Assembly: GCA_024696945.1 (NCBI GenBank)
Contig: JAILGF010000175.1
Location: forward strand, 1-35,272
DNA length: 35,272 nt
Direction: 5' to 3'
Source of the DNA: Lachnospiraceae bacterium
GTDB taxonomy: Bacteria > Bacillota > Clostridia > Lachnospirales > Lachnospiraceae
The notes below the pieces were generated by a model. The model saw nothing but the letters and a program-made list of their open reading frames with translations. It made no database searches and had not been told where the DNA came from. The translations under genes and the position numbers were made by a program. Positions within the stretch are counted from its first letter, which is position 1. Every line of letters begins with the position of its first letter. This document shows, in pieces, positions 1 to 35,272 of the stretch.

Positions 1-66
1 ACATGATAAATCAATGCGTGAGGTATATGGCTTAGATAAAACATTACGCGAGTAAACTCGCAAAAG

Positions 67-135
67 CGGTTTCCGTTTGTCCGGACTGACGGTTTCCTGT
101 CCTCCGGACAGGCGGTTTCACCGCACCGGAATATT
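67..135. repeat. Three degenerate 23-bp tandem repeats
   Basis: CGGTTTC occurs at 67, 90 and 113, exactly 23 bp apart. The first two units also share TCCGGAC at the same phase, and the third is more diverged. The second unit contains a perfect 7-bp hairpin (CCTGTCC...GGACAGG, 96-112). Function unknown. Confidence 0.55.
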
Positions 136-296
136 CAATTAATAAAAGAAATACCTCCTGGGGCGTTGCTTTTCGGGCAGAGCATACGGGTTGTCCCAGA
201 TTGGTAAGGATCATCATTGTTGATATGACAGCGCTGACTGTTACTTGTTTTTTCGTTTGGATCCTCCGGAATGGAATATTGAGAATTAGAGATAGA

Positions 297-337
297 GAGA
301 GCCATTTGTATGTTGATTGATGGTGCAAATGGCTCTC
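297..337. other. 12-bp perfect inverted repeat, possible terminator of the MORN gene
   Basis: GAGAGCCATTTG (297-308) and CAAATGGCTCTC (326-337) pair perfectly around a 17-nt loop. The hairpin lies 29 bp beyond the stop of the minus-strand MORN gene, where a terminator would be expected. Neither side has a clear T-run, so it may only stabilise a 3' end. Confidence 0.4.
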
Positions 338-365
338 CTCAAAGCTTAATAAAGTGGCGATTAGA

Positions 366-3300
366 TTATTTCAAAGTTCGCGGAAGATGCTTACTATCCA
401 AGAGTTTTTCTGTGGAGATTTCATCAGGAATATCTTTGATCTCTTGATATATACTCTCCCAATCTTCAAGAGGGAAAGGATATTCGGAAATATTATATAA
501 TGCTCTGTCATAAAGTCTTAATATTAGTTGGGTAAAACTACTTATTGGCATATCGGCATCTCTGAGGTTATAGTATTCTTGATACAGGTTTTGCATGGGG
601 TTTTTCCCTAGACTCTTAGCTTTATCAGAATTAAAAAGTATATATTTGGAACGAACTGATAAATATAAAAGAGGAAAAAGTGACTCCCAAAGGTTGTTAA
701 AAATACTTTTAAGTTTTAGGTCATTAGTGTCCCATTTAGTAATGATGTATTCATAAAACACTTTTTTATTATTCGGGGATATGGTTAAAAATCCGTTAAT
801 ATCAGTAATGAGATCATCTGATAAAACGCCATATCTATTTACGTCTATGAGACTATTGCGAAAATCATCGATTAGACGAGAAGGGTTGACAATATAATTT
901 GTTTCAGGAAACTCGTTTAGTATGGTTTCTCTAAAGTTGGTCGGGATTCCATCATTGTAAATTATTCTAACATTATGTAATTTGCGCTCTTTTAAATCTT
1001 TTAGGACAGATGAAAGAGGATTTGGTTCATCATTTTTCTTAACCTGTATTGTTAAGACATCGTATAATCCGCGCTGATTAATCCCCTGAACAATATAGCA
1101 AAAGTAATTTACAATGTTTTTTATAGAATAATCGGGTTGTTCGATGATGTTCCTCGGGAAAACAGAAAATGGAATTCTGTTGATAAAAATAATGGGGTAA
1201 TTATCTAGTAATTCTCGATGCATCCATTTTTCCATATGACGTTTATCAAACGATAATGCTAAGACTTCATCAAGGAAATCAGTTGCACCATCAAATATGT
1301 ATTTCTGAGGGAAAATAAATTTTTCTTGTCCGACTAATTCCCCATTTATAAAATTTCCTTCATATATTTTATTATTAGATAATACCTTCCCTTTTCCATT
1401 GGGTCGACCATCTTTCCATTCGCCAATATATTTTGTTTTATCAGGAAGAGTTTTTTGCCCGAATCCATCTGGCTGACCATTTTTAAGCTCACCTTCATAT
1501 ACACCGTCATCATAGTTGGAGTAGGTATATTTTCCTGGACCATTTATCATACCATCAATAAAAATACCTTCGAGCACATCGCCACTGGGGAACGAACACC
1601 TGCCTTTTCCATTGGGTCGACCATCTTTCCAATAACCATTATAAACAGTGCCATCATTTAAATAACATATGCCCAGTCCATTTGGGATATTATTTTTTAG
1701 CTCACCTTTATATATTGCACCATTGGAGTAAGCCAGTTTTTCTTTGCCGTTAACCTTGTTTCTGGCAACATGGCCGTTTAACTTTTTTACATCACTTAAA
1801 AAGCCTTTATATTGGGTATTGTTTTCAGGTAAATCTGTCAGGTATTTTACAGCCCCAAGAACAAGCCAATCAAATTGGTTAGCACTATATAATTCCCATA
1901 ATTGACATTTGTCTAAAATTTTATCCATTTTCTCTTTAAAGTCTTTAATACCATAGTGCGCTAGCCATTTATTTTTATTATTTTCAATTTCATTGACATA
2001 TTTGAAATAATATAGAAGAATAAGTGCTCTTCTCAAACTGTCATTTTCCCAATAATTCTCAGGATTACTCTCAAACTTATTAAAGAATTGTCTATATAAA
2101 AATTCTTTTAATACTGAATTACCAAGGGTAGACTCCCCGTATGAGGTTTTATTACTGGAACGTATTTCTTGATATGTTAGCATTCCGTAACCATTTCTTT
2201 TACCGTCGTTCCATTCTCCTATATATTCTGTTTTATCATCAAATTTTTGTATCCCAAATCCGGCTTTTTTGTAGTTTTTTTCCACACCCCAATAACTTAA
2301 ATCAGGATCATAGGTGTAGGTTGCATTGTTGATTTCGACAAGAGTATCTCTTAGCCATAGTCCTTCATACATTTGGTTGTTATATATTCGTTTTCCAAAC
2401 CCGATTCTCTCGTTTCGCTCCCAGTATCCCCTATAGACGGCACCATTTTTATAAACCATTGTACCGTAACCTTGCTTCATGTTATCTTGCCAATGGCCAG
2501 TATATTTTGATTCATCGGGATAGTCCATTGTACCTTTGCCATTTTTAACACCGTTTTGCAAACCACCAGTATATTTCGATCCATCGGGATAGTCTATCGT
2601 ACCTTTACCATTATTTGTGCCTTTTACGAGGGTGCCTTTATCTTTACATTCTGAAGTATATATGTCGGGAAAGACTTTAATAGTATAGTCTCCTTCCCTT
2701 GCAATGATATTATTGTCTATCCAAACTCCCTCATAAATAGCATGATTTGGAAGGATTAGTTTGCCTGGACCTAAGCGTATTCCATGGTACCATTCGCCAA
2801 TAAATATAGTTCCGTTGGAATAACACAGTCTACCATGGCCATGCATTTCGTCATTCATCCAGTATCCTATATATTCTTTTTCACAGAATGCAATTCCGGG
2901 AATCATATGAAAGATATATTTACCAAATCCATTTTTCTTATTGTTTTTGATACCGCCTATATATTTCGATCCGTCCGAATATTTTTTCTTTTGAGTATTT
3001 TGCTCTATTTTTATTTTCGAATTCCAGTAATCGTTTTCCCAAAAGCTGACATCTACATCACCATCTGAATATATCAACAGAAACATGCCATTTTTAAGGT
3101 CATTTTCCCATTCGCCTTCATAAATGGTTCCGTCTGAGAGTTTTAATATTCCGTGACCATGCTTTAGATTGTTTTTCCATTGGCCTACATAAGTTTCGCC
3201 ACTATAATTAGTGTATGTTCCAGTTCCATTCCTTTTGCCATCCATTAACTCGCCTTCGTAGCGGTCCCCATTTGAATATTTACGATGATATCTCTTGAGA

Positions 3301-4532
3301 ATACCATTAGTATCTGATGAGGAAGGTGTCACCAAAACATCGTTTTCCCATATCCCTTTATATACTTCATCACCGTCATCTGTATGGAGTATAAAGATGC
3401 CATACCCATTCTTTTTTCCAGCCTTTACTTCTCCTTCATATATATTGCCGTTATTATATTTATAGCAGGCAAAGCCATTTTCCATGTCGTTTTCCCATTC
3501 CCCGATATAAGAATATCGCGGGATTTCTGGATCTAGTGTTAAGATTGGCAGCCATGTAGCTAATATCTGACTTTCGGATATAACCTGATTTGTTTGATTA
3601 TTTGGAGAGGTAAGAAAATCGGAAAGACTCTTAAGTTCATCTAAGTTATCAGAGATTTTTGACAATTGCTTTGACAAAAAGTCCACCATATCTAAAATGT
3701 TAGTATTCTCTAATAACATATTCTTTGCTGTATTTAAAAGGCTAGAAGAGCCGGAGTATTTTTTTAGGGCATCTTTTAGTTTGTTGCTATAAATTGTTTT
3801 ACTTTTTTCTGTATTTATTTTCTTTTTTAATAGTGTTAAAAGAAGAGAATTTTTTAGTTCATAGTAGTTCCTTAATGCAGTTTTACTTATAGAAGTAAAG
3901 TTCTGTTTATTGGGCAGTAAGAAATCTTTGAAATAACATTCGACATTTTTGGATTTAAAGTTGCTGTAGTTATTGATTAGGAATTCGGTTGTAACTGAAG
4001 AGTCAGATGGGATAGGTTCTGAGGAAGTATCATGAGCAGGAGAACTATCCGCATATCTCTTTAAAAGTTTATCAGCTTCATCCCATGAAAGATGATTATC
4101 CAAACAGTATTCATATATAGCATCTTCATAACACCTAATATTTAAGCATCCAAAACCAGCCTTCCCTAAAAAAACATTTGCTGAATCTTTATTAAGAGTT
4201 AGGGCAAAACAAAGTTTGATAATGGTTTTCCGACTTCTAATTGATTTTGTTTCGCCATTAAACCATCTTCTGACGGTCATAGAACTAATACCAGAATTTT
4301 CAGGTAATAGTTTATATAAACAGTTTATGAAGTTGTTGTTAGGAGCATTAATGTCTAATGGAAGATTTGCTTTTATCATAGTTTCCTTAAGAAGTTCTGG
4401 TAACTGTTTAAACTTGCTTTCATCTTCCAAATCTTCAAGTATTTTTTCAGGACTTGTTGCTAGACCATTGCTGAATTCTTTGAGAAGGTTAGTTGCGTTT
4501 CTGGTTGTAGGTCCTTGTGCTATTTCTGGCAT
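366..4532 (-). CDS. HTH-MORN-repeat protein with a derived IS256-like transposase domain
   Basis: The product has 1388 residues. Residues about 60-165 contain a helix-turn-helix-like segment (MTVRRWFNGETKS) followed by a helical stretch seen after XRE domains in Lachnospiraceae. Residues about 340-1070 hold some 20 MORN units (YEGEWENDLKNG type), interrupted by a non-MORN helical insert of about 140 residues. Residues about 1073-1375 match the IS256/mutator transposase order: LDNYPIIFINRI, then RIIYNDG, a late W-rich region, and ALYNISEYPFPLEDW at the end. By this alignment the first catalytic Asp is Asn1118, the second is kept (Asp1194), and the Glu position is Ala1305, so it should not transpose. 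The start at 4532 follows AAAGGGGG at 9-bp spacing. A longer TTG-initiated reading from 4592 is excluded because that TTG is the -35 element. MORN repeats often bind lipid or scaffold proteins; the role here is unknown. Confidence 0.85.
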   Translation of the reverse strand: MPEIAQGPTTRNATNLLKEFSNGLATSPEKILEDLEDESKFKQLPELLKETMIKANLPLDINAPNNNFINCLYKLLPENSGISSMTVRRWFNGETKSIRSRKTIIKLCFALTLNKDSANVFLGKAGFGCLNIRCYEDAIYEYCLDNHLSWDEADKLLKRYADSSPAHDTSSEPIPSDSSVTTEFLINNYSNFKSKNVECYFKDFLLPNKQNFTSISKTALRNYYELKNSLLLTLLKKKINTEKSKTIYSNKLKDALKKYSGSSSLLNTAKNMLLENTNILDMVDFLSKQLSKISDNLDELKSLSDFLTSPNNQTNQVISESQILATWLPILTLDPEIPRYSYIGEWENDMENGFACYKYNNGNIYEGEVKAGKKNGYGIFILHTDDGDEVYKGIWENDVLVTPSSSDTNGILKRYHRKYSNGDRYEGELMDGKRNGTGTYTNYSGETYVGQWKNNLKHGHGILKLSDGTIYEGEWENDLKNGMFLLIYSDGDVDVSFWENDYWNSKIKIEQNTQKKKYSDGSKYIGGIKNNKKNGFGKYIFHMIPGIAFCEKEYIGYWMNDEMHGHGRLCYSNGTIFIGEWYHGIRLGPGKLILPNHAIYEGVWIDNNIIAREGDYTIKVFPDIYTSECKDKGTLVKGTNNGKGTIDYPDGSKYTGGLQNGVKNGKGTMDYPDESKYTGHWQDNMKQGYGTMVYKNGAVYRGYWERNERIGFGKRIYNNQMYEGLWLRDTLVEINNATYTYDPDLSYWGVEKNYKKAGFGIQKFDDKTEYIGEWNDGKRNGYGMLTYQEIRSSNKTSYGESTLGNSVLKEFLYRQFFNKFESNPENYWENDSLRRALILLYYFKYVNEIENNKNKWLAHYGIKDFKEKMDKILDKCQLWELYSANQFDWLVLGAVKYLTDLPENNTQYKGFLSDVKKLNGHVARNKVNGKEKLAYSNGAIYKGELKNNIPNGLGICYLNDGTVYNGYWKDGRPNGKGRCSFPSGDVLEGIFIDGMINGPGKYTYSNYDDGVYEGELKNGQPDGFGQKTLPDKTKYIGEWKDGRPNGKGKVLSNNKIYEGNFINGELVGQEKFIFPQKYIFDGATDFLDEVLALSFDKRHMEKWMHRELLDNYPIIFINRIPFSVFPRNIIEQPDYSIKNIVNYFCYIVQGINQRGLYDVLTIQVKKNDEPNPLSSVLKDLKERKLHNVRIIYNDGIPTNFRETILNEFPETNYIVNPSRLIDDFRNSLIDVNRYGVLSDDLITDINGFLTISPNNKKVFYEYIITKWDTNDLKLKSIFNNLWESLFPLLYLSVRSKYILFNSDKAKSLGKNPMQNLYQEYYNLRDADMPISSFTQLILRLYDRALYNISEYPFPLEDWESIYQEIKDIPDEISTEKLLDSKHLPRTLK

Positions 4533-4563
4533 TTGATTATACCCCCTTTCAAGTTCTAATATT

Positions 4564-4592
4564 ATTTTAGTAAATAACGTATGCCTTGTCAA
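4564..4592 (-). promoter_or_regulatory. Sigma-A promoter of the MORN-repeat gene
   Basis: On the minus strand TTGACA (4592-4587) is followed after exactly 17 bp by TAAAAT (4569-4564). The start codon at 4532 lies about 30 bp downstream. This near-consensus promoter fixes the gene start at 4532. Confidence 0.8.
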
Positions 4593-4676
4593 CAGAACAG
4601 AAGTTCTTATTTAGGCTTGTTTAGTAAATTTGTTACAAGGCCATTTGTTGATAGACTCGGCTTAAGAAGTTAAAAC

Positions 4677-4720
4677 AATTACATTCAGTTTCCAAGCTGT
4701 TTTTTTAGATATGATATTAT
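4677..4720 (+). promoter_or_regulatory. Shared-box promoter 1, ahead of the YbjN-like/Lon operon
   Basis: The 17-mer AATTACATTCAGTTTCC (4677-4693) is followed after 21 bp by TATTAT (4715-4720), preceded by ATGA in extended -10 style. It aligns without gaps to boxes ahead of four other genes (10503, 12141, 15170, 16001). The transcript would have a leader of roughly 180 nt before the ATG at 4906. Confidence 0.6.
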
Positions 4721-4794
4721 TTTCAAAACAACAAAGGAAAAGGAAGAATCTGATTTTATTTGGGAGCTAACAATCATATAGGAAGGAGGCTGGA

Positions 4795-4833
4795 ATGGAG
4801 TATTTATTACTACGAATAATAATGAAAGGTTAG
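4795..4833 (+). CDS. Possible 12-residue leader peptide
   Basis: ATG at 4795 follows a strong GGAAGGAGG (4781-4789) at 5-bp spacing and opens a 12-codon frame (MEYLLLRIIMKG) ending in TAG. It lies inside the long leader of the 4906 gene. The ribosome site is better than many in the window, so translation is plausible, but there is no other support. Confidence 0.3.
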   Translation: MEYLLLRIIMKG

Positions 4834-4905
4834 TTGATATTCAGATTCGCTTACTACAAAGTAGAATAATTTGAGTAATCTTTTAAATTCAATGGAGGTG
4901 ACAAA

Positions 4906-5898
4906 ATGAACAATAACAGACCTGGTTTTACAGAATCAGACGAAAAATGTAGTGAATTTTTTGGAGAAAGCTATCCCGGACAGCTGGATAAGGTCCGCGA
5001 AGACCTAGAAAAGAAACTTGAAAGCATCAAAAGAGAACTTAAAGAGATGTCTCCAGAGGTTAAGCTGATAAAAGAGGAGATTATAAAGGTTTTAATTGAA
5101 AAAAGGATAAAATTTACCTGTAATGAAGCAGATAATCCGAAAACATTATCATTATTATTTGAACCAGATAATAAACCGTATGGTATTGATGTAATTCTGC
5201 TTGGTAACAATATAGTAATAAGGATAGAATTTTCTTCCAGAGTGGAGGAACAGGCAATTGCACTTGTTTCTATGGCTAATGCCGAGATAAATGCTGGTGA
5301 GCCGTTTTCAAAGATATCCCTTAATTTTGAAAAGGGAGAGCTAGTCATAGAGTATTCATATATTTGTGAAAAGCCTGAGGATTTTAACGGAAACGCTTTC
5401 TGGAGATATCTGCTACATACTCTCGTTCTTGCTAATGAGGAATACTCCAGGCTGAAACGCATGGCTATAGGAATAGTCCCCAAAAAGGATCGCCCAAGGT
5501 ACAGAAGGCTACTGGAAGGGGCTCTTAAAGTTCTCAACTGGGATTTCACCGAAGAAGCTGTGTATGGAACAGCATCAATGGATTCAGAATCTGATGGAGA
5601 GAACTCGGAGATGGGGACAAACTCAGGGATGAACAGTGGAGACGAGGGTTTTTATGAAGTTGATGATGATACAATTGTTTTCCCGAGAGGTGGGTCTTCT
5701 TTAGGCCTTGGCAGGGACTTCCCTTCTTTTGGGGAGTGGATGAGAATGCAGGAGATACAGCAAGGCAAATCAGCTGCGGGAAACGATGATACAGATGGGA
5801 AATTGGAGGCTTTTTTAAACATGTTGGATGAAGATTGCTATGAAGACATAAACAATCAAGATTGCAATGAGGAAACCGGAGGTGAAAATGATGGATAA
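4906..5898 (+). CDS. YbjN-like cytoplasmic protein, first gene of the Lon operon
   Basis: The product has 330 residues and no signal peptide. Residues about 20-70 are charged and coiled-coil-like (repeated K/E heptads). Residues about 70-195 show an alternating strand/helix layout resembling the YbjN / type III chaperone-like fold (family resemblance only). Residues about 220-330 are acidic and low complexity, rich in Asp, Glu, Ser and Gly, probably disordered. GGAGGTG sits 5-6 bp before ATG at 4906. The stop at 5898 overlaps the start of the Lon-like gene, so the two are translationally coupled. A chaperone or adaptor that feeds or regulates the Lon-like protease would fit, but this is inference from position. 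Confidence 0.6.
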   Translation: MNNNRPGFTESDEKCSEFFGESYPGQLDKVREDLEKKLESIKRELKEMSPEVKLIKEEIIKVLIEKRIKFTCNEADNPKTLSLLFEPDNKPYGIDVILLGNNIVIRIEFSSRVEEQAIALVSMANAEINAGEPFSKISLNFEKGELVIEYSYICEKPEDFNGNAFWRYLLHTLVLANEEYSRLKRMAIGIVPKKDRPRYRRLLEGALKVLNWDFTEEAVYGTASMDSESDGENSEMGTNSGMNSGDEGFYEVDDDTIVFPRGGSSLGLGRDFPSFGEWMRMQEIQQGKSAAGNDDTDGKLEAFLNMLDEDCYEDINNQDCNEETGGENDG

Positions 5899-8800
5899 GT
5901 CGCTTTCCATAGAAAAGGCAAGAGAAATTATTAAAACCCAGTTTGGTTTGTTGAATGTTTCCGTTCCCGGCTTTACAAAATCAGAAGATAGGATTGGCTT
6001 AAACTATGAAGTTACCCCTAATGCCATCCTTAATGATCAGATATTTGAGATAACCGGTGAAATATGCCATTTAGATAAGAAGGAAAAAACCATATCTATC
6101 AGGGATAGAGACAACAATTTTTATATTGTGCTACCGACATCAGAGACTATATACAGTGATTCTCTCCTGGATAAAGGAGAAGGGAACAGTAAGATAAACG
6201 GAGCCACATTAAGCATTATAGGGCTAAAGGCGGAAAGCCCGAATGGGAACAGTGCAGTGTATCTTGCCATAACTATCATTCGGGAAGAAGAAAGATCTAT
6301 GTTTGATCAGATAAAAAGCCTCTATGGCAGAGCGATTGCGATCAGGAGATTCTATACATGGTTTAATGAGAAAAAGAGAGATAGTATCTGTATGGAATCC
6401 CAAGGGAAAAAATATCCGAAGTATGAATTCTCAAAAGATTTGGAATTTAATAGTCTCGAGGAACTTGCCTTAAAGTATTTTCTTACAAAAGATACCTACC
6501 CCTTGGAAACACAAAGAGCAGTTGAGTCCTATCTCCGTGATACCAATACATCAAAACAGAAAACAGAAAAAAAATTGAGGACACTGTTAAAAATCTCACC
6601 TGCTTATAAGGATAGAAATCATGTTACAAAAGAAGAATTACAAACATTCCTAGACGATAAATTATACGGGATGGAGGATGTAAAAGCACAGCTGATAGAC
6701 ATTCTTGTATCAAATGAAAGAGTGGGTAGGAGAGGGGGCGCTTTTCTTCTTGTAGGTTCGGATGAGGCGAGGATGGAGGCAATAATGCAAGCCATTGCGG
6801 AGGCCTGCGGGCTTCCGTATGCAGGAAAAGACCTTGGAGCATTATCTAATCCGCTAGAGATTGAAGGCCTCGATTCGAGTTATGAGTATAGTGATCTGGG
6901 TTGGCTGTTTGAGGTTTTTTCAGCCCATCAAACAAGTGAGATGGTAATCGGATTAAAAGGGATTGATGGAATCAACCGCCAGTCAAAAGAAGGGGATCCG
7001 TTTAAAGTGATTGCCAAGATATTAGAAGGAAACTTTGAGGATAAATTTTGCGGGGCCAGGGTTTGTACTTTAAACACTATATTTATCATGACTGCCAGCA
7101 GCGTTGAAAGAAGCATACCTGAAAACCTTTTAAAAAATTTCAATGCAGTAATCCATCTACCCGATTATAACACAGAAGATAAAAAGGTTATCGCTAATGA
7201 CCATATTATTCCCGAAATACTGAATATGTATCATCTTGAAGATAGCGGATTGGAATTCCCTGAAGATGTGCTTGATTATATAATCAAGAACTACTGTGAA
7301 GATCAGGGGACCTGCGACCTATACCATAATATAGAAAGAATTGTTCATCGCTTCATATCTGATTCCCATGAGGATGCACAGGGGTATATCACTATTGAAA
7401 AGGTAAAGTCTGTACTTGATCCTCTTATCAAGGAGACACCTGCACTTTTCTTTGCCAGGCACCGGGACCAGTATGATGAACCGGTAGCGGATGAAATTAA
7501 GCGGAGCCTTATGGAAGCAAAAAAGACGATGGGAGAATATTCAGATTCCTTCGCCAATGAGAAATGTCGGGAAAGGCTCGGATACCTGCTTGCCTGCAGA
7601 GATGAAGAAGGCGATTTCCAGGACAGTTTTGAGCCTGAGTCATTTTTTCAAACCTTGCATAAAAATATATTTGGCATGGAAAACGTGATTAAAGAGTTGA
7701 CGCTGCTTTATCATACTGCACATCTTCAAGGGACAGTACTGAACTCCAACATCGCCCTCTGCGGGGGTTACGGAACCGGGAAGACAACGCTTTCCCAAAA
7801 CGTAGCAAGGGCTATGGGATATCACTTCGAAAAAATCTCCCTTAATGGTATCTTGGACATTAGGGATCTGAGAGGTACTCCATCGACGATCGCAGGTAGT
7901 TGTCCGGGAAGGATCATTAAGGGTATCAAGAGGGCCGGATCACTAAAAACAATCTTTCTTCTTGATGAGATAGATAAGCTTAGACCTGATATGGCCATGA
8001 TACTTCTGGACCTGCTCGACCGCGAGTTTACTGACGAATTCGTGGGTGTCCCTGTTAAGTTCAAAAAGGCTATTTTTATAGCTACGGCAAATGATTGGGG
8101 TAATGTCCCTGCAGTAATAAGAGACAGATTCATCGTTGTAAATGTTGATGGTTACGACAGAGGAGAAAAATCCAAAATAGTGTCGGATTACATAATCCCA
8201 AGGATAGAAGAAAACTATGCTGCAAGTAGCGTGTCTGTTTCGATTGAAGAGTCTGCAAAAGAAGCACTGTTAAAATATTACTGCTACGGATTTGGAGTAA
8301 GAGACGCAGAGAAGGCAATGCAAAAGCTGGTTAGCTGTAAGCTGCTTGATCAGACAGGAAAAGATAATGCAACATGTGTACGGATCAGTGGATGTGATTT
8401 GAAGAAGTATCTTGGGGACAAACCTATTCCGAGAGGTAATTTCCCACAGGAAGAGAATCTGCCCGGAATAGCAAAAGCGCTGGCCGTAAGCAACAGCAAT
8501 CAGGGAAACACATTCGCTATAGAGACGGTTCTCATCGATGGAGAAGAGACTCTTGAAATGACTGGGCTTCCGAAGGAAACGACAACGGATTCGGTGAAGA
8601 TTGCGGTAACATGCATCAAAAAAATGTATCCAGGGTTATTAACGGGAAAGCAAATACACGTACATTTCGGGGAAGGCGGAGTGACTAAAGACGGTTCGTC
8701 AGCCGGAGTGGCACTTTTTATGAGCATCCTAAGTGCGGCAATCGATAAACCGCTTATGGTTAGTAAACCGTATGATATAGCTTACACTGGTGAGATATCT

Positions 8801-9007
8801 CTTGCGGGTGGTGTTTTTGCCGTTGGCGGAGTTATGGAAAAACTACAGGCCGCTGGGGATTCGGGATGTCGGAAGGTATTTATCCCAAGGCAGAATTATG
8901 AGCGCCTTGATAAGGAGAAACTGGATAAGCTACCTTGCGAAGTTATACCTGTTACAAATGTGGCCCAAGTGGTGGATGAGGTTTTCCCGGATATGGATAA
9001 GAAGTGA
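5891..9007 (+). CDS. Lon-like ATP-dependent protease with one dead and one active AAA module
   Basis: The product has 1038 residues. Residues about 255-520 resemble a Lon AAA+ module, but the Walker A place reads LLVGSDEARMEAI and lacks the GKT core, so it should not hydrolyse ATP. Residues about 590-860 form a second, intact AAA+ module: Walker A GGYGTGKTT (625-633), Walker B IFLLDEID (about 688-695), and sensor region IATAND. Residues about 870-1035 are the Lon (S16) protease domain: KDGSSAG with nucleophile Ser937, and GGVMEK with Lys984, giving an intact Ser-Lys dyad. No N-terminal Lon substrate domain was recognised. GGAGG (5878-5882) serves ATG at 5888 or 5891; 5891 has the better spacing. 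The start overlaps the upstream gene. It is unlike housekeeping LonA or LonB in having two AAA copies. Confidence 0.85.
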   Translation: MDKSLSIEKAREIIKTQFGLLNVSVPGFTKSEDRIGLNYEVTPNAILNDQIFEITGEICHLDKKEKTISIRDRDNNFYIVLPTSETIYSDSLLDKGEGNSKINGATLSIIGLKAESPNGNSAVYLAITIIREEERSMFDQIKSLYGRAIAIRRFYTWFNEKKRDSICMESQGKKYPKYEFSKDLEFNSLEELALKYFLTKDTYPLETQRAVESYLRDTNTSKQKTEKKLRTLLKISPAYKDRNHVTKEELQTFLDDKLYGMEDVKAQLIDILVSNERVGRRGGAFLLVGSDEARMEAIMQAIAEACGLPYAGKDLGALSNPLEIEGLDSSYEYSDLGWLFEVFSAHQTSEMVIGLKGIDGINRQSKEGDPFKVIAKILEGNFEDKFCGARVCTLNTIFIMTASSVERSIPENLLKNFNAVIHLPDYNTEDKKVIANDHIIPEILNMYHLEDSGLEFPEDVLDYIIKNYCEDQGTCDLYHNIERIVHRFISDSHEDAQGYITIEKVKSVLDPLIKETPALFFARHRDQYDEPVADEIKRSLMEAKKTMGEYSDSFANEKCRERLGYLLACRDEEGDFQDSFEPESFFQTLHKNIFGMENVIKELTLLYHTAHLQGTVLNSNIALCGGYGTGKTTLSQNVARAMGYHFEKISLNGILDIRDLRGTPSTIAGSCPGRIIKGIKRAGSLKTIFLLDEIDKLRPDMAMILLDLLDREFTDEFVGVPVKFKKAIFIATANDWGNVPAVIRDRFIVVNVDGYDRGEKSKIVSDYIIPRIEENYAASSVSVSIEESAKEALLKYYCYGFGVRDAEKAMQKLVSCKLLDQTGKDNATCVRISGCDLKKYLGDKPIPRGNFPQEENLPGIAKALAVSNSNQGNTFAIETVLIDGEETLEMTGLPKETTTDSVKIAVTCIKKMYPGLLTGKQIHVHFGEGGVTKDGSSAGVALFMSILSAAIDKPLMVSKPYDIAYTGEISLAGGVFAVGGVMEKLQAAGDSGCRKVFIPRQNYERLDKEKLDKLPCEVIPVTNVAQVVDEVFPDMDKK

Positions 9008-9008
9008 G

Positions 9009-9036
9009 CAATAATTGTTTTGCATTATTGGTTTTT
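9009..9036 (+). terminator. Weak hairpin after the Lon-like gene
   Basis: CAATAAT (9009-9015) pairs with ATTATTG (9024-9030), followed by GTTTTT. The stem is AU-only apart from one pair, so partial termination or processing between the Lon-like gene and the next gene is more likely than full termination. Confidence 0.35.
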
Positions 9037-9064
9037 ACATAATTAAAGAAGGAGTTGATAGAAT

Positions 9065-9571
9065 ATGGGATATGTTTACGTAGATGACAATAAAGAGTAT
9101 GACCCATTAGAATACTGCGAACCTTACTGCATCTTTGAGCGGAAGTTTTCGGATCTGGAAGGCGATATTGAAGCTCAAGAGATTAAAATAAGCGTGTTCC
9201 CATCGAAAAGGGGCGCTCCACACCCATTTAGTATTGACCGGTTTTATTTTACAGAACCGGTACTGAAATTTAGGTTTTCAAAACTTTTCAACGCAAATGA
9301 AGACAAACAGGCTGTTCTTATCCATCATGTATGTGAATTTGAATTTAACAGCTCATATAAGTATATGGAACAGGAAATGGCAGAGGAATTGAAAGCCCAT
9401 GTGCCCTGCTTCTATATCCCCCGGGTAAGGCAGCTCGAAATGTCATATTATTTGGGAGCGAAGAATATCCAGCTTGTATTTGATGTAGTAGTAAGAGACG
9501 AGAAGGATGTCCGCACGGTTTCCAATCAGCTAATCTCTATGGATATAATGCTGTTTGCACGTGGCTTTTAG
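9065..9571 (+). CDS. Conserved-looking hypothetical protein in the Lon operon
   Basis: I do not recognise this 168-residue protein. It has no signal peptide or membrane segment. Predicted strands dominate (for example NIQLVFDVVV near the C-terminus), and several cysteines are scattered (CEPYC near residue 20). AAGGAG lies 10 bp before ATG at 9065. It starts 57 bp after the Lon-like gene and ends 41 bp before the next gene, so it belongs to the same transcription unit and may be a substrate, adaptor or structural partner. Confidence 0.65.
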   Translation: MGYVYVDDNKEYDPLEYCEPYCIFERKFSDLEGDIEAQEIKISVFPSKRGAPHPFSIDRFYFTEPVLKFRFSKLFNANEDKQAVLIHHVCEFEFNSSYKYMEQEMAEELKAHVPCFYIPRVRQLEMSYYLGAKNIQLVFDVVVRDEKDVRTVSNQLISMDIMLFARGF

Positions 9572-9612
9572 TAAATCATCATTGTGAAGTTATGATACGA
9601 TTGGAGGAAAAT

Positions 9613-10431
9613 ATGAGAGATAAAGCAAAGATTGTTATTACGGTTATGATTAGTTTAATTATGCTGACATGCTTAAGCTCAGCGGCTGTAAAAGCAGCAG
9701 AGAAAGAAAACCTTGAAAAGATCATAGAGGAGACTATTGAAAACGATAAGAACATGCTTGGCGATAATCTTCCCGAGATAGCAAAGAAAATATTTAACAA
9801 ATTGTTATCGGTTTTTAAGAAACTTGGAAGAATAGGCTCGGAAACCGCCAGGGTAGTTAAGCTCTACGAGACCCTGGATATGAATGCGGATAGCTATCCC
9901 GAGGATCTGGAAAGGTTTTTTGCCGAATACAATAAGCTTGATAATATAGATAAAAGCCTATTCAATGCCATCACCGGCATGCTTGATGCAAAAGACCGAC
10001 TGGTCGGTGCGCTGAAGAAATTCGTCTATGTGGACATGTACAGTACAAAACCATTAAATACAGGCCTTGACGGGAACCTGGAATACAATTCTGCTAACAG
10101 TACAATTGTGGAAGTGGCTGATGGTAAGCTCATTCCCAAAAGCATAGGGATTACTACTGTTACTATCAGAAATGATAATGGACTTCAGGAAGTTTTCAAG
10201 GTCATTGTTAAAAGGCCGATACTCTCAACAACCATCCGTGTAAAGAATGGAAAAACATATAAAGTTAGTATTCCCTATATGGTAAATGAAGTTGTCCGGA
10301 GTAATGAGGGGGTATCGTACAGCATAAGTGGAAATGAGTTGGCAATCAAGGGAATAACAAATGGGAAGACATATGTTTACATTGGGACAACCGAAGGGAA
10401 AACCATAAAATATAAAGTAAAGGTGGATTAG
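9613..10431 (+). CDS. Secreted protein with Ig-like (BIG2-type) segment
   Basis: The product has 272 residues. Residues 1-30 are a Gram-positive signal peptide (RDKAK basic start, hydrophobic core, cleavage near VKAA). Residues about 30-130 are helical and charged. Residues about 150-200 resemble a bacterial Ig-like domain (YNSANSTIVEVADG, then SIGITTVTI), and the tail is a further strand-rich repeat. GGAGG (9603-9607) selects ATG at 9613, not a longer TTG- or ATG-started reading from 9592. It closes the operon begun by the YbjN-like gene and is its only exported product, so cytoplasmic quality control may act on this protein or its export. Confidence 0.7.
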   Translation: MRDKAKIVITVMISLIMLTCLSSAAVKAAEKENLEKIIEETIENDKNMLGDNLPEIAKKIFNKLLSVFKKLGRIGSETARVVKLYETLDMNADSYPEDLERFFAEYNKLDNIDKSLFNAITGMLDAKDRLVGALKKFVYVDMYSTKPLNTGLDGNLEYNSANSTIVEVADGKLIPKSIGITTVTIRNDNGLQEVFKVIVKRPILSTTIRVKNGKTYKVSIPYMVNEVVRSNEGVSYSISGNELAIKGITNGKTYVYIGTTEGKTIKYKVKVD

Positions 10432-10502
10432 GAGCTGACTATAAGAAAAGCAAGGATCTTGGTTTTAGAGATGAAGAGCACATGTTCTTAAAAAGGACAG
10501 CA

Positions 10503-10552
10503 GTTAACTTTCACTTTCCGGACTGTTTTTAAAGATATGGTATTGTTATAAT
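10503..10552 (+). promoter_or_regulatory. Shared-box promoter 2, ahead of the SH3b-ricin-peptidase gene
   Basis: The 17-mer GTTAACTTTCACTTTCC (10503-10519) is followed after 21 bp by TATTGT (10541-10546) preceded by ATATGG, and then directly by TATAAT (10547-10552). Either hexamer could be the -10. Similarity to promoter 3 extends upstream (ATGTTCTT at 10483 and 12120), which points to a duplicated promoter region. Confidence 0.65.
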
Positions 10553-10590
10553 GCAACAACAAAAAATACACACGCAAAGGAGAAAACGTT

Positions 10591-11994
10591 ATGAAGAACT
10601 GGGAAACAAAACTGGTCGTATGCATATTCGTAGTAGTTGCAACGATCGCGTCGTCGTTTGGAAGTTTTGGTGTAATGGCGAGAGAGTATCCTTCATCCGC
10701 AAATGAGGGAAGTGAAGGAACGGTGTCAGCAGCCTTAAGGGTACGTAACGGACCTGGATTGAATTACAAGCAGATAGGGCTTCTTAAGAAGAACTCGGTA
10801 GTAAGAATTGAAGGCGAAATAGTTGATGCGGACGGATATTATTGGAGTATGGCTCCTGAGTACTCGGGCTGGATCGCTATCGATTACCTGACCGGAATAA
10901 CGTATGTCCCTTCCGGCAGTTATTATATTGGATCGTATGTGACTATTCCGGATGGCGACTACAATATCCTTACAAACTATGGACTGTTTTTAGCGGCTAC
11001 GTCAGATAGTACGGATTTAAGAATCCATATTGATGCCAGGGAAGAGGATAAGACATTCCGCTTTATCAGACAGCCTGATAATTCCTATGTAATCGCATCA
11101 AAGGCGACAGGTCTTTGTATGGATCTTGGTGGCGATGTAGGTAATGGGACAAACGTTCTCATGAATACTCCTGATGGGACCAGATCCCAGAGATGGTTTA
11201 TCGGTCAGAATACATTGGGTAAGTATATCCTTGTCAATGCTCTTCGAGCTGACTGTACAATAGACATTCAGGATAGAAAAGATTCAACAGAAAATGCAAA
11301 TGTCCAGATTTGGGCATTTCATGGTGACAGTAATCAGACATTTGAGATCAGATCTATATTTGAGAATGGACCTTATACATTTGATTACATGGCAAGACAG
11401 GCTCTTGATATAATTGTAGATCGACTTGAAGGACGCTTCTTTACATATTCAGGTGAAGAATGTAGCGTTTGCAAGGGTAAGTTTGTAAAAGGTCATGGCT
11501 GCTGGAACTGCAGTAGTACACACATCCTGGAATCAAGTTGTACCTGGTATCATAATATGTTCCCTGAATTCAGCAATACGTCGGCTAGGCATTTCCCCAG
11601 GATTGCATATAAGATATCTAAAGGTTCAAACGGCTATACCGGCCAGTCGTGCTTCGGATTCGCTGCTTGGGCGCAGTACTGGGTATATAGTTATGTCCTT
11701 GGAGAACAGAACTTCACTGGCAGACCGTATTACGCTAAGGGCAAGCTTACTTATGACTTTTTTGTAGAAAACAATGTACGTGCCGGGGATGTGGTCAGAC
11801 GTGGGGACACACACAGCTTCATCGTTTATTCCTATAATAAGGACGGGTGTACCATAATAGATTCCAATGGTGGTGCTGACGGAAAGTTAAACTGTATGGT
11901 TGATATGCGTACTATAAAGTTTAACGGTGCTGATTGTGCCATCAGCCGTCCAAAGACAAGCGTTTCTGATACAGCAGATGCTTTGGTACAGTAG
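10591..11994 (+). CDS. Secreted SH3b / ricin-type lectin / papain-fold peptidase-like protein
   Basis: The product has 467 residues with an N-terminal signal peptide (residues 1-30, ending FGVMA). Residues about 43-105 form a bacterial SH3 domain (LRVRNGPGLNYKQIG). Residues about 119-256 resemble a ricin B-type lectin (SQRWFI and SNQTFEI, QxW-like). The C-terminal domain (about 265-455) has a Cys cluster C291, C294, C304, C307, then Cys354 (GQSCFGF), His408 (DTHSF) and Asp424/Asn426 (IDSNGG), the order of a CHAP/NlpC-like cysteine peptidase or amidase. It therefore probably acts on the cell wall or surface proteins outside the membrane. AAAGGAG precedes ATG at 10591. It is a paralogue of the 16229 gene and has its own shared-box promoter. 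Confidence 0.75.
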   Translation: MKNWETKLVVCIFVVVATIASSFGSFGVMAREYPSSANEGSEGTVSAALRVRNGPGLNYKQIGLLKKNSVVRIEGEIVDADGYYWSMAPEYSGWIAIDYLTGITYVPSGSYYIGSYVTIPDGDYNILTNYGLFLAATSDSTDLRIHIDAREEDKTFRFIRQPDNSYVIASKATGLCMDLGGDVGNGTNVLMNTPDGTRSQRWFIGQNTLGKYILVNALRADCTIDIQDRKDSTENANVQIWAFHGDSNQTFEIRSIFENGPYTFDYMARQALDIIVDRLEGRFFTYSGEECSVCKGKFVKGHGCWNCSSTHILESSCTWYHNMFPEFSNTSARHFPRIAYKISKGSNGYTGQSCFGFAAWAQYWVYSYVLGEQNFTGRPYYAKGKLTYDFFVENNVRAGDVVRRGDTHSFIVYSYNKDGCTIIDSNGGADGKLNCMVDMRTIKFNGADCAISRPKTSVSDTADALVQ

Positions 11995-12011
11995 GTATAA
12001 AAAGCATGGTT

Positions 12012-12040
12012 CCTGCCCTCCGCCTAAAACGGAGGGCAGG
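12012..12040 (+). terminator. GC-rich hairpin after the SH3b-ricin-peptidase gene
   Basis: CCTGCCCTCCG (12012-12022) pairs perfectly with CGGAGGGCAGG (12030-12040) around a 7-nt loop, 17 bp after the stop codon. No T-run follows, so it may end transcription inefficiently or protect the 3' end. Confidence 0.5.
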
Positions 12041-12140
12041 ATTAACACTACCCTTTAAAACTAACTTAAGATAAATTTTATAAAATGAAAGAAATACAGT
12101 TCTTATGGATACAGAACAAATGTTCTTTAAGTGGCCGGCG

Positions 12141-12191
12141 GTTAACATCCGCTTTCCGAGCTGATTTTTAAAAGTATGATACTGTTATAAT
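12141..12191 (+). promoter_or_regulatory. Shared-box promoter 3, ahead of the Ig-like/TPR gene
   Basis: The 17-mer GTTAACATCCGCTTTCC (12141-12157) is followed after 22 bp by TACTGT (12180-12185) preceded by TATGA, and then by TATAAT (12186-12191). The arrangement matches promoter 2 almost base for base. Confidence 0.65.
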
Positions 12192-12226
12192 GCAATAACA
12201 AAAACACTCACAAAGGAGAAGACATT

Positions 12227-13180
12227 ATGAAGAAAATGGAAAGAAAACTGATCGCATGCATGATTATAGTGTTAACTATGCTCGTATCATCTTTTGGAAG
12301 CTTTTGTGTGATGGCAAAAGAGCGTCCGGTAGTTTCACTGAAGAAATCCAAAGTCACTCTTTATATTACCGGGAACAAAAATAAGGTCAAGGCAAAGTCG
12401 CTCTTAAAGAACTACGATTCAAATAGCATGACTATAAAACTTGAATCCGATGATGAATCAATATGTCGTGTAACAAAGAGTGAGATAAAAGCGGTTTCAT
12501 CGGGAATAACCTCGGTACAGATAACTATACGCGATAAAAAAACCGAGAAGGCATTGTTTGCTAAGTTAGTAAAGGTAACTGTTAAAGAGAACAAAAAATT
12601 AAAAGAACCAGCTGAAAAAACTCAGGCCCCATCGGAAACAAACATGGAGTTTGATGAAGGAAAAGCAAATGACACTTCTACTGACCCCGGTATTGTAAAT
12701 TATGATTCATGGTCAGAATACATGTATTTCTACAACCTTGGCTGCGAAAAATTAAAGCAGGAAAAGTATATGGAGGCTATAAATAATTATAGGATTGCAT
12801 TAACCTATGAAAAAGATAATGGCACAATGTTTAACATCGGATATTCTTTTATGATGATGGGAGACTATGAAAATTCCCTGATATGGTATTATGAGGCCTA
12901 TTTGAATGGGGATCAACACGCTATCGACAATTATAGGTATGTCATCAATTCCTACGTCGATGATCCGAAGGAACGCAACGAGTATCTTAGAATGATCGGG
13001 GATATAGATGCATCACAGGAAGAGACATATGAGGATTCTCCTGAGGTCTCATATATGCTCTATGATGATCTGCAAGATACTGAAGGTTTTGATCTTGAAT
13101 ATGTAGATGACCTGTTTCCGTACGGGGATGTTGATGTGGTGCTAGAGGATGGGTTACCAGAAGATGAAATATTTGGCTAA
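12227..13180 (+). CDS. Secreted Ig-like/TPR protein
   Basis: The product has 317 residues. The signal peptide (SSFGSFCVMA) is nearly the same as that of the 10591 protein, so the 5' ends are related by duplication. Residues about 35-125 resemble an Ig-like domain (VSLKKSKVTLYITG, then IKAVSSGITSVQI). Residues about 160-250 hold at least two tetratricopeptide-like units (YNLGCEKLKQEKYMEAINNY and FNIGYSFMMMGDYENSLIWY). The C-terminal 50 residues are strongly acidic. AAAGGAG precedes ATG at 12227. Exported TPR proteins usually act as assembly scaffolds. The metalloprotease gene follows after 79 bp, probably in the same transcript. Confidence 0.75.
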   Translation: MKKMERKLIACMIIVLTMLVSSFGSFCVMAKERPVVSLKKSKVTLYITGNKNKVKAKSLLKNYDSNSMTIKLESDDESICRVTKSEIKAVSSGITSVQITIRDKKTEKALFAKLVKVTVKENKKLKEPAEKTQAPSETNMEFDEGKANDTSTDPGIVNYDSWSEYMYFYNLGCEKLKQEKYMEAINNYRIALTYEKDNGTMFNIGYSFMMMGDYENSLIWYYEAYLNGDQHAIDNYRYVINSYVDDPKERNEYLRMIGDIDASQEETYEDSPEVSYMLYDDLQDTEGFDLEYVDDLFPYGDVDVVLEDGLPEDEIFG

Positions 13181-13259
13181 AAGATTGTGGATAAAACCTG
13201 TATATCCGTGTTGGCTAAGATGCAATGGGTCAATCCCTATAAGAAATGAGGATAAGGTC

Positions 13260-14444
13260 ATGAAGAGAAAGAATAAAATGGATAAATTGTCATACATTAA
13301 CGGGAACCTAGAACTGGCAGGGGCTACTTTCTTTTTCTACGAGCCTCTACTATTGCTACATTATGAATCGCCAATTTTCTTCTTGTTTAGTCTCTTAGGC
13401 TTGCTATTTATAGTCTTTATAAACATTTGTATGAATCTTGATAATCGAACCGGAGCATCCATTTTTTATAATACTGCTATTTCATATGGTATACTTACAG
13501 GAATTATTTTTTTCAATGAAGCTCAAAAGATCATACTGATGTCAGTCTTAGCGGGGACTGTTTCTTCTATTATATATATGATCATTTTGGCTGTCCATAA
13601 CAAAAAATATTTATGTAGATGGAGACAGTATAAACATGCCTTCTGGAGAAAGACCAGACAGAGTTCAAGATTCAATACCAGTATAGCTTCAATCGCCTTA
13701 ATCATCGTTCTTGCAGTGAATATTTTTAGTGGGGAAATACCAATATCATCACAGACAGATACCACTATAACTTTAGAAATGCGAAGAGATGAGGATTGTC
13801 AAAGCAGTTCCATAAATAGCTATTCTGCTGTAGAGTCTGATAAAAATCTTCAAGAAGACGCTGAGGAATACTCTTTAGAAAGAGTAATTGAGGACAATTA
13901 CGGTAAGTTAAAGATTCTAATGTACGAGGAATGGGATCAAGCTGATTACAATGCAAGAATGGATGCACTTGAGATACTGCTTGATATTATAGAAAAAGAG
14001 TTAAGGCTTAATGAAAATATTCAATTAAGCACAGTCTTTATGGGGTACTTCAGTACGGTCAGTGCTTGTTATGTAGATGAAGATAAAACCGTTTATATAA
14101 ATGAGTTAAGACTTTATTCGGATAATTACGAAGGTGAAGGTGGAAATCAGGGATTGCGTATGATTTCTACTATAGCTCATGAAATGTTTCATTGTTTCGA
14201 GTACAGGCTTACATCTCTTCCGGATGAAGTCCTTGATATGGAAAGTTTTGAGAATATCAAGCAGTATCAATACGAATTGAGTCACTACATAAATGGGGAC
14301 GAAGATTTGACTGGGTATAACAACCAAGTCATAGAGAAGGATGCTAACACATACGGCGATATTAAGGCCAAGCAGATATATGACGCCATCAAAGCCATTT
14401 ATGATACGGAAGACCTTCATACAAGTTTGGAAGAAACGTGCTGA
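13260..14444 (+). CDS. Membrane-anchored zinc metalloprotease (HEXXH)
   Basis: The product has 394 residues. Residues about 15-165 contain four likely transmembrane segments. A soluble domain follows with His307-Glu-Met-Phe-His311 (AHEMFHCFEY) and a candidate third zinc ligand Glu359 (QVIEKDANTYG), the gluzincin arrangement. The family is not assigned. The start at 13260 (MKRKNKMDKL) is chosen because it follows GAGG and AAGG and precedes the first membrane segment; a longer reading from 13149 overlaps the end of the TPR gene and adds an unlikely N-terminus. The catalytic domain probably faces outside, where it could process the neighbouring exported proteins (inference from context). Confidence 0.75.
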   Translation: MKRKNKMDKLSYINGNLELAGATFFFYEPLLLLHYESPIFFLFSLLGLLFIVFINICMNLDNRTGASIFYNTAISYGILTGIIFFNEAQKIILMSVLAGTVSSIIYMIILAVHNKKYLCRWRQYKHAFWRKTRQSSRFNTSIASIALIIVLAVNIFSGEIPISSQTDTTITLEMRRDEDCQSSSINSYSAVESDKNLQEDAEEYSLERVIEDNYGKLKILMYEEWDQADYNARMDALEILLDIIEKELRLNENIQLSTVFMGYFSTVSACYVDEDKTVYINELRLYSDNYEGEGGNQGLRMISTIAHEMFHCFEYRLTSLPDEVLDMESFENIKQYQYELSHYINGDEDLTGYNNQVIEKDANTYGDIKAKQIYDAIKAIYDTEDLHTSLEETC

Positions 14445-14585
14445 AACCATGTAAGTGATCCTATTAGTAAGAATTGTATATGGACAAATAATAAATATTG
14501 TTCCATACAGGCAAAGATATTTTAAAGGGCTGGGAAAAGCACATAGGATGTCTTAAAGCATAAATAGAAATTGGAGATGACAAAT

Positions 14586-14888
14586 ATGAAATTATATATT
14601 AGCGACCTGCATTTTGGGCACAAGAACATTATAAGATCTGATAACCGTCCATTCAGCAGCCTGGACGAGATGGATTCCAAGATGATAGAGTTGTGGAACA
14701 TCAAAGAAAATCCGGATGATGACGTTCTTATAGTTGGAGATGTCTGTTGCAGGAATTCCAAACCGCCTCACTGGTACCTTGCCCAGCTTAACGGACATAA
14801 GCATCTGGTATTGGGCAACCATAATGCTGTCGTGCTTAAGGATAAGAAGTGCGAACGGTATTTAGATAGTATAAGTGAGCTAAAATGA
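14586..14888 (+). CDS. Metallophosphoesterase, N-terminal part (split gene)
   Basis: This 100-residue frame holds the first three calcineurin-like phosphoesterase motifs: SDLHFGH, IVGDV and LGNHN. The family is normally 170-190 residues. The frame ends with TGA at 14886-14888, where it overlaps ATG 14885 of the next frame as ATGA. The remaining motifs lie there, in the -1 frame. GGAG (14573-14576) selects ATG at 14586. One extra A in the CTAAAATGA run would restore a single continuous protein. It may be a frameshifted gene, a gene read by -1 slippage, or a two-subunit version. Confidence 0.7.
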   Translation: MKLYISDLHFGHKNIIRSDNRPFSSLDEMDSKMIELWNIKENPDDDVLIVGDVCCRNSKPPHWYLAQLNGHKHLVLGNHNAVVLKDKKCERYLDSISELK

Positions 14889-15154
14889 TAACGGATAATG
14901 ATAAAGAGATTTTCCTTTGCCATTTCCCTGTGAGTGACTGGTGCAGGGCACGACACGGATCCTGGCATATATATGGGCATATTCATAATAAGAAGAATGA
15001 TGTTTATGCGTTTATGAAGACGAAGGAACGCGCATTAAATGCCGCAGCATGTATTAGTGGATATGCTACCGTTTCCTTTGATGAACTTGTTAGAAATAAC
15101 AATATGTTTCAGGCGGACAAATATTCTGGATCCGTCCTGAGGCAAGATCCATAA
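14885..15154 (+). CDS. Metallophosphoesterase, C-terminal part (split gene)
   Basis: This 89-residue frame carries the last two metal-binding motifs of the same family, LCHFP and YGHIHN. Together with the upstream frame all ligands are present. The start ATG overlaps the upstream stop (ATGA), which allows termination-reinitiation coupling. It has no ribosome site of its own, so it depends on the first frame. Confidence 0.7.
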   Translation: MITDNDKEIFLCHFPVSDWCRARHGSWHIYGHIHNKKNDVYAFMKTKERALNAAACISGYATVSFDELVRNNNMFQADKYSGSVLRQDP

Positions 15155-15169
15155 ATTATATTTCAGATT

Positions 15170-15213
15170 CATAACTTTCATTTTCCATGGTGAATTTTTA
15201 CTTATGTTATAAA
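15170..15213 (+). promoter_or_regulatory. Shared-box promoter 4, ahead of the small exported protein
   Basis: The 17-mer CATAACTTTCATTTTCC (15170-15186) is followed after 21 bp by TATAAA (15208-15213), directly preceded by TTATGT in extended -10 form. Confidence 0.6.
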
Positions 15214-15257
15214 TATATCATAACAAAGAAAAAGCACGAAAGAGAGGAATGTATCCT

Positions 15258-15866
15258 ATGAGAACGAAGAACAACATCATCGCTATGATTATGAGCATCA
15301 TAATTGCATCCGTTTTTCTTGCAGTACCCGAGAATGAAGAAAAAAAATACGAATATCACCACTCCTGTATAAGTAGCCGGGAAACATACGTTAACCAAGA
15401 AATACTTTCGAGAGCGCAGCTTGGTACCCTTTATCACAGTCTTGTCAAGAAGAGGCTGAGAAGTCTAATGGATAATTTGGAAGTTGCTAGCTTTAAAAGT
15501 AGTTATTATAGAGGATGCTCTATTCCCAGTGCTAGCGTTTACATATCGTTTTTATATAAATACATATATGATGGTTACAAAGACTATGAGGAAAAACTCA
15601 AATCTAAAGCTCTAAGTTGGCAGTTTCTGGTAGATCACCTTTGGAATACAGATGAGATTACTAATTTGATAAAGATTGCCGCTTCGAGTTTGGAGCATTC
15701 CCGAAAGGTAGTTCTTGGAAAAATAAAAAGAAGGTTAGCTGCTTTATCAGGTCTTGCCTTTGCCCATATCAGCTTGAATTATACTTATAAGGCACGGTCT
15801 TTCACATCTGATTCTATAGTGTCTCGAGGCAATAACAGTATTAAAACAATTCAGAGACTTTCTTAG
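15258..15866 (+). CDS. Small exported protein of unknown function
   Basis: The product has 202 residues. It begins with a signal peptide or membrane anchor (KNNIIAMIMSIIIASVFLAV). The remainder is helical and basic, with many Lys, Arg, Ser and Tyr and no motif I recognise. GAGAGG lies 10 bp before ATG at 15258; an in-frame ATG at 15249 is too close to it. It has its own shared-box promoter, so it belongs to the same regulon as the exported peptidases. Confidence 0.6.
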   Translation: MRTKNNIIAMIMSIIIASVFLAVPENEEKKYEYHHSCISSRETYVNQEILSRAQLGTLYHSLVKKRLRSLMDNLEVASFKSSYYRGCSIPSASVYISFLYKYIYDGYKDYEEKLKSKALSWQFLVDHLWNTDEITNLIKIAASSLEHSRKVVLGKIKRRLAALSGLAFAHISLNYTYKARSFTSDSIVSRGNNSIKTIQRLS

Positions 15867-15885
15867 GAGGGACTACTTAAAAGCA

Positions 15886-15978
15886 ATGTTTTATCCTCTT
15901 CAAGAATACCGAGTACGAACCCACCTAAGTGCCAATAGTTACCTAATAGTTAGAGAAGATGGTCATATTTACATCTAA
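15886..15978 (+). CDS. Possible 30-residue ORF
   Basis: ATG at 15886 opens 30 codons (starting MFYPLQEYRV) ending in TAA. AGGAGGG lies upstream, but the spacing is about 14 bp, which is long. It falls between the exported-protein gene and shared-box promoter 5. Nothing else supports it. Confidence 0.2.
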   Translation: MFYPLQEYRVRTHLSANSYLIVREDGHIYI

Positions 15979-16000
15979 CAATAATCTCAATAATAAGAAT

Positions 16001-16044
16001 ATTAACATTGAGTTTCCCTGATAAAAAATGAAGACATATATAAT
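16001..16044 (+). promoter_or_regulatory. Shared-box promoter 5, ahead of the 48-residue/peptidase pair
   Basis: The 17-mer ATTAACATTGAGTTTCC (16001-16017) is followed after 21 bp by a perfect TATAAT (16039-16044). It is the only one of the five with a consensus -10, and it lacks the preceding TG. Confidence 0.65.
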
Positions 16045-16085
16045 ATAAACATAAAACAAAACAAGAAGAAAGGAGTGATGCAGTC

Positions 16086-16232
16086 ATGGTTCAGTTAAGA
16101 ATAGGAGAGGATAGTTTTTTAGAAGGCATCGAACCCCAATGGGGTAATGTACAAAGATCCTTTCCAAAAACATTGAAAAAGATGCTAAGTGTATACAATC
16201 AAAAGCCTAAGGGCAGGAAGGAAAAACTATGA
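16086..16232 (+). CDS. 48-residue protein coupled to the secreted peptidase
   Basis: The frame begins MVQLRIGEDSFLEG, contains one Trp and a basic C-terminus (KPKGRKEKL), and has no signal peptide. AAAGGAG lies 11 bp before ATG. The TGA overlaps the ATG of the secreted peptidase gene (ATGA, 16229-16232), so translation of the two is linked. Possible roles are a leader peptide that sets expression, or a cytoplasmic partner that keeps the peptidase inactive before export. Both are inference. Confidence 0.5.
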   Translation: MVQLRIGEDSFLEGIEPQWGNVQRSFPKTLKKMLSVYNQKPKGRKEKL

Positions 16233-17356
16233 AGAAAAGACTTATAAGCATCATGATGATTATCATGATAACAGCAGCCATTATCAGCCCGGTATCAACA
16301 AAAGCAGCAGAATATGCAACCGTTTCGGCAAATCTCAGAGTAAGGTCAGGTCCTGGTTTATCATACAAGCAGGTTGGCCTTATCTATAAGGGTACTTTTA
16401 TTGAAATTAGAGGTGATGTGACTATAGCCGATGGCTATAGCTGGATATATGTTCCGGACTACGGCGGATACTGTGCAATGGAATTTATGGATGGATTTAT
16501 CACCGACGGAGATGGAAATGAAGAGACTCCAGACATAACTTGTGAAACTCTTGAAAACAAGATTTGGAGAATTGGCGATGTTGTAACCCTTTCTCAAGTT
16601 GCTAGCGCTATAAAGATTCACAATTATTCTGATGATTATTCAATTTCATTAGTTAATACAGATATTGCTTCAGTATTCGATTGGTATCCGGAAGGGTTTG
16701 AATACAGATATTGCGCCAGAGCAGTCGGGATAGCAAGTATTACCATCAAGGTAACTGATAATACTGGTTCAAAGGCACCTTTTGAGAAAACATTTAAGGT
16801 AACAGTGTATCCTAATACTATGGAAGAAGCTCTTGAAGTTATCTGCGAGCGTTTAGAGGGCAAGTTCTTGACTGTAAATGGTTGCGAATGTGCCAAAGGG
16901 ACTAAAGGTCATAAATCCTGTAGTAATTGTAACCAGCTTTCTGTTGTAGAAAAGGCCACATGGCTGCATCAGCTTTTCCCCGAGATAACGTTCTCCAAGT
17001 CACAGTTCCAGCAAGGAGGATCCGGTTACACGTGTTGGATGGGCTCCCAAATCATTCAGTATATAGCTGTAGAACTCTTAAATGGGGGGTATGCTAAGCT
17101 CACATATAATAGAGCTCCTAAGAGTAATTCCGTATTTAAATTTACAAAGAATGATATCTCAAAATATGCTCAGGTAGGAGATCATTTAAGGCTTAATGAT
17201 AGTCACAGCGTAATTTTGTTGGGTATAAATGATGATAATACTGTAAAAGTTATAGATGTTAATAGTCATCAGGACGGTACCAACACGAGGGTCGCCATAT
17301 ATAACAGAAAGTTAAACGGAGTAAAGATGAAGATCTACAGGACGACTGTAAGATAA
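16229..17356 (+). CDS. Secreted SH3b / Ig-like / papain-fold peptidase-like protein
   Basis: The product has 375 residues with a signal peptide (residues 1-27, cut near STKAA). Residues about 30-90 are an SH3b domain closely similar to that of the 10591 protein (LRVRSGPGLSYKQVG). Residues about 105-195 are strand-rich and Ig-like, replacing the ricin domain of the paralogue. The C-terminal domain repeats the paralogue's layout: Cys219, Cys221, Cys231, Cys234, then Cys269 (GYTCWMG), His326 (DSHSV) and Asp343/Asn345 (IDVNS). A cysteine peptidase or amidase on the cell surface is likely. AGGAAGG lies upstream, and the gene is coupled to the 48-residue ORF. Confidence 0.75.
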   Translation: MKKRLISIMMIIMITAAIISPVSTKAAEYATVSANLRVRSGPGLSYKQVGLIYKGTFIEIRGDVTIADGYSWIYVPDYGGYCAMEFMDGFITDGDGNEETPDITCETLENKIWRIGDVVTLSQVASAIKIHNYSDDYSISLVNTDIASVFDWYPEGFEYRYCARAVGIASITIKVTDNTGSKAPFEKTFKVTVYPNTMEEALEVICERLEGKFLTVNGCECAKGTKGHKSCSNCNQLSVVEKATWLHQLFPEITFSKSQFQQGGSGYTCWMGSQIIQYIAVELLNGGYAKLTYNRAPKSNSVFKFTKNDISKYAQVGDHLRLNDSHSVILLGINDDNTVKVIDVNSHQDGTNTRVAIYNRKLNGVKMKIYRTTVR

Positions 17357-17411
17357 AAGAAATAATCTCTTTTTCAAGATGTAAGCGAGATAAATAACTT
17401 ATTATATAGAT

Positions 17412-17452
17412 AAACGGGTTATGTATCATTGATATGGATACATAATCCGTTT
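17412..17452. terminator. Bidirectional hairpin after the secreted peptidase
   Basis: AAACGGGTTATGTATC (17412-17427) pairs with GATACATAATCCGTTT (17437-17452), 16 bp with one G-U pair and a 9-nt loop. It lies between convergent reading frames. The T-run is short, so efficiency is uncertain. Confidence 0.6.
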
Positions 17453-17454
17453 GT

Positions 17455-18187
17455 CTACATATTTTGAAGTTGCCAAATTTTGTCAACAACTTGCCAAACA
17501 TTAAAATTTAGTTGGCATATTATATATTCCTGGGTTGGCATTTTATCATGGTAACAGTTGTAAGTTATGTTACATATGATTTGCCGGAGGAGCAGAAGCG
17601 CAACCCAGTATGTTCGAGATTTAAATAATATAACAATAAAATAATAATAAAATATATAAATATTATAGGTATATATTATTTCGCTAAATCTGTGTTTAAC
17701 GAAAAAATAGCCCCTTTTCCGGATGCTTTTATAAATTACGTGGATACATCTGCCTGTGATTACACTGTATTTTAAGGCTACATTAAGGGTCAATTCCTGT
17801 CTCTCTATCTCTGACAGCACAATCCCCTGTCCCTGATTCGATATAGTATAAAAAGTGTTGTGAGCAGACCCTGAAAAAGAAAACGGAGGCAGTGTCCGGG
17901 CCGCATTTTCATTTGCAAACAAAAGGTGCTTAGCCTGCCCGGAACAGAATATGTCTCTACGACGTTCAAAATCCTCTTTTATCGCGTCATCAATGACCAG
18001 GTCCAATGTCCCTTCACGATTTATTCCATGATCCAACGCTTTGTCTTCTATCTTATATTTTCCCTGGGTTGCGACATAATCCATGATTATTCTGCTTTCC
18101 AATTCTTTCATATTCTGCTTCTTTATGACAAAAATTGCTATTGCAAGAATAATAAAAGATACCAATAAAAGGATGATAAAACCAAGC
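17455..18187 (-). pseudogene. Degraded membrane-anchored hypothetical gene
   Basis: The minus-strand frame from 18165 to 17455 has a membrane segment (VSFIILAIAIFVI) followed by a charged region that looks genuinely coding up to about 17690, after which it reads as AT-rich non-coding DNA. No ATG or ribosome site lies in frame at its beginning. An ATG at 18195, in another frame, would join smoothly (ISSAWFIILLLVSF) if one T were removed from the TTTT run near 18178. A frameshifted or eroded gene is therefore likely. No family recognised. Confidence 0.4.
17470..17541. promoter_or_regulatory. Four phased TTGCCAA/TTGGCA sites
   Basis: TTGCCAA occurs at 17470 and 17491, and its reverse form TTGGCAT at 17512 and 17535. 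The steps are 21, 21 and 23 bp, about two helical turns, so a protein could bind all four on one DNA face. The same core forms the 28-bp palindrome at 27064-27091. Confidence 0.45.
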
Positions 18188-18330
18188 GGATGATATCATC
18201 TTCATTTTTAATATGTATTGCATATTTTAATATTTAACCCCCGTAACGGCATATTCCTTATTCATGGCATGTACTTTACCATCGAGTCCACGGTAAAAAC
18301 AGCCATCGTGTCTGATGGCTGCCTTGATCG

Positions 18331-18963
18331 CTATTCTTCTCTATCCTTTTTTACATTTCTTAGTATTTCCTTTACTTCCTGCTCACGTGCCATCCTTGCT
18401 TCAATAGCCTGTCGGAGACGCCTCTCATGACAGGCATCACATAATGTCTGCACCCAATGAATTCCCTCATCCGAATCATTTCTCAACTTTCCATCTGCAC
18501 CGCACTTTTCACAGGTATTCTTGCTTTTCTGTTCAGCCGAGCGTACTATGGAACGGATATCCTGCCTTCGTTTTGCTGTGGCAGAATCTGTATCGGTCTC
18601 TGTAGGTTCAAAACGCATGCTCATCCCGGTAGTAAGGTTATCGAATGCTGCTATCCCGCATGGAGCATCCGTGTACCCATAATAGAACCTTAGCGTACCG
18701 AATTTCTCTTTAATCTGGGCCGGAACAAAGTCGATATCATCCAACCCGAGGCCATCCTCTTCGTATCGTGCTACAATGGCTTCACAGCACTCTTTTAGCA
18801 GTTGATACCACCCACGCGCACACTGAAAGCCATATTTTCTATAAATGTTATTGTCGTCATTAGGGTCCTGTTGCATGAACGGGTACTCTTCCTGTAGACT
18901 CACCTTCCAGTCTTCAAGAGGTACAAGCCTGCCCCTGAAATCTGCTTTCTCTTTTACAACCAT
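18331..18963 (-). CDS. Conserved hypothetical protein with C-terminal zinc ribbon
   Basis: The product has 210 residues, cytoplasmic. The central region contains the conserved-looking WYQLLKECCEAI and IKEKFGTLRFYY segments. Near the C-terminus CEKC and, about 25 residues later, CDAC form a likely zinc ribbon, followed by a basic helical tail. AGAGGGG lies 6 bp before ATG at 18963. Proteins of this pattern are common and uncharacterised in Firmicutes and proteobacterial accessory regions. It follows the phosphatase-fold gene by 27 bp, so co-transcription is likely. Confidence 0.65.
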   Translation of the reverse strand: MVVKEKADFRGRLVPLEDWKVSLQEEYPFMQQDPNDDNNIYRKYGFQCARGWYQLLKECCEAIVARYEEDGLGLDDIDFVPAQIKEKFGTLRFYYGYTDAPCGIAAFDNLTTGMSMRFEPTETDTDSATAKRRQDIRSIVRSAEQKSKNTCEKCGADGKLRNDSDEGIHWVQTLCDACHERRLRQAIEARMAREQEVKEILRNVKKDREE

Positions 18964-18990
18964 TCCACAACCCCTCTTACTTTCCTATAC

Positions 18991-19752
18991 TCATGCCGAC
19001 ATTACCGCAAGCAAGCAATGATCTGAAAGCTCACCGATCAAATCTCCATCAAGGGTAAATCCGGATGGATTAAATTCACTCCATGCCTTTTGGCTGAATA
19101 AAATGTGATCTATATTCCATTCCTTGAAAAAGTCGTTTTTAACTGTAGGGAATCCCGTTGCCACTTCTTTGTATCCCATCTCGTTTAATGTCTGCATGTT
19201 GACACCCTCAGAGGATTCCTGGAAGTCTCCGAGAAGGATCACCCTTTCGCCTCTCTGGGAAACGGCCTCTGAAATAACCTCTTCCCATAATTCCGAGTGA
19301 AGCTTTTTGCGCAGCGAGACATACCAGTCTGGCTTGCCGGCAAAGTTCGCGGTCTGTACCATATAAATATTCATAATCGTCCATGGCTGGCCTTCAACCC
19401 ACGCAACAATATAAGAGATTCTGTTGGGGAGGCATTTGCCGAGATCTTTTACTTCGTACCTTTCAATGATACTCTTCTTGAGCAAAGTAACCGTTATCAG
19501 GCTTCTCGGATGTGCACGGTAGTCGAAGGAAGGCGGGACAATTATATAGTAATCTTTTCCGAAGGCCTCGTACAGATCATTAAGATACTTCCCGCCTCCA
19601 GAGATGAACTCCTGGATGGCTATGACTGCGGCATTGCCGTACTTACTCCTAATATACCCGGCGAATCTTTTGATCCTTTTTTTATAGGACATGCCCTTTG
19701 ATACAGGCATCCAAGAGTTAAAGTTAAAAGAGAGCAAGTTCTTCTTTATCAT
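18991..19752 (-). CDS. Endonuclease/exonuclease/phosphatase-fold protein
   Basis: The product has 253 residues. It shows the family motifs in order: SFNFNSW near the N-terminus, VIAIQEF (metal-binding Glu), GDFQ (normally GDFN), WNIDHIL and a C-terminal SDHCLL. The N-to-Q change in GDFN is unusual and could reduce or alter activity. No signal peptide, so a cytoplasmic nuclease or phosphatase is likely. AGGAGG precedes ATG at 19752. The start overlaps the stop of the upstream gene by 4 bp (ATGA). Confidence 0.75.
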   Translation of the reverse strand: MIKKNLLSFNFNSWMPVSKGMSYKKRIKRFAGYIRSKYGNAAVIAIQEFISGGGKYLNDLYEAFGKDYYIIVPPSFDYRAHPRSLITVTLLKKSIIERYEVKDLGKCLPNRISYIVAWVEGQPWTIMNIYMVQTANFAGKPDWYVSLRKKLHSELWEEVISEAVSQRGERVILLGDFQESSEGVNMQTLNEMGYKEVATGFPTVKNDFFKEWNIDHILFSQKAWSEFNPSGFTLDGDLIGELSDHCLLAVMSA

Positions 19753-20168
19753 TTTAAATCCTCCTGTGTTTCAATGGTTTTAAGCGCTTCAAGCAGATGT
19801 ATCCTCTGGTTTATTTGTGTTCTAAGCGCTATAGAGATCACGCTGATTTTGTTTCTGTCATTTGCGGGGTTGCCTTCGTGTAGGATTCTGCTCAATATTT
19901 TTACGATTGAATCCTCTTTCACAAACCAACGTTCACCTAGCAAAAAAGCAATTTCTCTGTTCAGAGCCTTTCTTTCTTCAATAGAAAGGTTCCTATAATA
20001 CCTTCGTATAGCATCCTTTAATGTCTCCGAGATATTAGCGTCCCCTATTGCGTAGTTATAGCATGGAGTTGAGCTTGTTGCATACACTTTCCAGTCATAA
20101 CAGCAATGGTACTTTAGTAGAAAAGAGATTGCTTTCTTTAGTTCCTGTTCATTTTCATACCAGTCCAT
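19749..20168 (-). CDS. Hypothetical protein coupled to the phosphatase-fold gene
   Basis: I do not recognise this 139-residue, mostly helical cytoplasmic protein. It begins MDWYENEQELKKAI and has a run of charged helices (LSIEERKALNREI). GAGG lies upstream of ATG at 20168. Its stop overlaps the next start as ATGA, so the pair is made together, as partner proteins often are. Confidence 0.6.
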   Translation of the reverse strand: MDWYENEQELKKAISFLLKYHCCYDWKVYATSSTPCYNYAIGDANISETLKDAIRRYYRNLSIEERKALNREIAFLLGERWFVKEDSIVKILSRILHEGNPANDRNKISVISIALRTQINQRIHLLEALKTIETQEDLK

Positions 20169-20244
20169 AATATTCTTTTTCCTCTTGTTCTATCTAGTAT
20201 AAATATTGTGGGCCGGTACAAGGCCCCAGCCCAGGCACGTTCTG

Positions 20245-20385
20245 TTAAATTTTCTTACTGAAATGATAGCCAGCCTTAGTAAGCACCTTGCGGACAGCTT
20301 CAATGCTCTTGCCAGAAGCCTTTGCTATCTCACGGATGGTCATCTTACGTGCTGCATATGTGTCGATAATTTGCTGATCACTCAT
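20245..20385 (-). CDS. 46-residue helix-turn-helix protein
   Basis: The frame reads MSDQQIIDTYAARKMTIREI and continues with AKASGKSIEAVRKVLTKAGY, a classic homeodomain-like helix-turn-helix as seen in resolvases and small regulators. GAAAGGGGG lies upstream of ATG at 20385. It is divergent from the XRE gene at 20535 and probably has its own promoter at 20420-20448. It is likely a DNA-binding regulator, possibly of the shared intergenic region. Confidence 0.65.
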   Translation of the reverse strand: MSDQQIIDTYAARKMTIREIAKASGKSIEAVRKVLTKAGYHFSKKI

Positions 20386-20419
20386 GGCTTCATTCCCCCT
20401 TTCCTCGCTTGTTGGGGTC

Positions 20420-20448
20420 ATTATATTCGAAATCTGCGCTTTTGTATA
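20420..20448 (-). promoter_or_regulatory. Possible promoter of the 46-residue HTH gene
   Basis: On the minus strand TATACA (20448-20443) and TATAAT (20425-20420) are separated by 17 bp. The -10 is perfect and the -35 matches 4 of 6 bases. It faces away from the XRE gene. Confidence 0.5.
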
Positions 20449-20484
20449 GACCCAAGTATGAGCCTATGTGTGTTTTAGTACCCC

Positions 20485-20513
20485 TTGACTTATGCGGATT
20501 GTTGTGCTATCCT
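20485..20513 (+). promoter_or_regulatory. Promoter of the XRE regulator gene
   Basis: TTGACT (20485-20490) and TATCCT (20508-20513) are spaced 17 bp apart, with the start codon 22 bp further down. Confidence 0.65.
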
Positions 20514-20534
20514 TTTAAAAACGGAGGTGGTTTT

Positions 20535-20999
20535 ATGCGTGTTACAAAAAAGGACTTACATGATTTTTCAATAAGATTAAAGAAAGCACGAGAGGATTTT
20601 AAATACACTCAGAAACAATTAGCTGAAATAAGCGGTGTAAATATTAAGACAATTAAACGACTTGAAAACTTTGAAAAAAAAGATAACCCTTCTCCTTTGG
20701 CATTGAATTTGCTTTTTCTTTCTCAGGCATTAGATGTAACACCAGAATACCTTCTGCTTGGAGAAGACAATATGAATATTTATATGAAAAAACTTGAAAG
20801 CGAACTAAAGGCACTTACTATTGATGAGATACGTCATTACCATCGGCAGAATTTAACGGACAAAGTACTTTCGCATTTAAAGCTGACAGACACCTTTATA
20901 AAAGAGATATGGCAATATTGGAATGAGCATACAATAGTTTGCAGAAGACCATATGTGCAAGATGCTATCATAAGATACTGTCATAACCGTCCAAGGTAA
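20535..20999 (+). CDS. XRE-family transcriptional regulator
   Basis: The product has 154 residues. Residues about 8-70 form a Cro/C1-type helix-turn-helix (RLKKAREDFKYTQKQLAEIS, then NIKTIKRLENFEK). The C-terminal half is helical and unrecognised, perhaps for dimerisation or signal sensing. ACGGAGGTGG precedes ATG at 20535; a longer reading from 20409 lacks any ribosome site and would cover the promoter. It may control itself, the divergent HTH gene or the downstream membrane hydrolase. Confidence 0.8.
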   Translation: MRVTKKDLHDFSIRLKKAREDFKYTQKQLAEISGVNIKTIKRLENFEKKDNPSPLALNLLFLSQALDVTPEYLLLGEDNMNIYMKKLESELKALTIDEIRHYHRQNLTDKVLSHLKLTDTFIKEIWQYWNEHTIVCRRPYVQDAIIRYCHNRPR

Positions 21000-21062
21000 A
21001 AGGCATAAAGTAAACATCAATTTTGATATAACATAAACATCGGCTGAAAATGCGTGTTTGCG

Positions 21063-21091
21063 TTGATTTACGGATGTTTTAGTGATATACT
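21063..21091 (+). promoter_or_regulatory. Promoter of the YdjM-like gene
   Basis: TTGATT (21063-21068) and TATACT (21086-21091) with a 17-bp spacer, 46 bp before the start codon. Confidence 0.6.
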
Positions 21092-21136
21092 ATCCTTACA
21101 GTAAACCGTTAGTGATTGGAAACGAGGTACAATTCT

Positions 21137-22450
21137 ATGATGGGAGGAACACACTTTGTATTTGGTATGGCATCAGCCTTAGCTATCATGCAGCCGAATA
21201 CAGTTTCCGGAGTTATTGCCTCGATGGCCGGTGGGGCTATAGGCGGATGGATAGTTGATGTTGATATAAAAGACAGGGATATGGATACAGAAACAGACTC
21301 TGGAAGAGAAAGAATATATAATACCATAATTGATGCCCTATGTCTTTTGGTCTTCTTTGTAGTAGATTATTTTACCGGAAAGGGAATGTGCCAATATGTA
21401 ATAGATAACTGGGGAGTAATGGTGTGGGGAGCATTATTGGGGTTATTGGTTCTTGTAATAGTTGGTCTAAATACCTCTCACCGGACTTTCACACATTCGA
21501 TATTTGCCTTGGCATTGTTCTCTATTTTAGTATATATGGCTTGCCGCCCTGCAACGGTTCCCTTTGCTATCGGATATGCATCCCATCTTTTCTTGGATCT
21601 GTTCAATAAGCGAGGACCAAGGATACTGTTCCCGTTGAAATGGCGTCCCTGCTTAGGACTCTGTGCCGCTGACGGAACCGTAAACAGGGTCTTGTTTTGG
21701 ATATCACTTATAGCAACAATGGTGCTCAGTGCCGTCTTATTCTCAAAAGCATTGGGTGGAATGGATCAGGATTCAAATTTTCTTTCCTTTGTAAATGGGA
21801 AAAGTACGGGTGTTCTTAACCCTCTTTTGATTTACCTTATAATAATCAATGTCATCACATTTATTGGCTATTTGATAAATTACCACTCCTTTGTTAATGA
21901 TATCCGCGAAGCATATAGTAATGGCCGGGAATACAAATATAAGGATTATGACACCGCAGAATCTAGGTTTAAAACTTTTTTGTTGAGTATCCTCGTGTTT
22001 ATCGGCGGTGGAGTAGCATTATTGATCACTAATTTGATTCATTTTGATTGGCCTGGGGGACATAATGGAAATCGATGGGCCTTTTGCTATTCCAGCATTA
22101 TGTTCTGGCTTGTAATATATAATTATGTATGTAACCCGTTTGGTTTTGAAAGTAACAATATCGTACTTCTTTCTGTGAAACATCTTCCCTTGCTGATATA
22201 CCTGTTAGTTATAAATGTTATAAATGCAATTAGATTATTATCTTTAAAAAAAGAAAGAGTCAACAATTATGATTATAAACATACCTTTATATTCTTTGTC
22301 GGGGCTTTAGGTGGAACCATCGGAGCAATCCTGATGGCATTTACCTCCCGCTATAAAGGCCAATATGGTTATATCTTTTTTGGCTTTTTACTCATGATGT
22401 TAAGTCAGATTATGTTCATCATATATATGATGAAAGCAGGAGTTTTCTGA
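21137..22450 (+). CDS. YdjM/YvsG-like membrane metal-dependent hydrolase
   Basis: The product has 437 residues with about nine hydrophobic segments. The N-terminal 200 residues carry the family's marks: GGTHFVFG, a VDVDIKD acidic pair, SHRTFTHS and ASHLFLDLFNKRG followed by LFPLKW. The His and Asp residues probably bind a metal at the membrane. The C-terminal half adds further membrane segments not seen in short family members. GAGG lies 9 bp before ATG at 21137, followed by a second ATG. The substrate is unknown; family members are linked to the LexA/DNA-damage response in E. coli. Confidence 0.75.
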   Translation: MMGGTHFVFGMASALAIMQPNTVSGVIASMAGGAIGGWIVDVDIKDRDMDTETDSGRERIYNTIIDALCLLVFFVVDYFTGKGMCQYVIDNWGVMVWGALLGLLVLVIVGLNTSHRTFTHSIFALALFSILVYMACRPATVPFAIGYASHLFLDLFNKRGPRILFPLKWRPCLGLCAADGTVNRVLFWISLIATMVLSAVLFSKALGGMDQDSNFLSFVNGKSTGVLNPLLIYLIIINVITFIGYLINYHSFVNDIREAYSNGREYKYKDYDTAESRFKTFLLSILVFIGGGVALLITNLIHFDWPGGHNGNRWAFCYSSIMFWLVIYNYVCNPFGFESNNIVLLSVKHLPLLIYLLVINVINAIRLLSLKKERVNNYDYKHTFIFFVGALGGTIGAILMAFTSRYKGQYGYIFFGFLLMMLSQIMFIIYMMKAGVF

Positions 22451-22616
22451 CAGGATGAACAAGGGTATAGATAGGAAACCGCACTGTTAAAAAGTGTTCA
22501 AAAAACACCTGTTAATATACTTTCTTTATGGCCCTGAAAAGGGGCAAAATATCAATAATACGACGGTATCCACGAAACTTCAATAAAGGTCTTCGTGAAC
22601 AATGAAAGGATCCACG

Positions 22617-23276
22617 ATGGATTATTTTCTTGTAGATTATGAGAATATAGGCACTGAAGGGCTGAAAAACCTTAGTAGGCTTAATAGCGGAGATTCTATT
22701 GTACTCTTCTACTCCGATCAATGTAGGAACATCTCTCTTGAAGTCATCGACCATATAATTAAGATGAAACTGCAGTACAGTTGCTTTAAAGTTAAGAATG
22801 GTACAAAGAACGCTCTCGACTTTCATCTGTGTACTTATCTGGGCTATCTTATCAAACAGAGTGGAGCTGAATCTTCCTATTTTATAATTTCAAGGGATAA
22901 GGGTTATGACTGCCTGATTGATTATGGGAAGGAACTTGGAGTTGATGTTCAAAGAATAGAGCTGTCAGAAGATCCAAAGGTGGTGAAAACGGAGGTTAAA
23001 ACACCCGTAAAGCCCACAACAAAACAGAAGCCTAACAAAGCAACTCCTACGCCTAAACAAAGCAAGGTTAAAGAATCCGACAAGGCTACTTTGCAAGAAA
23101 TCGGTAATTTTATTGCAAAAGCTGAAAATCCAAGCGAAGTGTTAAAGATATTTAATCAATATAAGACAAAGATGGCTATAAACAGTGGCTTACTGAAGCT
23201 GTTCAAAGACAGCAAAAAAGCCGGTACGGTATATGGGAAACTTAAACCGTTAATGAAAGCGAAGAATAAATCATGA
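22617..23276 (+). CDS. PIN/NYN-like nuclease-domain protein
   Basis: The product has 219 residues. Residues 1-120 match the PIN-like pattern: FLVDYENIG (first Asp), GDSIVLFYS, KNALDFHLCTYLGYLI and YFIISRDKGYD (later Asp residues). These predict a metal-dependent RNase, although activity is inferred. Residues about 125-160 are a basic Lys/Pro/Thr linker (KPTTKQKPNKATPTPKQSK) that could contact RNA. The last 60 residues form a helical module. AAAGGA lies 6 bp before ATG at 22617. The upstream gene ends 166 bp away. Confidence 0.7.
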   Translation: MDYFLVDYENIGTEGLKNLSRLNSGDSIVLFYSDQCRNISLEVIDHIIKMKLQYSCFKVKNGTKNALDFHLCTYLGYLIKQSGAESSYFIISRDKGYDCLIDYGKELGVDVQRIELSEDPKVVKTEVKTPVKPTTKQKPNKATPTPKQSKVKESDKATLQEIGNFIAKAENPSEVLKIFNQYKTKMAINSGLLKLFKDSKKAGTVYGKLKPLMKAKNKS

Positions 23277-23398
23277 TTCGGTATATATACTTGCCCGATT
23301 AATGGGAGTACTACACAACTCACTATTAGAACAATACAACCGAAGAATCCAGTGACAATGAGCCCTAATAGTTCCTGCTCACCATTTAAATTCAAACC

Positions 23399-23427
23399 AG
23401 CCGAGGAATTGATCTCTCTCCTCGGCT
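23399..23427. terminator. Hairpin downstream of the PIN-like gene
   Basis: AGCCGAGG (23399-23406) pairs perfectly with CCTCGGCT (23420-23427). There is no good T-run on either side. It lies between the convergent 23276 and 23480 ends and may serve both. Confidence 0.4.
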
Positions 23428-23479
23428 GATAAACTATATCCTTGCTGACCCCTATACTGGGATACTCACTTCATATACA

Positions 23480-23665
23480 CTAACGTACTCTCGTGACAGT
23501 TCCATCTTCGTTTACAAATATTAGCCCATTTTTTACGGCACCACCGATTGCCCCGGCTGCACGGTTCTTGGCCGCAGGATCCCCAAGCCACAAATCGAGC
23601 AAAGCTCGATAAAGTTCTGTCTCTTTCATTTTCATACCAATACGAGTTAATATATTACCAACCAT
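23480..23665 (-). CDS. Small partner of the HTH protein
   Basis: This 61-residue protein begins only 2 bp after the HTH gene stop, with GGGAGG upstream, so the two are co-translated. It has an Ala/Gly-rich middle (KNRAAGAIGGAVKNG). I do not recognise it. The tight pairing suggests a functional pair. Confidence 0.55.
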   Translation of the reverse strand: MVGNILTRIGMKMKETELYRALLDLWLGDPAAKNRAAGAIGGAVKNGLIFVNEDGTVTRVR

Positions 23666-23667
23666 AT

Positions 23668-24519
23668 TTAATCCTCCCTAATTAATGTAATATCCTCTAA
23701 AACATCTCTTAATGATAAGAGAGCCGCCTTATAAGATGTGATAAGCGCGTTGTCTGTCTTTGGAAGGATATTCAAAAGCTCATAGCCACAATTATATGCT
23801 TTTTTGCCAACAGATTTTGAATACGAATCCTCTCCAGTATCTTCAAATAGCTCTCCGCCGATTAGATATGCGATAAATTCAACCTTGCAAGCATATAAAT
23901 TATCTTTGAATATAAAAGGGAAATCTTTGTTTTGGTTTGATATCGGAATTGTGTCGCAGACATCAAGAACCATTTCAACATCAGAGGCTATAAGACTCCA
24001 ATCGAGAGGCCAGTCTTCATCTTTTTTATGCTCAGAACAAAAATAGTAAATATCATAACCGAGCAATTCTATGAGTTGGAGTCGAAGAAGCCTCCGGATA
24101 GTTTTTTCATATACAGCATCAATTTCAACCAGATTGATTACTTTCCCTATTTCGTTTAGTAGATTATCTATGGAGGTTATGGCCTCAAGAGGCATTACAG
24201 ACTTTGTGTCATATGTATCAGTTGACATTATTGCTCCTTTTTCTTTTGCTATTAAAAAATTATTTTTATCAGTGCCCAAATATTCGGCTGCCTTTAGAAC
24301 ATCATCCGTTTTTTGTGGAAGGTGACGTCCATAGTACCAGTCTTTTATTGTGTTATCATCTACTCCAATAGTCTGTCCAAACTCTTGTCTAAAAGATTCC
24401 CTGCTGCTCACTTCTTTCTTATCCTTTTTCTTCTCATAACATGCAAGAAATGAAGCCTGAAATGCTCTATGATCGAAGACAAACTTAGTACCGTTGATAA
24501 CATAAAAAGGTTTTCCCAT
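23668..24519 (-). CDS. HTH-domain protein of unknown function
   Basis: The product has 283 residues. Residues about 40-95 look like a helix-turn-helix (FGQTIGVDDNTIKDWYYGRH), similar in style to the N-terminal domain of the MORN protein at 366-4532. Residues about 100-283 are helical and unrecognised, with CSEHKKDEDWPLDW in the middle. No signal peptide. AAAGGA lies 7 bp before ATG. A good sigma-A promoter lies just upstream (24572-24600). Confidence 0.65.
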   Translation of the reverse strand: MGKPFYVINGTKFVFDHRAFQASFLACYEKKKDKKEVSSRESFRQEFGQTIGVDDNTIKDWYYGRHLPQKTDDVLKAAEYLGTDKNNFLIAKEKGAIMSTDTYDTKSVMPLEAITSIDNLLNEIGKVINLVEIDAVYEKTIRRLLRLQLIELLGYDIYYFCSEHKKDEDWPLDWSLIASDVEMVLDVCDTIPISNQNKDFPFIFKDNLYACKVEFIAYLIGGELFEDTGEDSYSKSVGKKAYNCGYELLNILPKTDNALITSYKAALLSLRDVLEDITLIRED

Positions 24520-24571
24520 TTTTTTACATCCTTTCTTAGTTTATTTATACAAAAGCTTTTGCTGTGGGTTC

Positions 24572-24600
24572 ATTATATATCATTTTTATATGCATAGCAA
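24572..24600 (-). promoter_or_regulatory. Promoter of the HTH/61-residue pair
   Basis: On the minus strand TTGCTA (24600-24595) and TATAAT (24577-24572) are separated by 17 bp. Confidence 0.65.
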
Positions 24601-24608
24601 GGTGAAGT

Positions 24609-24661
24609 CATAACTAAAAAGGGTGGAAGTACTTCGCTTACTTCCACCTTTTTTAGTTATG
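24609..24661. terminator. Strong bidirectional terminator
   Basis: CATAACTAAAAAGGGTGGAA (from 24609) pairs over about 23 bp with its complement ending at 24661, with one G-U pair and a short CTTCGC loop region. A- and T-runs flank the GC core on both sides, so it can end transcription in either direction. It insulates the HTH operon from the 24702-24836 ORF. Confidence 0.8.
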
Positions 24662-24701
24662 ATTCAGCATATTTTCTATGATAATAAAGTTCAAAACATA
24701 A

Positions 24702-24836
24702 CTATGTGTTAATAGCTTTTAATGCTAAATTTATCTTACTAAGCTGTATCTCTATATCATTATCCGATGTTTCCTTTTCTCCTGAAACTATTATCTGTTT
24801 CAATACGAGAACGTTACCATTCAGCTTAGCACCCAT
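24702..24836 (-). CDS. 44-residue ORF next to the IS21 insertion
   Basis: The frame begins MGAKLNGNVLVLKQIIVSGE and ends with TAG at 24702. AGGAAG lies 6 bp before the ATG, and the strong terminator at 24609-24661 follows. An upstream in-frame TGA shows the start is not truncated by the insertion element. No family recognised. Confidence 0.5.
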   Translation of the reverse strand: MGAKLNGNVLVLKQIIVSGEKETSDNDIEIQLSKINLALKAINT

Positions 24837-24980
24837 ATAAGTCTTCCTGAGTATAGTATATGCTCAAATATTATAAATGCTATTCTAAAAGTGAGCCATT
24901 TTAATCCAAAACGCTGACTTGAAATTGAGCCACCAAATGAGTTACTCTGAATAAAAGATTTTTATTCGGAGGGAAAGACG

Positions 24981-25829
24981 GTGGTTATTACAATGCAAGA
25001 CTACGATGAGATTAGAAGGCGTTTTAATTCCGGCGAGAGCCAAAGGCATATCGCCAAATGTATGGGCATTTCCAGAAATACCGTGAAAAAGTACTGTGAA
25101 GGAAATGCGGTGCCCTGGGAGCGTAAAACTCCTGTCAGGACCTCAAATGTGCTGACCGAAGAAACGGTCAGTTTCATAAAACAATGCCTAGCTGAGGATT
25201 CATCCGAGCATCTCAGGAAACAGATCCATACAGCAAAACGGATCTATGACAGGCTTGTGTCCGAGGCCGGATTCTCCGGAGGAGAATCTACAGTAAGGGC
25301 AAAAGTACACGAATTAAAGGAAACATCTCCCCGGGCATTCATCCCTCTCCAGTTCGAGATGGGCGAGGCCATGCAGGTCGACTGGGGCGAGGCAACTGCT
25401 TACCTGTCTGGTCAAAAAACAAAGATAAATATCTTCTGTGCCAGGCTGTGCTACAGCTGCAGGCCTTTTGTTTTTGCCTACCATAAGCAGAACGAAGAAA
25501 GCTTCCTGGATGCTTTTGTGCGCATATTTGAAGGTATGGGAGGCGTCCCCAGGAAAGTCATCTTTGACAACGGGCGTGTAGCCGTAAAGGACGGTTTCGG
25601 TAAACATGCCAAGGCTCAGGCCGGATACACACAGCTGTCTGCCCATTACAGTTTCAGTGCGGTATTCTGTAATCCTGTCGAAGGACATGAAAAAGGCCTT
25701 GTCGAAGGGCTAGTAGGCTGGGCACGAAGGAATGTAATGGTCCCTGTTCCAAAGGTTCCTGACATATCCCTGCTGAACAAACTCCTTTCAGACCGCTGCA
25801 AGAAATACGAGGGAGGTGAACAACTATGA
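24981..25829 (+). pseudogene. istA: IS21 transposase IstA, C-terminally deleted
   Basis: The frame has 282 residues: an N-terminal helix-turn-helix (ESQRHIAKCMGISRNTVKKY) and an intact-looking DDE core (QVDWGEA, IFDNGR, GHEKGLVEGLVGWARRN). Family members run to about 400-500 residues. Here the sequence passes from LLSDRCKKYE straight to the istB ribosome site (GGGAGGTG), so roughly 150-200 C-terminal residues are missing by an internal deletion. The GTG start at 24981 follows GGAGGG at 8-bp spacing. It overlaps istB by 4 bp. Confidence 0.8.
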
Positions 25830-26578
25830 GTAATCCTGTGATTGATGAACAGATACGCATACTGGCAAAACAGCTGAAACTTCCGACCTTTGTCAACTAC
25901 ACAGAAATAACCCGTCAGGCAGCGCCGGATTCAAGTATGGGAGACTTACTGCTCCTGCTTATGAAATCTGAACTCGAACAACGTCAGGAGAATCAGAACC
26001 ACAAAAGGTTAAAGCAGGCCGGATTCCCTTACACAAAAACTCTCGATGAATTAGACCTTGGCAGGTATAACGGCGAGATAAGCACTCTTTTTGTCAACGA
26101 GCTTGCCAGCTGTAAATTCATAAAGGAGCACCGCAACATAACGATGCTGGGCAATCCTGGAAGAGGCAAAACACACATGGCCATCGGCCTATGACTGAAG
26201 GCATGCTCCCTGGGTATGACCGTCCTGTTTAAGAATGCGGCATCATTATCTACGGAACTTGCCGAAGTAAGGGACAACTATTCTCTTGGCAGGTTGGAAA
26301 AGCGTATCCAAAAGGCCGACCTGCTGATACTTGATGAAATGGGCTATGTAAGCTTTGACAGGTATCAGTCAGAACTGCTTTTCAAGATAATCGCAGACCG
26401 CAGTGAACGCGGCAGTATCATCATAACAACAAACTTACCATTCTCGGAGTGGACAACGCTGTTTGAGAACACTGCTATGGTAGCGGCAATGATTGACCGA
26501 CTAACATTCCAATCATATGTACTTGATATGAACGGTGAATCATACCGCTTATCAGTTATCAAGAAAAACAGGAAATAA
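25826..26578 (+). pseudogene. istB: IS21 helper ATPase IstB with in-frame stop
   Basis: The reading frame carries Walker A (GNPGRGKTH), then TGA at 26192-26194, and continues in the same frame with Walker B (LLILDEMGYV) and the family C-terminus (IITTNLPFSEW, DRLTFQSYVLDMNG). Apart from the one stop the protein would be 250 residues, the family's normal length. The stop falls just after Walker A, so the ATPase should be inactive. Confidence 0.85.
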
Positions 26579-26642
26579 GTGGCTCACTTTCAAGCCAGCG
26601 CAAGTGGCTCAAAATGAAATCAGCGAGTGGCTCACTTTCTAG

Positions 26643-26870
26643 TTGACGATTATAATAAAAACCACTGATGAAAATAATAATACTGTTACTATAGCAGATG
26701 CTTTCAAAAAAAGCGTAGAAACTGAAATTGGCTATCGAATCACTAAAGATTATGCTTATAGAATCCTTGCCATGGCTTTGGATGACGATTCTAATGGCAA
26801 TCATATAACCTTAAGGTTTTTGTTGGCTGCTAAACAGTATAGAATGCAGGTCCTTGGATTGGGTTACTGA
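26643..26870 (+). CDS. Small protein of unknown function beside the IS21 end
   Basis: The open frame gives about 75 residues (for example TVTIADAFKKSVETEIGYRI) that look coding, ending at TGA 26870 before a strong terminator. The only start in frame is a TTG directly beside the IS end, with no ribosome site and a TAG before it. The insertion has probably removed or displaced its 5' end or promoter. No family recognised. Confidence 0.4.
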   Translation: MTIIIKTTDENNNTVTIADAFKKSVETEIGYRITKDYAYRILAMALDDDSNGNHITLRFLLAAKQYRMQVLGLGY

Positions 26871-26917
26871 TCTTGGTTTTTAAAGTTATATCATGTAATC
26901 CTTCTTCTTAAAAAGAT

Positions 26918-26953
26918 AGGAAGTTAACACTCAATATGTTAGCTTCCTTTTTT
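26918..26953 (+). terminator. Intrinsic terminator
   Basis: AGGAAGTTAACA (26918-26929) pairs with TGTTAGCTTCCT (26937-26948), one G-U pair, 7-nt loop, followed by TTTTT. It ends the 26643-26870 transcript. Confidence 0.85.
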
Positions 26954-27063
26954 GTATAAGAGAGGAGAGCCCTATGTTTAAGAGTAAAAATATGTGCTGA
27001 GAATCAAAATAGATAATATAATAATACAGTAATACAATAATAATATATGCCTATATTTTTGGT

Positions 27064-27091
27064 ATGTTTGGCACTTATAAGTGCCAAACAT
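27064..27091. promoter_or_regulatory. 28-bp perfect palindrome
   Basis: ATGTTTGGCACTTA followed directly by its exact complement TAAGTGCCAAACAT. It has no loop and no T-run, so it suits a dimeric DNA-binding protein or a recombination site better than a terminator. The TTGGCA/TGCCAA core matches the phased sites at 17470-17541. Confidence 0.6.
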
Positions 27092-27143
27092 GCGCTCTTC
27101 TCCTAACTTGACTGCTGTGTTACTTCTCTTTATATTGAATTAT

Positions 27144-27362
27144 TCAACTTGTCAAGTTCTTGTTAGGCTGTCTTTGTTTTCTCGGTATTATTGCCCCGTC
27201 TTCATCAAGCTTTACTTGTTCGGGATGTAATTTGTACAGGGTTTTTTCCAACAGGTATTTGGCATATTCATTACCGGTCATGTCGTTCATACCGGCTTCT
27301 TTCTTTAAAGCAAATACCCTTTGCGTATCTTCGTAGGATAGATCAAATTCAAATTTTGCCAT
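27144..27362 (-). CDS. Small conserved-type protein of mobile elements
   Basis: The product has 72 residues, beginning MAKFEFDLSYEDTQRVFALK and continuing with a helical NEYAKYLLEKTLYKLHPEQV segment. Similar small proteins occur in Firmicutes integrative elements (recollection, not checked). AAAGGA lies upstream of ATG at 27362; a longer reading from 27398 has no ribosome site. A cytoplasmic DNA-element accessory protein is likely. Confidence 0.55.
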   Translation of the reverse strand: MAKFEFDLSYEDTQRVFALKKEAGMNDMTGNEYAKYLLEKTLYKLHPEQVKLDEDGAIIPRKQRQPNKNLTS

Positions 27363-27462
27363 ATCAGGTTTCCTTTTCTGTTTCATTATCAAAAGCAATG
27401 CAGTCTTTTGGTACGGTCACGATCTGTCTGCTTTCACAGTCATATAGTTTCCATTTACTATA

Positions 27463-27830
27463 TTATCTTCCGTTTAATGATGCTATATCTATATCGTCAT
27501 CCCACCATAATTTACGTTCTAGCAGGTCCTTTATAACATTTTCATCAACTAATCTATAATTATATAGGTCTGTACCTACATTAAATCCATATGGTCTATA
27601 CAGACCGCCTCCTCTGTGTATATGACCAAACAATGTTTGGCAATGCTTATCATGATCCTTTGGTCTGTGCGTCAGGAAAAACATTTGTCCGCATAGTTCT
27701 ACATGGTCATTTAATTTTACATCGTCCTTTTGAACCTGACTGTTCCAGATTTTTACCTGTTCGTGCATATATTCATCTGCAGTATTAAACGGACGCATCT
27801 CACGGGTCAATATATCAACAGAACGTTCTC
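27463..27830 (-). pseudogene. Metallophosphoesterase remnant with internal deletion
   Basis: The frame holds TREMRPFNTADEYMHEQVKI near its start and FFLTHRPKD plus TLFGHIHR later, as in calcineurin-like phosphoesterases. The first DxH motif and the central GD and GNH motifs are missing: the sequence passes from KDDV directly to KLNDHVELC. The start is a TTG with no ribosome site. It is an inactive relic and is distinct from the split phosphoesterase at 14586-15154. Confidence 0.65.
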
Positions 27831-27911
27831 GATTGCCTGCAGATCATGCTCTCCCACCATCTTCACAAGGACAGTCTTTGCACAAGGGTTTCCGTATTCA
27901 TATGTTTCCAT
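27807..27911 (-). pseudogene. 34-residue gene remnant
   Basis: A short frame begins METYEYGNPCAKTVLVKMVG and ends at TGA 27807, overlapping the phosphoesterase remnant in another frame. It looks coding, but no family is clear. The gene appears to be cut at its 3' side by the same rearrangement that removed the phosphoesterase start. Confidence 0.25.
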
Positions 27912-27934
27912 TGATTTATGTCCTAACGGCTTGA

Positions 27935-28249
27935 TTAAAGTACCTTTTTGGCATAGTCCTCTAGGTCATGAAATACACCTACAACATATACCACTTTATC
28001 TTCTATGCGAAATACAATCTTGTAGGACATTTTCTGGAAATGAGCCTCGCGGTAATCCTTAAGCGCCAGGTATTTATCAGAACTTATGGGAAACTGATAA
28101 GGATTATCCTCAAGCCGGTCATATATCCCTTCAATCTCACTTAGGAAATTCCCAGCCGCTTGCGGATTTTTCAATTTGGCAAGCAGATATCCTGCCAGAC
28201 TGTCAATATGCTCATCAGCTTTTTCAGTGATGATCAGATTATAACCCAT
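27935..28249 (-). CDS. ParE/RelE-type toxin
   Basis: The product has 104 residues and follows the ParE/RelE pattern: LIITEKADEHIDSLAGYLL, a middle IEGIYDRLEDNPYQFP, and KIVFRIEDKVVYVVGVFHDL at the end. Family members poison gyrase or cleave mRNA at the ribosome; which one is not decidable here. The start overlaps the antitoxin gene by 11 bp, as in many such modules. Confidence 0.8.
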   Translation of the reverse strand: MGYNLIITEKADEHIDSLAGYLLAKLKNPQAAGNFLSEIEGIYDRLEDNPYQFPISSDKYLALKDYREAHFQKMSYKIVFRIEDKVVYVVGVFHDLEDYAKKVL

Positions 28250-28499
28250 ACTTTTCCCTCACAGTCGCAAGCGCCTTGCGTGCATTTTTCGTCATGCCGG
28301 CCTTAATCTGTTCCTCCGATGTGGCAATGTCCGTGTACATAGCCCACTTACCCTGGAGATTCTTAAAAACATCCATGCTCATAAGCACCATATCACCATA
28401 ACCGTTTTTGGTTATATAAATCGGTTCATCAGACTTGTGGCAAAGTTCTGAGATGTTAGACGTATTTTTCAACTCTTTAATTGGAATAATTTCTGGCAT
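28239..28499 (-). CDS. Phd/YefM-type antitoxin
   Basis: The product has 86 residues. The N-terminal IPIKELKNTSNISELCHKSD and PIYITKNGYGDMVLMS segments are typical of Phd/YefM DNA-binding domains; the C-terminal helix would wrap the toxin. AGAAGGAGG precedes ATG at 28499. The protein should bind the palindrome at 28516-28548 and repress its own operon together with the toxin. Confidence 0.8.
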   Translation of the reverse strand: MPEIIPIKELKNTSNISELCHKSDEPIYITKNGYGDMVLMSMDVFKNLQGKWAMYTDIATSEEQIKAGMTKNARKALATVREKYGL

Positions 28500-28515
28500 A
28501 ACATAACCTCCTTCT

Positions 28516-28548
28516 GTATGGGATTATAATACCATAATTATCCCATAC
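28516..28548 (-). promoter_or_regulatory. Promoter/operator of the toxin-antitoxin operon
   Basis: GTATGGGAT (28516-28524) and ATCCCATAC (28540-28548) form inverted arms, and the AT-rich centre is also nearly symmetric. On the minus strand an extended -10 (TATGGTATTAT) sits inside it, so binding here would block transcription. The antitoxin start is 17 bp away. Confidence 0.65.
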
Positions 28549-28651
28549 TTGCAAGTAAAATTTCAGTATATAAGGTTGGTCCAGAACATATTCAATACGA
28601 TTTTGTTTACAGAGTTAAGGAAACTTCAAACAATCTGCATATTTACGCAAA

Positions 28652-28678
28652 AAGAGTGCCGAAACATGTGGCACTCTT
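28652..28678 (-). terminator. Terminator of the metallo-beta-lactamase-like gene
   Basis: AAGAGTGCC (28652-28660) pairs perfectly with GGCACTCTT (28670-28678). On the minus strand it runs into TTTTTGCG. It lies 30 bp past the gene end. Confidence 0.75.
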
Positions 28679-28708
28679 AATAAACTCACCCTATATAGTG
28701 ACTGCTAT

Positions 28709-29922
28709 TTACTTAACGCACATCCCACATTTCCGGTATCCCGCTGCTTCTGCATCTTCCGCAGAGTCAAAGTATACCCTGTTCTTTTCCAGCGGTAAAG
28801 ACATGCAGTTTTCAGTATGATATACTTTCGAATTAACATTCCCGATTATATTGCCATGTTCTACCTTAAGCCTATCTTCTGCATCCCAATCGATAATCTG
28901 CTTGCTACTCCACTTAAGGGTCTTCCCGTTCCCCTTTATGGTTACAGTTCCTTTCAAATCAGTCCTTAGAACCTTATACTTAAGGTATTAAGGCGTCGGA
29001 TAACATTATCGTTAGGATGCCCATATGCATTATTTCTGCCTGCGCTTATCAAAGCATATTTAGCCCCGACATTCTTTAAGAAAAGTAACGGATTGGTGTA
29101 ATCACTCCCGTGGTGGGCGACCTTAAGCACATTTGCCTTGATATCTGCTCCACTTTCCATCAGCTTATTCAGCACTGGAGCTGACGCATCCCCAGTGAAA
29201 AGGAAGGTGTTTTTATAGTATTTCAGCTTCATAATGATGCTTGAATCATTGGTCCCTTCGCCCAGATCGGCGCCAAGGATATCAATATTGCATCCCGTCC
29301 CAAGACTGTAAGTATCACCAGTATGTACATAAACAGTATTTACATGTTCCCGGTCAATGGCGTTCATCAGCTTGTTGTATTCCGTTGAGTTTCCGGGAGT
29401 TACAGGCATAAGGACAGTTTTAACCCCATAATCCTGCACTAACAGCTGTGCCGCACCCATATGGTCAGTGTCCATGTGGGATACGATAAGAGTATCTACG
29501 CTTGTGACACCAAAGTAGTCCAGCTGCTTCTTCAGATACTCATAATACTTCTTTTCTCCAGTATCCAGCACGATATTCTTACCGTTAACTCTTATCAAGA
29601 AGGCATCGCCCTGTCCTATATCCAGCATCGTAACCTTTATCCCGGTCTTCTTGACCTTAATGGAAAATTTATGGGATACACCATCGTTTTCCGTATAGGT
29701 ACCTGTAGTTTTACCAGGAGCTATCCCCGTGATCACGCCATCCTTTACAGATGCTATGCTACCAGATGCTACGGTGATCTTCGGTTTTCCGGCTATCTCA
29801 TAGCTTTCGCCTACCCCGAGCACAAGCTTTTTATCAGGATAACCGGAAGCCTTTAGGGGTACAGAAAACAAAGAAAGGCTGAATAATGCTATGAGCAGGC
29901 AACACAGAACTTTTCTTCTCAT
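28709..29922 (-). pseudogene. Secreted ComEC-like metallo-beta-lactamase protein, frameshifted
   Basis: From 29922 the frame gives a signal peptide (KVLCCLLIALFSLSLFSV), an Ig-like linker, and a metallo-beta-lactamase domain (SHMDTDHMGA, LFTGDA, VAHHGSDYTN) ending too early at TAA after NTLSIRF. In another frame the sequence carries on with KVLRTDLKGTVTIKGNG and an Ada-like metal-binding tail (NSKVYHTENC ... RKCGMC) to 28709. One added A in the AT-AAGG context near 28975 restores a continuous protein of about 400 residues. Intact relatives join both domains. The first part keeps all its metal ligands, so it may still act alone. AAAGG lies upstream of ATG 29922; ATG 29940 is the alternative start. 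Confidence 0.75.
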
Positions 29923-30000
29923 AACATCACAGCCTTTCATCTTGGTAAGCCTTTTTCAGTAATCATTTATATGATAACTAAATAAAATGAATTCTAGTTT

Positions 30001-30387
30001 TTATAAGTTTTCTTTTACTTCAATAACACTAGATTTATCATAATTGAACTTAATAGATTGGAATCTTAGTACATAATCCCAAAAAACTGTATCGGAATAA
30101 TATCCTTCTGGGTTATTTATCTTGTCTAATTCTGTTTTTATTGCATTATATAATAAACGATTTTTACTATCTCTTCCTTCTCTGCTTACGAAATCCAATA
30201 GCTCAGAAAACATCTCCTTTCCCTTTTCTAAATCATTGATTTCATTATTTTGAACATATGAATCAAATATATCAAGAAACTCATTAATAAATTGTATAAC
30301 CTCTTTATCCTCAGTTTTACAGTTGATATAATCAAATGCTTTTGAAGCCAATACTACACGTATAAAATTCCATCCTTCATCACTCAT
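30001..30387 (-). CDS. Hypothetical helical protein
   Basis: I do not recognise this 128-residue acidic, helical cytoplasmic protein (begins MSDEGWNFIRVVLASKAFDY). GGAG lies about 10 bp upstream of ATG at 30387. Small proteins of this shape are often immunity or accessory proteins, but nothing here shows that. Confidence 0.55.
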   Translation of the reverse strand: MSDEGWNFIRVVLASKAFDYINCKTEDKEVIQFINEFLDIFDSYVQNNEINDLEKGKEMFSELLDFVSREGRDSKNRLLYNAIKTELDKINNPEGYYSDTVFWDYVLRFQSIKFNYDKSSVIEVKENL

Positions 30388-30478
30388 ACTCTATTTTCTC
30401 CGGTATTCTCTTTACACAATCTTATTATCAAATAATATCATATGTGGCTATTATTTTCAATAAATTATAGGATTTTTC

Positions 30479-30694
30479 TCATTTTATAACAGGTTTTACA
30501 CTCCGAATCATACCTCTTGTAGGCTTCCTTTCTTCTTTAACCTTCTCCAATATATTACGGTCCATCCTGTATACATAAGTTTCATCAGTTAGATAGTGTT
30601 CTATGCCCGTATACTTTTGGGAAACTTGCCGATTAAACTTCTTAAAAGTATCCCTACTCATCTCTTTTTCCATTTCAGTTACCGGCATTTGCAT
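30479..30694 (-). CDS. Small hypothetical ORF, possibly a remnant
   Basis: The 71-residue frame (TEMEKEMSRDTFKKFNRQVS) has coding-like, charged composition but no ribosome site ahead of ATG 30694. It follows the next ORF after 16 bp. Both could be pieces of an eroded gene. Confidence 0.3.
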   Translation of the reverse strand: MQMPVTEMEKEMSRDTFKKFNRQVSQKYTGIEHYLTDETYVYRMDRNILEKVKEERKPTRGMIRSVKPVIK

Positions 30695-30710
30695 AGGATT
30701 TATTATTTTT

Positions 30711-30917
30711 TTATATTAGAGCACCTTCGTATAACGCCTTTACATCGTCCTCGTAGTAAGGCGTGTATAGACCAAGTACACTTCCCTCTGTAATTTCTTC
30801 ATTGTTTAAACTTATGGCATATGATGACAGTTTAATCGGTATTCCCGTAACTATGCTGGTCTTTTTATATGCATTTATGATAGTAGGTGTATTAGACACA
30901 TTCATTATGCACAGCAA
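30711..30917 (-). CDS. Small hypothetical ORF, possibly a remnant
   Basis: The 68-residue frame (NVSNTPTIINAYKKTSIVTG) looks coding, but no ribosome site precedes its ATGs, so the 5' end may be lost. No family recognised. Confidence 0.3.
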   Translation of the reverse strand: MLCIMNVSNTPTIINAYKKTSIVTGIPIKLSSYAISLNNEEITEGSVLGLYTPYYEDDVKALYEGALI

Positions 30918-31036
30918 GGGATGTTATTTACCTTGATTCCCCTCATCTTATCAGATAATCCACATGCAGGCCAATATACCATTTTTTCAATATCCGCCTA
31001 GCTTAATATCCTGATTTTATCACATTCAGACTGACT

Positions 31037-31592
31037 TACATTCTTAGCCATCTCAACATATTTTTTCCATATTGAAGGATCTGTCTTCAATGGTTTAGTT
31101 GAATTCTCTGTGTGTCATGTCCTGGCTGATGTCTGCTCCTTCCTTGCCACAAAATCCGATATCCCGATATATGTAAGGCGGGATCATCTTGTAACGTACC
31201 TTTTAAGGCAAATTATCGTTCTTCCGTCATTTATCAATGTCGACCCGGAGTTATTTGGCGAGTTTATGATGTTCCTGACTAATGTAAAAGAATCCATAAC
31301 TGGGAAAATGAAAAGTGAATTTGATGAAAAAAACATAAAAAAGGGGTTGGAGGTTGCCACTACCGGTTCCGATAAATTTGTTCCCTCAAATATCATTTAT
31401 GCTGTCCGGGATATATACCGATATGTGGAAGACAAATCCGGTATTTACCGGCTGCTGAGTATTTTGTGCAAGATGATCAGAGAATATGGCAGCACCAAGG
31501 CCGAAGACCGCATGGCACTCATTAATGTTATAAGAATGATGTCTGAAGACTGGTATATGGCAGAAAACTCCACCGGCTCATCAGGAATTTGA
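31037..31592 (+). pseudogene. N-terminally truncated hypothetical gene
   Basis: The plus frame is open from about 31037 to the TGA at 31592 and looks coding (FINVDPELFGEFMMFLTNVK, YGSTKAEDRMALINVIRMMS). There is no ATG or ribosome site in frame before the coding-looking part, so the gene has probably lost its start. No family recognised. Confidence 0.4.
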
Positions 31593-31655
31593 ATGTAATG
31601 AAACTACTATGCGTATGTGAAAGTTTTTCTGTAAATGAGATATCATAAGATAATT

Positions 31656-31698
31656 AACGAGCTGTATGGCGGTAATAATCCGTTGTCCAGCTCGTTTT
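31656..31698 (+). terminator. Hairpin after the truncated gene
   Basis: AACGAGCTG (31656-31664) pairs perfectly with CAGCTCGTT (31688-31696), with an inner CGG/CCG stem. The T-run is short (GTTTTG). Confidence 0.5.
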
Positions 31699-31763
31699 GA
31701 CTATACATTATCCCATTGATTTTGTCAAGAGTTATGATATAACTAGGGGCCTGCGGACATTTT

Positions 31764-32093
31764 TTAGACACCCGCAGCCAACCTCCTTTTCCTATATTCC
31801 AGAGGGGTAACCCCTCCGAGAATAGATTTTATACGATGTTCACAGTACCAATGCATGTAACCATCCAGTTCCATGATAAAAGCTTCTATGCTGTATTCAG
31901 CCCAATTACGCCCATAAAACATCTCTGTCTTTAGATGGCCGAAAAATCCTTCGCAAGCAGAGTTGTCCGGGGAACATCCTTTCTTGGACATTGAACGTGT
32001 GAGCCCGTTTTCTTTCATGATCCTGATCCATTCCGGCCAGCGATAGTGACCGTGGTAGCCAGTATGTTTAAAAAGCATACATAAACGCCACAA
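31764..32093 (-). pseudogene. IS3-family transposase, C-terminal fragment
   Basis: The 109-residue frame carries the end of an IS3-family OrfB: YRWPEWIRIMKENGLTRSMS, then KKGCSPDNSACEGFFGHLK with the catalytic Glu, and WYCEHRIKSILGGVTPLEY. The first two Asp motifs are absent because the gene is cut at about 32094, where a second transposase fragment in the opposite direction begins. A short inverted motif (TGCGGACATTTTTTAGACAC, near 31753) beyond its stop may be the old IS end. Confidence 0.8.
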
Positions 32094-32359
32094 AAAAGTT
32101 CCAGCTAAGCTACAGCTACCCTGGATACCCTTACGACAACGCCTGCATTGAATCCTTTCATTCTCTTCACAAAAGAGAATGGAACAACAGATTCAGTATT
32201 GTTAATTACAATCAGGCGTACCGTTTGGTATTTGAATATATCGAGACCTTTTACAATACTGTCAGGATACATAGTCACAATGATTATATGTCACCAAATG
32301 AATTTGAAAAACTGTATACCACTTTTTCAAAGGAAGGTATCAAGAAAAAGGTCAGTTAA
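32090..32359 (+). pseudogene. Second IS3-family transposase, C-terminal fragment
   Basis: The plus frame, which has no start codon, reads SYSYPGYPYDNACIESFHSL, then KREWNNRF, and later YIETFYNTVRIHSHNDYMSP, ending at TAA 32359. This is the C-terminal third of an IS3-family OrfB of a different subgroup from its neighbour. The end-like sequence TGTGCTAAAACTTGACAGAG (near 32384) follows the stop. The 5' part is lost at the junction with the minus-strand fragment. Confidence 0.8.
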
Positions 32360-32479
32360 CAGGAAAAATCTCCCATTTTAATTTGTGCTAAAACTTGACA
32401 GAGGAGCACTCATGATTTTACATAAAAATAGCACAAAAATCAAGATGGCTTTTGTGCTGTATATAATATTGTTTTACGG

Positions 32480-32562
32480 TGTATCGGGGATACGCAAATC
32501 CCTTCAATGCTCCGGCGAAATGCCGTATATCTATGTATAATCCTCGCGGATAAGCTGGGAAA
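32480..32562 (-). repeat. Leader repeat copy A (truncated, no gene)
   Basis: Nearly identical to the upstream-side part of copies B and C (GTATCGGGGATACGC, then TCCGGCGAAATGCCGTATAT). It has lost the terminator half, and no gene follows it on the minus strand; the IS3 fragment lies there instead. Confidence 0.8.
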
Positions 32563-32564
32563 AG

Positions 32565-32601
32565 AATCCCGCCATAAGTTTTGTTATCTTATGACGGGAT
32601 T
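32565..32601 (-). terminator. Intrinsic terminator next to leader copy A
   Basis: AATCCCGCCATAAG (32565-32578) pairs with CTTATGACGGGATT (32588-32601), one mismatch. On the minus strand it runs into CTTTTCCC. It lies directly upstream of leader copy A, as the terminator at 33604-33630 lies upstream of copy B. Confidence 0.7.
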
Positions 32602-32628
32602 TGTATTTTAAAAAATTAACAGTTTGAA

Positions 32629-32650
32629 AAAGGCCGCTCGAGCGACCTTT
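32629..32650 (-). terminator. Terminator of the lipoprotein gene
   Basis: On the minus strand AAAGGTCGC, loop TCGA, GCGGCCTTT, then TT. It begins 8 bp after the stop codon at 32658. Confidence 0.8.
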
Positions 32651-32657
32651 ATTCTTT

Positions 32658-33428
32658 TTAAGGCAGTAAGTACTGAGGATTTCCAGCGCCATCGTGCGAA
32701 TGAGTATAATCAGAAACATCATCGCCAAATACGGAGATCATTGGATCTGCTCCAGAGTTAGTTGAAGCTAGCCAAAGAACGTAGGTGAGAAGTACAACAT
32801 CGTCGTGCGATGCATACCATCCCTGACCAATTAATCTGTATTCGCATTTGTCGTAATGCTTGCCGAAATCGCATTCGAAACCGCTATTATCGCCATGATA
32901 AAAACCGAACCCTCTGAGCTGATACCCATCGGTTCCAGTGACAGTCTCTTCATTGTAATATCTGAATCCGAAAGAAGTTTCCAGACTGCCATCTACGCGC
33001 GAATAAGCGTTAGAGCTATTACCATCCTCATTTCCAGCCCAGCCGAGTTCCTTTGCGAGCTTATCAAACCTAAAGAAAGTTCCGTTGTCATTGGTCATAA
33101 TATAGTCGTCTATATTAATATCCATAGAAACGTCGTACTTTCCGTACAGTTTGTAGCTATAAGCGCCGCTCTGAACAACGGGCTCAGAAGTCGAAGTAGG
33201 CTCATCACTAGGCTTAACGAAATTCGCACCAGAATTAATTTCCTGGTGAGGCTCGTCTACGCCATGAGTAACCTCATCGATCTCCTTGTCGTCGCGGGTC
33301 GAAATTCCTGCATTGTGCTGATCATTGCTGGATCCATTGCATGCAGTCAAAGAGAACAGCATACAAAGGATGACAATTATACTTACTACTGCCTTTGCTC
33401 TCATAGGAGCATGATTCGTCTTTTTCAT
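32658..33428 (-). CDS. Secreted lipoprotein of unknown function
   Basis: The product has 256 residues. The signal peptide ends with the lipobox LTAC, so Cys30 should be lipid-anchored on the outer face of the membrane. A Ser/Thr/Asp-rich linker (residues about 31-85) is followed by a folded domain with many aromatic residues (LRGFGFYHGDNSGFECDFGK). No family recognised. AAGGAGG precedes ATG at 33428. The gene lies downstream of leader copy B, so its expression may depend on readthrough of that leader's terminator. Confidence 0.75.
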   Translation of the reverse strand: MKKTNHAPMRAKAVVSIIVILCMLFSLTACNGSSNDQHNAGISTRDDKEIDEVTHGVDEPHQEINSGANFVKPSDEPTSTSEPVVQSGAYSYKLYGKYDVSMDINIDDYIMTNDNGTFFRFDKLAKELGWAGNEDGNSSNAYSRVDGSLETSFGFRYYNEETVTGTDGYQLRGFGFYHGDNSGFECDFGKHYDKCEYRLIGQGWYASHDDVVLLTYVLWLASTNSGADPMISVFGDDVSDYTHSHDGAGNPQYLLP

Positions 33429-33472
33429 ATACGTGTCCTCCTTGTTTTATTTCTCCCGCAGTGGGGATAATT

Positions 33473-33602
33473 TTTTTCGAGGAAAAACGCCCGGACGCAT
33501 CCGAGCGAGTTCCCTCTTTGCGTATCGGGGATACGCTAATCCCTTCAATGCTCCGGCGAAATGCCGTATATCTATGTATAATCCTCGCGGATAAGCTGGG
33601 TA
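33473..33602 (-). repeat. Leader repeat copy B with attenuator-like terminator
   Basis: This 130-bp copy is the most complete. On the minus strand it shows GGCATTTCGCC and GCGTATCCCCGATACGC hairpins, then a terminator: stem CGCTCGGA / TCCGGGCG with a TGCG loop (33507-33488) followed by TTTTT. The lipoprotein start codon lies 45 bp downstream. A transcribed leader of this form would control readthrough into the gene, like a riboswitch or attenuator. It fits no riboswitch class I can name. Confidence 0.7.
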
Positions 33603-33603
33603 A

Positions 33604-33630
33604 AAAGCCACCAATTTTCCTGGTGGCTTT
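33604..33630 (-). terminator. Terminator overlapping the stop of the SLH-like gene
   Basis: On the minus strand AAAGCCACCA, a 7-nt loop and TGGTGGCTTT followed by TTTA. The stop codon TAA overlaps the stem base. Confidence 0.85.
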
Positions 33631-34668
33631 TTACGGATTGCCGAGGTTAACCGTAATTATTTTTTTAATCGTATCAATAAAGCTGATTTTGTCTCCTCTA
33701 AAGACATATTGTTTACCATTAGACAGCGAGAGTGTAAAGTTAAGAGTAACTATCCAACATCTACTAGCTCCACTATTATAGTCGGCCATATCAAATTCAA
33801 CCCAACTATCTCTCATGCCGTGGCCTTCAATGCGATAGATTTCATCAGTTCCATACATCATCTCCATTTTCGCGCCGTAGCGCTCTTCGAGCCAGCTTTG
33901 AAGCTCTGCTACTTCCGCCAAGCATTCTTCCTTGGTGTACGCCTTAGGGGTGTCTTTGTATACAGGGCGATTTGCATACTTTGCTACAATCTTGAAGTTC
34001 TTGAGCGCACGACTCAGATCTTCCTTGGTAGCATAATCATCCAACTCGATCTCTGTGCCAACTATGACGCCTTTATAAAAGGCAGTCTCCGGTATCTCTC
34101 TTCCGTAGAGCTCTGGACGCGCTTCCCAAGTAGTACCGAGTGAGTAGTCTTTGAGATTTGCGGGATAGAATCTTTGCAGTGTCGAGCTAAGCATATTTGC
34201 CAGATCGACTCTGGTAAGTTGTTCATAGCCGTCGAATGGTACCGAGTGTTCTTCTTGATTAGAAAAATAGTAGGCTGAATTTGTAAGCATCCACTTTACA
34301 GCCTTGCGCTGAGTCTTTGTGGGGCCCAAAATCTTTGTGTAGCCTGCTGTGCGAAGTGATATAGGCTTGAATCCTTCCTCATCCCAATCATAGCTTGTAC
34401 CATCTACTACGCCCAAATCCTTGAGTGCCTTGTAGATTTTGTACATCGCGTACGACCTGGATACGATCGTAGAATCCTCGTTTGCACGAGAGCTCCATGC
34501 GTTCTTCTTGAGCGCCTTCATGATCTTTTCGTCCTGAGCAGAATAATTGTCGAGAACGTAATCATATATTAGTACCCGATCGTAGTTGGTCTTTGCCTTG
34601 GTTGTATTATAAGGAATAATCCCTATAACGAGTGCCATTACTATAAATAAACCTATGATTCTCTTCAT
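33631..34668 (-). CDS. Secreted protein with SLH-like helical region
   Basis: The product has 345 residues. Residues 1-27 are a signal peptide (RIIGLFIVMALVIGIIPY). Residues about 30-225 contain repeated helical stretches of the type found in S-layer homology domains (YEQLTRVDLANMLSSTLQRF), a tentative match. The C-terminal 110 residues are a mixed fold ending in a strand-rich region. AGGAGGG selects ATG at 34668; the longer reading from 34755 would run through the leader repeat. It lies behind leader copy C and is likely exported to the cell surface. Confidence 0.7.
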   Translation of the reverse strand: MKRIIGLFIVMALVIGIIPYNTTKAKTNYDRVLIYDYVLDNYSAQDEKIMKALKKNAWSSRANEDSTIVSRSYAMYKIYKALKDLGVVDGTSYDWDEEGFKPISLRTAGYTKILGPTKTQRKAVKWMLTNSAYYFSNQEEHSVPFDGYEQLTRVDLANMLSSTLQRFYPANLKDYSLGTTWEARPELYGREIPETAFYKGVIVGTEIELDDYATKEDLSRALKNFKIVAKYANRPVYKDTPKAYTKEECLAEVAELQSWLEERYGAKMEMMYGTDEIYRIEGHGMRDSWVEFDMADYNSGASRCWIVTLNFTLSLSNGKQYVFRGDKISFIDTIKKIITVNLGNP

Positions 34669-34679
34669 AAGCTCCCTCC

Positions 34680-34779
34680 TTTTTCGAGGAAAAACGCCCG
34701 GACGCATCCGAGCGAGTTCCCTCTTTGCGTATCGGGGATACGCGAATCCCTTCAATGCTCCGGCGAAATGCCGTATATC
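34680..34779 (-). repeat. Leader repeat copy C with attenuator-like terminator
   Basis: It matches copy B over 100 bp with a single clear base difference, next to GGGGATACGC. The terminator stem (34714-34695) and T-run are the same. It differs beyond TATATCT, where copies A and B share a further 27 bp. The gene start at 34668 lies 12 bp past its end, so the ribosome site follows the terminator directly. Confidence 0.75.
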
Positions 34780-34929
34780 TCGAGCACTGAAAATCTTTAT
34801 TCATTACCATTATTTTTTTAACAGAAAACCTATTTGCTATCAGTTATTTAGTTTTCAATGTACATTAATTTTTGAGTTTATACATTTATTATCCTAACAT
34901 ACTTTAAACTATATTACAACAAAAAATTA

Positions 34930-35177
34930 CCATCTGACCGGTTATTTTACAGGGGGTCAACTGCAAAACTCCGGACGAGATCACAATATATATACGTTTC
35001 CATTGTTTCCGTTGTTTCCATATATTTTCTATATAATAGATATATGCACACTCCCAATAACTCTGCACAAGTCATCAGCAACATCGGCAACATCGACAAC
35101 CGTTGCAATAATTCTTGCATTTAAAATCTCGGACGGGGGATTGCAGTTGACCCCCTGTAAAATAACGGGGAAGATGG
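34930..35177. mobile_element. 248-bp element with long inverted repeats (MITE-like)
   Basis: The left arm CCATCT...GTTATTTTACAGGGGGTCAA (34930-34981) and its inverted copy (35126-35177) pair over about 45 bp with few mismatches. The interior holds two 9-bp period repeats: TTTCCATTG-type units (about 34997-35023) and CATCAGCAA-type units (about 35068-35102). No transposase gene is present. It may be a miniature transposable element or a structured RNA gene. Confidence 0.55.
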
Positions 35178-35222
35178 TACAGAGAAATCTCTGTTGTAAG
35201 AGGAAAGATAACGACACCAGAA

Positions 35223-35254
35223 CAGGCAAGCCTCTCTGACTTGCCCGTTTTTTA
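35223..35254 (+). terminator. Intrinsic terminator at the window end
   Basis: GGCAAG (35225-35230) pairs with CTTGCC (35240-35245), followed by CGTTTTTT. It would end a plus-strand transcript coming through the inverted-repeat element. Confidence 0.7.
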
Positions 35255-35272
35255 CTTTCAAAAACTCTATTT

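What the first reader, a model, noticed from the sequence alone, without database searches (positions are those of the whole stretch)
366..4532. MORN-repeat protein fused to an inactivated IS256-like transposase domain
The last 315 residues follow the IS256/mutator transposase order from LDNYPIIFINRI to ALYNISEYPFPLEDW, with two of three predicted catalytic residues replaced (Asn1118, Ala1305; Asp1194 kept) and the Cys/His motif lost. A domesticated transposase behind some 20 MORN repeats and an N-terminal HTH would be a new architecture, perhaps a DNA- or membrane-tethered regulator.
Basis: partly seen in the sequence, partly recalled or inferred. Interest (0 to 1): 0.85.

Follow-up and report, generated by a model that had tools for sequence, protein, structure and literature searches.

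The report
Dead transposase fused to MORN repeats
A gut-type bacterium carries one very long protein in which a protein of a kinase-linked family is split by MORN repeats and ends in a transposase domain that has lost its cutting parts, so a jumping-gene enzyme seems to have been reused as a building block; what it does is still unknown.

Summary
The minus-strand ORF 4532-366 encodes an intact 1388-residue protein. Its last ~290 residues are homologous to the catalytic domain of IS256/Mutator transposases: Pfam Transposase_mut above its gathering score, full-domain alignment to an IS256 transposase in the same genome (E 6e-18), best PDB fold match ISCth4 transposase (E 4e-13). Two of three catalytic acids are gone (N1118; Q1314 or K1306 by alignment; D1194 kept), the C/DxxH motif is R1219/D1222, and the transposase's N-terminal dimerisation and DNA-binding domains are missing. 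The domain is acidic, unlike most relatives.

A 13-repeat MORN array splits it; about 6 more repeats lead into the transposase domain. The N-terminal HTH could not be confirmed. Among the genome matches listed, no other IS256 domain lay in a genuine fusion of this kind.

Most likely this is a domesticated, non-transposing transposase domain used as an interaction module in a kinase/TIR/STAND-type signalling protein. The anatomy is strong. The function is inferred, and the case rests on one metagenome-assembled contig without known orthologues.

The parts
366..4532 (-). whole ORF, 1388 residues, intact
3753..4532 (-). residues 1-260, N-terminal half of a ~430-residue Lachnospiraceae family often near kinase-STAND genes; predicted helical, layout resembles an Xre HTH by eye but unconfirmed
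   Evidence: hhalign of residues 1-340 against 15 family members E 1e-18, aligned part 25-232; blastp; AlphaFold2 all-helical, mean pLDDT 66; no HTH match
2163..3509 (-). MORN array 1, residues 342-790, 13 repeat matches
1782..2135 (-). residues ~800-917, C-terminal part of the same backbone family, separated from its N-terminal half by MORN array 1
   Evidence: hhalign E 4.9e-8 to family columns 319-417, score 56.6 against a best of 27.7 in 200 shuffles; blastp best E 6e-8
1365..1775 (-). MORN array 2, residues 920-1056, 6 repeat matches (one weak, 1.7 bits)
435..1301 (-). residues 1078-1366, catalytic (RNase H-like plus helical insertion) domain of an IS256/Mutator transposase, inactivated
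1179..1181 (-). N1118, place of the first catalytic Asp (ISCth4 D175)
   Evidence: PMC7780238 passages
951..953 (-). D1194, second catalytic Asp, kept
867..878 (-). R1219 and D1222 in place of the Cys and His of the C/DxxH motif
591..593 (-). Q1314, place of the catalytic Glu in the MAFFT alignments (K1306 in the phmmer alignment)

Best explanation
A transposase catalytic domain has been captured and kept as a non-catalytic module at the end of a large signalling-type protein. SHOWN: the ORF is intact; the C-terminal domain descends from an IS256/Mutator transposase catalytic domain; it lacks two of three catalytic acids, the C/DxxH motif and the transposase's N-terminal dimerisation and end-binding domains; the rest of the protein is a family protein, often near Ser/Thr kinase-STAND genes, split by one MORN array and followed by a second. 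INFERRED: it cannot transpose or cut DNA. The MORN arrays act as rigid binding stalks; of 10 long MORN proteins scanned from this bacterial family, 7 are joined to TIR, protein-kinase or STAND-type domains. The backbone couples to kinase-STAND signalling or regulates the divergent operon from 4906. The dead transposase domain works as a protein-binding or oligomerisation surface rather than as a DNA-cutting or transposon-end-binding one. My confidence is about 0.9 for the anatomy and for capture without transposition, and about 0.4 for the signalling-scaffold role.
For: Homology and fold. Lost residues against 30 of 30, 28 of 30, 30 of 30 and 29 of 30 in relatives. ISCth4 residue roles and N-terminal domains: PMC7780238 passages. 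Acidic domain (pI 5.3 for residues 1078-1388, net -7; 5.7 and net -3 for 1099-1366) while 33 of 36 transposase rows have pI above 7.5; the exceptions are L078 7.2, L084 (a fragment) 6.6 and the genome's own L002 6.5. Constraint: neutral drift to 28% identity gave on average 11 stops and 0 of 200 runs without a stop. Split backbone. Kinase association: 14 of 17 neighbouring genes tested carry a protein kinase domain (8 of 10, 6 of 7); 12 of the 17 are divergent. I picked these neighbours for length, which favours kinase-STAND genes. MORN context: 7 of 10 scanned (TIR_2 4, Pkinase 2, DUF4062-AAA-TPR 1), also picked for length. One composition through the gene: third-position GC 0.26-0.33 in all five parts against 0.36-0.41 in the two divergent genes.
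Against: No orthologue was found, so selection on the fused form cannot be measured, and the divergence may partly predate the fusion. One MAG contig (genome 86% complete), no reads. No kinase match in the 16 other window ORFs given to Pfam; the genome's kinase-STAND-type gene on contig C159 is cut at the contig edge. The backbone gives no shared Pfam family and no convincing PDB match, only a weak PHROGs family of unknown function (E 3.6e-5). The AlphaFold2 model was made with transposase rows in its alignment, so its fold is not independent of the homology. In a tree the domain sits on an extreme branch (about 10 changes per column), which also fits relaxed constraint. The genome's own active-looking IS256 is itself slightly acidic (pI 6.5), so the acidity argument is soft.
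Confidence: 0.6

Rival explanations
1. Regulator reading: the N-terminal region is an Xre-type DNA-binding domain that binds the 373-bp divergent promoter region (4533-4905) and controls the 330-aa protein/Lon-like AAA operon; MORN and the dead transposase domain set oligomeric state or add DNA contacts, as in the plant FHY3/FAR1 factors.
For: Divergent arrangement with 4906-5898 and 5867-9007; 12 of 17 tested family neighbours are also divergent; predicted helices and a T-V-x-x-W-F-x-G segment resemble an Xre HTH by eye; FHY3/FAR1 are Mutator-derived regulators whose transposase domain is needed for activity (PMC6000157 passages).
Against: No HTH family match in 21 members, no confident fold match; only short imperfect repeats between 4500 and 4960; transposase domain acidic and without its DNA-binding domains.
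Confidence: 0.3
2. Integrated decoy: the dead transposase domain is bait in an immune-like sensor; it co-assembles with, or is targeted like, active IS256 transposases or their partners and reports mobile-element activity to the kinase/STAND arm.
For: Catalytic fold kept while the active site is lost; backbone family near kinase-STAND genes; MORN proteins of the same bacterial family joined to TIR/kinase/STAND-type domains; an IS256 transposase gene in the same genome.
Against: The dimerisation domain that would most simply mediate co-assembly (residues 1-56 of ISCth4) is missing; no kinase or STAND partner seen in the window; no functional data.
Confidence: 0.1
3. Evolutionary junk: an IS256 fragment fused by chance at the end of a MORN gene, translated but without function and decaying.
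For: Extreme branch length; no orthologues found.
Against: About 28% identity with the whole domain still in frame; 0 of 200 neutral runs without a stop; pLDDT about 90 in the RNase H-like strands.
Confidence: 0.15
4. Assembly chimera of two genomes or contigs in the MAG.
For: MAG origin, single contig, no reads.
Against: One continuous 1388-codon frame; similar codon-position GC in all parts; the only other match to the domain in this genome is 29% identical, so there is no near-identical copy to misjoin with.
Confidence: 0.05

Closest known systems
ISCth4 / IS256-family transposases (PDB 6xg8; PMC7780238)
   Same: catalytic domain homology over residues 1078-1366, best PDB sequence and fold match, second Asp kept
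   Different: first Asp, Glu and C/DxxH lost; [quoted passage not shown] acidic; fused to about 1077 residues of other domains
FHY3/FAR1 (FRS) factors of plants, Mutator-derived
   Same: works-like comparison only: a Mutator-type transposase domain, most likely without transposase activity, inside a regulator (PMC6000157 passages)
   Different: plant proteins with zinc-finger DNA-binding domain and SWIM; here bacterial, MORN, no confirmed DNA-binding domain
TIR-MORN, kinase-MORN and MORN-DUF4062-AAA-TPR proteins of Lachnospiraceae (L154, L155, L157, L158, L161, L163)
   Same: MORN repeats joined to a non-MORN domain in the same bacterial family
   Different: none of the 16 MORN proteins checked shows the backbone family or the transposase domain by profile comparison
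~430-residue unnamed family near kinase-STAND genes (L114-L143)
   Same: both halves of the backbone
   Different: no member seen lies in a frame long enough for the MORN arrays and the transposase domain; frames 122-533 residues

Membership tests
IS256 family transposase | RNase H-like catalytic domain of the Mutator/IS256 type | tested here: met
   Pfam above gathering score
IS256 family transposase | DDE catalytic triad | tested here: not met
   N1118, D1194, Q1314 or K1306
IS256 family transposase | C/DxxH motif in the helical insertion | tested here: not met
   R1219, D1222; relatives Cys 30 of 30, His 29 of 30
IS256 family transposase | N-terminal dimerisation, DNA-binding and HTH domains | tested here: not met
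   matches to the same-genome transposase begin at residue 1078, near the end of the transposase HTH; domain limits from PMC7780238. A few blastp alignments run further up into MORN array 2 (from 1010 for three rows; 3 of 32 rows), which I take as chance extension
IS256 family transposase | NCBIfam equivalog cut-off (150 bits) | tested here: not met
   34.1 and 37.1 bits
IS256 family transposase | terminal inverted repeats around the gene | not tested
   no search was made for them
MORN repeat protein | tandem 23-residue MORN repeats | tested here: met
Xre/HTH regulator | recognisable HTH domain | tested here: inconclusive
   no HTH match in 21 members; no PDB profile match below E 0.48; Foldseek best E 2.9, with an Xre-type protein (C.EcoT38IS) only at E 5.0; low-confidence model
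kinase-STAND-associated ~430-residue family | sequence homology of both halves | tested here: met
   hhalign E 1e-18 and 4.9e-8; score 56.6 against a best of 27.7 in 200 shuffles for the C part
kinase-STAND-associated ~430-residue family | kinase-STAND gene close by | tested here: inconclusive
   no kinase match in the 16 other window ORFs given to Pfam, but the contig ends 365 bases past the stop; a kinase-STAND-type gene lies cut at the start of contig C159
FHY3/FAR1-like transposase-derived regulator | binds DNA and regulates transcription | not testable with these tools
   needs binding and expression experiments

The most novel reading that the evidence does not exclude
A bacterial 'integrated decoy': an immune-like kinase/STAND-linked sensor whose bait is a dead IS256 transposase domain on MORN stalks, so that a host protein detects mobile-element activity through a captured copy of the element's own enzyme.
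Probability: 0.1. Interest if true: 0.9.

Novelty: new variant of a known kind. Interest (0 to 1): 0.6.

Why it matters
Transposase capture as a regulator is known in plants (PMC6000157 passages) and reported for animals (search listing). In prokaryotes, the review whose passages I read (PMC8987985) has its transposase passages on CRISPR components and does not contain the terms IS256 or DDE. A dead IS256 catalytic domain held inside a large multidomain protein would be a bacterial counterpart of FHY3/FAR1, or of integrated decoys in plant immune receptors (the last recalled, not looked up). It also draws attention to an unnamed protein family near kinase-STAND genes in Lachnospiraceae, and to MORN arrays as parts of TIR/kinase/STAND-type proteins there.

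Tried and rejected
Close or full-length relatives: none confirmed in viral contigs or in genome contigs by exact peptides; no plasmid record (22 matched, 20 listed) covers 80% of the protein, and the 2 phage records match only the transposase part. Genomes: 24 of the genus, 195 relatives, 397 of the family, 391 of the class; the sets overlap, and searches scored at most 5 candidates per genome, so a fused copy could be missed. In those four calls every other listed IS256 match lay in an open frame of at most 732 residues. The 732-residue frame (G464) is a transposase half joined over an ambiguous codon (X) to what looks by eye like an integrase. The 575-residue frame (G135, L020) looks like an IS256 element in frame with an upstream coding piece and keeps its DDE residues by eye.

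MORN-only explanation: rejected, since the C-terminal domain matches a transposase profile by hhalign (E 4e-14), while none of 16 other Lachnospiraceae MORN proteins matches it or the backbone profile (best E 0.046). Link to the kinase-STAND-type gene on C159: could not be made. No Rfam match, no tRNA. PADLOC: no match for the protein. Intergenic repeats and promoter scan: nothing decisive. Tree: domain on an extreme branch, origin inside IS256 not resolved; its row was entered twice by oversight.

Literature, only as far as these searches: MORN repeat with transposase and domesticated 0 papers; MORN repeat, transposase and fusion 4 papers, listing seen, passages of 2 read, neither on such a protein; IS256 with domesticated, transposase and bacteria 21 papers, 15 listed, listing only; protein kinase, NB-ARC, Lachnospiraceae and helix-turn-helix 0; MORN repeats with TIR domain and bacterial 0. 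In PMC7159879 the term counts for MORN, Lachnospir and transposase were 0.
Full report
WHAT IS THERE. The window is the whole of contig C199 of a MAG (3.9 Mb, 232 contigs, 86% complete). The gene lies on the minus strand, 4532 to 366, 1388 codons without a stop.

TRANSPOSASE DOMAIN. Pfam reports MORN (E 1.1e-70) and Transposase_mut (24.2 bits, gathering score 21); NCBIfam reports IS256 at 34-37 bits, far below its equivalog cut-off of 150. Residues 1048-1388 match an IS256 transposase elsewhere in the same genome, 29% identity over almost the whole domain, E 6e-18, and ISCth4 transposase 6xg8 at E 8e-10. An AlphaFold2 model with 30 IS256 transposases from viral contigs in its alignment has mean pLDDT 76, about 90 in the RNase H-like strands and lower in the helical insertion. 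Its best PDB match is ISCth4 (E 4.3e-13, TM 0.58, rmsd 5.1), next the P element (2e-5). The model is not independent of the homology, because the alignment holds transposases; the sequence matches are.

WHAT WAS LOST. ISCth4 uses D175, D241, E348 and C262/H265, preceded by a dimerisation domain (1-56), a DNA-binding domain (56-108) and an HTH (108-165) (PMC7780238, passages). In 30 relatives the columns are Asp 30, Asp 30, Glu 28, Cys 30, His 29; in six more, from this genome and from relatives of the same family or order, all five are kept, 6 of 6 each. Here they are N1118, D1194, Q1314 (MAFFT; K1306 by phmmer), R1219, D1222. If the MAFFT placement is right, both lost acids became their amides. 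The match to the same-genome transposase starts at residue 1078, so the three N-terminal transposase domains are replaced by MORN repeats; a few blastp alignments run further up, into MORN array 2 (three rows, 3 of 32), which I take as chance. The domain is acidic (pI 5.3 for residues 1078-1388), while 33 of 36 transposase rows exceed pI 7.5; the genome's own IS256 (6.5) is one of the exceptions.

NOT SIMPLY DECAYING. A neutral drift simulation from the genome's own IS256 gene to 28% identity left on average 11 stops, and 0 of 200 runs had none. This is a simple model, and part of the divergence may have happened before capture. In a tree of 38 rows the domain has an extreme branch. The gene's parts share third-position GC of 0.26-0.33.

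A SPLIT BACKBONE. Residues 1-340 match a family of Lachnospiraceae proteins of about 370-510 residues (27 of 397 family genomes including this one at E <= 1e-3; 11 loci in genome contigs). The C-terminal end of these proteins matches residues ~800-917, between the two MORN arrays: blastp at E <= 0.01 in 3 of the 29 loci other than the window's own and in 6 of the 11 genome-contig loci, best E 6e-8. Profile comparison with 15 members gives E 1e-18 for the N part and 4.9e-8 for the C part. Against 200 shuffles the C part scores 56.6 versus a best of 27.7, and stretches wholly within the MORN arrays or the transposase domain do not match. So MORN array 1 (13 repeats, 342-790) sits inside the backbone and array 2 (6 repeats, 920-1056) links it to the transposase domain.

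NEIGHBOURS OF THE BACKBONE FAMILY. I tested one long neighbouring gene in 10 of 20 loci and in 7 of 11 loci, picked for length, which favours kinase-STAND genes. A protein kinase domain was found in 8 of 10 and 6 of 7, most of them with a STAND-type P-loop or TPR match, some below Pfam's cut-offs; the others were an SPFH/zinc-ribbon protein, an FHA protein and a TPR protein. For L135 and L136 the gene tested is not the immediate neighbour. Twelve of the 17 are divergent. In the window the divergent genes are a 330-residue protein and an AAA-Lon_C protein; no kinase matched among the 16 other window ORFs given to Pfam.

IS THE N-TERMINUS AN HTH? By eye and by its predicted helices it resembles an Xre HTH, but no HTH family matched any of 21 members, a profile search of PDB gave nothing below E 0.48 and Foldseek nothing below E 2.9. 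PHROGs gives one weak family of unknown function (E 3.6e-5). I treat it as open.

MORN CONTEXT. MORN matches occur in 22 of 397 family genomes at E <= 1e-5 and 5 of 24 genus genomes at E <= 1e-3. Of 18 regions fetched, mostly for long frames, 16 proteins passed my MORN screen; of 10 of these given to Pfam, 4 have TIR_2, 2 a protein kinase, 1 DUF4062-AAA-TPR and 3 only MORN. None of the 16 shows the backbone or the transposase profile.

RARITY. IS256 matches are common: 24 of 195 relatives, 3 of 24 genus genomes, 57 of 397 family genomes, 51 of 391 class genomes, each count including this genome. Among the listed matches only this one lies in a genuine long fusion; the 732-residue frame is an artefact. 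At most 5 candidates per genome were scored.

MECHANISM. Shown: anatomy and loss of catalytic parts. Inferred: no transposition; the domain serves as an interaction surface in a large MORN scaffold related to the kinase/TIR/STAND-linked proteins of this bacterial family. The regulator reading needs a real DNA-binding N-terminus. The decoy reading is the boldest one not excluded.

VERDICT. Observation confirmed, interpretation partly supported and extended. It is a new domain architecture as far as searched, but a single case without orthologues or function, hence interest 0.6.

Noticed in passing
L114-L143: An unnamed ~430-residue protein family, with no Pfam family shared by more than one of 21 members, lies near Ser/Thr kinase-STAND/TPR genes in Lachnospiraceae: 14 of 17 tested long neighbours carry a protein kinase domain.
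   Followed up: partly
L154, L155, L157, L158, L161, L163: TIR-MORN, kinase-MORN and MORN-DUF4062-AAA-TPR fusion proteins in Lachnospiraceae; L154 has two TIR-MORN genes in tandem.
   Followed up: partly
window 4906-9007: Divergent pair: a 330-residue acidic-tailed protein and a 1046-residue AAA protein with Lon_C protease domain; PADLOC BrxL matches its C-terminal part at E 1.3e-9. Only 1 of 23 other genus genomes has a match at E <= 1e-10, a partial one.
   Followed up: partly
window 24981-26578: Three ORFs like IS21 istA (HTH_7, and rve below its cut-off) and pieces of istB (by eye); probably a broken element.
   Followed up: no
L152 1-2165 (G000:C159): A kinase-STAND-type gene of this genome is cut by the contig start; its partner could not be seen.
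   Followed up: partly
window 10591-11994 and 16229-17356: Secreted-looking proteins; the first has ricin-type lectin repeats and a sub-threshold SH3 match; the second was not scanned, and their C-terminal halves look alike by eye.
   Followed up: no
window 28966-29940: Secreted-looking metallo-beta-lactamase-fold protein.
   Followed up: no
L020 (G135:C43): IS256 transposase with DDE residues kept by eye, read in frame with an upstream coding piece, 575-residue frame.
   Followed up: no
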